Origin: Argopecten irradians
Lineage: Eukaryota; Mollusca; Bivalvia; Pectinida; Pectinidae
Reading direction: 5' to 3'
Assembly (NCBI RefSeq): GCF_041381155.1
Contig: NC_091134.1
Span: 39,329,338-39,393,337, forward strand
Length of the DNA stretch: 64,000 nt
Made by a program: the position numbers and the translations under genes. Below, one piece after another: positions 1 to 64,000 of the stretch (its first letter is position 1; each line of letters opens with the position of its first letter). The notes under the pieces were generated by a model. That model ran no database searches, was not told where the DNA came from, and saw only the letters and a list, made by a program, of their open reading frames with translations.

Positions 1-244
1 TTTAAAAATGTATAGTTATTTTTTATATCAACAAAGTTAGGGAGTATACTGGAATAAGCTTGTCCGTCTGTCCTTAGAGAGAGAAAATGCTGTTAAGTGT
101 TAGCCACTGACTTACAATTCTAGTTTGGCTTATGGATTTAATTGCTTCCGTCTACACATTTGGTGCTAAGGATCACTGGCAAGGATGAAAAATTTGTATT
201 ATGCAGGCTAACATCCAAAGGCTCGGATTAAAATTTCTCCTATA

Positions 245-645
245 CTTAACAGGGTTATCCCACGGTTGCTAGGGAAAAGATAACTATCTATTACAGGAGT
301 AGGGAAAGGACAATTCACACGCGCTAAACAATGACGTGACGTCATCAATACATGTGGTGCCTATTGTCGTTGAGGTCATTAATTTTGACGCACTGTGACG
401 TTCCTATGATGGCGGCGCTTTGGAATTATTTATAAAAACTGCATTTTAATATGTTTCGTAAAAGTATGGGAGAAAAATAATCAAACATGGGTCTATCAAG
501 TGGACAGGGATATCTCAACCCACGTGAAAGACATTGGCCGCCAACCTTGAGATCGGCAAGCCTCAGGTTGACCAGCCAAAATCTTTCACTCAGGTTGAGA
601 TTTCCCTGTCCACTTGACAGACCCATGTAAGATTATATTAGTCTT
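245..645. mobile_element. Repeat family D, copy 1, ending in a large palindrome
   Basis: This stretch aligns by eye with 37400-37690. Shared landmarks in the same order are a cagggt-atccca-ggttgctagggaaaagataa start, a gtcatcaatacatg block, a gtatgggag block and a fold-back end. The end is a hairpin: arms at about 486-520 and 593-627 are nearly perfect reverse complements around a spacer of about 70 bases, which contains a second pair of complementary segments (gtgaaag / ctttcac). No ORF in it looks real. It resembles a non-autonomous fold-back or MITE-type transposon; the superfamily is not assigned. Confidence 0.6.
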
Positions 646-724
646 TTGTTCAATTCTATATTGTTGTTAAGTTGATTCGTAAGTAAAATATTAAAGAAAT
701 CATTGTTTTGTTTGTAAAAAATAC

Positions 725-730
725 TTTATT
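725..730 (-). terminator. Candidate poly(A) signal of the 12-exon minus-strand gene
   Basis: TTTATT on the plus strand reads AATAAA on the minus strand, about 550 bases past the stop codon at 1276. It is a common hexamer in an A+T-rich sequence, so the assignment is weak. Confidence 0.3.
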
Positions 731-1275
731 TATATTTAAATATTCAAAAGGTGATAAATGAAAACTAGATGATGGTAATAAAAGAACATTGTCCAGTAAC
801 ACATTAAATGGATGTGAACACAGAACAACAAAATAAATGTGCTAATAAAAATGTCTGCATGTGCACCAAAACATAACTCTTACTTACGTCACTTTCTCTC
901 AACGTTTGTGCATGATTATCGTTTAACAAAAACACCATTTCAAACATCTAGACGCTAGACTTCATTCACTCCAAGAAACTTGAACAGTTTTATTGAAGCC
1001 AATCACATAGAAGACTAGAATAGATGGTGGCATCATTTCTTTTTTCTGTCTTGTTCTGATAACATTACTAAGACTGCTTGAATTTCTCATCAGATATTCA
1101 CTCAAGTTTATCAAAAAGTTAATTCTGCCAAAGAGTAACATTTATATACATTAATCATCTTCCCTGTAAATTCTTTTAGGAAGGATTCAACACATGTAAA
1201 TATTGTCTATAACTTGTTTGCCAGTGACCTCTGCCTCCTATGATGTCTCGATATTCCTGCCAGCTTTCATGTAGT

Positions 1276-4200
1276 TCATCCAGTTGCTACTAAGGCATTT
1301 AGCCTCCTGAAAACAAAATCACATATAATTTAATTAATAATATTCTATACAAATAGGTTCTGAAAAGGAAGATACTGTATTCGACCCAATATGTGCCTGG
1401 GCGTTCAGAAAGCTGAAAAAATGAAAAGGTGCAACAAGACGAAAATTATTGCAAATCTATACAGTTTTGTGTAGTTTTGGTATTCATCTATGCCTGGGTA
1501 AATGAGATTGAGGCCTCAAAAAGGGGGAGGGGCAATTATAGGGACATCCGCATTTATTGGGTCGAATACAGTATGTATAATTTCCAGTATTCAAAATTTG
1601 TAAAAAGGGGTGAAATTGTAGATCTTATGAAACTTATACACATTACAATACTTACAATGACCTTGGTCTTAGTCCTAATTTCGTCCATGGTGAGAGGCAG
1701 TGGTACAGCTTTGGGCCGATTTGATTCTCTAGACTGTAATCTTCTGTACAAAGGAAAGTAAAACGGGTTGTTAATACTACATGTATATACGTGTATGAAC
1801 CTGTCATTTGATGGTGAAGGAAAACTGCTGTGTCTACAAATCTGAGTCAATTAATCATTGTGTTCATCAGAACCAAATGTTTATAGTACGTACTTGTAGT
1901 AGTATAGTAGTCCAGAAAAGAACTAGTTACCTGCGAAAACCTGATGTCTTGCTCCCCCTTGACTGTAGACTTCCACGAGATGCCAGACTACTCCTTGATT
2001 GTAGAGATGCCCGCGAGTGGTTACTTCCATTACTCGATGATCCTCTACTGCGGTCATCCTGCATCAGTTGACCACCGATCTCGCCCACCTCTAGGTCCTG
2101 TTGTGAGATGTATTGGTCCTCTGGAGCTGGCAGTACAGATATCTGTGACAAGATATAAAATATTACAATCTGAAGGGTCTACTGCTTGTATAATGTCAGT
2201 CTTACAAACTTTAGAACATTTAAATTACAGACGCTGCCAGAATCTTAATTGCTATAAACACATCATGACATAAAGTACCAAATTTATCCCCGAGTTTGTA
2301 ACAAACACAGTACGTATACACAGTCCTAAACCATAAATAGGTCTTCATCAAGTCTTATACTAATCACTGGCTATCTAATCTCTCATATGGTTTATATAAG
2401 AACTCATTAAATATTTCAAAAATATCTTAACTAGTAGATGGACATTCATGGTTAATGTACATTTATTGCAAATTAATTTTAATACGATCCTAAGTGACAC
2501 TGCGAAATAATTCGTGGATATAGAAATGTAATTTGACCTTGATAATAGTTGAGTTTCATATTCATCAACCGATTTTAAATCTAAAGATTTTGATTATCAA
2601 ATGAAGACACAGCTATACAGTAAAAGATGTTTATAACAAACACCCAATAAATTCATGGTTTAGTGGTTTTAATTCCCCATCAAACTTTCTATATGTTTGT
2701 AATATGTGTATAATGGATTTATGCTTATAACAAAGTGATTTTGTTGGTTCCCAGAGGTTCGTTATAACCATGTTTTACTGTACTGTACTTGTACAAGACC
2801 TCAATCAAAACAATTTATATACACACATATACTTGGCATGCAAGTTTAACAAGGACAACTTCCAATTTTATGAAGTCCTTTTTACAAAATAACATAGCTT
2901 TTTGCAATGTGCCACACAAAAGTGCATTACACTGCAGTGGGCTTATGATGGACAGATGATGCATGTTATTGACATCACACAATAGCACATACATATAACA
3001 TATTTTTTTTATATTTGAATATTTGTCGAAATAATAATATAAATGTGCAATTATTGATGATTATGATACTGCTAGTGTCTTAGATTTCAATTAAGATCGC
3101 AATTATTTTAAAACTTTTGATGCTTTATGCAAAGCATGGTTCTTTTTTTTTCAGGAACTATTTTTATGTTCAAACCACCTTCAATAGAACAAATATGGAA
3201 GCCACTTCTAGTTTATTATTGATAAATTTAAAGGAAACTTTTTGACTTTTGGTGAATATGACACAGCTGAATGATAAGGTTGTATGCTTGTGTGCTTGTG
3301 TTTTCAAACTCAAGGCAAAGCCAAGTGCATTTCAATACAGGGTATATACATGTGTTAGTGTTTAACACGACATTGCACATCACAACATAGAGAGGGGATA
3401 AACATACAAAGTTCTGCATTCCACTATACATGGACGCCTGCAAAAAGAATCGCTAAAACATCACAACTGGACTCTCCACCACAGCGACTACTGTTACATC
3501 ACATTCTGGGTTTCTTAAGCATAAATTATGTAATGAAATTACAAAAAAAAAAGAAATCACATTTAGTCTAAAGCATGTTCACATCTATAATGGGATCCAC
3601 AAAAATATAAGACTTATAATAAAAGGGAATCTCACGATGACTTGAATAAGACCTATATATTCTTTCCAAAAAAAAAAAAAAACCCAGAACTGAATCAAAG
3701 ATAGTAAGAAGGTTAAGGAATATCAATTCACAGCTACCAAGTATTAATTTTTCGTTCAGTTAAAGGGAGACAATTGCAAATTGTACATTGGCTGAAAATT
3801 ATCACTTTGCAACTTCCCTGGGTATAATTAACACATGATGATTTAGGATGGGTAGGAAAACAGGGACAAATTAGGTTACAGAAAACTGCCATTTTTAAAA
3901 AAGAAATTCTGTAAGTTTGGCTTTCAGGAGAAAAAAGGTTTTGGATTTAAGCCTCTAAATAAGACTAAGGGAAGAAAAGGTTTTGGATTTAGGCCTCAAA
4001 ACATTTTTACTTCTTACGTAAAAATCAGTTGGTTGATGCTGTAAAATATTATCACGTCTAATTCAGCTGTGTAGTTTTACCATGCAATAAAATTACATTT
4101 GATTTTAGGTATGGTAGACAATCATCAAGCTTTAAATTATAATTGAAACTTCAAAAGAATAAATGTGGTTGCAATACAACAGTCCATGCCTACTTCTTTT

Positions 4201-7200
4201 GCTACTACAGCGTTTAAAATATAAAATAAATTATACATATACAAATGTACATGCAAGTAAACAGAATTGACAACCAAGGTCATAGATCTAATTACATGCA
4301 CAAGCAAAGTAATTATTTCATACATGTATCATATACAATTTTACTAACTGTAGTGTATCATTAATACAAGTACTATGTACTACAACAAAAGCTGATACCC
4401 CTGGTAAGGTTAAAGACATCGCTATGTACACTTGTACCTACCACATCCCGTAAGGAGTTTCCATCCAGTATACTGCCAATCTCACCATGGTTTTCCATTA
4501 TTCTGTAAAAATAAACCATTTCACAATCAAATATCTAATATGTATTATATTGGAATAAGAAATCTAACATTCCATCTTTGCATACACAACAGAGTTATCT
4601 GCCCTTGCAGGTAGGTACTGATTCTGACATCATATTTTTAAGAGTATGACATCATTTGTTTTCAAAGAAAATGATGTTTTTGTTTACAAAGTAATTATGT
4701 CATAATCGATACCTACCTGCAAGGGAAATAACTCAATAATATGCAAAGACAGAATAAGAATATGTGGAAAAATAGGAATGTAGACCAGTTATAAGATGCT
4801 GACCTTAGACTCACAAATGTCTTGAATCCAATTACTAATTGATTAATTAATTAGTAAGTTAAGTACCTATGTTTGGCTAAATATTATCTAGAATTGATTT
4901 ACAGTTGACCTATTTCCATCATGATATCCTAGAATACCCTACCTGCTAGCTGCAGCACTGTGTGCCATAGCCATTTGGTGCATTCGATGTAACTTGCGAA
5001 GGAATTTCTTCCTCTGTTTGATCCTCACTTTTAATTCAGCCTGCCTTTGAATCTGTAAAACATTTTTTATAGAAATCTTAACTGATCTAAAAATACAACA
5101 CCAGTCAATAAAAAATGTCCCCCTGCATTCATGACATATGTATGAAATTGAACTGTACAGGACAGACATGGGTAATACTATGGATAAAAACCCATTTTAT
5201 GGTAGGGGCATACTTGTTACTACAGTACGATAATAATTGTGAAATAATAAAACGAAATGGAAAGTAAAATTATGTTTTATAATATTGTTTCTGATCATGG
5301 TGGACAGAATGCTGTTATGCCTACCTCCTCTGGGTCGGCAGGTTTCTCCCCGAGGTCCATTGAGAAACACTTCAGTGGTGGCATCTGAGGCTGTACAAAT
5401 GAAAAACACAGGCTGTCACATAAATAATGTAAAACTTTCAAAGTCAGAGTTTAGTATTTTGTTTAGTTTGAAACATAAAGCATCAGAATTTTTACTGCAA
5501 AAAAATCTACGTCTAGAAATTTCGCACTTGTAATGAAACAGCTGAAAAATGTTCTAGGAAGCTTTAGCAATGATTTTAGAAATGTTAGTTAAATTAGAGT
5601 TAGATGATCTGGTTTGCAAAATGCAGTAAAAACAATGGTATTGTTGATATTTGAACAACTGTAGAGCACCAGTATTGATGACTCTCCTTTTGTATTGATG
5701 AATTTGGTGAATGTTGCCTGGCATTGGTCATGACATTCTGGTAATACTCACACGGAGAGGGTTTATTTTTCTATGAACTGGAGCATAAGGACTAGGGGAC
5801 CATAAAAACTGTGCCTTGAAAAGAATGGATCATTGCATAGTGTCTTAATGATGTCCTCTTGCCGTGGCAATAACTTATGAGGAAAAGTGATGATGTCCTT
5901 ATGACGTCAATGTTTTCCAACATGATCAAATGTACAATGTATTTTTTTTATTTCATTCAAGAAAACTTGAATTGAAAACTTGAATTGCAATATACCTTAT
6001 TGTTCCAAAAGATCTATTTTGCTGCTCAAACATGTCAAAAGTTATAAAATTTTAAAAGTGAAATATAATCTATGGGACATCCTGTACCTTAAAGTTATAT
6101 GTGCCGTATTTTTCATACTCACGAATCAAGATGAGTTTTTAATGTTATTCATCACCAAAAATTACCAACTTTTTGAAAATTACAGTACTTTCAATGCATA
6201 GGTTTTAATTTTACATGTACAAATAAGAGCTGAAAATGAATTTTGGCAGTACTGCCAAAAATCATTTATTTACATCAATAGTGAAGTGAAATAAGTACAT
6301 ACGGTCAGACCATGAAGCCAAATTGTGGTCTACAATTTCATTACACATTTTTACAACTTTATTAGTAATTGTAAAGTGATTTCTGCAGGTATGTTTCCAT
6401 GAAAACATATTTAAGGCATAAAAACAACAATTTTTCAGTACAAAATTTCTGTGTTATAACTAACGTTTATAAGTCGTCTGAAGCCATTTGAATGATTTTT
6501 ACAGCTTTATTCATCAAACCTTATGATTTTTAATAGATTAACGATGAAAAAATAACATGTCAAAATTTTTGCCCAGTTACGGCACATATAACTTTAATAT
6601 TCACATGTATTTGTAAAATTTTAAATATTGTTGAAGTCCTCAATTAGAAGTCAAAGACCTTATTTTTTCTCTCCCCACCACTCCCTGAAATGGGATAGAA
6701 TCTTAAGATTTTGGCAAAGAACTCAAATTGGTTGAAAAGTTCTCAAATTGTTAGATTGTACAAGTTGATTATACCTTTGGGAAACGTTTTTCTAGATCAG
6801 AGGGACCTTGTTTTTTGGATGTAGCTGTTTTTGTCTGCTGTAAAAAAAAACCAAGCATACATTATGAACGGTTGATGTAAATTTTAGGTGAAAAATGAAA
6901 GTTAAACATATATTTACTTAATCATATAGATAAGGAATATGGAGACATAATTTTTATACTGTTCAAATTAGAATCTTTACCAGTACAGAACAACAATTCA
7001 GTATTCTAATTCTATAAATCAATATACCCTACTTGGTGATGAACCATGCACCACTTGACAAAATATATGCATTAACTATACTTGTGAGCAAATTCTATCA
7101 CATAAAATGTTTATTTTCATTTCAATAAAATTAAAGCTACATTTAAAGATGCTCCATCGCCGACAGAGCATAAATGATATTCATCATTTGAACAATATTT

Positions 7201-10200
7201 GGTGTTAAATCATATCTTTATGTCTTATTAACACAAAAAATAATATAAAATCAATTATTTTACCTTTGGTGCATGGGCAATCAGTATTTCATTCCATATA
7301 GCATATAGTGCTATGGAATTTTTTCGGGATGCATTTAATTATTTTATTTTTAACTTAAAATAAAATAAGAAGCTCAAACTTTTCAATGGTGGTAATGGTG
7401 TAAAGTAAGTAACTTTTGTAACTGAAGAAAAATACTTAATAGTCTGCTCCTGTTTTTGATAGTGAAAAAATACCATTTGTCAGCGGTGGAGCATCTTTTT
7501 TGGTGAATTTAGCAAAATTATGACTATGTTTTTTTTCTGTTTTGAAATAAATTTGTACTTATTATGTTATAAAATAACATGTTACGGTAAGAGCAGACAG
7601 TATCTCATTGTATTTAGGTGCAAACTGGTGAGTAACTGCCCACTCCTCCCTTGTGGGCGGCCGAGAGCCTTCTGCGATGTGGCTGAGAGAACGAGGATTT
7701 GTGGGCGGAACTTTGGGTAAGCTTGCAACAGTACTACCTACTACAGATCCAGCATCTGTTGATTGACAAATGATAGAACATGTGTAAAGAGAAATATCAG
7801 AGATGATATAATTACTTAAATCTATCATTGATCAGTCCTACCGTTCGGTGATCATGAAGTCACAAAATTCACATCAAATGTTGACATCACAATCATATGG
7901 ACTAATCGACAGTAAATTAAAATTTACCCAAGTCATTTTGGGGTCCCCAAACCACCGTATACTCTCACATCAATAATTGAACCAATAGTATCTTGCTAAC
8001 ATCGTTTTCTTTACAAGAATAAAATATTGTCTTATATTGTTTGTATATTTTGCTTTTTGAATTATTCAGTTTGTATTATGTATAGTCAAACCTGATATTA
8101 ATGCTATTGGCAGGGTCACACAGTATATCTGAGTTTTTTTCTAACATTCAAGTTTATTGAGGTTGAATGTTTGGTGTAAGGTATTTGTGGGACCAATGAA
8201 ATGAAGGCTTTAGGTCTATCAAACTACCTGGGTATATGCTAGTAAATGATAAACTCACCTGAACTTTTTGAACTTTTGAAATAAGAATTATAGACTTCTG
8301 GTTTCTTTATATCTTCTCTGAACTTATCGACATCATATTGTGTCTTTAGTTTCCCTTCCTTCATCAGCCTGTCCTGAAGCTCAATCACCTGTGAAAATCA
8401 CAATACAAGCTTGTTACAGATCTGTGGTGCACATTATACAACATTAATGAATAGAACATTTATATTTCATATGATTCACATCCTTGCAGATATCTACAAC
8501 ATGTATATGTTAGGATCCAGTGTTATTGAGAGAATCAATAACATTTATGGTTATAATATAGTGCATTTCATTCCCTATCAAGGTTTATGTGAGATGTTTT
8601 AACAAGTGTATAACAAACTATGTGTATAGCATAGAGGTTCATTAGGCCAAAAAAAATGTCTCTTTAGGGTTAAATTGGCGCAAAAAAATAGGGTTGGTAG
8701 GTCAGGATTTTTTTTTTTTTTTAAATAATGGTCGGAACCGGAAAATTAGAGTCGGTCGGGTAACCTTAAACAAACATATTTTTTCGGGGCCTTATAGCAG
8801 TGTTTTGCTGTACCACATTAGGAGTCTATGCCTTGAGAAATGAATATGGTGATAGAGGAGGCTAGAAGAATTATGCCTTTGAAGTTATGAACACTTAGAT
8901 ATATGTGTATGTGTACCTTAGCTATTTCAGACTTAGGCATGTCCTTCAAGAAATCACTGTTTGAAGTTAAGACATGTTTCTCCATTCGCCTTTTGAACAC
9001 TGGTTTCTCTTGCTTCTGCTGTAAAAAGATCACTCAAAATTATAAATAGCAAATAAAAACATAAACAAATATAATTATATGAAAATGGCATTTTTTACGA
9101 GAAAAAGTGTATTTATTTAGTTTTTAGTCTTAAACATTATATCAAAGATAGTGTTTTGAATAAGCCACCTTTAGAACCAGAAAAAGGTGCCATTTAACTA
9201 AAGTGCCCCTTTTACCGATTCCTCCTGCTCCCCCGGTTGTGAAGTTCCCTCTCGAGGTGTGTGTAGTCTTGTCATCATGTGTGACACCTTCTTTGAGAAA
9301 TACTGACTTCCTTCTGGCATGCTCTGTCGCTCTTCCATTAACTGTTGATACCTCTGCAAAATCAGAAAACCTACAATTAATTTCTGATAATATTACCATA
9401 TTTTTTGTCTGGCCCTGTACTTTATTGATTTATCATTTTATCTTAGTTTGCCACTATTGTCAAATGACAATTAGTATGGTACCAATGTACTGAATTTTTG
9501 ACATATCAATATCAAATAAACATGTGAAAAGGTTTTGCAATATTTAGCAGGCCTTTTTTTCTTACAATAACCAGATACATTGTGCACACATCGTATCTGT
9601 TATTCATGTATATACAACCTACCCATTATACCAGATTTCCTATAGAAAGCTCATTAATGCTAACATAGCTTTCATTTGGAATATGTATCAAGATTTCATG
9701 GTAAAGAAAAGACAAAGTACCTGAAGAAAAACCACCACCTGGCCATAGCAGCCGGTGGCAACTCAGTGATAAAAATGTTATGTCAAACGAGTATTACTTT
9801 TTTTCTCCTTTGCCCACAACTGATATTTGTATGAAATACACATTTATTATACAGAAGAATCATATTTCTTAATGAAGACAGGTATACAAGATCAATGCAT
9901 TTTCTCAGGTTAATAAATGACCTCTAACAAGGAACAGTAATGACCTCTAACAAGGTACAGTAAAATATTTTGATATTTCAATTTCAACATATCAGTCATA
10001 CATGTTGAACTTTCAATACTCTGTATTCAAAGTACTGAATTTCAAGGTAAACAAACTTTATAGCCTAATTAACTGGAAAAAATCTAAAATTCTAAACTGT
10101 TCAAACCAAACAGCTGTGCTATGCTTGTACTTAATCCATATTGTATCGAAAGATCATCTTAATCTGATGGATTAAAATTTTAATCTTAGGATTATAAAAC

Positions 10201-12257
10201 TACATATCCTTTAACAAACGGACTGGCTAATACTGCCACCTATCTGTACTAAAGGTCGAGTGTGTTATAGATCGAGAATTACTTTGGAGTAGTGTCAGTA
10301 TCGTAAAAGTTTTAATGATGTCCTCATATTTTCAAATCTTTTATCCGGTTTGTAAATCTATTAAATGTTTCCTCATTAAGAACATGTACCTTAATTAGTA
10401 GATAAAAAGTCTGAAGATCTTACCAGAATTTTCCTTCTATATATTATATTCATTATATGAGGCTTACTCTTTTCTTATATCAACTTTTAATCACGTCTTA
10501 AGGAAATTTCTAGTAATCAGAGTTAAAAAGCTGTGTTTCAAAGTATGAGAGGTTATTTAAAACCTCTTTCAAAGGTTTTTTTTGTGGATATCGCATACTT
10601 ATATGTGATTCAACAATATGTAAATATAAAGGACCTCAACTACAGAATTATTAATTAGAATGTTTCCTATCTTTGTACCTGTAATGAAGAATTTATGGGT
10701 TATTATCATAGATTCCAAAAAAAAAAAAGCATAAAACTCAACTGGAAATTCTCCATTTGTCTTAGAAAAACAGACACTAATAATTAGATTATTTCATTAC
10801 ATTTCTTTTAAATTAGTAAACAAAAAAACACCTCAATTAATCTAGCTTTATTGTCATATTAGCCAGAAACACAGAAAATGCATCAAAGCTTGTCACTCTA
10901 ACAAAAATATTCTCAGTATCAATCTCAAATTGGTAGGCAAATGACTAGTGCATCTCATTTGGGAAACCAAGCACCCTTGAATTTCACCAATATGTAATTC
11001 AATTACATATGTATACATGTGAACCAAGAAGTGTTTAGTTTCCATAAATATGTTGTAGCTTCATAATAATAAAGAGACAGATAGACTTAACACATTTAAT
11101 AAAATTCACAGGCCCAAATCTAAGTATACATATGGCATTTTAAGGCCTTTTTGTGTCCAATCAAGGAATCAAACCTTTACTATCTACATTATAAACATAT
11201 ATTTGGTGCATATACTATATATTGCAGCCAAACACCAAAAAATACAGAAGTTGAAAAAAGTAACAAATTGATCTAGATTCATTGTAAGTGCACTGGACCT
11301 AGAATATAACAACAAAAAAAGTTTCGTTTAAAAATCTGTATTAAATTTCTGCTCAACAATTTTGAAAGCTTTTGTCAATGAAAGCAGCATTAAATTTGTA
11401 AACATTTTTAAACTAGATGTGATTAGTTCTAAAAAATCATTTCATCATGCAACAGTTATCACATCAAACGAAAGTACCGAGTTTTCCCTCAACAAAACAG
11501 CTTGTAGAGACTGTGAAGTTCGGTAGTGATGTCGTATTTGTCTTGCTTGCTGTTTGAATAAAATATTATTGAATCATATGACACATTACATGTACCTGTC
11601 CAAAATATTAACATAATTTATGTTTTACAAATTAATAATAAGGAAAAGTAATTGAGCAACAAAGAAACAGTGTATGGTGAAAATCAATATACATCATATG
11701 TACATTATTATGGCACATACATGCATTATCTAATACTTGAAGTATTAACAATTACCAAAAAAGTTATAGTGCTCAAGGTAAGAAACAGATCTACACTGTG
11801 ATATCTGGTCAACTGATTGTTATTGTTGTGACATGTTTATCTTTTACTAGTACCTCTTCTCTCTTTTTGCGTCGTTTCTCCTTGGTATCTGTTTCTTCTG
11901 GCTCTTTTGCCACCTTTTTAGGTTGACGCTCTTTGCGAGCTCGACGAGCTTCCTGCAATACAAATATCAAAAGGTTAAACACAAATCATAACTTTTTCAA
12001 TTTTGACATCAAAATACAAGTTCAAATTTAACATGTAGACTTACCTTATATTTGTTTTCCTTTTCTTCCATTCCATATTCACTTAGTACATTCGGTAAGT
12101 TTGACTCGCTGTGAAGCTTTCCTTTATATCCACTTTTTATTCTAGTTAAGTCAACCCTGGGGACATTTTGACCCTGGGTGTCAATTTCCTCTTCATTTGT
12201 TTCTGGATTTTCTGTCTTCTGACTTACTACATTCTGCTCATCTTCATTTTCCTCCAT
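1276..12257 (-). CDS. Uncharacterised basic, charged coiled-coil-like protein, 12 exons
   Basis: Exons in transcription order: 12257-12045, 11952-11854, 9353-9216, 9018-8917, 8388-8259, 7755-7586, 6837-6775, 5390-5325, 5052-4943, 4502-4442, 2142-1931 and 1306-1276. They total 1395 bases, or 464 residues plus stop, with GT/AG at each junction and agreeing phases. The product starts MEENEDEQN. Residues 72-104 are Lys/Arg/Glu-rich. Residues 151-228 look helical and charged, with the segment KYDVDKF-like (YDVDKFREDIKKPEVYN). Residues about 348-370 are strongly basic (RIKQRKKFLRKLHRMHQ). The tail (about 415-452) is Ser/Arg-rich. No enzyme motif, signal peptide or membrane segment is visible, so an intracellular structural, microtubule or cilium-linked role is only a guess. 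The donor of exon 6 is uncertain: 7586 and 7637 both keep frame. If the last junction is not spliced, a TAA directly after position 1931 ends the protein about 9 residues earlier. I do not recognise the family. Confidence 0.72.
2143..4441. other. Intron 10 of the 12-exon minus-strand gene, no exon seen
   Basis: A+T-rich sequence with poly(A) and poly(T) runs, for example near 3540 and 3670. A small direct repeat with the words gttttggattta and gcctc occurs at about 3940 and 3980. I see no supported exon or recognisable mobile element. Confidence 0.5.
4571..4754. mobile_element. MITE family A, copy 1 (intronic)
   Basis: A short element of about 184 bases with long terminal inverted repeats. 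The left arm reads ctttgcat, then cagagttatctgccc, then ttgcaggtaggta. The right arm carries the reverse complement (tacctacctgcaaggg, aactcaataatatgcaaag). The middle contains gacat/gtcat words. Related copies lie at 23099-23504, 30552-30705 and 33479-33665. It sits in intron 9 of the 12-exon gene and has no coding capacity, so it is read as a non-autonomous DNA transposon. Confidence 0.75.
7143..7500. mobile_element. TIR element family B, copy 1 (intronic)
   Basis: About 358 bases, starting TTAAAGATGCTCCATCGCC and ending in the reverse-complement form cagcggtggagcatctttt. The interior matches 58725-59091 in reverse orientation and 36446-36592 in part, sharing the words tcaatggtggtaatggtgtaaa and agtaagtaactttt. 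It lies in intron 6 of the 12-exon gene and has no ORF. Confidence 0.72.
8641..8800. repeat. Degenerate interspersed repeat with GGTCGG words
   Basis: An island with ttaaattggcgcaaaaaaat, ggttggtaggtcagg, a poly(T) run and ggtcggaaccgg / gtcggtcggg, unlike its A+T-rich intronic surroundings. It is probably a decayed interspersed repeat. No second copy is seen in this window. Confidence 0.3.
9354..11853. other. Intron 2 of the 12-exon minus-strand gene (2.5 kb), no exon seen
   Basis: A+T-rich sequence with no supported exon. A short tandem duplication of the words tgacctctaacaagg and acagtaa lies at 9917-9962. No clear transposon ends were found. Confidence 0.5.
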
Positions 12258-12747
12258 CTACATACAAAAATGATTTTTATTATCAAAACGCTATATATAA
12301 TCATATTGACATGTATTACTGTAAATTTATACCTGGGACAAGAGCTTGCTTGAAGAAGTCTTAATGATTAACTTAATGATTAACATGAATGTGAAAAAAA
12401 TATGTTATATCATAATTATTATACAGTAGCTGTTGTAGGATATTGAAATACGTGTAAGCCTATAGCAATACTAAATAGCATTATTAGTGTTTACTTTTTC
12501 ATTCATCTATTACCTTCACTACTCCACATATTTTCACATTCTACAGCATATATCTGTAGTCATCAATGACCAAGGTGACATGTCAACTGTACAGTATGTA
12601 TTCATCTTCATCTCATTCTCTCCATCATTGGCATTTGACACGACCCGAATAATCGCTTTCTAAGGAATTTTTTTTAAAATTTCAACCCTTTATACCTTGA
12701 GAATGTTTACATAAAAGTATTTTTGATATCTTAGTTAAATGCATTAC

Positions 12748-12860
12748 CTTGCTACCAAACAGGTATAAGTCCTATGACAGGTAAACACACGTGAAGCGTC
12801 AGAAGTGCACATTTAGTCCGCCATTATTGTTTACGTTGTCCATGGTTGCGATCAAACTAA
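12748..12860 (-). promoter_or_regulatory. Putative 5' UTR exon and promoter side of the 12-exon minus-strand gene
   Basis: The start codon at 12257 lies three bases after a splice-acceptor-like tag, which suggests an intron in the 5' UTR. A matching minus-strand donor (CAAG followed by GTAATG) ends at 12748. The stretch upstream on the minus strand (12780-12900) is locally richer in CpG than its surroundings. The transcription start cannot be fixed, and no TATA box is claimed. Confidence 0.35.
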
Positions 12861-14155
12861 TAAACCAGCCCGGAAGCGGAGAGTCGACACTAATAAATTT
12901 CCGGAAACATACAAACGTTTCAAAAATTGTATTTTTCAAATAGTTAAATTTTCAATCAGTACTGTTATCTTAAGAATTATCATTATATATTATTTGTCTC
13001 TGGAAATAACAAGAAAATCTATAAAAAAAAAGTTTTCATATTTCTCCTCATAACCCGTTCAGGTTCTATTCAATATTCATTTTTAGGTGTTACATCTCCT
13101 GTCTTATAACATAACATACATATATATATGCCTATATTCATGCTTTCAAGGTATGAAAACATGCAGTTATTCTTTTTAACATCAAAACAATTAACCCAAA
13201 ATCATCTTTTCAATACAGCACGAGTGTGAAAATTTCATTTATGGATTTATATCATCGTACGCGTGTGCACCTTCTGTCAAAATATTTCAAATAAACTGAA
13301 CCACACAGTTTCTGTGTGTTGACACCAGCTGAACTTATTCATTTTATGTGGTATACATATATATGAAAAGGAATTATCCTTTCTGTGAGGAATTTTATTA
13401 GTAAAATATTTACTAGTAATATTAAATACAATGTACAATGTAATTAATAGAAATACAAATGATGTGATCTAGCGTATATATAGGGTGTAAATTTGATATT
13501 TCTTGAGAAAATGCGCTAGATAAACTTTTAAGTCTAAAATCTTGGCAAAATTCAGGTCAATATTTTTAAAGGGATATAAAGTACATAAATATTAATTCTT
13601 GCGATATTTTTAGCACTTTTGACCAGCAATTTTCAAATTTGATATTGATCAGTAAACTTATACTAAAATCACTGGATAAGACATTGATTATACATGTATA
13701 ACTCTATTGAAGCAGGTCGTACATATGTAAATGGTGTCTCTGTTATCTATCTAAACAAGGAAGAAACAAATTGGACAGGGAAAAACACACATTCCTGTTG
13801 AGACCAGAAATCAAACCCGAGTCTCCAGTGTGAAAACTACAGTTCAACTGAGTGAGCCAAAGAAGCATGCTCCATCAGCTGAATGACAGAGACCATACAG
13901 AGATCATATATAACACTTACCCATTTACAAGCTATATCAACTTGATTTTACACAAAAGAAAAAAGCTATATGAAATTGAGCATTCTTGTTATCTACAGTG
14001 GACCTTTCTAGAATCATTGTTGAGTCTACCCACTAAAATCAGGTCGGGAACACTTAAAATTAATCAAATGTTACATTAACATTTTATTCTTTCATAAAAA
14101 ACTTTTCTATGAAAAAACAACAAACCAAATATTTATGTACGACTCTCTCCTTTGT
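12861..14155. other. Intergenic region between the two minus-strand genes
   Basis: No supported coding exon. At 13795-13870 the minus strand reads like a decayed tRNA-derived SINE head, with ttggctcactcagttga as an A-box-like part and gggtttgatttctgg as a B-box-like part. The rest is A+T-rich and shows nothing I can name. Confidence 0.45.
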
Positions 14156-14161
14156 TTTATT
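14156..14161 (-). terminator. Candidate poly(A) signal of the beta-lactamase-like gene
   Basis: TTTATT on the plus strand (AATAAA on the minus strand) lies about 75 bases past the stop codon at 14237. This is a plausible 3' UTR length. Confidence 0.5.
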
Positions 14162-14236
14162 AAGTAAAATAAATCTCTAGTCAGGCTTGGCCCTCTTGTG
14201 CTAGGCATGCAGTGTCTACTTTTAAAAATTATCTAT

Positions 14237-17200
14237 TTACATGCCAGTGTTTTGACTTGCTTCCCAAATAGCAGAGTAGTTGAGGATGCCCTCGGACATG
14301 TAGCCACAAAGGAACTGAACAGGGACATTCGCACTCTGGTGCAGTTCATACAGAAACCCAAAACGGGACACATCATGACGTTGCTGACACAATGAAGGCT
14401 TCTCTGTAGTCAGTATCATACTAACACTGGGTAGATCTCCGTCCGAGTAAAACTTGACAAACTCCAGACTAAACATACCCAGAGATAACTTTTTACTTAG
14501 CTCGTACACAAAGTTCTCAGGTGTGATCTGTAGCCAGGATATTGTAGTACAGGGTCGACCACCATTGTGAAGGAAAACTGATGACACAAACACATCACCT
14601 TGTCTTACACTCACAGATTGAATTTTCAAATCATAATTTATCTTTTTCAAATCATCCAAACGTTTCAGATGAATTTTACCAGGTAAATGAAATGTTAAAA
14701 TTTGTTTCATTATAGTATTTTTCTTTTTTCGAATAAAAACATAATGAAACTTCTCATTAAAATAACACATATCTAGAACATCAACCCACAAATCTGTTTC
14801 GCATTCCTCAGGAAAATCCTTGTAAAGTTGAGGATCATCATCAGTATAAAAATTTACTTTCCAGGGAACTTTGTCTTTATTTTTCCTCCAAACAATGTTT
14901 AAATATAGTTGATGATGATAAATAAACATGTTGATAGCTGTGATCCAATTACCCTGATCAGTTAATTCCCTCATGAGTGGAATCCGATCCCTATATAATA
15001 CCAACACACAAATAATCTGAGCCTTATCTTTGGATTCAATTTTATAGAAGTTGTCTCCCCTTAGATCAGATAGGGAAGGCATCACTGGATTCCATAGTGG
15101 AAATCCTGGCACATGACTCAGTGCAAATTTGACAAGGCCATCCAGATCCATGTCTCTTGACCAAGAGTTGAAGAGAAGGACCCAGCTGAACCCAGATTTA
15201 TGGTGGAGAAATGTTGTTGATGTTCCGTCCATAGCTCCTGTGTGACCCCAACTACCACCCCCATCCTGAACATCCAGTCCAAGACCATACCACTCTTCTC
15301 CACTTTCATAACTAGGTCGCTGCAGCATTCTTTTGAAGGTCTCCTGTTTCAGTAAACTGACACTGGAACTGCTAAAGAAATAGATTTAAAACCAATAATC
15401 ATAAATTCAGATCTCTATGATATAGATCTCTTTTTCTACAAACAAAATTTGAACATTTGCTGGAACCACATATAAGTCCATGTGGAAATGATATAGAATA
15501 GTGTGGAGTCCATTTACAAACCTAAGACCTCATGACGACATAATGAGATCACATCATGAGGTCAGAAAAGTGACATTGCACAGTACTGATCATGAAACAA
15601 AATCAAGCATTTACATAAAATGGTGTGAAATAAGAATAAAAACATAGAGAACTTGTTTAGCAATGTTGGAGGCTATTCAACCACACTGAAGTGGGTGTAC
15701 ATACCTATCGTCAGACAGCCTGTCAAACAGATCAAGGAGATGTTTCGCTGAGGACACCCAGCCCCCATAGGACCCTGTATCCTTCATAGGGAAGGAGCCA
15801 TACTGTGGAGTCACCAGCCCCTCTCCAGGAATTATAGAAGGGGCCAGACTAGGTTCTCGGTTACTGTAATACTCCACCTGTATAAATAATAAACAATCAG
15901 TCAGGTTCAAACAACTAGTGATCTATCAACAATTACGAATGGAGAGGATCATATTTCATAGAGTCATGTTCTCAAATGAAATTTTTATGTTTCACAACAT
16001 TAATACTGTGGGATGAGACAGGAGATCTCAACCCTTGGGATAAGATTCTTAAGCTCTGTCAAACACGGGCTGAGATTCTCCTGTCTCACCCCAAACCAGG
16101 TGAAAGATTTTATAACCTAGTCTCACCATGTCGGGTGGAGGAAGATGTTATTATTCTACAAGCTCTGCTAGATATAGATTACCTCCTGAAAGTCCTCTAC
16201 AGATTTCTTTTCTGTACCAACATACATCACATCCCTGGTGGCATCTCCAAGACACTCATGTACAAGGTTCTCATAAACCATTCCTAGTTTCTTCTCTAAA
16301 GCCATCCCCAGCACCAGGTATCCCAGGTTAGAGTAAGCATGACGCTTACCTACAACATGTAGTCAGGCAATTGGTAACCAGGATTAGAGTAGGTAAAACG
16401 CTTAATTACATACATACACAATGCTGTGCATATATTTCATGATTGATGGTATACTGTTAGATGTTTATTTAGAAATGTTATATCACAGATGTGCCAGTAG
16501 TATTGGAGAATATCTTACAGCAATCTGGTCACATTGAAAAAGCCAAATGAATGTAAATATCTGAAAAATGTTATTTTAATTCAGCAATAATAGAAAGGAA
16601 TCATTTGGAAAAGATTGTTGATTGATCGTGTATATAACTAGAAAATATCTGTGAGACATCAAATTCACCTGCCAGATATCATAGAGGGAAAGCACTGGGG
16701 AGGACATAACAACAGTATCTAAATGTACATTGCACATCGAGAATTCTTTCATAGTAAGGGCACACATTTTGCATCAAATAATTCTTCTGACCTGGAAGGC
16801 AAACTCCTTAGCATCACAAACATCAATATTAATATCATATTGACCTGGTGAGAACTGAAGCTTTTTTGACATCATGTAAAACAGTAAAGTTTCCTTAGCT
16901 GTGGGTTCACGTCCCGGACAAACTTTCTCCAGATTCCAGAACACCGGATCTCCCACTGTGTCTCTATCCCAGCCAGCTGAGTGTTGGAGCAGGTGCTCAA
17001 TTGTGACCCTGGTCAGTCGACCGTCACCCTTACTGGACGGCTTATAACCTGTGATACCTGCATTTACAAACACAAAATATTTTAACTCAGACTTGTTCAA
17101 TGCAGTATACATGTACTGGATATATGCAAGCTAACTTTCTACATGTAGACTCCATTATGTAATATATTATATGGAATATGTAAAATCTACTTTCATACAT

Positions 17201-18488
17201 ATAATCTTAGGAATCAGTTACTTCCCTTTGTTCAGTATATCAAATATTCAATATTGGTTGTTGTTGCACAATGCATTTTACTGTAAAAAGTTAAAAACAA
17301 GAATGAACACCTTTTGTTCCAAAAACTGTGTCTGTCAAGGAGAGAAAACCACTTTCATACAGTTTCATTGTAACTATGGCTGTGATTGGTTTACTGATAC
17401 TAGCCAATCGGAATTTGGAATTGGACAAAACCACTTTCCCAGGTCCTGCTGTGCCATAGCCTGAAATGATGAGAGAGTTATAATTATAATAAAATATTTT
17501 ATGAATATTAATTTTATAGCTGAAGAACTCTAATTACAAAGACACACAATTTTGTATCATATAGATAAGGAGTAAGTAAAACGTTCTTGGATTTTTCATA
17601 GAATTCACAATTATTATCATTATTTCACAATGCATGTAAAAATATGAGACAATCAAAGTCTAGCTATTAAGAAGTATTAAACTATTTTCATTTTTAAAAA
17701 TGTACTGATTATGACATCATCTCTATACAGTATAATGTGACAGTGTAATGTGTAAATTATAAGGTTTTATAAATGCAGAAGCTAAGGAGGTCTGTAATAC
17801 ATCCACACACTTGTCACATGGCATTTATTGTTCCTACAGTCTGAATCCAGAATTTTACATAGATGGGTGTATTCATGTATTTATTATGATCATATTCAGC
17901 AAGGATAAACAAATATTCACCTTGTACATACACAGGACTGCCATGTAGACTAACTGCTAAGGAGGCTCCAGGGATACCATGTTCCTTCATAAAACTGGTG
18001 ATCACATTGTCAAATATTTCAAAATACGCAGGACTGTTTTCATTTGGAGAAATTTCTACAAAAGGTCAATGTCAATAATGAACTACCAGTGCTTCAAAAT
18101 AAATCATGACCATAATACTTGCTCATGAAAGAAAATTAAGTGTAGCAAGCCCATATAATTTGGAGACAGAAATACATGTACCGGTAGTCTTATTATAATT
18201 AAACAATATCAATCATAATTAAACAATAATAATGTTCTTGCATAATATTGGTTCAAAGTATGCTTGCACAATGTTTCATTTAAGAATCTAACATTTAATT
18301 ACATAGAGTTGTTTCAGATATCTTATATAACCTTTTTATTGTTCTTCATTCTTTTAAACCAAAAAATCAGCTTGTGAGTTATTTTTTTCTTATTATTTTT
18401 AAATGTTGCATCTTTCAAAAGTATTCTTGTCATCATACATACCCAGCTTGACACAGTAGTTATGATCTTCCACAGAAAGAGAGTTCAT
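14237..18488 (-). CDS. Serine beta-lactamase-like hydrolase (LACTB/peptidase S12 type) with C-terminal extension
   Basis: Exons in transcription order: 18488-18443, 18055-17921, 17460-17311, 17057-16845, 16349-16183, 15877-15705 and 15371-14237. They total 2019 bases, or 672 residues, with agreeing phases. All three active-site motifs of the serine beta-lactamase/S12 fold are present: S81-I-S-K84 (nucleophile Ser81, general base Lys84), Y187-S-N189, and H338-T-G340 in place of KTG. Other family marks are GIPGASLAV near residue 45, a LLQHSAGWD segment and FSPGKRHAYSNLGY. The fold covers about residues 25-390. Residues about 395-672 form an extra region with repeated patterns of G-Y or Y followed by a short hydrophobic strand ending in W or L, such as GYMSEGILNYSAIWE. 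This resembles the tandem repeats found beside some S12 hydrolases, by inference only. No signal peptide or mitochondrial targeting sequence is evident from the chosen start, MNSLSVEDH. The family contains peptidases, esterases and the mitochondrial filament protein LACTB; the substrate is unknown. An acceptor just upstream suggests a 5' UTR intron. Confidence 0.9.
15878..16182. repeat. Intron 5 of the beta-lactamase-like gene, mostly a hairpin repeat related to family D
   Basis: This 305-base intron contains an inverted repeat. The left arm at about 16009-16034 has gatgagacaggaga and tctcaaccc; the right arm at about 16067-16092 has the complement (gggctgaga, tctcctgtctcacc). Next to it are ggtgaaagatttta and a further tagtctcacc. 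The same words (acaggRatctcaaccc, gtgaaagatttt) occur in family D at 486-627 and 37570-37670. Confidence 0.45.
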
Positions 18489-20950
18489 GCTTGTTTATAA
18501 ATCTGAAAGATTGTTGTAAAATTTCAATTTATTATTTAAATTTGTATGGTCTGTGACTTGCTGTATTTTTGGCATTATAGAAAAAGTGTGTTTAAACGCT
18601 TTCTACATATTTTTCTTCAGCTGTCTAAGTTTTAAACTTTCCATATTTACCGATTTTTGTAAAGTTTGTATGCACAAAGTTTTTAAACAATTAAATTTAA
18701 ATATTGATTTGAATGTGTACATGTTTAAAAAAAACTTGGAAGTCTCTGAACTGTATTGGTATTGCCGATGTTGACTACGTGATACGACTCGGGATGCTCA
18801 TATATCTATACCAGTATCGCCGATGTCGACTCGGTCATGTGATGCAACTCAGTTTTCCATTATTACATGAAATTTTGACATGGTGTTGACTGTGGCTGTT
18901 CTTTCAAAATGTGTGATATTTCTTACGACATTTACCACTATAATGTCAGTAATAAATGATGCTTTTATGGATCTACAACATCAAATATAAGCATCCATAT
19001 TCACACATTGTATGTTTTTTGACAGTTTGTGGTGGTGGAAATTACAAGAAATACAACTTAGATATACCGGTAATTGGATCAAGGTACAGTTGGTAGTAGA
19101 CTAAATGTTACATCCTTATACACACAATGTGAACTACGTTTAATAGACTACAGGTACATAGGGAGTGCACAATATTTAGACTGCATATGTAGACACGGAG
19201 TGAACTACATGGTGTCCAAGGCCCATGAACATTCCTTAAATTTAAGGAATTCCTTATTAACTTCAAATTCTCCATTACTGGAAAACATTACAGACATTAA
19301 GGATCTTTCTTTAACTTCTGTAATGTTTTCCTATGGACAATTTTAATGACCCTACTACCTTTCGAAACAGCTTTTAATTTTTAAAATGGGAATGTAAAAT
19401 GAGATCGATATCTTTGTAGAGTCACAAAAGTTACTAACACACCGTTTACAGAAACATATATATACATAGAGATTGGTAACTCCGCCATTTTTACGTCGGC
19501 AGATGTACTTCTGTATTATATGTGCTTAGGGCTTTTTTAGATAAACTCTTAGTTAAATACAGCAAAACAACTTTGATATTTTATAAAAGTTAAGTAATAT
19601 TCAGATGGTTTGAGTAGGATCTTGGATAAAAAAAATTATATTTCAACTTATATATAAATAAAACAAAATGCACTTCCGGTTTTGAATGTCTGATTTTTTG
19701 AAAACTAGGTAAAATTGCTGATTTTAATGCTTTCAAAAATCATATTAGATAATATCATTCGGGAAAACTGGTCACTTAAACCATGATATAATGTTTAAAC
19801 TTTGTGTTGGTGCAAAAATATCATGTTTAAAAGAATACACTTAAAAGTAGTTAGCCAAGGGAAAATGTCTATAAACCAGAGGTCTCACTGCCTGTCAACA
19901 CAGGCAAAAAAGGAGTTTCCAATCTATATGTATATATGTTTCTGCCGTTAATACTACACCAATCATCATCTGCTGAAAAGTTTAATTAAAATAAGTAAAA
20001 ATGTTAAATTTCATAACATGGGTCGTTTATATTTCCGCCGTCGTCCTAAATACTGCGCAGTAGTTGACTATCACTGCAACAGAAGGCAAAACAGCAAAAT
20101 GAATCTCAACAGTTATCACATATTACACAGGAAATCTTGCATATACTGTATATGTGGTGTTGTATGCTTTTCTTAGACCATTAAATGGTATATATTTTCT
20201 TATGGACCATAATGATTATGGTATATTTTTTTTTTTTAAAAACCTTTAAACTAAAGTTACCTTTAAACTTTGCTCCGAGAGAGTAGTGGGCCTTTCAAGA
20301 TTTTAAAATTTTACAGCATATCATAATATCTGATAAAATAAATTCTGTACACTACTGTATTTTTATTTATTTTTTTTTGTCATTTTTTTGGGGGGAGTTG
20401 GGAAATGTTTTTTTTTTTTATTATATTTGCTTCTTCGATTCAAAACGTATATTTGAGCTTCATTATGCTCATTCTACATGTTTACGTAGCTATTTACACT
20501 AAAATCATTTGTGTTCTTGAATTTGAAATCATATACATGTAGCCTAGTACGTTTTATTGAACATAATCATCTGATCATGATAACTGCTGTTTATGTTGGG
20601 GCCGAAATGTCAATTTTAATTTTTTTTCGTTGTCGGCAAAAAAACCCTCATTACTCATCAGTAGGGACAAATTAAACCTGCTCTGGTTAAAATAACCTAA
20701 TAATTAAATCGTTTGCTTAACATATATACACGTAAATCACTTACACAATATTAACAAATACACAAACATTTCAACTTTCAATGCAAGTCCGGAATCCAGA
20801 AATGAGTTCAATGTGGAAAAGGTAAACTTCCGGTAATGGGAGACAACTGCGAAATATAACCAAGCACTTGACAACAAAATGCTGTTTGCATACCTGGAAT
20901 ATTTATGATTAGAAAACGTGCTGTCGATGGAAACTTTTATCGAATATGAC
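18489..20950. other. Intergenic region with small repeats and a hairpin
   Basis: No supported exon. A direct repeat of about 50 bases at 18755-18855 has the unit words ggtattgccgatgttgac and cagtatcgccgatgtcgac. An inverted repeat at 19277-19332 has arms ggaaaacattacaga and tctgtaatgttttcc around a loop of about 26 bases. The remainder is A+T-rich and unassigned. The promoter of the plus-strand armadillo-like gene should lie near the right end. Confidence 0.45.
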
Positions 20951-20959
20951 ATATACGGA

Positions 20960-21023
20960 TTTTCAATCATAGTTTTAATTTGAACTTGACCAACATGGAA
21001 CTATTATTTATTGTAACGCAGGT
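20960..21023 (+). promoter_or_regulatory. Putative 5' UTR exon with a short upstream ORF
   Basis: A strong donor (CAG then GTAAGA) ends at 21023. It is preceded by a short ATG reading frame (MELLFIVTQ from 20997). Spliced to the acceptor at 21629/21630, this frame is not in phase with the armadillo-like CDS. It stops after six more residues (LQIMLV). It therefore fits a non-coding first exon carrying an upstream ORF better than a coding exon. The exon's left limit is unknown. Confidence 0.4.
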
Positions 21024-21715
21024 AAGAAACATGTCATTTGAGTTTTGTTTCAGTAGACAAGTCGTCCCAGATTTTATATTTAGTTTCAATATGGACGAGT
21101 TGACTATTGGAATGAATTAAGGGCCTGTGTGTAACGAATCCTGACCAGTATGGATGCTTTCGTGAACACAAATTCTCGCAAAACAATGCAGCCGGACTGA
21201 AATAATCGCATATAAAATGCACTCAAAATGTGTTGAAAAATGCAATTGACCACTGCTCTTGTAAATGTAGCATTTAACGATATTAATGAAATGGAGAGCC
21301 ACTAGTCCAATCGGACTAATTCATTAAAATTGGCACTAGGCCTAGTTCGGCTGCAAAATTACAAGTTATGGGCATCAGACTAGTGCTTAAAGTCGCAGAC
21401 TGCTGTATGTATATTATAATATATTATGTTATGTAAATATATGTATTAAAAAAACAACAAAAAAACAAAACAATGTGTAGATCAAATGCAACTTTTTAAC
21501 TTGTATGAATACTATAAAGAAGTTTTGTAAAATTGGGTCCAGTATGTATACGTACATGCATATGATACATATTTTGATAATGTAACACAGTTTGTGATTT
21601 TTTGTGTGTGTGTTTTTATTCCTATGAAGCTGCAAATCATGTTAGTGTAACAGTTAAAGAAAAAATATGCCCCCGTAAAGCTGAGGAAAGAAAAGAACAT
21701 TATCTGGGCCTCACC

Positions 21716-24700
21716 ATGGAGTATCTCACATCATGGAACCAGGATGAGTCCCAGACACAAATTGGCAAGACCAAAAACCTTGAGATACAGGGGTCGGGTC
21801 ATGGTGATGTCATCCAAAAGTTCATCCCACACGCTCCTCACGCCCCGCCCAGCCGCCCAGCAAGTAGACCGCCATCCCGAGTCAAAAGTGCCAAAAAACG
21901 TATGGACATGTTCAGAGCTGCCGAGTAAGTCTTGTGTGATATATACAGTTCATCGATCAAATTTCAAAACAAAGCACATGTCATTTATGATGATAATTAT
22001 GTTATTGCATGCGATTAAATTTTGCATAATTCATTGGCTAACACAAATCACCAAATTAATTGCTGAAAATATATTCTGAGCATGCCACAGGTACAGTAGA
22101 ACACATAATGATTGTAAATAGTGAAGTTTAGTTGCGATGAAATATTATCATTGAAAATATAGAAACACAAAATTAATATACTCGTCACCATTTAATTGTG
22201 AGGTGAAGACCTACCAGGTGCCTAAGGCAGCTAATTAAACCGCTTTGATGATTTGTCGATCAGTACACGGTTTTCATTAGGTACCATAAAATTTGTTTTC
22301 CTAAACACCAAAACCTTATACCAGGTACATCTTTAATAACTTTATAGCTAAAGGATTAAGTTAATGATCGTCATGCTGTTTTTCCCTAAGGGATCCTGAC
22401 AGTGAAGACATTGAAGCCATCCTTACCCGGATGGAGCAGGTTAACCAGGCCCCACGGGATCTACAGATGTATACGGGGTGTGAATGTGTCACTCAGCCAC
22501 AGAAACCCAAACAACCTGACATCAAGCACTCACCTGAACCTACTGTGGAGAGTTACGGAGATGATTCAGACTCAGATAATGAAGGTAACATTGAGAACAA
22601 TGATATTTAATATATTATTTACAACAAATACTACAAGGATGTACATGTACTGTATTATATTGAATGATTGATTTCTTTTAACAGAAGTTTTTTTATCCAT
22701 TTCATATCACTTGGTAGATATTACCTTTGGAAGCTAAAATTATCTGGGAATTTTATCTTTAATTTGGTATGCTGTACATTTTATACGAATTTGGAAGTAT
22801 GTCTGATATTGTGACATATAGATATGGTATTATACACATTTTGTTTATCTACCCGGTTTGTAGATGAGGTAGAACTTCCCACCCTCCTTGGAATGCTACA
22901 GAAGCTGAGTGATGCGCCCCTTAAGAGAACCTCCAACAAGGCCTTCCTCACTTTGGTGTCCAGTCTGGACTCCAAGTCGGAGGTTGACACAAAACAAGTG
23001 GAACAGGTTAGGGTTTCTATCGCTATACCTACAGGATGAGCTGTCAAGGATAACCATTGTTTAACATATTTGTGTGTACAGTCAAACCTATAAACTATTC
23101 CATCTTTGCATAATACAGAGTAAGCTCCCTCGCGGATAGGTATCAATTGTTACGTCATTATTTTGTGAGCGCAATTAACGTTTTTTGTCCGAAGTTATAT
23201 ATGACGTTACACTCACAAACACATGACGTCACAATCAATACCTAGCCGCGGTGGCCGAGTGGTTAAGATGTCCCGACATATTACCACAAGCCCTCCACCT
23301 CTGGGATGCGGGTTCGAATCCCATGTGGGGCAGTTGCCAGGTACTGACCGCTGGTCGGTGGTTTTTCTCCGGGTACTCCGGCTTTCCTCCACCAACAAAC
23401 CTGGCACGTCCTTACATGACCCTGGCTGTTAATAGGACGTAAAAATAAACAAACCAAAACCTAGCCGCAAGTGCAGATAACTCTGTAATATGCAAATTCG
23501 CAATATAACTCTATAAAGATCACTCGAAGGTCGAAGAATAAAATGTCTTAATACACAGGTATACAGAGGTGGTCAGTAAGGCATAATTGAATGTACTTTA
23601 TATATGATGTAATGTTAGGATATTACATTACAATCACACTTGAAAGTTATATACGGTAAAATCTGCCTCAGAGATATGACCACTGTATAAAGATCTGCTG
23701 ACACAATATGATCTGAGTATGAAGACAACTTGACTGTAAAGACCATTTTTCTTTGGCTCTTGGGTGGTCTTAAAAGACAGGTTTGGCTGCGTATAGACAT
23801 ATAACCTAAATTAGACAAGCAATACATTATAAAAGTTGTTTGAACCATTGTCAATCTAAGCACTGTATAAAAGAAAGTCTATCTGTACTGTTTTAGATCC
23901 TTGCCTTCCTAGCTGATGAAGTGATAGTGGAAGTCCAGGAGCTGGCCCTTGGACTTGTTAAACAGTTGTGTTTCCACAAGGGTAACACCGCCAAGTTCAT
24001 GGTGGCTGACATCCTCAACAAAGTAGAGAAGATCTTGTTGTCCATGCGACCCCTCCAACCATATGTAGCTGCTGTAGGAGTTTTGGAAGCGGTATGTTTA
24101 TCTACTGTACCTTGTACTCGAAACATAAATCTACAGTTATCTATTTTTAACTATTTTTTGTCTGTCATTTTATATACAATGCCATTTAAGCACTTGATCA
24201 ATGTACTGGTACATCAAAGAAGCATTGTCTGGGTTAATAACTTTCTTCTTATTGTAAACCACTATATCATGTGAGATAATTTTCTTAATAATTTTATAAT
24301 TTTATGAGAACTCAAATACAAATTTACCGTTAGTTGTTCTGTGAATAATTGTATGTCAGTTAGAGACCTTGTTTGCATTTATATATTCACAAATATGTTA
24401 GGAGCAAGGATGACACAAAATACGGCATGTAAAGTGATTTACAGTACAACCTTGAGGAAAGCTCTATATTATTTACTTTTTTTATATCATAGATTGCCAG
24501 TCATGAAGAGTACCTCGCAGTTTGGCTGGAGCCAGTGATGCGTGTGTTTCCTGGACTGATGCGACACCTACAGATTGAGGAGACGGTTGAAGCCAAGTAC
24601 GCCATCTGTTGTCTGTTCCGTCGCCTCGCCCAGTACCCACAACTCTCGTGGAATATCCAGAATGAGGCTATACCCGTCATTGATGTGACCAGAGGAAACA

Positions 24701-27700
24701 GTGTCAAAATGAGTGTATGTAATATACCCCCCTGGTACTAATTTGTTTGGTTATTGTAACTTTGGGTTGATATTTTATGCATTAATTCTCATGCATTTTT
24801 ATCTTTTCTGTGCCAATGTAGGTAATATGCTATTTGTTGCAGGGATATCACAGGGTATTGATTTATGTTTTCAACTAGCATTATGCCATTTAACCAAAGA
24901 CAATCACTTTCAAAATCTGATTAAAATTTAAACTATATCCAAGAAAATGTGTCTGTTTAATTTGCTTTATATCATACATTGCCATGTGTTTGACCTAGGA
25001 CTTTATTGTGTTGTGTATTTTGTATACCAAATAGTGTTATAACTGTTATAGTAATGAACTATGAACCTGTTGACATTTTGTTTGTTCAGGAGGTGTACAC
25101 CCAGGTGATGATGGAAGCTGTACAGCACTCAGATGAGATTTCTTTAGGGCTGATACAGAATGGGGCTATACCAACCGCCACTAAAATACTACAGGATGGG
25201 CCTTGGTAAATTATGTTATGACAAGCTTTTACAATTTGCATTTTGCTCCCTGTCAACAGAACATATCAGCTATTAAGTTTTAGGTTTTAGTGGTGAACCT
25301 TGAGAAAAATGACCGACTTACTGTCAGTACCTATAGCAACTGCAACAATGTCATGTGGGACTTGAGCTTATGATGCAGAGTTGGTTGACTAGTAGTTAAA
25401 ATTCAGATGTACATGTATACCTTAATAGTTTGGCCACCTCATTCTAGAGATGGAGAGTTATTGGAAGCCACAGTAGTTTTAGGTAGAGGGCTCATTGTAG
25501 AGTGTCAAAACACCTTAATGATTGTATGGCAGTATCAGCCAAAAGTTGAACTGTTAGCAGTAGAATGTCAGGATTTAATAGTTGTCTGGCCACCACACCC
25601 TAAAGATGGAGAACTAGTGGTGTAATGTCACAATGGCCTGTAGGTCTCTTACCTTCTACCATCTCATTTATACTTTCTTCTCCTGTCTTACTGACTATGC
25701 ACATTCCATTGATTTATATCTTCCTCACTGCAGTTGTCCCCAGAAGCATGCCTTGGCCCTGCTGTCAGCCCTGACCATGAAGGACTTGGGGATCGCCTTT
25801 ACCATTGATGATGAGGACCTGATGACACTAGTACTACGCTGTATCAAGGAGTCAAAGTGCAGGTACTACTTATTACTGAGTTTATATAAACTTTTCTCTC
25901 AAGCTTAGATAAAATGATGATATAAAGACCACAAAATTGACAATGAAAAATGGCCTTTATAGCCAAGTTATATTGCTATACTCAACACAAGAAAATATCA
26001 ATAAAACCAGAGGAAATTATTATTCTATTGCAAAAACATAATTTAAAAAAAGAAATATTTACACCTATACCAATGAAGCATTGGTGATTAAGAGATAAGC
26101 GGTAACAAGAAGGGTCTCTTATTTATATCAAGTACTTGTATTATTGTAGACATGTATGTGCAGAAGCTGCTTGTGTCCTAGCCAACACCTTTATGACACG
26201 GAGTCGTGGTCGCTGCCGTGACCTGATGGTTCATATCGCTGACTATCTGGTACCAGCCACCATGGAGATAGAACTGTTACAGGCTTACAGTCTAGCTGGG
26301 GACACTCAGAAACTGCCACTGATTAGGAACCGGCACGAACGGGAAACACAGCTGTGGAACGGACTACATACGCTGTGTCGTGTGATGTGTGACATCATAC
26401 GTAGAGAAGGTAGTGATCATACATCAACTGTTACAAAATATGACAGTAGTGGTAGGGCACTGTTTGAACTAGATTGAAGAAATGCCATCAGTATACTGAT
26501 CAAGGTACTGTGTTGTATCCTTGAGCAGGATGATAATTGACTTAGCTGATAATGAGTAGTAAACTGTCAGTGGCTAAATGGCAGCTCAGACTGAATGCTC
26601 CCCAGAGATTTACAACATTGGCTTATTGCAAAAACAAAATCCACTAATACTGATACTATAATTTGGAATTACGTTGATTAGCTCTATTGTGGTGATATCT
26701 GTATGGTTTGTTTTATGTTTCATAGATTTATGGATGTATTCCAGAATGGCCCATTTTAAGATAAGATGTTCAATGCAGTACAAATGATGAACAGTGTTTT
26801 AATGACCTTGCATCTTTGATAGCTAAGGTAGAAGTGGATGATGATGGCTGTCCACAGAAGATTGGCCTGACAGCGTCCACTACCTCTGGTACGCCGTCCC
26901 CGGGAGTGTCCGTCATCAGTCACTGTGTCAGGGTACTCACCAATGTCTGTATCTGGGCTGCTAGTAAATCCAGACATGACTTCTACAAGATAGACCTGCA
27001 TCAGTTCGCACATGTAGAATCACAGAGGTACATGTCCAAATCTTGAAATCACATCACTCTGTATACAGAAGTAAATTAACTTTAGATTCAACGTTTACAT
27101 TTAAGATATAAAGTCATCATCAAAATGAGTTTTGTAAATGAAGTATCCTCAATTTGTCTAATTTTAAGTTTCCGAATAAGGGGAAACCAGATATTCTCAT
27201 AATTCATTCAAGATTTATTTGTGTGCATGGCTATGGTCTAAAAGTATTATAAATGTGGAATTCTGTCCTGTCCTGTATCCTACAAATGACTTGTTGACTT
27301 ACTCATTCGAGATTTACTGTGGGAATAAAGTATTTCTCTATCTCATCATAGCTGAAGGAAAATTATCTTCACTTGCGTTTGAAGGAGCAGGCAGATTATA
27401 ACACATGGCCAACAAATATGGAGGAAAAGTTTATATGCTAGACACCATGAAGCTTTTGAAGGGTGTGAACAATTCTCATGAATTATTTATTCAAAATATT
27501 TTGTCTGCCATATATTTGAATTCCCCTTTACTGTGATAATTGTGTACAGAACTTTGAATATATGTATTAAACAATGTTGTAGGCTGAAGCTGTCCAAACT
27601 GAACAAAGTCCTCACCCATTTTATCTGGGACATCGCAGGACGTCTTATCGCTGTGGTAATGGCCCAGTTCTCCTCCCAGCTGCGTCGTCTGCTTGTTTTG

Positions 27701-30700
27701 GCTGACCTTTTATATGACCCAAAGATGAGAATGAAACAGGACATATCGGGTACTGTGGTTAAAAAAGGCACCAATCAGAGGCTCCTTGTGGAGAGGGCAA
27801 TTTTAAGGAATGGGACTGTGGACCTCTCCCAGATGTTCGTGAGGGCTGAAATTGAACTGATAAAAGTCTGCCTGGATTTCTTCTTATGCATATCTCTGTG
27901 TACCTGTAAAGAGTTTCCAAATCTGCAGAAGCATGCAACTCCACCAGGAAGTGATAATAACAGAAATAATTCTAATAAAGGCACCACAAATGGCCGACCT
28001 CCCAGTAGTAAGTCGGTCAATGGTCGCCCACCTTCTGGTGCAGGCAAGAAGGAAAACGGCTGGGTCAGCAATAACGTGGAAAAATCCGGGTATGTAAAAG
28101 TCTTTTTATTTGTTAGCGTTTCAAAATATTTCATTGTTCTTGACTTCTGTCTTCATGAAATCAAAGAAACTGATCACCAAATAAGTATTGTAGTCTACCA
28201 TTTATTCAAATTCTGTTAAAACATGAGGAAATTCTTCAGTTATATTTCAAATGTGAAATTTATATTGTGCGTCTTATATTCTTTACATAGCTGTTAAATT
28301 ATTTAAATGTGATTTCACCTTAAATTACCCATGAAATTATCTAGAAATGTAAACTTTTACAAAGAAGTTACCAAAGATGACAGGAGATATCTTGGATTTT
28401 GTGTTTTAAAGAAGAAGTTGTTTTGCAGGTTTTGATTTTGTTTTATGTCCTGTTAACAGATAAAAATTATGATTATTGAAGAATATATCAGATTATAAAC
28501 TAACGAGTACCTTCAGCTAGGATTAATTCGATAGTTTGGTATGATCATCATGGTACAGTTAAACATAATGCATTGAACTTACCAAAATTACTAGATTTAC
28601 TGGGGAAAAAAATCATTAACTTAAAATGATTTGAATATTAAATTAGGAAGGAGACCAACACTGATGCTGACAATGAATCAAAGTCGGCTAAACAGAGCAC
28701 GGAGAACGATCAAGGCCTGGCTAGTGAGCGGAGGAATCTCCGAAGATATTTGTACGAGGCTGGTGTATTCTACTGTGTGACGCCACTACTGAGTGCTTCT
28801 GATCATCTATGTCAGGTTTGTACAATACCACATCTCTAATTTTGACATCAAAAGGTGTGTTATGTGTGATTTGAAGTGATATTATAGCTGATCTTCACAA
28901 AAAGATCCAATATTTGCAGCCATCTTGGATGTTTAGAGGTGACCTTGACATTTTCTTCGGAAATTTATCATCTTCTTTGGACCTTGTATTTTCATTTTTT
29001 TAAAATTAAAAATCATTTTATTTTCAGACTTTGCAGAAATTTAAAACCGAATACCTCAGAAATGCTTTGCTTTAAAGTGATCATAGATTACATTATTGTT
29101 ATCACAGAAGAAAATGCTTGATCAAACATTAAATAATATGAGATTAGGCAATAGAGTTTTATGTACAGATTGTTGCATGACAGAGTTTGTGTTTCCTGTT
29201 TGCAGTGCTGGACACCATAGTGTAGGGTATGAATGACCTTGAAATAAGATAAAGGTCAACCTTGTATTCACCATTATGTAGCAACACATGCACCTTTCTT
29301 TTTCAACTTTTTTGTCAGATCAAATACAGAATACATGTTTAAAGAAAAATGAAACAAACATAACAAAATTTGTGTCAATATCGTTATTTAATTGTCAATT
29401 TTAGAATTGAAGTCATAACAACTTTCTATACTTTTAAATTTTCTGTGATTTGTCCATGCATTATGTATTAGGTAAAATATAATTTGTGAAATGAATAAAG
29501 ATTCCATGTGTTTGCTAAAAGTATATAGAGTGATTCTCAAAAATCTAAATAAAAAGTAGTTTAAGAATCGGTATCAGCAATATTAAAAATAATAGTTACA
29601 ACCATGCTTATTTTTGTCAATGCATTGTACATTCTATTGCAATTACAAATTGCAAATATGTATTTCCCAATTCTCTTCATTCAGTTTATCTCCATATGCA
29701 TGCATGGAAAAGTTTCTATTTCACTTAGTATATGCTTTGAACTACTAATATTTTTTGCTAATCAGCTTCCCAGAGGTACTTTGTAAACACATACCAGGGA
29801 ACATGCATGCAATGTGAAATTCCTTTTCTGTCTTCATCAAAGAATGTTCAACATTTCACAATTCATTTCATTCTTTTTTTGTCTACATTTTGTGAGTTTT
29901 TTGTGTGGCTATATATTTATTGCAGTGATTTATCATATTAAATGATGACATTTAAAAGGCACATGTTAGTGATAACCTTGTGATATACAAGCTAAGGTTG
30001 GGGTAAGGATGGTCAGCAACATATCTAAAATTTTCACTTATTTTTTTATCTGCTCAGAACAACATAATTTTTTAGGACAATGTAAATGCAGTTCTAAAGT
30101 AATTTCATTTTCATATTGTCCACTTCGTTATAAACAAAAGGGTCAGTTTTATATACCAGTAAATGATTGACACTTTCAGTCCCAGAAAGATTTGTTTTTG
30201 TTTTTAGAAACTCTATACAGAATACATTCATTGTGTGGGTATAAAGTGAGAATGTTGTTCTATGTAATAATTGCTATTCTGAACAAAATAGAAACAAGAG
30301 ATAATAGCTGTATATTAATTAACACATTAATAATTGGTGTTAATTACTGTAACAGGTCCTTGCCTGTCAGATCCTCAGATGTAACATACAACCCATAGAA
30401 GAGAAGATCCTTTTTCCTTCATCCAAGGCAACTCGAAGAAGGTATGTTAAATGTAACCATCTCTTGATCAAAATGTTTGAGGGTATTTGTTTGCATTGTA
30501 GTCATATTTAAGAACAAGTGATTTAGAGGAAATGCTGATGAAAATTGTCTGTTCAACTTTTGCATAATGTAGAGTTATTTGCCCTTGTAGGTAAATATTG
30601 ATTGTGACATAACACTGACGATATGACGGTATTATATACTGAGAGACACATACCATAACTATCAATACAGATCCATAAGGGGGGATAACTCAGTAATATA

Positions 30701-33700
30701 TTCCTTTATCAGGCCACACTCGGCAGTAAACAGGAAGGATATGGAAAAGAAACTAAACGTCGCCCTCCACCAGATGTCACCAGACTTTGCTGTGATCATT
30801 AAGGAGGCGATAGGTCCTCGGCCTGGGTCAGCGCACCCGGCCTTCAGCGTGTCATCAGGATCGGGCGACACTGACGAGACGATGACGGTCAGCTCCACCT
30901 CGGGAGACGGTATTGATGACCCGGAGACTGCAGCCCGATTGGCTGAGTGTAAGATTATGATTTTTTAAACCTCTTTTCATGACCTAACTAAATTAATTAG
31001 TGAAGTGAGTTCCCCCTCTTTGTCTTCTGTTATGAATCTAAGTACCATATTTACCCTTTATTCAAAGGATCATAATTATGTTCTGTCTACCGAAAGGTAG
31101 TTTTGTAATTCAAAGATTATTGATACATTTGTTTGGCAAATTGATGTTGAAATTTTATCCTAGAATATTCTTCAAGAATCAAAAAGGAGCTAAAAAGGAC
31201 ATATGTAAAATGTATTTTAATATTCATATAAAAACAGGAATATTATTGGATTAGGAATTATTTTGCTCAGTCTTTAAAATATCAGTTGATGATGTATTAT
31301 ATACATTATTGTATAAATATTAAAGGCAATGCATTCATTTAACTCACAATTAAGTTTTTTGACAGTTGTAGAACAGAGTAAGAAAACCGAGAAGATAAAG
31401 AAGTCAGTGGACTTTGGTATACCAGTTACTGGTCTGACCCTTGACCCGCGACAGCCTATGGCTCAGCAGTGTCGCCAGCTGCTGGTCAAGGAGGCTGGAC
31501 ACAGGGTCATTTCAGGGGTGTTCACGGCTCCTAAGGCAAACAGGCGACATCTCATCTCTCTCATCTACGATGTTGTACACTTTGGAGATGTAAGTATAAC
31601 ATCGCTGTACATTTAGATGTACCTGGGTTTATTTAAGATTACTTTTGGAGAAACAAAATCATTTTATGCCAATTATTTTAGACTGTCTTGCTCTTCATCA
31701 AAATACGAAGAACCCCAATATACAACCACATTATGAGTCAACAAATTAGTAACACATACTATATTTACCATTGGAATAAAAGTTGACTATGTAAAACTTT
31801 GAGTCCATGTGTAGTAGCTACATTGCATATAGTTATAGTCATGCAAAATAACAAGCATAGATAATCCCTCAATTTTAGTGCTGATATTCATATCTGAAAA
31901 CAGATGTGTTTATCTCAGATATGATGCTGCTTTGAAAACAAAATTATTAACTTTACAGCATGAACTTCACATGAAGCTTGCAGAGTTTGGCTGTATGCAG
32001 AAATTACTGGATTTCATTAGAGTCAACACTGAGAGTGAGCTTCTGGAGATAATTGGTATGTATTACTAAAGAGAGTGAACTTGAACTTCTAGAGATTATT
32101 GTTATGTATTCCTAGAGATAGTGAACTTCTGGAGATTATTGGTATGTGTTACGAAAGAGAGTGAACTTGAACTTCTAGAGATTATTGTTATGCATTCCTA
32201 GCGATAGTGAAATTCTAGAGATTACTGGAAGGTAATCCTAGCGATAGTGAACTTCTAGAGATTACTGGAAGGTAATTCTAGAGATAGTGAACTTCTAGAG
32301 ATTATTGTTATATATTCCTAGCGATAGAACTTAAGCGATAGTGAACTTCTAGAGATTACTGGAAGGTAATCCTAGCGATAGTGAACTTCTAGAGATTACT
32401 GGAAGGTAATTCTAGAGATAGTGAACTTCTAGAGATTATTGTTAGGGCTGTTCCAGCAAAACATATATGGCACCCAGGGAAGGCACTTTAAAAACTAGTA
32501 TTTGCCATGGTGGGTTCAAAATAAAATCACCTCTGTGCCAGAGTGGCTTTTCAATAAAATCACTTCTTTGGGTGGGTCTATCTGAAGCAATTTTTGAAAT
32601 GAAATGCAAAATTTGTGTTTTATAATGTTGTTGTCAGTCACCCTGACTACAAAATTAACAGTTGAGAATAATTTTAATTTCTGTCAATAATGTGTTGTTT
32701 ATCTTCAATAAAAAACAATCATTTTATTTCATGGGTGTTTTGATATACACGTAATGACAGAATATTTATTTAAAATATTAATATACATTCAAACTTATCA
32801 ATGGTACAGAGAAACAATGGATTAGTTTTGGAAAAATACTGTTGTCATCAACAGATCATTATTTAAATTCACTGGTATTAAGTCGAGGAGATAGTGGCAG
32901 TTCACAAGCTAAAGTGTGAATGTCTAGATGTCTACACTTGCATTACGTTTGTGAAATACTTCTGTATCTTTAGTAGAATTCCGCTGGTTCTGCGAGGATT
33001 GTATCTTTATACAAATTTAGAATAGATGCAGCATATCAAACAATAGTTCACTGCACCACATACTGTGCAATTTTGTCCCGGGACTCTTCAGTGATACTAG
33101 AAATCAAAATATGTAAATCCAAAAAGATGTTGGAGCAAAATAAAAAATTAAATCGCTTCTATACCATAATCTTGTTCACAAAAAAATAGATATGTGTGAG
33201 GGTCAACAAAATTGAAAATCGCTTCTATCGGTGACTCTACAAATTTCAAAGTGCCTTCCCCCCCTACCATATATGTTTTGCTGGAACAGCCCTTATGTAT
33301 TCCTAGCGATAGTGAACTTCTAGAGATTACTGAAAGGTAATCCTAGAGATAGTGAACTTCTAGAGATTATTGGTATGCATTTCTAGAGAGTTAACTTCTG
33401 GAGAATATTGGTATATATTCCTAGAGAGAGTGAACTGCTGGATGTAATTGGTAGGTTATCCTAGAGATTCTGGAGATTATTCTGTCTTTGCATATTAAAA
33501 AGTTAGCTCCATTGCGGGTAGTTATCGATTGTTATGTCATTACTTGGTGAGCGCAATTCACATCGTTTTCTCCTAAAAGTATGACATTATGCTTGTAAAC
33601 ACATGACGTTACAATCAATACCTACCCACAAGGGCAGATAACTCTGTAATATACAAATACGGAATGGGTTTGTAATCCTGAATACAGTGAACTTCAGTGA

Positions 33701-36700
33701 GATTGCATGTATATAGATATCATTCTAGAATAGAGTTAACTTGGAAAATTTTTATTACACCATAGTATTCTCACTACCAGCAGAAGATTAAGACAGTGTA
33801 ATTATTTTGTGTGACTGTAAAGCTATGTGTTTTTGTTTCAAGGGTTAATTATCATCCAGATGTTGATAAAGAGTGACCCCCGCCTTCGGCAGATATTTGA
33901 ACGCCATGGTGGCACGAGGCTGATGATGACCATGATGTCCAAGTACAACAGTGGACCATTGAGGGACGAAATTAAAAACACCATGAGGACAGTGTCCAGT
34001 ACTGGTCAGTATATAGATCATGATAGGTCATTCTAGGTCAATAGAGGTTGTATGTGGTATCTTTCAACATCATTGGAGGAGGGGCAGTATTTGTTCATTG
34101 TTCAACAGACATCACTATCATTAATCACCTAGTATTTCAGTTCTTTGGGTATTTTTGATATACATATTGCCCATGTAGATATAATTTTAAAATAGATAAA
34201 ATAGATAATAGATAATTTGCATTCCCAAAGTGATTCACTTCTACATTAAACTTCAGGGTGTTATTGATATATTACCACTACAGCCTTCCAACTTTGAGTT
34301 TCAAGTTTTCAAATTTTACTGTGGACAGTTGCAATAGTAAAGGTAATAATATACAATAGGTGTTTTTTCTCCAGGTACTGCGATTTTCCTCTGGCATATC
34401 CTAAATGACCCTGGCTGATAATAAGATGTAAAACAAAAACAAACAAACATTTCAATTTCATCCTAGTTTTCTTCACTGGCATTTTGTCTCATGAAATTCG
34501 CCTTTTAACAGGTATCACCGCACAGCCGTCTCGGCCCAAGCCTGTGGATAAGGGGAGACAACCCACAGATGTGTGGGACCAGGTAAGATTTGTTTAAATA
34601 AAGTGATGTATTATCTCATTTGGAGATCAGGACAGTGTTAAAATTACAACTTTTATCTGTTAATTTTTCAATCTTATCATTTTTATGTAATGGTTTAATA
34701 ATTATAAGTTAATGGTTCTTAAAGATTAAGTGCTGTCAATCTTTCATACTGAAAATGGACAGGATATTGGCATGTCAATAACATATTTGAAAATTGATTT
34801 GTATTTCTAATATTCCTGACATTATGATACTTAAACAGTATGGGTACTTCTAGTATGTATAAGCCCAGTATATGCACGATTATAAAATTTTGTCAGATTC
34901 AACTGAGGTGGAAAGATGAAGATAAAGTCAAAACAGTACTACGCAACTGGAGGAGTGATGGAAAGAAATAAAGATGGAGAGACCGGAGAAGTGATGGAAA
35001 GGGATGAAGATGGAGGGACTGCAGAAGTGATAAAAAGAGATAAAGATAAGAGAAACAGAAGAAGGGATGGAAGAGATGAAAACGGAAAAACTTTAGGTAG
35101 CAACATGGAGTATTTTTATTTTTTTCGCTGAAAGTTTATTCTAGACTTTTTGATAATATCCGTCCATACATGGTTTTTTTGTGGTTCTGTAGTAAACTGT
35201 AGAGAACTTGTCAGTGTTTCTCACTATTGATATTGTTTGACTTTGATAGAAAAAAAAGCAATATTTTGCAATATATGTAGTTCAGTTTGATAATAGCTTT
35301 TTATGATATTATGTAATAAATGCACCTTTTAAATCAAAATTATACAATAGTAATGAACAATAGTATTGAACATTCTATTTAATTTGTATATCACTTATTA
35401 ACACCTATTAATTTATTTGTAACATTTCACTTAAGCTAATTTATTATCATTTTTATTTATTTCATACCAATTCAGAAACATTTGTCATATGATTTGATTA
35501 ATTTATTGTATTCCTTTGCTTAAAACTGATGTTGCCAAATCCTTTTCTCAAACAATGATAATAAGGATTATTGTATTTTAATCAGATTGCCTTTGGTTAT
35601 ACCTTGTTCTATATATTCACAGGCAATTTTCATGGTAAAGAATATTTGATTACCAAATTTTAACACCTGTATCTTCATTTATTCATCTTTTCATTTTGTC
35701 TCGATCAGTTTGAATCTACTTTACATTGTTTTTGATGTATTGCATTTAAGTTAACAACAGACTTTTTGCTAATGTATATGTATAATAATTGTTTTTATTA
35801 GCTTAAAAACATTGTACTTAGTATTTGATTTTTTACATGGTAGAAGTTTTGGTATAAAATAAAGCAAACCATTTTGATGTTTCATACACCTGTGAGTTTC
35901 AATTTAAAATGCTTGGATTTGTGCAACCGTGATATAATGTTGTTAGAGTAATTTATTAAGTTTTCAATTTAAAATGATAGATTTGTGCTAAGATAATGTT
36001 GTTAGAGTAATTTAGTGAGTTTGAATTATCTTTATGTGTGAAAATTTTCATTACATCAATTCATGTACTTTAGAAAAAAATCACCCTAATAGATATTGAG
36101 TTTTGATTAAAAAGAAAAAAAGCATTTTCAAAACTCTGACAATTTATTCATGATCTTGTATTATTTCAAAGTACCGATACCCTATTTGAGAATCTCAATT
36201 TTAATGCAATATTGTTTAAAAGGAGCATTTTCTATTGTTTTTGATGGTAATTATATATATTCTGACATCCTGTGGTCCAAGCCATGCAGTCTGATTTTGT
36301 GCCAATAATGTAATGGTGTAATTTTAAGGTATGAATTTTTTATTTGCTTATTTGGATATCCTACCTCTAGTCAGATAACACCTTGATATTAACATCTGCT
36401 AGTTCTTGCCAACTTCAATTGCAATTAATTATCTTTAATATTTTATCTTGAAGTAAAATTAGAAATTCAAACTTTTCAATGGTGGTAATCGGGTAAAGTA
36501 AGTAACTTTTATAACTGAAGAAAAATACAAATTTGTCTGCTCTTGTTTTTTATTGAAAAAAACCCTATTTGTTAGCAATTGAGCATCTTTAAGTTTTCAT
36601 AAAGCATATGATTGGAGACATACATTATGATAATTCTTGTTTGATGATTATATAAAGAAAATTAATGGTGTTGAAATTGCACCTTTTTAGAGGTGGGTGA

Positions 36701-39248
36701 TTATATAAGAACATTAGTGCTGATTGATTTACCAATTTTTAATTGATTTTACAAGGTAGTTAATGACTAATACACCAATTTGTTTTGTGTTTGTTTACAC
36801 AACAATTTTCTTGTTATTAATTTAGAATTAATGTTCTGTATGTTAGATATATACATACAAATCTAATTTAGTGAAGCTAGCTATAATATATGTATGTTCT
36901 TTCAAACAGAACTTGTTAAAACTGATACTGGGAGGATGCTAAACATATTGATACCTAAACAAAACTTAAAAACTATTTACATTCCTATAACCTTTGATTT
37001 ATACATTCCAGTGCTAAGCTAATGGTATTTTACGAAGTATTTGTAAAAAAAAAAATTGATGCATCATTCTAACCATGCTTATAATCCGTCCAGTGTTATG
37101 CCTTTTCATATATTAACTTAAAACCCTGGATTTTAGCCATTGCTAATGTTTATATTTAGTAGATCTGCTGTGATCAATTTTGTGTCAAACTATGTATTTT
37201 TGCATCTTTTGCAAAGTGATTTATTTATAAAAAAAATTTTTTTTTGCAAAAATAATAATAAAGTGGTTAGTAATCTATTGTAACAGTGTTTAATGTTGTT
37301 TTTTCCCAAAGAAGATTTTTGTGTTTTAATGCAGTAGAAAGTTGCAATTATGTACAGTGCTATTGGAATATTATCTTGTAATGACTGCTGTTTCTCCCAT
37401 ACCTGACAGGGTCATCCCATGGTTGCTAGGGAAAAGATAACCAGGGTAGGAAAAAGACAGCTCACATGCACTAGACAGTGATGTCATCAATACATGCGGC
37501 AACCATTTTTACGCACATTGACGTTCGTATCAACCATTTCTTGTTAAAGTATGGGAGAACCATCAAACATGGGCCTGTCAGGTGAACAGGGATATCTCAA
37601 TCCGAGTGAAAGATTTTGGCTAATCAACCTGAGCGTTGATGGTCAAAATCTTTCACTCGGGTTGAGATATCCCTGTAAGATTCTATTATTGAATCTGTCT
37701 CTTACTGGGTTAATGTCAATTTGAAAATTACATTCCACAGATACCAATTACACCCATTGGGCCTCAAACATCCTCAATACTCCAGGGGTTACTAATTCAC
37801 TGACATTATATCCACCCCTGGACTATCTCATAGTAAACTGAAGGAGAAAAAAAATGACCAATTGCAGGTCTGCAAAGACTTACTTTGATGATTGCTGAGT
37901 GAGTGACACCCAACATCAAAACAAATTGGTTAACCACAATGTACCATTATTCGATTCTTTTGCCTCCAGTTTTACTATGAGATAGTCCAGGGGTGGATAT
38001 AGTGTCAGTGATAGTAACCCCTGGAGTATCAATGATGGGCCTCTCAGAGGACTTCTGAATGATACCTTCTTCAACAGGTATGAGGGCTAATAACTTTCCA
38101 AGGTCATTTTGAAAAATGAGGTCATTTTGTAGTACATGTAGCTGGTGTCTACCTCATCAAAAAGCTTGCAATATTGTTGAAATTGAAATAGTAGCTGTAA
38201 AGTATCATATCTTAGAATACAACTCAAATGTTATTAACTGATATATTATTCAACATAGTATTAGTATTTACAGGCTCAAAAATTATTTTTAATTACTATT
38301 TATTAACATAAATTAGACCCTTGGACTAGATGTTACAGAATACTATAGCATATCGCAATTTAGGTATCCTTGACACTCCAGGAGTTACTACCACTTATGT
38401 TATACCCACCCCTGGACTATCTCATAGTAAAACTGAAAGCAACAGAAGACCAATAATATTTGATCAACAACGGAAATATAAAATAGTACACTGTGGTTGC
38501 CTGTGTTGCTTTGAAGTTTGACATTGCTCTATCTGTAATCTTCAAAGGAAGTATCTTCAGACCTGTGACTGGTCAGTTCTTTTCTCATGAACTGTCTCCA
38601 GTTTTACTATGAGGTAATCCAGGGGTGGATATAACACCAGTGATAGTAATCCCTGGAGTATCAAGGATGCAATTTAGACAGTCACTTTACAATCCAGACA
38701 GTATACCATGTTCACCAAGTGAGAATCAATGCTGCGATTTTAGGTACGTATACGGCCATTGAACTTGAATGATGAAGTTAGCATTGGATAAATGAATGTT
38801 GTTAATTCAGTAATACAATACACTGGAGACATTAATTAAGTCTTGTCCTTATTATTGGCTGTTCATAGAAGGAAACCAATATAAGCACATGTTAAAATGC
38901 ATGTTTTTGGAGGAAGGTTACAGAACTTACAGTGCATTTAAATAAAACACATCCATTGACAATGACAGTGGCCAAGTGGTTATGATGTAACTTCCATCCT
39001 GTAAATGTGTAAAAAAAACATTCACAATATGGATTTCCCATGATAAATGCTTAAAGCCAATAGTAAAAAAAAAATGTTGTAATTCTATCAATGAAATGTT
39101 CATACTCTAATTGCTTGGACTGTTTATGACTTTCATTGAGTACATAAAGATGTCTTTGTTCGTGTATGTTTAGGAGGACGAGAACCGCTCTCCCGTGTGG
39201 GGGTCCGTAGACAGTACCCTGATATACTGGTCTGTTGCATGTGGATAA
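21716..39248 (+). CDS. Armadillo/HEAT-like helical-repeat protein, 18 exons, function unknown
   Basis: Exons: 21716-21924, 22391-22584, 22864-23006, 23897-24091, 24493-24714, 25090-25205, 25734-25862, 26150-26409, 26823-27027, 27583-28089, 28647-28815, 30356-30441, 30713-30948, 31366-31589, 31959-32055, 33843-34004, 34512-34582 and 39174-39248. They total 3300 bases, or 1099 residues, with GT-AG borders and agreeing phases throughout. The start is chosen for its strong context (CACCATGG); an open frame upstream to 21630 leaves a longer N terminus possible. Residues 1-134 are polar and disordered-looking ([24 protein letters not shown]). From about residue 135 on, amphipathic helix pairs typical of ARM/HEAT repeats run through most of the chain, for example [44 protein letters not shown] and [13 protein letters not shown] Gly/Asn/Ser/Pro-rich linker lies at about 680-725 and a second disordered acidic stretch at about 850-880. 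The protein ends LIYWSVACG. Such proteins are usually scaffolds, and many are ciliary, but I recognise no specific orthologue. Introns 3, 12, 15, 16 and 17 hold transposons. Confidence 0.83.
23099..23504. mobile_element. MITE family A, copy 2, split by a SINE
   Basis: The left arm starts ccatctttgcataatacagag. The right arm ends gcagataactctgtaatatgcaaa. The MITE part is about 185 bases; the remainder is a SINE inserted at 23240-23468. It lies in intron 3 of the armadillo-like gene. Compare the uninterrupted copy at 33479-33665, where acaatcaatacctaccc runs directly into acaagggcagataactctg. Confidence 0.8.
23245..23458 (+). mobile_element. tRNA-derived V-SINE (RUDI-like), young copy nested in a MITE
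   Basis: The head gccgcggtggccgagtggtt (A-box type GGCCGAGTGG) is followed by the B box GGTTCGAATCC, as in a tRNA with a long variable arm. The body contains tctccgggtactccggcttt, which matches the V-SINE central domain known from fish and molluscs. The tail ends in aaaataaacaaacc. The target-site duplication acctagccgc is present at 23240-23249 and 23459-23468; its last five bases overlap the SINE head. It differs from the copy at 41968-42184 at only about two positions by eye. Confidence 0.9.
25400..25625. repeat. Short direct repeats in intron 6 of the armadillo-like gene
   Basis: Two segments about 150 bases apart share ttaatagtt, ggccacc, c-ct-aga-gatggaga and a following gt-tgt stretch; a weaker third relative lies between them. 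They are in the intron between the exons ending at 25205 and starting at 25734, and look like a decayed tandem duplication. Confidence 0.4.
30552..30705. mobile_element. MITE family A, copy 4, next to a splice acceptor
   Basis: The left arm reads cttttgcataatgtagagtt and atttgcccttgtaggta; the right arm reads ggggataactcagtaatat. It is more diverged than the other copies. Its right end lies within about 10 bases of the acceptor of exon 13 (AG at 30711-30712), so its sequence probably forms the local branch point and pyrimidine region. Confidence 0.6.
32014..32444 (+). repeat. Minisatellite derived from the end of exon 15 and its splice donor, left part
   Basis: The first unit is the last part of exon 15 (gagagtgagcttctggagat) plus the donor gtatgtatt. 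About ten further units of roughly 40-46 bases follow, with gatagtgaacttctagagat as core and attattgttatg or attactggaaggtaat after it. The array continues after the inserted element, at 33296-33440. Two of the units carry an extra gaacttg insertion, showing a higher-order pattern. Confidence 0.85.
32445..33292. mobile_element. Non-autonomous PIF/Harbinger-like element with 45-bp TIRs, inserted in the minisatellite
   Basis: An 848-base element with terminal inverted repeats. The left end is gggctgttccagcaaaacat, continuing atatggcaccc and ggaaggcacttt. The right end is the reverse complement (aaagtgccttcc, ccatatatgttttgctggaa, cagccc). It is flanked by the 3-base direct repeat TTA at 32442-32444 and 33293-33295. 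TTA/TAA duplications and GG-starting TIRs are typical of PIF/Harbinger. No transposase ORF is present. Confidence 0.8.
33296..33440 (+). repeat. Minisatellite derived from exon 15, right part
   Basis: This continues the array broken by the 848-base element. It holds gatagtgaacttctagagat units followed by attactgaaaggtaat and attattggtatgcat, then more decayed units with gttaacttctggagaat and gtgaactgctggatgtaatt. Confidence 0.8.
33479..33665. mobile_element. MITE family A, copy 3
   Basis: About 187 bases. The left arm starts tctgtctttgcatatta; the right arm ends agataactctgtaatatac. The interior keeps acgtcat-like words and gtgagcgcaatt, shared with the copy at 23099. It lies in intron 15 of the armadillo-like gene, just after the minisatellite. 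Confidence 0.78.
34366..34443 (+). mobile_element. V-SINE fragment, 3' part only
   Basis: Matches the SINE from ttttttctccaggtactg through the tail (atgaccctggctgataataa, aaacaaacaaac), with the tRNA head missing. It lies in intron 16 of the armadillo-like gene. Confidence 0.6.
36446..36592. mobile_element. TIR element family B, right-end fragment
   Basis: Matches the last 140 or so bases of 7143-7500, with the words tttcaatggtggtaatcggg and aagtaagtaacttttataac. It ends in gagcatctttaa. The left half is missing. Confidence 0.65.
37400..37690. mobile_element. Repeat family D, copy 2
   Basis: Shares with 245-645 the start (cagggtcatcccatggttgc, tagggaaaagataa), the gatgtcatcaatacatg block and the fold-back end. 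That end has acagggatatctcaatccga opposite gggttgagatatccctg, around gtgaaagattttgg and caaaatctttcactc. It lies in the last intron of the armadillo-like gene. Confidence 0.62.
37760..38046. mobile_element. Fold-back TIR element family C, copy 1
   Basis: Arms of about 75 bases. The left has actccaggggttacta, then tatccacccctggactatct and catagtaaactg. The right has the complement (cagttttactatgagatagt, ccaggggtggata, taacccctggagtat). The spacer is about 120 bases. It has no ORF. Confidence 0.75.
38363..38670. mobile_element. Fold-back TIR element family C, copy 2
   Basis: Same arms as 37760-38046: actccaggagttactacc, acccacccctggactatctc and catagtaaaactg on the left; ccagttttactatgaggtaa, tccaggggtggatataac and atccctggagtatcaagg on the right. 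The two copies are in the same intron about 315 bases apart, with different spacers. Confidence 0.75.
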
Positions 39249-39540
39249 GCCGTTATTGGAAACATTCAAACCTTGTAAAACCATGCGATAAGTGAGCTTT
39301 CATCATTGGCCGGCCAATCCTGACGGAGATACCATGAAATATGACAGTTCTTTGTCGGAAAGAAACTGGACGCTGATAATAGATTATAAAACTCACTTAG
39401 ACGTATAAATTATTCAGGGGAGATTAATTAAGTAAATGACCATATCTGAACAAACAAGTCTTAAAATCAATGACAACAATCCATCAACACAACCATCTAT
39501 GGTGAGGTCGTAGGCTTTGACTGCTGCCCAATTTTAATTT

Positions 39541-39546
39541 AATAAA
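39541..39546 (+). terminator. Candidate poly(A) signal of the armadillo-like gene
   Basis: AATAAA about 290 bases after the stop codon at 39248. Confidence 0.45.
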
Positions 39547-39549
39547 ATA

Positions 39550-41427
39550 TTTCATACATATGTAATTGAAATCCGTTTCCTGCTAGTCACTAACAAAATC
39601 TGTATCAGAATTAAACTTCCTCCATGATGAGAACAAAATCTCAATTTCAGATAATATTAAAACGAAATTCTTAACAGTTACAGTATCATTGTTTCTTTTA
39701 GTATGGCATTTTACCTTGGCATCTTTAGGTACCATCAAAAGTACTCCTCATATATTTTGCAATTATTTGCGATTTACGGTATCGGATGTTATTGCATGAA
39801 CCTTCATCAAATGTATCCTTTTTTTATACTGCCAATAATCAGCAGTTTATTGTTCACTAAGTGTCCATCTAACTCTGAGCAGAGATTACATTATCTTAAG
39901 TCTCTACTCTCTGGTGTGAAACGATGCATTTGGTAATAAGACCCCGGTTCCCTTTACATGTAAAATTTCATTATTTGTTTCAAGATTACGAGGTTATTGC
40001 CAAACAAATATGATGGTCACGTTTTAAACGTTATTCTTACATCGTTTTTTTTATTTTATTTTTTATTTCAAGCATTAAAGATATAAGAGAAGTACATGTG
40101 TTGATATACACGGATGAAACTCAAAAAGTGAACTTTTAATGCAAAGTTATGATATCCAAGGTCTGACGCTAAATCCTTTCTTATCAGAGGTTCAGCTGGT
40201 ACTGTCAAAATGGGCAAAAAAATCAGCCCAAAACTAGACTGTTGGCTCCCAGTAGTTAACAAACCCGATATTACGGTCGCCAATAACTTGGTAATAACTC
40301 CGGACCTGTAAAAGCATGGATTAGGCCTCCATCCAATCATAGAATTTGAAGTTAAACTATTTTTTTTTCCAGATAGCCTGCGTTTGTAATCCCGCGGGAC
40401 GTAAACTATCAATAACGGTCGGGACTGTCGTCAGGTAATCGGCACGCAGCTATAAAGTGAGTTTTTACCTTCAAATTAGAGTCAGGTTTATGGACGTGGG
40501 ATTTACAACACAAGGCCACATTAGACTGTGTCGGCCAATCTGTGTTTCGAACCGCCACTATAAACGTCTGCAACTTGCAAGGGGACTGCTGTCGGAGCTC
40601 TTGATTGTTCTTGAACCCAACTGTTACAGTGTTACAAAATATGTAAGCATACAGTAGCGTAAGTAAAATACATATCGATGACCTAAGATGGAGTTACAAC
40701 ACAAAACAAAAGCAAGATTCCTTTTGTAATCTATGTCTCTATAAGCAGTGAAGTTTTACCGTCTGGCTCTGTGGAAGTCATCTATACGCGCAGAAATTAT
40801 GACGACGGCGGGAAACATAAGACGATCCGCGTTATGAAAATTAACATTAAATTCGTTTAAATCAAATTATTCATAAGGTGATGATAAGCGTAATATTAAC
40901 TCTAAGTATAATATTTTGCGACGCTACAAAGCTATCAATCTCGTTTTACATTCCCATCTTAAAATCAAAAGCCGTTTCGGAAAGGAAGTGGGCCTTTAAG
41001 GCATTTTGTCAGCGCGAAAAACGCTTAAATATGATACCGGTAATCACTGAATTAGGACTTAAATATTACAACTAAGGTTATTAATATTAATACAATAAGA
41101 GACATCAGCTAGTGCCGTATTTTGACCCTCAAACATCATGTAGATTAAGGTGTCCGAATGTCGGGCTACTTTCTACATTCTGGGTAATAGGAACGTGTCA
41201 AGTCCCTGTGGTTACCACAGTTTTTTAAAGACCCACTAGGATTTTAGTCAGGTCGTGTAGATTTTGCACCATATTCTATTAAATGTGGAACTCAACACAA
41301 ATATACCACATCCTCCCAAAACATACACATTTTTTTTTTTAAATAGGACGCCTAACCAACAAACCAACCGATCGTCACATGGAGGCCACTCCTAAATGGA
41401 GGCCACTCCTAAATGAAATAGGATCTT
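39550..41427. other. Intergenic region, no supported gene
   Basis: Several open frames of 60-115 codons exist but none shows family motifs or convincing splice context. A short tandem duplication of aatggaggccactcct lies at 41378-41410. Confidence 0.4.
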
Positions 41428-41622
41428 AGTTTATCGTCCTATCAAGTGACAACAACCATGATCATTTAAAGACGTGCCAGGATTGATTGTGGAGGAAAAC
41501 CTTAGTACCCGGAGAAAACCAGCGACCAGCGGTCAGTATCTGGCAACTGCACCACATTAGATTCTAAATCGCGTCCCAGAGGTGGGGACATATATTACAT
41601 ATTACACTCAGCCACCGCTGCC
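41428..41622 (-). mobile_element. V-SINE copy, diverged, minus orientation
   Basis: Read on the minus strand it follows the young SINE copies: a head resembling ggcagcggtggctgagtg, the body with ttctccgggtactaagg and ggcacgtctttaaatgatc, and a tail with ataggacgataaactaag. The B box is damaged. Confidence 0.7.
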
Positions 41623-41967
41623 TCAAATCGGTTAGAATACCATTTTTTTTAGCAAGAGACTTCTGGGATAAGCAGGATGCACTTTTTAATGATCTCTGTT
41701 CAAATATTTTTGCTTCAAAGAAAAAAACCCACGCAACTATCGATATGGAGCCAGACTAACTGTTTTAAAATGTCTGATAGAAGAAGTGCTGCATACTTGT
41801 AATTCTAAGCGACAGTGTTGAGAAACTACGCGAGTTTTTTTTGTGTTCTAGAGAATGTTTTGTTGAAGTGCTTTTGCTGATACTTGAACATGAAGGTGAT
41901 GTTGCGAAAAAAAACAGCCAACTACACATGGAATGATATAATCATAGGCACACGCATTTTTGTTCTT

Positions 41968-42184
41968 TTATGGGGCCGCGGTGGCCGAGTGGTTAAGATG
42001 TCCCGACATATTACCACAAGCCCTCCACCTCTGGGATGCGGGTTCGAATCCCATGTGGGGCAGTTGCCAGGTACTGACCGCTGGCCGGTGGTTTTTCTCC
42101 GGGTACTCCGGCTTTCCTCCACCAACAAACCTGGCACGTCCTTACATGACCCTGGCTGTTAATAGGACGTAAAACTAAACAAAC
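41968..42184 (+). mobile_element. tRNA-derived V-SINE (RUDI-like), young copy
   Basis: Full-length copy with intact A box (GGCCGAGTGG), B box (GGTTCGAATCC), V-domain words and an aaactaaacaaacc tail. It is flanked by a probable duplication of about 12 bases (cattttTGTTCT-like before, cattttgttcta after). It differs from the copy at 23245 at about two positions by eye, so both moved recently. Confidence 0.88.
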
Positions 42185-42888
42185 CATTTTGTTCTAATAA
42201 TGATTTTATTATAGATATCTTGGTAATATTCTCTGAAGGCAGTATATTTCCAATACATGTGATAAGATTATTATTTTAGTTTGCAAATGCCCGTGATCTA
42301 ATATACGATTTTTAAATACACATGGATATACAAATGTACATGTCAGATGTATATATATTGTGCAGTCCAAACCTGAAGGTCTAAAGTGAAGCAAAAGGCG
42401 ATTTCATTCTGACAAAAATCAGACATGTGTTCCCCAAAAGTCCTCGTGAAAAGTGTATTGATTGTGTAGGTATTATGTCGAATTAATTTCTGCTGAAGAA
42501 CTACTCCAGGTTTCCTACATTTATTCCAATGTCTGGCTTATCCCAAGGAACGGCCTTTAGCCCACTTTTTTCACTACAAAACCACCCAACATTACAATTA
42601 CAATCCATTCTGTTTCGATGATTGTCAATCTTTATTTGAATGCCATCACTGGATATTTCTTTGATCACATTTTTATCGTGGTAATTGATAAAGATGTGAA
42701 GCTTGTTATAATATTTTTACGGATCTCAATTTGCTCCAGAACGACGCTATCGGCAATAGAGTGAATTATTTTTTGACTAATCCACCGAAACACTTTATGG
42801 ACCTATGACACTTGTTATTTGTAAAATGAAGAATTGCACTGGATTGTATTTCATTTACGAGTTGACATAATTTGTTTTCGGTTTACAG

Positions 42889-44683
42889 TACAAGTATCGC
42901 TGATGATAAATGGGAACGAGATCGCGCGCGACAGCCTCTTTCTGGTAGTCAGGACGAAGTACCCGTGCACGTTGCTTATGACCTTGAACTGACATTGAAG
43001 AAAACCAAACGAAGAAACAATTGTATTATCACAGGCGTCTGCTTCCAGGGTGGCAATCTACGTCATCGATAGGTTGTTGTATACTCCATTTTTTATAAAA
43101 CGGCAGCCATATTGATCCACTTCGCCGGTAAGTTCGCCATATTAACCACATATAACAGCCACCAGTGTTAAAGAGACAACGCTCACGGAACCCAGACAAA
43201 TATATAGAACCTACGTATTATATAATATCTTTTGTATACTGTCTGATTTCTTAGATTACCTGGTGCACATAACATTAACAATGCCGTGGCTAGGTTGTAA
43301 CGTGACGCTACCCAATTTGGAACGCTACCCAAAATGAAACACTTTTAAAATATGTGATAAAGAATTTTCAGTTTACAATCTATACTAACAATAATAGTCC
43401 TGAACAAAAATTAAGGTGCTGACACTGTGACAATTTTAATATGTCATTTTCTTTCCAGGTGCTTATTATTTGTATTTAAAAATGAAAATAATGAAATTTT
43501 GAAAAACTCCGGGAAACGACGTCGTGCGACAACCCTAAAAACACCATATATTTTGAAATAAGAAAAATAAATGCTGAATGTAATATTTTTGAAAGACATG
43601 TGACTTGAATAATCTAAAAAATGTTTGATCTTTCTTTTAATGAATTCAAACATATTTTATCATGCCTGGGCATTTATTAATTAAACTTTATTTAGCAGGT
43701 GTTCCATTTTGGGTACTCAAACCTGCTGAAACAGGGCTGGACTGGGCATGCTTCCAAGCTCTGTATTTATAAATATATGCCCTGCTTACAAGTAAACAAA
43801 TCATTAAATTAATAATAAAAGCATCTATTTGTGGAATGTTAAGAAAAAAATCTGGATTCAACCACAAGTAAGAAAACTTTTACAATTATCTTCAAAAAGT
43901 GTTCCAATTTGGGTAGCGTCATGTTAGTATAATCGTATGTCGATATCAACAGAAATTTTTCTTCGTAATAAATGTTTTTCTGACACATTCAACTCTTCCT
44001 ATTCGTCAATTACGTGACAAAATGATCTGAAATGCTTTCTTGGTGCATCAGTTTGTACGTTATATCTACCACGATGCCGAAATCCAATCTTGGTGACCTG
44101 GTTGTGGTATAATCGTATTTTACAGCACGGTTGTAGTACATTGTAGAGTCTGGACTCATTGCTAACTGCTATCTGGAGATAATGCTATATTAATTCATTA
44201 TATTTGTAGAGAAAATCGTTGAACTTTGCCGTTTTTGTGGGAAGACGTTAAAAAATAAGGATTCGCTCAGACATCATGAACTGTCCCATACAGGCAAAGG
44301 GTGGTATACATGCCCTCATTGCAACAAGGTCAGTCTCTGTATACCAGACAGAGGCGGGAATAAGAATTTTGCATGTGCAAAATGTGGTACTGCCTTTTTT
44401 TACTTATTATGAACTTAAACGACACCAGAGGAGAGAGGAGAGGTTGTGTTCCAACAAATGTAAGGTATGCGAAAAATCCTTTGAGACCAAAGACCAACTA
44501 AAGGATCATATTGGGACACATGACACGGAAAATGCAGCTTGTCATGTATGCAATATTTGCTTTAAAACTTTTAAGTTTAGAAACAGTTTCAATAGGCACC
44601 GGTTGATACACAGGGAGGAGCATAGATGCAATGAAAGTAATAAAATGTTCAAGTCCCGACATGGCTTCTGGCTTCTGGATTGA
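42889..44683 (+). pseudogene. Decayed C2H2 zinc-finger gene with a frameshift
   Basis: The exon starting at 44210 encodes C2H2 fingers. Finger 1 is intact (CRFCGKTLKNKDSLRHHELSH), followed by a damaged second unit (CPHCNK...). CAKCGTAF then shifts frame in a run of seven T at 44395-44401; with six T the frame would continue as TYYELKRHQ. Two good fingers follow (CKVCEKSF...HIGTH and CNICFKTF...HRLIH), then a degenerate end (HRCNESNKMF) and a stop. An upstream exon-like frame at 42889-43049 (IADDKWERDRARQPLSG) has a phase that fits the zinc-finger exon, but its donor (GTGGCA) is weak. The role would be DNA or RNA binding. Loss of one finger's Cys and His residues plus the frameshift favour a pseudogene; a homopolymer sequencing error is the alternative. 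Confidence 0.6.
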
Positions 44684-46229
44684 TAAAAGTATAATAACCT
44701 ATCCCTACTTTATGTTCATATAGTATGGGTACATATAGTAGGGGTACCTACTATATGTTCATATAGTAGGGGTTAGTAGCGGGTAGGGCATTATATTTTT
44801 CCAAAATCAGATGCAGACGCCTGTGGTATAAACGTTACGGATGATGTCAGGGGTGTTAGAGAACGGAGCGCGTGAGTATGGATAGCCTAGAGTAATTTAC
44901 ATACACTAATGAGAGCCCTTAGATCTAATATGTCTAAATCAGATAGAATAATATAATAGAATTCTTCAATTTCAGGTCAAAGTATGACAAGCCAACCTGA
45001 AAAAGTTTCTATTGATGGATATATACAGTGTATTCGCCACTTTGGCCTGTCATAGACTATTTTTCCTCTTTTCATGTAAATCATGTTGAGCCTGTTGACT
45101 GGAAAACGTTTACCTAAAATTGACCTGATGCACCAAATATATGAGCCAATTATATTAAATGTATTAACTTTAGTAGATCAAACAGAATATAATGATAAAG
45201 TATGGAAAGGGAAGATGGAGTTGATCGATATTATATAATGCAGAAATTTAAATAAAAAAAAAGAAAATGATTATTGAATTTTGACAGTAATATTAATCTT
45301 AGATTTGAATCACAGATTTTAATTTATTAATTTATTAATTAATTTATATACAACCTGTGATCCAGATGTTAGGTCTTCTGAACTTCATTACCAGCGAATC
45401 TAGATAATTGTTGAAGCCAGCATGCAATGATTTGATCGTTTCCATTAGCCCAACAATTTGTTTAAGACAAAAACTATATTACATAACAAAATAAGAGAGT
45501 TATGAAGAAATGAATACATCAGTCTTGTATTATTTTTCAGCAGAATTTTTTCTCAATTTCTGCAATTATGATAATTTGTTGATGCTTAACAATTTTCCAA
45601 TATTTTATTCACATATAAATGTTGGTGTATTGTGACATAAATTCTAAGCTCAATTTAGCAACACAAATGCACCATATTTCTTATTTTTTTGTCGTTGTGT
45701 TTCCTCTCATAGACACTTATTTTGCTGCAGCATTTAACCCATCATGCAAGAAGATTAAATGTGATGTAATTAGGTAAAATCTATTGATAATAAATCCACA
45801 TGTATCACTGACAGAGCAGTCTGTTAGGACAAGATTTCTAAATGCCAACGTGGTTCATCGCCATTACATGGATATTTGAAGCTTATGATGCTGGAATCTT
45901 CTCCCTAACTGGAGGTGTCTTTTGTGTGAACCCATCACCTTTGATTGTAGCACACTCGAGGGACACATCTTGCTTCTACAGTGATCCCTACTCATTGATT
46001 TTTGTCCACAAATTGGAGATGAATCGCCCCCAGTCGGTAGAACTAACCTTTTCTTAGCATCATGATTTTAATGGCGATTGTGGATTATGTGAAAGGCAAC
46101 AATTTTAACGCCATAAATCTAATCCAAAACATAAAGCTAGAAGTAGGTCTTTGAAATCCAACAGAAATCAGGTTCATGGATTAGAAATGTCTGTGTCCAT
46201 TTTCAGGTCATCATCTTTTGTCTGTCGTC
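44684..46229. other. Intergenic, mainly unassigned
   Basis: A local tandem/palindromic cluster lies at 44720-44775, with catatagta and taggggta words alternating with tactatatg. No supported gene or transposon ends elsewhere in the stretch. Confidence 0.35.
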
Positions 46230-47310
46230 TGCCGTCTGCTGTGTGCCATGTGCCTTCTGTAAACTTTTCATTCAAACAACTTGTCAATAACTGAAAGGCT
46301 CAGGGTAATGATATTAAATTTTGGCCTTCAGCATACTGGATAATGGGCTATAAAGGAGAAGGTACATTAAGACTCGAATATGGCCTCAAAATTAATTCTC
46401 CAGTAAAGAACAACATATTTTGCCGTATAACAGCTGAATACATTTGCTAACACATTACATCTCGAAAATATCCCGCTTGTGCCAATTTTGTACACTATGA
46501 CGTCATCAACATGCAGTTTCCCGCCATTTTTCCACAAAAATCCTTGAAAAATCATACTTTTTGAGTGGTTTTCTCTAAAAATGAATGTCGCCCCCTTCGT
46601 GGAGCAGAAAGAGATTTTCACATGTTGTGTATCGTGTATTTACGCATATCCATGCAAAATATGAAGTTGCTCTAAGGTGGCGGCCAAATCCATTTCAAGC
46701 CTTTTCTAACCTAAAGATGATGAATTTCTAGCAAAATTTGGCGAGAAGAGGAAAATCATTAATTTGATGACGTCATAGGTGGGACACATCGTGTACATGG
46801 ATATAAAAAATTATATTTTGATGAATGGCAAGTATGGGAGTATTTATTGATATGAAATTGATGGGAATCAGAGTTAATTTTTTTCGGCCTGAAAAATTAA
46901 GGCCAAATACTGGTCCTATCATATCTACTCCTTTGTTTAAATGAATTACTCTGACCTTCATTTAAGGTCACAGGGGTCACCGCTTTAAACAACTTCTTCT
47001 CAATAAACGAAAGGCCAAGGGTACTGATATTTGGCCTATAGCATATGCTGGGATAAAGGGTTACCTTTATTTTGTTAAAACGAGTGACCTTGACTGCCCT
47101 TCAAGGTCACAGGGGTCAAATAGGCTAAATTCTTTAAACAACTTCTTGTGAATAACTAAGAGGCCTAGAGATCTGATATCAGGCATGCAGCAAGCTGAAA
47201 TGAAGGGCTACCAAGTTTGTTCAAGTTGACCACCATTCAAGGTCACAGGGTCCAAAAGGCTAAAATCTTTTAAAAACTTCTTGTCATTAATTAAGAGGCC
47301 TGGGTCATAC
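46230..47310. repeat. Interrupted tandem repeat, unit about 135-150 bases
   Basis: Four units are marked by aaacaacttgtcaataactg (46274), aaacaacttcttctcaataa (46986), aaacaacttcttgtgaataa (47136) and aaaaacttcttgtcattaat (47271). They also share a-gaggcct-ag, ctgatat and caaggtcacagggg words. A block of about 600 bases (about 46358-46965) separates unit 1 from the rest. It has gacgtca words and possibly related ends with ggcct and aaaattaa. This type of array is seen in mollusc genomes. Confidence 0.6.
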
Positions 47311-48302
47311 ATGAAAATTCTTATTGACTCTCTTACGTCGGAAGTATGCATCATGATTACCAGATAGTAGACGAGTGATTTTTTAATCGTTTCCAGATCA
47401 CAGATGAATGAATCGGACCCATTGGGCAAGCCTTGTTAATTTTTATGGACCTTTGTTTATAGATTAAGTTATCCATAGGTGCCATATGTTAGATGAATAG
47501 AAAGGATAGTTTCTTTCTTGGACATAAAGACATTGGTGTATTGCTACACTGGCATGTCTCAAAGCTTTTTCCCAAAGAGAATGTCCTGTTATCAGGCAAG
47601 CCAGAGAACTGAGGAGTCACCGGTTTCAGTATTACTAAAGAGGATCCCTCGCTAGTAATTACCTCCCTACTCTTGTCTAAGACAAAAGGGTGGTTATGGC
47701 TGACAAAGTCTGCAGATTGTTATAATTATATTGATACTCAACGTTTCGAAAAAACTATTCTGTAAAGAAAAAAGTGCTTGGAATGATGGTATGGTGTGGA
47801 ACGACCTTGAGATTTGATGCTTTTATTATGAGTCCTATGCTATCACTGAGTAAGTAAGTTATCTTAGTAAGTAGTAAGAAGTGCTATTACATGCTTATTG
47901 CACAAGATTGGGTTCTAAGGTCTGTAGCTTAACTTGTTAGTTTCTGAAAATTCCTCCATAATTCATTCAAAAACTGATTAGCTTACTGGTAAATTGGAGT
48001 GTGATAAAAAAGATTTTAAGAACTTTTATTGAATGAACAGCTTATAAGTTCAAGGTAATTGCATAGAGTAATAAAAAATGTTACCTTGGCAACTCACATA
48101 GTATAAAAACTCAAACATAAAACTTGTCTAGATCTGTTTGAGAGTACATGGAAATATTATACTTGAATCAAATATTTCTTTTGTAAGAGTTATTTCCCTT
48201 ATGTTAACTAGTTCTTGTGTCCAGCTTTCCAGTTTGGATGCCTCCCTGGTGAACAGATTGTAATGGTTACAGCTCCTATGCCACCTACTCAAATTTGTTT
48301 AT
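47311..48302. other. Intergenic, no feature recognised
   Basis: I see neither a convincing exon nor a repeat with a partner in this window. Confidence 0.3.
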
Positions 48303-48527
48303 ACTACACTGGGCCTTGGTGGCCTAGTGGTGAAGATGTCTCCACATATTACCAAAAGAACTCCACTTCTGGGTAACAAGTTCGAATCCCATGTGGGGCA
48401 GTTGCCAGGTACTGACTGATGGTTGGTTGTTTTTATCCGGGTACTCGGGCTTTCCGCTACCAACAAACCTGGCAGGTCCTTACATAACCCTGGCTGTTAA
48501 TGTGGCATTTAACTAATAAAACCCATT
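48303..48527 (+). mobile_element. V-SINE copy, diverged
   Basis: The head gggccttggtggcctagtgg, the B box agttcgaatcccatgtgggg and the body tttttatccgggtactcggg follow the young SINE order, with many substitutions. Confidence 0.8.
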
Positions 48528-48557
48528 AACCTTTTATGCTATATTATAAGACTAAAT

Positions 48558-48716
48558 CTTTGCTGTGGTGGTCAAGTGGTAGATGGGTTAACCTAACACA
48601 TTACCTCTAGCTCTCTATTTCTGGGTAGGTGTTGGAAAACCCACGTGGAATAGTTGCCAGGTACGTCCTTAAATGATTCTGACTATTAGTAGGAGGTCAA
48701 ACAAAAAGAAATAAAA
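48558..48716 (+). mobile_element. V-SINE copy, diverged and internally deleted
   Basis: The head gctgtggtggtcaagtggt and acccacgtggaatagttgcc are present. The body between gttgccaggta and cgtccttaaatg is deleted, removing most of the V domain. It directly follows another copy. Confidence 0.65.
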
Positions 48717-49086
48717 CAATTTTTGCGATGTCACCCCGCTCACTTAAGATTTAGTGCGATATATTTAGATATCATAGTTGATGACATCAAAGCAGCTCAC
48801 TAAATCAATTTTTAGATGCTTTAATTCTTTGTCAATTTTAGCATAATTATACATACCACCCTGATTACATTTTATAGTAAACATATTTCCAGTTCAATGT
48901 TATGGGCTATGAAGCAGTCAGGTGAATAACAATTTCATTTTAGGATCTTTGAGTCTTGGGCCAGATGTATCCATGAAATGGGGATGGATGTAGATTGTAG
49001 ATGGGTAATTGGGGTTTAGGGGTACTGGAGATGGAACAATGTGTTTGGTGTTATGTTAATTCTGTGTGAACTTGATGTTTCTTAGT

Positions 49087-49292
49087 GGGGGCCACAGTGG
49101 CCGAGTATTACCACAATAGAGCCCTCCACTTCTGGATAACAAGTTTGAATCCCATGTGGGGCAGTTGCCAGGTACTGACCGCTGGTGGGTGGTTTTTCTC
49201 CAGATACTCCGGCTTTCCTCCACCAACAAACCTGGGACGTCTTTACATGACCTTGGCTGTTAAAAGGACATTAAACTAATAATAAAAAAATA
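49087..49292 (+). mobile_element. V-SINE copy with deletion in the tRNA head
   Basis: Reads gggccacagtggccgagt directly into attaccac, losing about 20 bases after the A box. The B box is changed to gtttgaatccc. The V domain and tail are well kept (ctccagatactccggctttc, ttaaactaataataaa). Confidence 0.8.
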
Positions 49293-50011
49293 AATAGTAG
49301 ATTTGACATATCACAGCCTGTAGGATATAAGGACAATTTCATTGAATCTCAGATCCCTGCATCCACAGATATAGTTCTACAAAAAAATAATTGTACCAAT
49401 TAAGAACCTGTTTTGTTTCACGTTTAGCTTTGCACATTACTGAATACAAACAGACAAAGGCAAACTTTAAAATCCTAAAATTAAAACACTTTGAAGCCAA
49501 GTGCTTTATGCTCATTTTTATTGGCTTTAATGTGTTTCCAATTTTTTCAGAAGAAACATAGTTCTAAACAGTGGGACTATCAAATGAAACAGAATCGTGT
49601 GCTGTGTGTTAGGTCTAAGGCTTGTGTTACTGCAGTAGCAGGGTTTGATCTGTACTGGTATTTAGGCTGTAGGCTATTGTTTAGACAAGTTTCTCATTAT
49701 CTAATAAGGAAATATAAAATAAAAAAATCCATAAATGATCATGAATACAAAATTAGTACCATGTATTATTTTAAACATTACACTGACACTATCTATCAAA
49801 TAGTAAACAGACCAAAAATCATCAATTCAGTGGCCCAGTATTTTTTGCTAGCACTATAAGTGCAATAATGGCCATCGGTTTTGAAGATCACCAAGAACAT
49901 CACCTTTTATATCTAAATAACCATGCTTCTAAATAGATCACGTTAAATTACATGCACACTGACCATTCTTTGAATTCATTGAAGAGCTCTTTCTTGGCTT
50001 GGTAAATTGAT

Positions 50012-50233
50012 ATTTTGAAGTTGACAATACTTTTAACAGAGTACATTTCTGGTCTGTTCAGCTCACATTTTCAGGTTGACCATACTTTTAACAGAGTACA
50101 TTTCTGGTCTGTTCAGCTCCATTTTGAAGTTGACCATAATTTTAACAGAGTACATTTCTGGTCTGTTCAGCTCACATTTTAAAGTTGACCATACTTTCAA
50201 CAGAATACATTTCTGGTCTGTTCAGCTCACATT
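50012..50233. repeat. Tandem repeat, 55-base unit, four copies
   Basis: Unit words are gaagttgaccatactttta, acagagtacatttctggtct and gttcagctcacatttt. Four successive units differ at only a few positions each. Confidence 0.88.
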
Positions 50234-50887
50234 TCTATAGCATGTGTCAAACATTTGGTCAGCATTTGCTTCGTTAGAAAAATAGAATATCTTTACAACT
50301 GTTAACACTTAAATTACGATCATTTTTGATGAAAGTGCCTACCTTTTTCCTAGCTGGTGTCGAGGTCATCCCCAACCCTCCTGGGGTGGGTCCAACCTCC
50401 GCCCAGCGGTGGTCGTTATCCCTTATTATACCTGTAACGAGTTGTGTCACTACCATCACAATAATTATTACTGAAAATGTAACTCAGATGGTTTGGTATC
50501 ACTTCCTCATTCCTAAACAGTAAAAGCAAAAAATGACACGGAAATATAATTACTTTCTACTGTAGACATTGTTTTTCCATGGGGGTTCAATTTGGGAATT
50601 AGGATAGGTGAACTTTGAGTACATACAGATGGTTTTCTTTATTTGATATTATAGCAGTGTCTTTATAGAACCATATGTGATGGTGTGATCAAAATTCCTG
50701 TGGCAGAAATTGAACATTCCAATATTTCTGGAATATTCTGGGATAGTTTTCAGATTGAGTGTTACAACCTTTTGAGTTTGATATTATTTTTACATATAAA
50801 GCTTGTAGACCCCATGGAACAAAACATATATAGGACCCCAATTAAGACTTTTCATAAATTTATTTGTTACTTTAAAATTCTTCTGGT

Positions 50888-51030
50888 TAATCAGGGGCTG
50901 CTAAGGCTGAGTGATTGTGAAATATTACCGTTTAGCCTTCCAATTCTGGGGTGCAAGTTCAGAAGTTAAAACCCAGGTTGTAACAGTTGCCAGATAATGA
51001 TTGTAGAGGTTAGAGATTTTTCCCTATTCT
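50888..51030 (+). mobile_element. Very diverged V-SINE head
   Basis: ggctgctaaggctgagtgat, gtgaaatattaccg, aattctggggtgcaagttc and taacagttgccagataatga follow the SINE order. The 3' half is not recognisable. Confidence 0.4.
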
Positions 51031-51945
51031 TCATACCTCATATAAATGAGTTCTATATAAGCTGACATTGTTAGCTTAAGGAAGTGTAATCCAATAAAAT
51101 TGATATTGAGGTCTCCCTGCTATTATTGATTTTTGTGCGCTATGTTTGTCAAAAATCCAGACAATCTTTTTCTGCTATATATGATTGGCTTTTAAAAGAG
51201 TTATGAATTTTAATATCTCATAAATATACTTCATCCAGCCTTTGTCCCCTGTGGATTACTAATGGAATAGACCAGATCAAAAGAATGATTGACTACCGGT
51301 AACTACCAGGGAGTAGGGGTTGTTTGATACAAGTCACATGATCTATTTAGTATTGACCAAGAAAAAAAGTATGTTGTGAAGTTATGTAACATCAAGTTAT
51401 TAAACATATAGATTTAGTAGGAAAACATCTGAAGGGATTTACAATGTATTGATTATGTTTTGTTCATATTAATGTGTTAAAATGCAAATATTCTGTAAAT
51501 AATGAAGATCTTTTTTGGTTGTGTTCAAGTTTCCTGTCATAGATATGGAGTATTTTGACAGAAGTATTTTAGGATGGAGAGATAGGGTTGACAACAGCTG
51601 TGACTGTGTTAGAGATACTATAGATAGTACACCAGCTGGCTCCATTGTTATACAGAGGCACGACTAGCTGTTGCCTTCCTAAAACACTAATTGAAGAATG
51701 ATGGTGTGTAACATGGAGTAAGACACTAATGTATCTAACTGGAGCTTTGATAAAATCCACGCTAGAGTGGCCAAGCTAGCTTTTTTCCTCATAATTGGAA
51801 AGGGGCCTAGGTAATTGTATCTCATTTTTTGGGAATAAAATTGGTAAAATGGAAAGAGGAATTCCCAAAAGTAAACCATATACATGTATTTTGTAAGAAG
51901 TTAAAACTTGAAATCATTTCCGTAAAGAATGCAACTATGGTTTAC

Positions 51946-52112
51946 AAAAAGCCCTGGTGTGGAAATGGTTTTCAAACCCACGTGGGGTAGCCCCTTGGCA
52001 CTGACTGTAGTTTGATGGTTTTTCTATAGGTACTCCATCTTTCTTCAACTTCCTGAAATGATCTTTAAATGTCCTTAAATAACCCTGAATGGTAGTAGGA
52101 CGAAACATAAAA
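51946..52112 (+). mobile_element. V-SINE copy, 5' truncated
   Basis: Begins near the B box (ttttcaaacccacgtgggg). It continues with ggtttttctataggtactcc, aatgatctttaaatgtcctt and agtaggacgaaacataaaac. Confidence 0.65.
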
Positions 52113-52979
52113 CCCAAACCTCTATATCATACACTATTTTTACTATGAAACAAATTTTTGGTTTTGTGAATTATTTTAACATAGCAGTTTTCATATTAGC
52201 TGGTGTGATGAAAGGAAAGTATTTACATCCATGTATATGGATTATAAAGAGTATGTTAAGGTACAATATGCAGAGCCAGGCTGGTGGTTTATTCCCTTGT
52301 AAACTCTAGAACCAACAGGTTTCTATGGTGTATCAACAATTAGCTCCAGCTGCTGCAGCTCCAACTTCATCCACAAAACCCCCCTTTCGTTTTCACTATA
52401 AAACTTTTTCTGATCATCTGTATAGATGAAATTGTGTTAAACCCACCATGGGCCGTTATCAATAAAACTGTGTCTGTAGGATAAACAAACAATACCCAAT
52501 CTTAATGTTTTCTTGATAAACCCTGACTAATTCCCACTTCCTCTGTCCTTGTGATGTATAGGTACAGACACCAGTGTAATAGAAAATTGATCTTCATCTC
52601 AGGTTTGGGAAAATCCATATAAGATTTTATGGTGTGTATATGAAACATAAAAAGTGTCAGATTGATTTTTGTGAACATTCTGTTGTGGTTTGTATGATGA
52701 CCCTATCTTGTATATCTATTCATCCTTGGTTACAGTTAGCTGCATGTTCAGTAATTAATTTCTAGGTGTAAGTTAAATACTCAAGGGAAATAAAACCATT
52801 AACTATGCAGACAAAATTAGCTTATCTGGAAAGAAAGCAAAAATAGCGCATTAAGGAAAAAAAATTGTTTTCAATATCAATACATAATAATAGTAGTGTA
52901 GATCACGTAATTACTGATGGGAAGAACTGTCACATTAGAATGTATGATCAATTAGAAATCAGCCATGTACAAATATGTT

Positions 52980-54070
52980 GTAGTTAGCATGAGATCAAAG
53001 AGATGCAAACATAGCAAGAGACAAAAACAGATGCAGCCATGTGCAAGAGATCAAAAAGAGATGATGTAGACATGAGCAAGTGACCAAGGGAGATATAGGC
53101 CCAAGCAAGTGACCAAGGGAGATATAGGCCTAAGCAAGCGACCAAGGGAGAGGTAGGCATGAGCAAGAGAGCAGCAAGATATTAAGCCATTATAAAGAGC
53201 AAGTGACAAAGGGAGATATAGACATGAGCAAGGGACTAAAAGAGATTACACCATATGAGCAAGGGACAAAGGGAAATGTAGGTATGAGCAAGAGAACAAG
53301 ACGAGATGTAGGCATGAGCAAAAGAGCCAGGGAGATGCAGCCATGAGCAAGAGATGAAAGGTAGATGTAGACATGAGCAAGAGATCAAATGGAAGATGTA
53401 GACATGAGCAAGAGATCAATTGGAGATGAAGGCATGAGCAAAAGATCAAATGGAGATGCAGACATGAGCAAAAGATCAAATGGAGATGCAGACATGAGCA
53501 AAAGATCAAATGGAGATGCAGACATGAGCAAGAGATCAAATGTAGATGCAGACATGAGCAAAAGATCAAATGGAGATGCAGACATGAGCAAGAGATGAAA
53601 GGTAGATGTAGACATGAGCAAGAGATCAAATGGAGATGCAGACATGAGCAAAAGATCAAATGGAGATGCAGACATGAGCAAAAGATCAAATGGAGATGCA
53701 GACATGAGCAAAAGATCAAATGGAGATGCAGACATGAGCAAAAGATCAAATGGAGATGAAGGCATGAGCAAAAGATCAAATGGAGATGCAGACACGAGCA
53801 AGAGATCAAATAGAGATGAAGGCATGAGCAAAAGATCAAATGGAGATGCAGACATGAGCAAGAGATCAAATGGAGATGTGGGTATGAGGAAGTGATCAAA
53901 TGGAGTTGTAGGTATGAGAAAGAGATTAAATGGAGATGTAGGTATGAGCAAGAGATGTAGGCGTGAGCAAAAGAGCAAGGGAGATGCAGCCATGAGCAAG
54001 AAATCAAAGGTAGATGTAGATATGAGCAACAGTCCACAGCATATATGTAGGTGTAAGCTAGAGACCAAAA
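52980..54070. repeat. Minisatellite with a 30-base period
   Basis: The core unit is gcagacatgagcaaaagatc followed by aaatggagat, repeated about 17 times without gaps at 53389-53890. More diverged units on both sides (agcaagtgaccaagggagat, gagcaagagatcaaatgg) extend it to about 1.1 kb. The period is a multiple of three, so long open frames appear on both strands. On the plus strand a frame repeats MSKRSNGDAD. On the minus strand frames of 280 and 227 codons overlap. These are more likely a by-product of the period than genes: there are no splice or start signals and no non-repeat coding sequence around. Confidence 0.9.
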
Positions 54071-56300
54071 AGATATAGCAATGATCACACCTGTTTTAAA
54101 GTTTTATGATTATTGTGATAAATATGGGGAAATGGCAACAAGCAGGGAGGAAAGATCTTCTAACTAAACAGGGATATCAGGGATGGAGCTGGAGTTTAAT
54201 GACTGTTGTTTGATTAGAGTCAATTGATCATACATTAGTACATTAATTCACTAAGACCATAAGTGACTGCTCTGAGAAAAAGGCATGGTGACCTGAGGTT
54301 TTGAGATAATTGTTTGTACCTCAAGAAAGGGCAGTGAGCACAGCTTTCGTATCAATGAGTTGAGCAATGCTTTGAGATCACTAGATATATTAATTAGAAT
54401 AGAAGCTGTTAGAATGCATTAGGATCATTGGTTGTACTTAGATAAAGATTTTGGGATTATTAGTTCTAATAGTGAAAGGGTAATGAGTCTTTATACTAAA
54501 CTATCACTGAAGGTAGAGGATGAATAAACAAGACTTTAAAACATTGATTGTACTAAGAGAAACATCATGATTGTACTTAAAGAGAAAGGACTATGAAGAA
54601 AGCATTGAAATCATTGGTACAGGGCTGCAGTAAGAGCCAGTCTAATGGAAGAAGTGTTTGTAAACATGCCAAGTGAATTAACTTGATTTTGTTGCTACTC
54701 TATGCTATGAGGGTAAACATATTTGTCTGATGTTGAAGATTTGTATTGACTTAAGCTTGTAGACTTTAGCAATGTAAAATACAGTTTACAAACTAGGGCC
54801 AACAAAGAAGCCACTTAGGGATTACGACCTTGGACAAGGTCATCAATTTTCATTCACACATTTTACTCATTGACATATATCGATAGTTAACAGATTTCTC
54901 CATATGTTATACATTAAGAGGTCTAGGTGTTTGATCTGATCAACAACTATGTGAATTATCTACCAAGACACAGAGCCAATAGAAATAAAGCACACTAGAT
55001 CTATGTCCTTGATTTTACAGGTTTTCCCAGTTCATGTTTGAAGATGAACACAAAATACATGGTTGGATCTGAAATGAGGATAATCATCAAGTGTCTTAAG
55101 AGAGAAGAAGGGCAGAAGAGCGATAATGACATTTGTCTTGGCAGAAAAGTAGGACCAGAGAATGACAATGATCACATGTGTCTATGAAGGTAAGTAGGTC
55201 AGAATAGAAATTATCACAAATGTTCGTAGGAGAAAATTAGAAGGTAACATAGTTTATTTTTCTTTGAAGGACTAACAAGAAGAAACAAACATTGATGATC
55301 CTGATTATCTTACCTTGGTGCCTATATATAGCAAGAGACATGATCAAATTACTCTAAAGCTTTTTCAAGGTAATGTAAATGTGTTCTTAAAGACTATATT
55401 GGGTTGAGATGTGTCCATTCCATGTATCCGAGATGAATTAGGGAAATTAGGAGAAATGAAGGAACAAAGTTGGTTTACTTTCTTTTAATTAATGCACACA
55501 GGGATGGATGCGCACAAACTTTGGAAGGAATGTGGAAATTCAATTGATGTTTTTGAAGTAATGAAATTGGATGGGGTGTATATTTTTACAGCGGTGTAAT
55601 TGGTGGGGGAGGGGGTACTTTTCTTTTCCTGTAGAAATTTGATGACAAGATGCCATAGCTTTTGTCTTTGAAGAGATATACATGTACATGTTAGCAAATG
55701 ACCATTGTCATTAGAACATTTATGAAGGCATAATAGTAGTAAGCAGATCCAGTTCGATCAATTTTTTTTTATATAAATGACTTAATGATTTCACGGCCAG
55801 CTGTTGGTGATATGGTGAAGATGAGCCTATATCATCATCTCTATCCATCTTGATACATCTGAACACCAGGTAATGATAAACAAGTATGGTAGATCAAATA
55901 CATTTAATTGAATGTGAGACAGTTCATATTACAGTTTGTCCATCAGAGCTAGTACTGATGTTAAAAATGAATAACAGTATCCATCTAAGGAACAAAGAAA
56001 AAGAAACCTAAAAGCATCAAATGATTATACATAAAAATTGTTTTCAATAAAAATAGTAATTAAATGTCCATTTCCTTTATGAATAATTCAATGGAAAGTG
56101 TCTTCTATTGTAGAAGGTTGACCAGTATAGGTAAGACATTCTTCTGTACTCAGGTCTAGATGTGGTGGTGCCTGGCCTGACTGTAAATGAACTGGACACA
56201 TTTTCATGATTCCAGACGGGTCATTTTCAGAACATGTATTGAGGTCTAGGACAGGACCTCACTGACAATAACGTTACGTGGTTTTGTCATAATAGACTGG
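54071..56300. other. Intergenic, no feature recognised
   Basis: A+T-rich sequence with agaaagga/gaagaa purine runs near 55080-55280. No supported exon and no repeat with a partner in the window. Confidence 0.35.
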
Positions 56301-57018
56301 TTGTTATGTATTAGGTTATCACATTGGCTTTATTTATGGTGCGGAGGTTGCGACTTTTGACTAGATTGTTGGTGTGGATTTCCCCGAAGTATTTAAGACC
56401 TTCTCTAATGTTATGTAGAGACCAATCTCGGGCAAACCACGAGGGATTAGCAAATTATTTAATAGTAAGGCATATCAATATATTGATCAGTTTAGAGAGT
56501 GGTGATACAGCTCTCAGTCCCGACAGCAGTGTGTGTCTGCCCCGGCTCGCATGCAGATGCCTTTTTCTTCCTGTGTCAATCACCAACTCTAGGTTGTCAC
56601 ATAGTGTTGTGTGGAGGGCTTGAAGGCGGTTATCCCAGTATACAGACCAGGAAATACATCACACCAAAGCACATGCATTTCACGCGCATGCCGTGAGGTT
56701 TACGTTCAGTGGTGAGAACACGAGAGACCTTGGTGCTTGCGATACCTTGAGGAAGTCGCAACATCAATACAAAGTGTTTATGACTACCTGTTTATATAAT
56801 CACATGCTTCTAGTACATAATATTGCAAACGGAAATGTTAGGAAATGTACGTCATGCAATTTGAGATGCTAAATCTTCTGGATGGATAAAAGGTAGGTGT
56901 TATATGTATTTCTTTTGCTATGAAATCTATAAGTATGTATGTGTATGTGTTGGTGTAAGTTTGTGCATCTCTCTGTGTGTCTGTATAGTAGCCATAACAT
57001 TCCTCTCACCCACCAGAG

Positions 57019-57299
57019 ATAAGGAAGTGCCTCACACTGAAATAGCTACTACTCTACTTAGCTTGTGTGCCTACCATTGCATACAGCTGCTGTACAAAAT
57101 ATCATCGGCTGAAAACTCTAGCTGGGATCATCTTGTTTACGAGGAAGAAACGATATTGTCTTTATTGAATTGCGTGTTTAATAGCTGGAAGGAGGATAAT
57201 CCACTCCCATGCAGTACAACTGTGAGCGATCCACCTCCAGGACATGATTGTCAGTTACATAGCTACAGACACATTTTTTTTAACTCTTCTTCAAGATAA
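57019..57299 (+). other. Exon-like open frame, gene unknown
   Basis: An acceptor-like tract (cctctcacccaccag at 57001-57015) precedes an open frame of about 90 codons beginning DKEVPHTEIATTLLSLCAYH and ending in a stop at 57297. The composition is protein-like (Cys, Trp, Glu-Glu-Glu, Leu-rich) but no family is recognised. About 130 bases upstream, at 56890, AAAG followed by GTAGGT could be the donor of an earlier exon; the region 56330-56770 is richer in CpG than its surroundings. It may be an exon of a gene extending beyond the window, or chance. Confidence 0.25.
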
Positions 57300-57416
57300 T
57301 TTACAAATGCCGGGAGTTTCCTTGCATTTGCAATCAGGTTAATTGCTAAACCAGTTCGAAGCTCAATCCTTCAAGGATTCAATGTGTTGGGTTTTTTTTC
57401 TGAGGAAGAGTTAAAA
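57277..57416. repeat. Small inverted repeat
   Basis: Arms tttaactcttcttcaag and ctgaggaagagttaaaa lie about 100 bases apart, with an inner palindrome ccttcaagg. It could be a decayed fold-back element. Confidence 0.35.
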
Positions 57417-58724
57417 GGTTTTCAGTATGTAGACTTGTACAGTTATAGGGCTGAGCTGGTTGTTTTGATGTGCAACTATTCCGGAATACATTACATAATC
57501 TTGTACTACTTGGCTGTTACATTGATATTGGCTCTTTAATTGATGTTTTCCCAACATCAACCTTATCCATTTCTCCTTACATAACTAGTTCTTATATCTC
57601 TGTAACCACCAGCTTACAACATTAAATCTACCATAATTGATCAAGTGATATTATATTCAATTATTTATAACTTTTACGTCCCCTGTGGTAGACTTAAATC
57701 TAGAAAAGTTTAGTGGAGTATATTGAATATGATCATTGATGTCCTTCAAATTACATTAGTGAATCAAGGCTAATTGATGAACTGTCATGAAACGTGTGTA
57801 TCTATTATCAGTAGATCTTGTTAGCTATATTTTTATGTCTTTTTCATCATCAGAAAATACTTATAGTCATGACAGAAATGAATTTATATTAAAGTTATCA
57901 ATAATCAGGTGGAAAAATGCTAAGCAGGCAGGCATTTCAAATTGTGAATTTCTTAAAACTTGCAGACAGTCAGTTCGAGTATTGAATGCATTCTTGTATC
58001 TCAGCATAAAGTAAAACCCGTCATTTCATTGATCGATGGACTACAAGCTTAAGGGTATAATATAGCGAGGGAACAAGAACGAGATGATCGCTGATAGTGG
58101 GAGAGAGAAAAGGGCCACAGACTGTGTGTAAACTATTTAGGAGAAGTAGAATTGTTTTTGACAGCTCGAGCAGTTCTTTGCTTGTCTACAAAAGCCTTGG
58201 TACTCCCAATGCTATATTAGCTCGAGCTTGGTATCATTGTCTGCTAAAACGGCAAACACTTTTCTCCCTTGTCATCTCATTTATAGATTTTTCACTATCG
58301 TAGTTTTCATTCAAATTTAATTATATTTTGAAGTTTTCCCCATAGTGTATTTTGGTATACAATATTTAAATGGTTGAGGCTAATATTTAAAAGATTTAAG
58401 ATATGGTGTATATTTCTGTATATATTTATGATTTATTTGTTAAATTTCATCTCGAAAATGTACGAAGTGAGAAAGGATTCGATACATTCATGTTGAGAAA
58501 GTTTAGTGCAGTGTCCAGGCATTTAGAGGAATTACAGTAAAGTATGTTGTAACCACATAAGCACAGACCAGTGAATTTCTCAAATAGAAGAAAATCACTC
58601 ATATATTCTATCACAAACATCTGAAATTCTGCTACAGTGTTTTTATGATATTTCATATAGGACCGTGAAATTGAATTACCTGACGATATATATTAATATT
58701 GAAAAATATATATCAAAAGCATGT
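57417..58724. other. Intergenic, no feature recognised
   Basis: Open frames of 70 codons or fewer, none with recognisable motifs or splice context. Confidence 0.3.
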
Positions 58725-59091
58725 TTAAAGATGCTCCACCGCTGACAAATGGTATTTTTTATTCACTATAAAAAACAGGGGCAGATGATTTAGTATTTTT
58801 CTTCAGTTACAAAAGTTACTTACTTTACACCATTACCACCATTGAAAAGTTTGAGCTTCTAATTTTACTTCAAGTTAAAAATATGAAAAATAATTAATTG
58901 CATCCTGAAAAAATTCCGTGACACTATATTCTATATGGAATGAAGTACTGATTGCGCATGCACCAAAGGCGAAATAAATTATTTTATATTATTTTTTGTG
59001 TTAATTAGGCATATATATACATGATTAAACACCAATTATTGTTCAAATGATTAACATCATTTATGCTCTGTCGGCGGTGGAGCATCTTTAA
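58725..59091. mobile_element. TIR element family B, copy 2, complete
   Basis: 367 bases from TTAAAGATGCTCCACCGC to gcggtggagcatctTTAA, in the opposite orientation to 7143-7500. The ends can be read as a TTAA duplication or as a TA duplication with a longer TIR. The interior matches the first copy over most of its length. There is no ORF, so it depends on a transposase made elsewhere. Confidence 0.82.
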
Positions 59092-62000
59092 CTATTTGAC
59101 AGTGATTATTAATTATACATCCATTTCTATACAAAATAAACTTATCCATACCTGGCACTATGACATTGACTACTAGAAACTTTAGATTGATATTTGAGGG
59201 CTGCAGCCTCATAGGGGACTTTGGTCCATATAGGGGAGGAAATACAACATGTTGCCTGGCGACTGGGGAATAGGTAAAAATGACCTAAAAATGACTAAAA
59301 TGCTGATTGATTTCTTTAATCTTCTCCTATCACCTGATCCCCATCCCTCGATTCCAGGAATCGTGACCCATTGTCTGGGTTGTATAATCTGCCGTAGTCT
59401 CTGTGGGCGGTGACCTGGCCAAATTGAAGCATCAATAGTGCTCTATTTCAGAAACGTCCACTATAGTAGGTTCTAAGTGTTTTTTATGAGGATGGCCATG
59501 CGGTCTAAAATTCAGCGACAGTGTGGCTTTGGTGTTGTGGCTAAAAACGTGTGAAGCTTTTAGGGTGGTCATGCTTCCACAAATAGTCAGGCTTCATTCT
59601 ATTTCTAAACAGGTCATCTGTGTTAGCTTTAGGGGCTTCCTCCCATTTTGTGGCGTCCTGTCAGACTTCGATAGACACTGTCTGGATAATTTTGTCTTTT
59701 AAAGATAGAGCTACTAAATTTGGGCATTGGAGGACATTTGTTAAAGTATTTGATCCGTATGCAATGTTAGTCTGGACAAGTTTGTCTTTTCAAGATATAT
59801 AAGGATAATTTGGATAGTGGAGGATAAACTGTATTGCCTATGTTGTTTGCAGTAGCATGATTTGGCCAAAAAACTCTAGTCTACTGTTCAGAAACAATTA
59901 GATTATCCACTAAAAATGCTATTCTGTCACAACATTTATACTCTGTGAAAATATTCTTCCTTGACAACACTGCATTGTCTATTTGAGATATCCTTGGTTC
60001 TTAAAAATCACCAATTCATTTTCTTTTATAGGAAGGACACTAGTACACGATGTCCAATTTAAGATATTAGTGTTTACTGGCAACATAGTCTTTGTGATTG
60101 GCCTTGAAAACCAATACTCACTAAGAACAAAAATGACTTTCTTCCCTACCATTAATTTGGGTGTAGAGGGAAGGACTGAGTGCTTTACCAATGTTTGTAA
60201 TGTTGTATCACATTGGTTTGAGGTATTGACCTCTCCTGTCTTATCCTGACTTCATTGTGACACAGCGCCATTTATTAATGTCTTAACAATGTTTCTCTCT
60301 TACTCTTTGTTGGGGAAAGCATCTTCACTGCAGTTATTTCAATGTAGACCAGTGAAATATTTGTCTAGTATACACAAAACTCTGTGAATTTTCATTAATT
60401 TAAGTTAATCCTTTTAATTATAATTTCTTTTAATTGACTACTTCATCTTAAATCATCATGGTTTATGTTGCTTTTAAATTGTGCTTGAAGGGTCATTTAA
60501 CTTTTACTGGTCGTTAAATTTGCACTTAATTTGTCATTAATTCCTGTTGTATTTAATTAGTCATTAATTCCCAATTTAATTGGTGATATCAGGCTGTGAC
60601 AATTAAGCTGATTGACATAGATAGATCTTTCTATACCTATAACACTAGTTACTTGGCTGAGCTTCCATCAACAGGAGAGTGCCAGAGATTTTGGATGCCA
60701 AATAAAAGTCAGTCTGGATGATGTTTGATGTATTTGCATACCTGATTGTCTGCAGGTGAACTGTTTCAGAGAGCCTAATCCTCTACCTAACCTGCTATTA
60801 TTGGTCTATGTTTACAGAATTTGTCTTCATCTGTTAGACAATTTTATCAATATTTACCTGTAAATGTGTGATGTGATTTGATCAGATTTAAATTTGACCA
60901 GAGTTTATCCATCTGGTGAAGAGGATCCTTCCACACAGGAAACAACCATCTCCGCTTACAAAGATTGCTGCAGTAGGTCTGGCATTCTAGTCTAAATCAG
61001 ATTAATCTTATCAGGGAATCAGGTGTGAGCACTCTTCAGCAGGATGGGAATCTAGCATTCTAAGGATCATATATTTAAATAGTGTGCTGATTGATGTTAA
61101 AGAGAGACACACTTTCTCTGTCTAAAGTTACAGAAGAACCAGATGTTTGGCACTCTGAATGTTACCAAGAGATTTTGTCCAGGAAAGCCAGTATTATTCC
61201 GTTATTATATTTAGAGTCAACGTCTAATAAGAATGTGCCAGGTTTAGGAGGTGGAGGAAAGTCAGAATATTCAGAGAAAAACTATCTGTTGCCATGCAAC
61301 CTGGTGGCAGAGTGTAGTTTGGTCGGTCCAACCATAGATCTAGGTTCAAGTCCTGGTCAAGTCACTTTTGTCAATTCTTTCCTTTGTTATCAGAAAATTG
61401 CTTATGTAGATGTCCAGACCAATCATCTGAGTGCACCCGACTGCTCAACCAGTGTAGCATCCATTTAAAGTGTGTAGGTCCTGTGTTTGAATCCCATCTA
61501 GTGTTTCTGTTGTGTTTTGCCTCTCCTGTTACTGAACAGGTACCCCACATTGGACTTCAGTGTAGAACAAGGAAAATAGATATTTCTGTCCTGTGGTCCG
61601 ACAAGGAATCTTAACTTGGGTCTACGTATATACGGTGCAATAAAGCCAAAGAAGCTTATAGTGACAGAGAGAACGTGTTTAACACGTTGACATGCCACAC
61701 TGACTGGCTCTGTTTACCTTGTCGGTAATTTTAAAATTAAAATCTATTCAGGTCACAATATTTTATCTTCAAATTCTGATGAAATAAAAAAAAAAATTTT
61801 AACATGGCTGTGTTATCAACCCATTGGTACATGTTCAAGTTATACGAACATTAGATCAAATCAAATTTTCTCATTTATCATTAATTTTGATGGGTTAGCT
61901 GAGAATGAGTCAGAGGTGGTTATATGGAACTTAAGTTACCATATGTAGAGAGAGTCTAGGAAGTAGAAACAATGGCTAAGACTGGTCAGTATATTTATAT

Positions 62001-64000
62001 ATCGAACACACCAATTAAAGCACACTACGGGTATAGTTATCCATTCCCAAAATAGAACAAAAGGTACTTCATTTAATTCTCTAAGCACACATAAACTGCA
62101 ATCAGTTTCATTTTGACTTGGCTGCTATTGATATTCTATAATTTAGTGTTTCAATAATAGTGCACGTATCGCCAGTAATAGTGGTCCCTCCAGACTTACT
62201 GGCTAGCATTTCAATTAACCACACATCACATGGCTTATTTAATCTGTTCTAAAGGCCACGCACCACAGTTTCTCTCTAATGTTGTCAGATGATGTAGCCA
62301 ACAGCTACTACACCCATCCCCTGAACTGTTATGTCAGTTATCCCTTATTGGGGTCAGTCAGGGGCCTTAACCCTCATTATAAGATTCTGGGCACACTTGC
62401 ATTCGCAAGACTGTTGTTTGAAAATAATCTTACCTGTCAGGTTGACATTTTCTGTCTCGCCCCAATAAATGAATAATCTATGAGACTAACCATACTGACG
62501 ACATACAGCCATATTTGACTCATTCATCCGTGAAATTTCATAAATGGACTGGTCTATAGTCTTTGATTTAAAAGAGACAACATTTTTATCAGGAGTGAAT
62601 TAGTTTATCAGCATTGCTTGCCTCTGAATTGTGTTTAAAATGAAATAATTTATAGTTTAATTACAATTTTATAAGACATGTGAAAAAAAGAAATATATAA
62701 AATTCTTTCTGCATTCTGAATCTTGATGGAGTTATTACAACAGTTTGATTGACGTATGCTATTGAAATATATTCAAAACAGGATGAAGACCAGGATATTA
62801 GCTTTGAAATTTGATAGAAATGGTTTATGTACATGCAAACAATTATCCATTGAAAATTGATTAGATATTGTGTGAGTGCCTATTTTATCGTGCTTATAGA
62901 TATGAAATTTCTAACTTCATGCAATCACTAATTGAAAAAGCAATTATACAACTTCATAGATTGTGCAGTCTGAATAATGACAATGCTCTTCCGAATGCAC
63001 AGACAAAAGATGATCCAAAGTACACTTCCTGTTAGGAGCATCATGGGTAATGAAAGTGAAAGAGATCCACTGAAGATGGAGCCTCCATGTGGGAGTAGCA
63101 GGAGCTAGAAACCAACATGCTAATTACATTGTAAATTTGATCTCCCATGATATAACAAAAAAAGGTGTTCATATCCGCGTGGCAAAAAAAGGAAAACTCA
63201 TCAGGAATTTGACTGAAAATAAAAATATGCAGTTTAAAACTGAAAAATGAGTAGCTAGCTGGTAGGAGTTATAGCCTTACCAAGTGTTAGAGCGATGTTT
63301 TTGTATGGCAATTACACAAAAATTTGATTTGTGTAAAATCTGTGCACTAGGTGCATTTAATGAGATAGTGAGTTGTTTGGTTACAGGAGCCGCACGCTAC
63401 ATGACGAGGCGGGATAATCACTAATGTATATAGCAGGTCCATAGGATAAACAAAACTTGTCTCATGGCGGTAATTCGAACAATGCAGGATGCTTATGAAT
63501 TTTATGAATTTGCCGTACACCTGTACTATTAATAAGGTTCATGTTGTGCAGTATTCTAAACCGACCCGTATGTTGTACTACACCTATTCAACAGCAGATT
63601 GTGCTGGTTTTAACACCATCTTCGCCAGGTCTGTATGCAGGTTTGGTGTAAAAAGCTTGGATGATACAATGTCTCTGAGGATTTCAACATGCTGTCTCTA
63701 CTCTACAGTCTGTCTGTTGCTGTAACATATTGTAATGGTTACGTTTTAGGAGACCCTGGGGAATCAATGTCTACGATTACCTGTGCTACTTGGGGGCGGT
63801 ATATACATTTCATATATTGGAATTATGTTTTTAATGGAAATGAAGTCTCTAAAGTTTCTTGAATCCTGTTTTTAAACTCTACTAGTAACTGTTCTATATG
63901 TACTATGATTTATTGAGCTGAAAGATGATTTGGAGAAAAAGTTAACAATTATTTTAGTCGATGAAGGGTATCCGTAAATATGGAATCAAAGGCTTTGTCA
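59092..64000. other. Intergenic or intronic, no supported gene
   Basis: A decayed direct repeat at 59660-59820 shares gtctggataattttgtctt and gtctggacaagtttgtctt. Two tRNA-like degenerate stretches lie at about 61303-61370 (tggcagagtgtagttt, aggttcaagtcctgg) and 61441-61505 (gtgtttgaatccc); they look like old tRNA-derived repeats rather than tRNA genes. A run of ttaatt words lies at 60400-60590. Nothing else can be named. Confidence 0.4.

Follow-up and report, generated by a model that had tools for sequence, protein, structure and literature searches.

An intron of Argopecten irradians opens with a tandem repeat whose first copy seems to lie astride the end of the preceding exon, which raises the question of whether the array arose from that exon end and its splice donor, and what its repeated donors would mean for splicing and for the protein. 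We addressed this within a window of 64,000 nucleotides, which is the whole stretch of DNA analysed here.

A minisatellite that crosses a predicted exon end

The original prediction placed a minisatellite at 32014..33440. The tandem array is real, although 848 of those 1,427 bases belong to a transposon. Homology confirms that the array starts within the predicted exon and continues across the donor; Tandem Repeats Finder reports it as the spans 32034-32444 and 33297-33468, and the array DNA proper comprises 32034-32444 together with 33293 to about 33482. The features concerned are as follows, a slash marking the splice position.

31959..32055, plus strand: predicted exon (number 15 in the original prediction), ending ...SELLEII-G, in an open frame at 31839-32066, with the acceptor TTTACAG/C and phase-consistent junctions
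32056..32061, plus strand: donor taken as true, TTG/GTATGT, phase 1
32035..32040, plus strand: alternative in-frame donor within the exon, AGA/GTGAGC
32034..32078, plus strand: u1, with the last 22 exon bases, the donor and the first intron bases
32079..32444, plus strand: the intronic units u2 to u9, followed by the beginning of u10 (starts: u2 32079, u3 32120, u4 32165, u5 32206, u6 32246, u7 32286, u8 32340, u9 32380, u10 32420)
32445..33292, strand not assigned: 848-bp transposable element within u10
33293..33482, plus strand: remainder of u10, u11-u14 and the decayed u15 (starts: u11 33311, u12 33351, u13 33389, u14 33429, u15 33463)
33843..34004, plus strand: next predicted exon, following TTTCAAG, joined in phase 1 with an exon end at 32055 and also with one at 32034

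Smith-Waterman alignment of 31900-32075 with the remaining array gave a score of 65 over 32031-32075, whereas 100 first-order resamplings averaged 20 and reached 30 at most, and we rejected chance similarity of the exon end to the array on these grounds. An outside genomic source of the repeat was likewise rejected, because a genome search with 31950-32443 (with a tool that passes over simple repeats and words of very high frequency) matched this locus alone. An accidental likeness, or an origin of the repeat at another genomic site, is thus vanishingly improbable.

Unit calls based on a 22-base core gave 14 clear units, u1-u14; 13 of these (u2-u14) are intronic, and they are followed by the decayed u15, all arranged head-to-tail. 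This count omits the Smith-Waterman rows at 33686 and 33734 (weak) and 31960 (false), and u15 itself, at a score of 22, does not reach the 27 that was the highest null score. Intronic units measure 34-54 bp, mostly 38-45 bp, a minisatellite-sized period. The array homology covers the last 22-25 exon bases (32031/32034 to 32055) and about 20 intron bases; the first unit does straddle the predicted donor as proposed, with about 22 exon bases and not the 40 or so coding bases originally assigned to it.

Higher-order copies are also present. Units u3-u4 repeat the 86-bp block formed by u1-u2, with 6/86 differences. Inside 32200-32444 Tandem Repeats Finder detected a period of 134 bp (99% matches), the register of which is broken by a 14-base excess in u7; extended ungapped over the transposon, this period shows 14/134 differences. 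The most divergent units are u14 and the u1/u3 pair. Among 22 approximate exon segments in the window, only the array's own exon had a second match at E ≤0.01, and Rfam gave no match anywhere in the window. The ends of exons in other genes were surveyed as well, with 142 kinase matches and no loci as the outcome.

Minisatellites are dense in this 846-Mb genome: in a 200-kb sample drawn from 20 places (L021-L040; G+C 0.36), 39 arrays (score at least 150) made up 38.8 kb. The pattern at this intron looks like ordinary minisatellite turnover in an array-rich genome.

The window holds other repeats. At 53197-53956 a minisatellite with 25 copies of a 30-bp unit shows strong GC and AT skew, and its minus strand carries an open frame of 285 codons (53249-54103). 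A 55-bp tandem repeat occupies 50012-50234 (4.1 copies, 92% matches). Near-identical translations at 23205-23460, 41948-42193, 48302-48513 and 49059-49276 mark what is apparently one dispersed repeat.

A transposable element splits the array after its formation

The 848-bp element within u10 is flanked by a TTA target duplication and has terminal inverted repeats, 20 of 20 terminal bases matching. It is dispersed: at 82-98% identity there are at least 40 further long matches (40 of 199 candidates were scored). Among eight loci examined, both ends were found in six, this one included, and equal TTA or TAA flanks were present in five of these six, the exception (L004) having unequal flanks. Given this TWA duplication and the inverted ends, and by the TWA target-site rule of that group, we assign 32445-33292 to a non-autonomous PIF/Harbinger-like element. 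Copies at 97-98% identity suggest recent movement. Because the element splits u10, the array predates the insertion.

The position of the true exon end

The descent of the array from an exon end depends on where that exon ends, and two donors compete. On a generic metazoan donor matrix, the donor after 32055 scores 1.22 and the one after 32034 scores 2.17; the order is reversed for predicted pairing with U1, at -7.2 and -4.6 kcal/mol, respectively. The U1 5' end used here was found exactly where expected in five of six U1 loci (it is absent in L017). By the same matrix the 32055 donor falls below eight of nine other donors scored in the gene, and it is mid-range by U1 energy, these nine being ranked alternatives of a partial gene model and not always the top-ranked ones. 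A tandem cluster of U1 snRNA genes, with a spacing of about 1.18 kb, lies on contig C7 (7837784-7877915).

Were 32034 the true exon end, u1 would be intronic, the minisatellite would start at the first bases of the intron, and the GT at 32056 would act as an in-frame decoy that lengthens the protein by seven residues. Beyond its matrix score, this position took first rank at the junction in both rankings; it leaves an in-frame, open junction seven residues shorter, and the array begins no more than three bases away. Its weaker U1 pairing counts against it, as does the nature of the three positions at which u1 departs from the array consensus: all are third-position and synonymous, as in coding DNA. 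The consensus comparison drew on 12 of the 14 units (u2 and u4 omitted), and three random changes were all third-position synonymous in 0.8% of trials, a post hoc figure that assumes the consensus to be ancestral. SELLEII is still encoded in 4 of the 11 intronic units compared. The helix spacing of armadillo repeats also fits the longer junction better, although this is a general pattern and not a test.

A comparison in Pfam did not separate the two junctions. With the longer junction Pfam returned V-ATPase_H_C at E 0.027 and 0.22, and with the shorter one XPC-binding at E 0.069 and 0.026; every Pfam match for the gene was below cut-off. A query of roughly joined exons had no PDB match at E ≤1, and a paralogue search found nothing past one match of E 0.68. 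Elsewhere in the window, exon-like frames lie on the minus strand at 14240-18065, and within them 16777-17130 resembles Pfam Beta-lactamase (E 7.8e-05, below the curated cut-off), so that these frames may possibly represent a serine beta-lactamase-like gene.

On the balance of this evidence the exon more likely ends at 32055 than at 32034, a preference that falls short of proof, and the shorter exon is an unlikely rival reading. Given an exon end at 32055, homology and the single genomic match support the proposal that the array was born from an exon end and its donor.

Decoy donors would lead to a premature stop

Decoy donors at the start of the intron, as originally predicted, are present by both matrix and U1 scores. 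The original prediction also held that several units keep GGTATG or GGTAAT at the donor position; this stands for GGTATG, which occupies that position in 2 of the 13 intronic units (u3 and u12), whereas GGTAAT (as AAG/GTAAT), found in five (u5, u6, u8, u9 and u11), sits four bases downstream. A GT persists in the original register in four units (u3, u12, u13 and u14), u13 having GGTATA and u14 GGTAGG, and the remaining four (u2, u4, u7 and u10) have neither donor form. The nine donor bases of u3 are identical to those of the 32055 donor and lie 86 bases downstream of it.

Within the 579 bp of intronic array, seven sites equal or exceed the 32055 donor on the generic matrix, where the rest of the window would lead one to expect 2.0; at least seven such sites were present in 16 of 1,228 stretches of equal size elsewhere. 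Since the decoy sites are mutual copies, duplication accounts for this excess, which gives no indication of selection. By U1 pairing, two of the seven reach the -7.2 kcal/mol of the 32055 donor (u3 at -7.2 and u14 at -8.8 kcal/mol), and the five shifted donors stand at -6.6 kcal/mol each.

The reading frame beyond the exon decides what use of a decoy would do to the protein.

32067..32069, plus strand: in-frame TAA, reached by any transcript that continues beyond the 32055 donor

We translated eight decoys (the seven sites and 33372; positions 32141, 32231, 32271, 32365, 32405, 33336, 33372 and 33450), and all eight terminate at this TAA with an identical protein end, so the repeat is untranslatable from this frame. 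Extension of the protein by short repeats, one of two outcomes originally envisaged for decoy use, is therefore refuted, and the other, a broken frame, survives solely as a premature stop. The decoy junctions are at least 72 bases downstream of this TAA, and a premature stop at such a distance before a junction is expected to cause decay of the transcript.

These properties could be read as a length-tunable poison switch, in which regulated use of decoys would produce premature stops and gene output would fall with copy number. In favour of such a switch are the seven array sites whose matrix score equals or exceeds that of the true donor, the nine donor bases shared by u3 and the stronger U1 pairing of u14, and human IFI6 offers a precedent for repeat units that serve as donors (PMC4526556). 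However, the excess is what copying of decoys from one another would produce, U1 pairing matches the true donor in only two of the seven sites, and five of the decoys lie inside hairpins. The GT has been lost from both places in four of the 13 units, with no upkeep visible, and comparable arrays in lancelets are reported to leave splicing undisturbed (PMC3087553, PMC3902484). We consider a regulated switch quite improbable; the array is most likely largely neutral, its first donor being the one that would normally be used.

A unit type that forms hairpins

Relative to the Tandem Repeats Finder consensus, the five shifted-donor units carry four changes in a stretch of 11 bases, and together these changes complete an inverted repeat. 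As 27-base RNAs, the shifted-donor form folds at -10.3 kcal/mol and the consensus (type-A) form, which corresponds to no single actual unit, at -4.4 kcal/mol; 79 of 20,000 random four-change variants folded equally well. At the DNA level, fold z-scores were -2.8 and -3.1 for two shifted-donor units, compared with 0.3 for u2 and 0.5 for u1. For 32034-32444 as a whole, folding gave no support to a global RNA structure (z -0.75; 23 of 100 shuffles folded equally well).

The shifted decoy donor is located in the 3' arm of the hairpin. Of its 15 mean unpaired probabilities, one for each combination of unit and flank, 11 lay at 0.23-0.27 and the other four at 0.44-0.58; the corresponding values were 0.39-0.77 at the 32055 donor and 0.54-0.60 at u3. 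Hairpin-guided copying is a plausible cause of the shifted-donor units. A broader reading joins these observations: the 11-pair hairpins, each with a new, consensus-like decoy donor in its 3' arm, would spread their units by template-directed turnover and would be tolerated by hiding the decoys from U1, leaving a length-variable, structure-gated source of transcripts targeted for decay. We regard this combination as doubtful.

Proposed origin and working of the array

We favour, with a probability of about 0.74, the interpretation that this is a 'mirage' minisatellite, produced by duplication of an exon end with its donor, in which splicing would normally take the first donor and the intronic copies drift. 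Tandem duplication of some 40 bp that took in both the exon end and the splice donor would have founded the array, and unequal exchange or slippage may then have produced the 86-bp and 134-bp higher-order copies before a PIF/Harbinger-like element split it. Selection on the protein would keep the exon copy while the intronic copies drift. With the first donor in normal use, the array would be removed together with the intron, and rare use of a decoy would introduce a premature stop into the transcript, which nonsense-mediated decay would probably remove.

Relation to known boundary duplications

Arrays of this uncommon kind have been described before, as lancelet mirages and as the donor minisatellite of IFI6. 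Lancelet mirages, reported from the Adh3 and globin genes, are tandem duplications of exon-intron boundaries that resemble minisatellites, with AG/GT signals in many, though not all, copies and with no disturbance of regular splicing observed (PMC3087553); troponin C and PGBD5 provide further examples (PMC3902484), and such boundary duplications have been proposed as an origin of new introns (PMC3087553). The array described here shares with them, given an exon end at 32055, boundary-spanning units, as well as partial retention of splice signals, a homogenised centre and diverged ends; the 10-72 bp units of the Adh3 mirage include the unit size found here, and the mirage of BflGb9 likewise duplicates the 3' end of an exon. 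Its units are head-to-tail with a minisatellite period, and splice signals occur in many but not all copies (4 of 13 in register, 5 of 13 shifted and 4 of 13 with neither). A genuine boundary is one of the copies if the exon ends at 32055, and is not if it ends at 32034. Unlike the lancelet mirages, this array is split by a transposon and has five units with a shifted donor in a hairpin; length variation and splicing have been shown for lancelet mirages, whereas this array is known from the sequence of one assembly. We do not present it as the first case outside lancelets, the literature covered being that under open licence.

The IFI6 repeat has a unit of 12 bases, compared with about 40 here. 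Both repeats lie 3' of an exon and have units that provide donors, but every translated decoy here meets a stop first, so that none of the eight gives a longer protein. In human IFI6, two downstream repeat units are reported to act as donors and alter the protein (PMC4526556), and two other reports also cite this donor minisatellite (PMC3618361, PMC2572611). A study of human segmental duplications describes internal tandem repeats that change gene structure, some at exon-intron boundaries (PMC2812944); these resemble the present array in being minisatellites, with units of about 30 bp, and in including boundary cases. They concern recent paralogues with transcript support, whereas no paralogue was found here beyond the match of E 0.68.

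Because the kind is already known, the value of this locus is that of one more well-dissected case. It would be a natural test case for the spliceosome's choice among near-identical neighbouring donors, with the same nine donor bases repeated 86 bases downstream and followed by more consensus-like sites.
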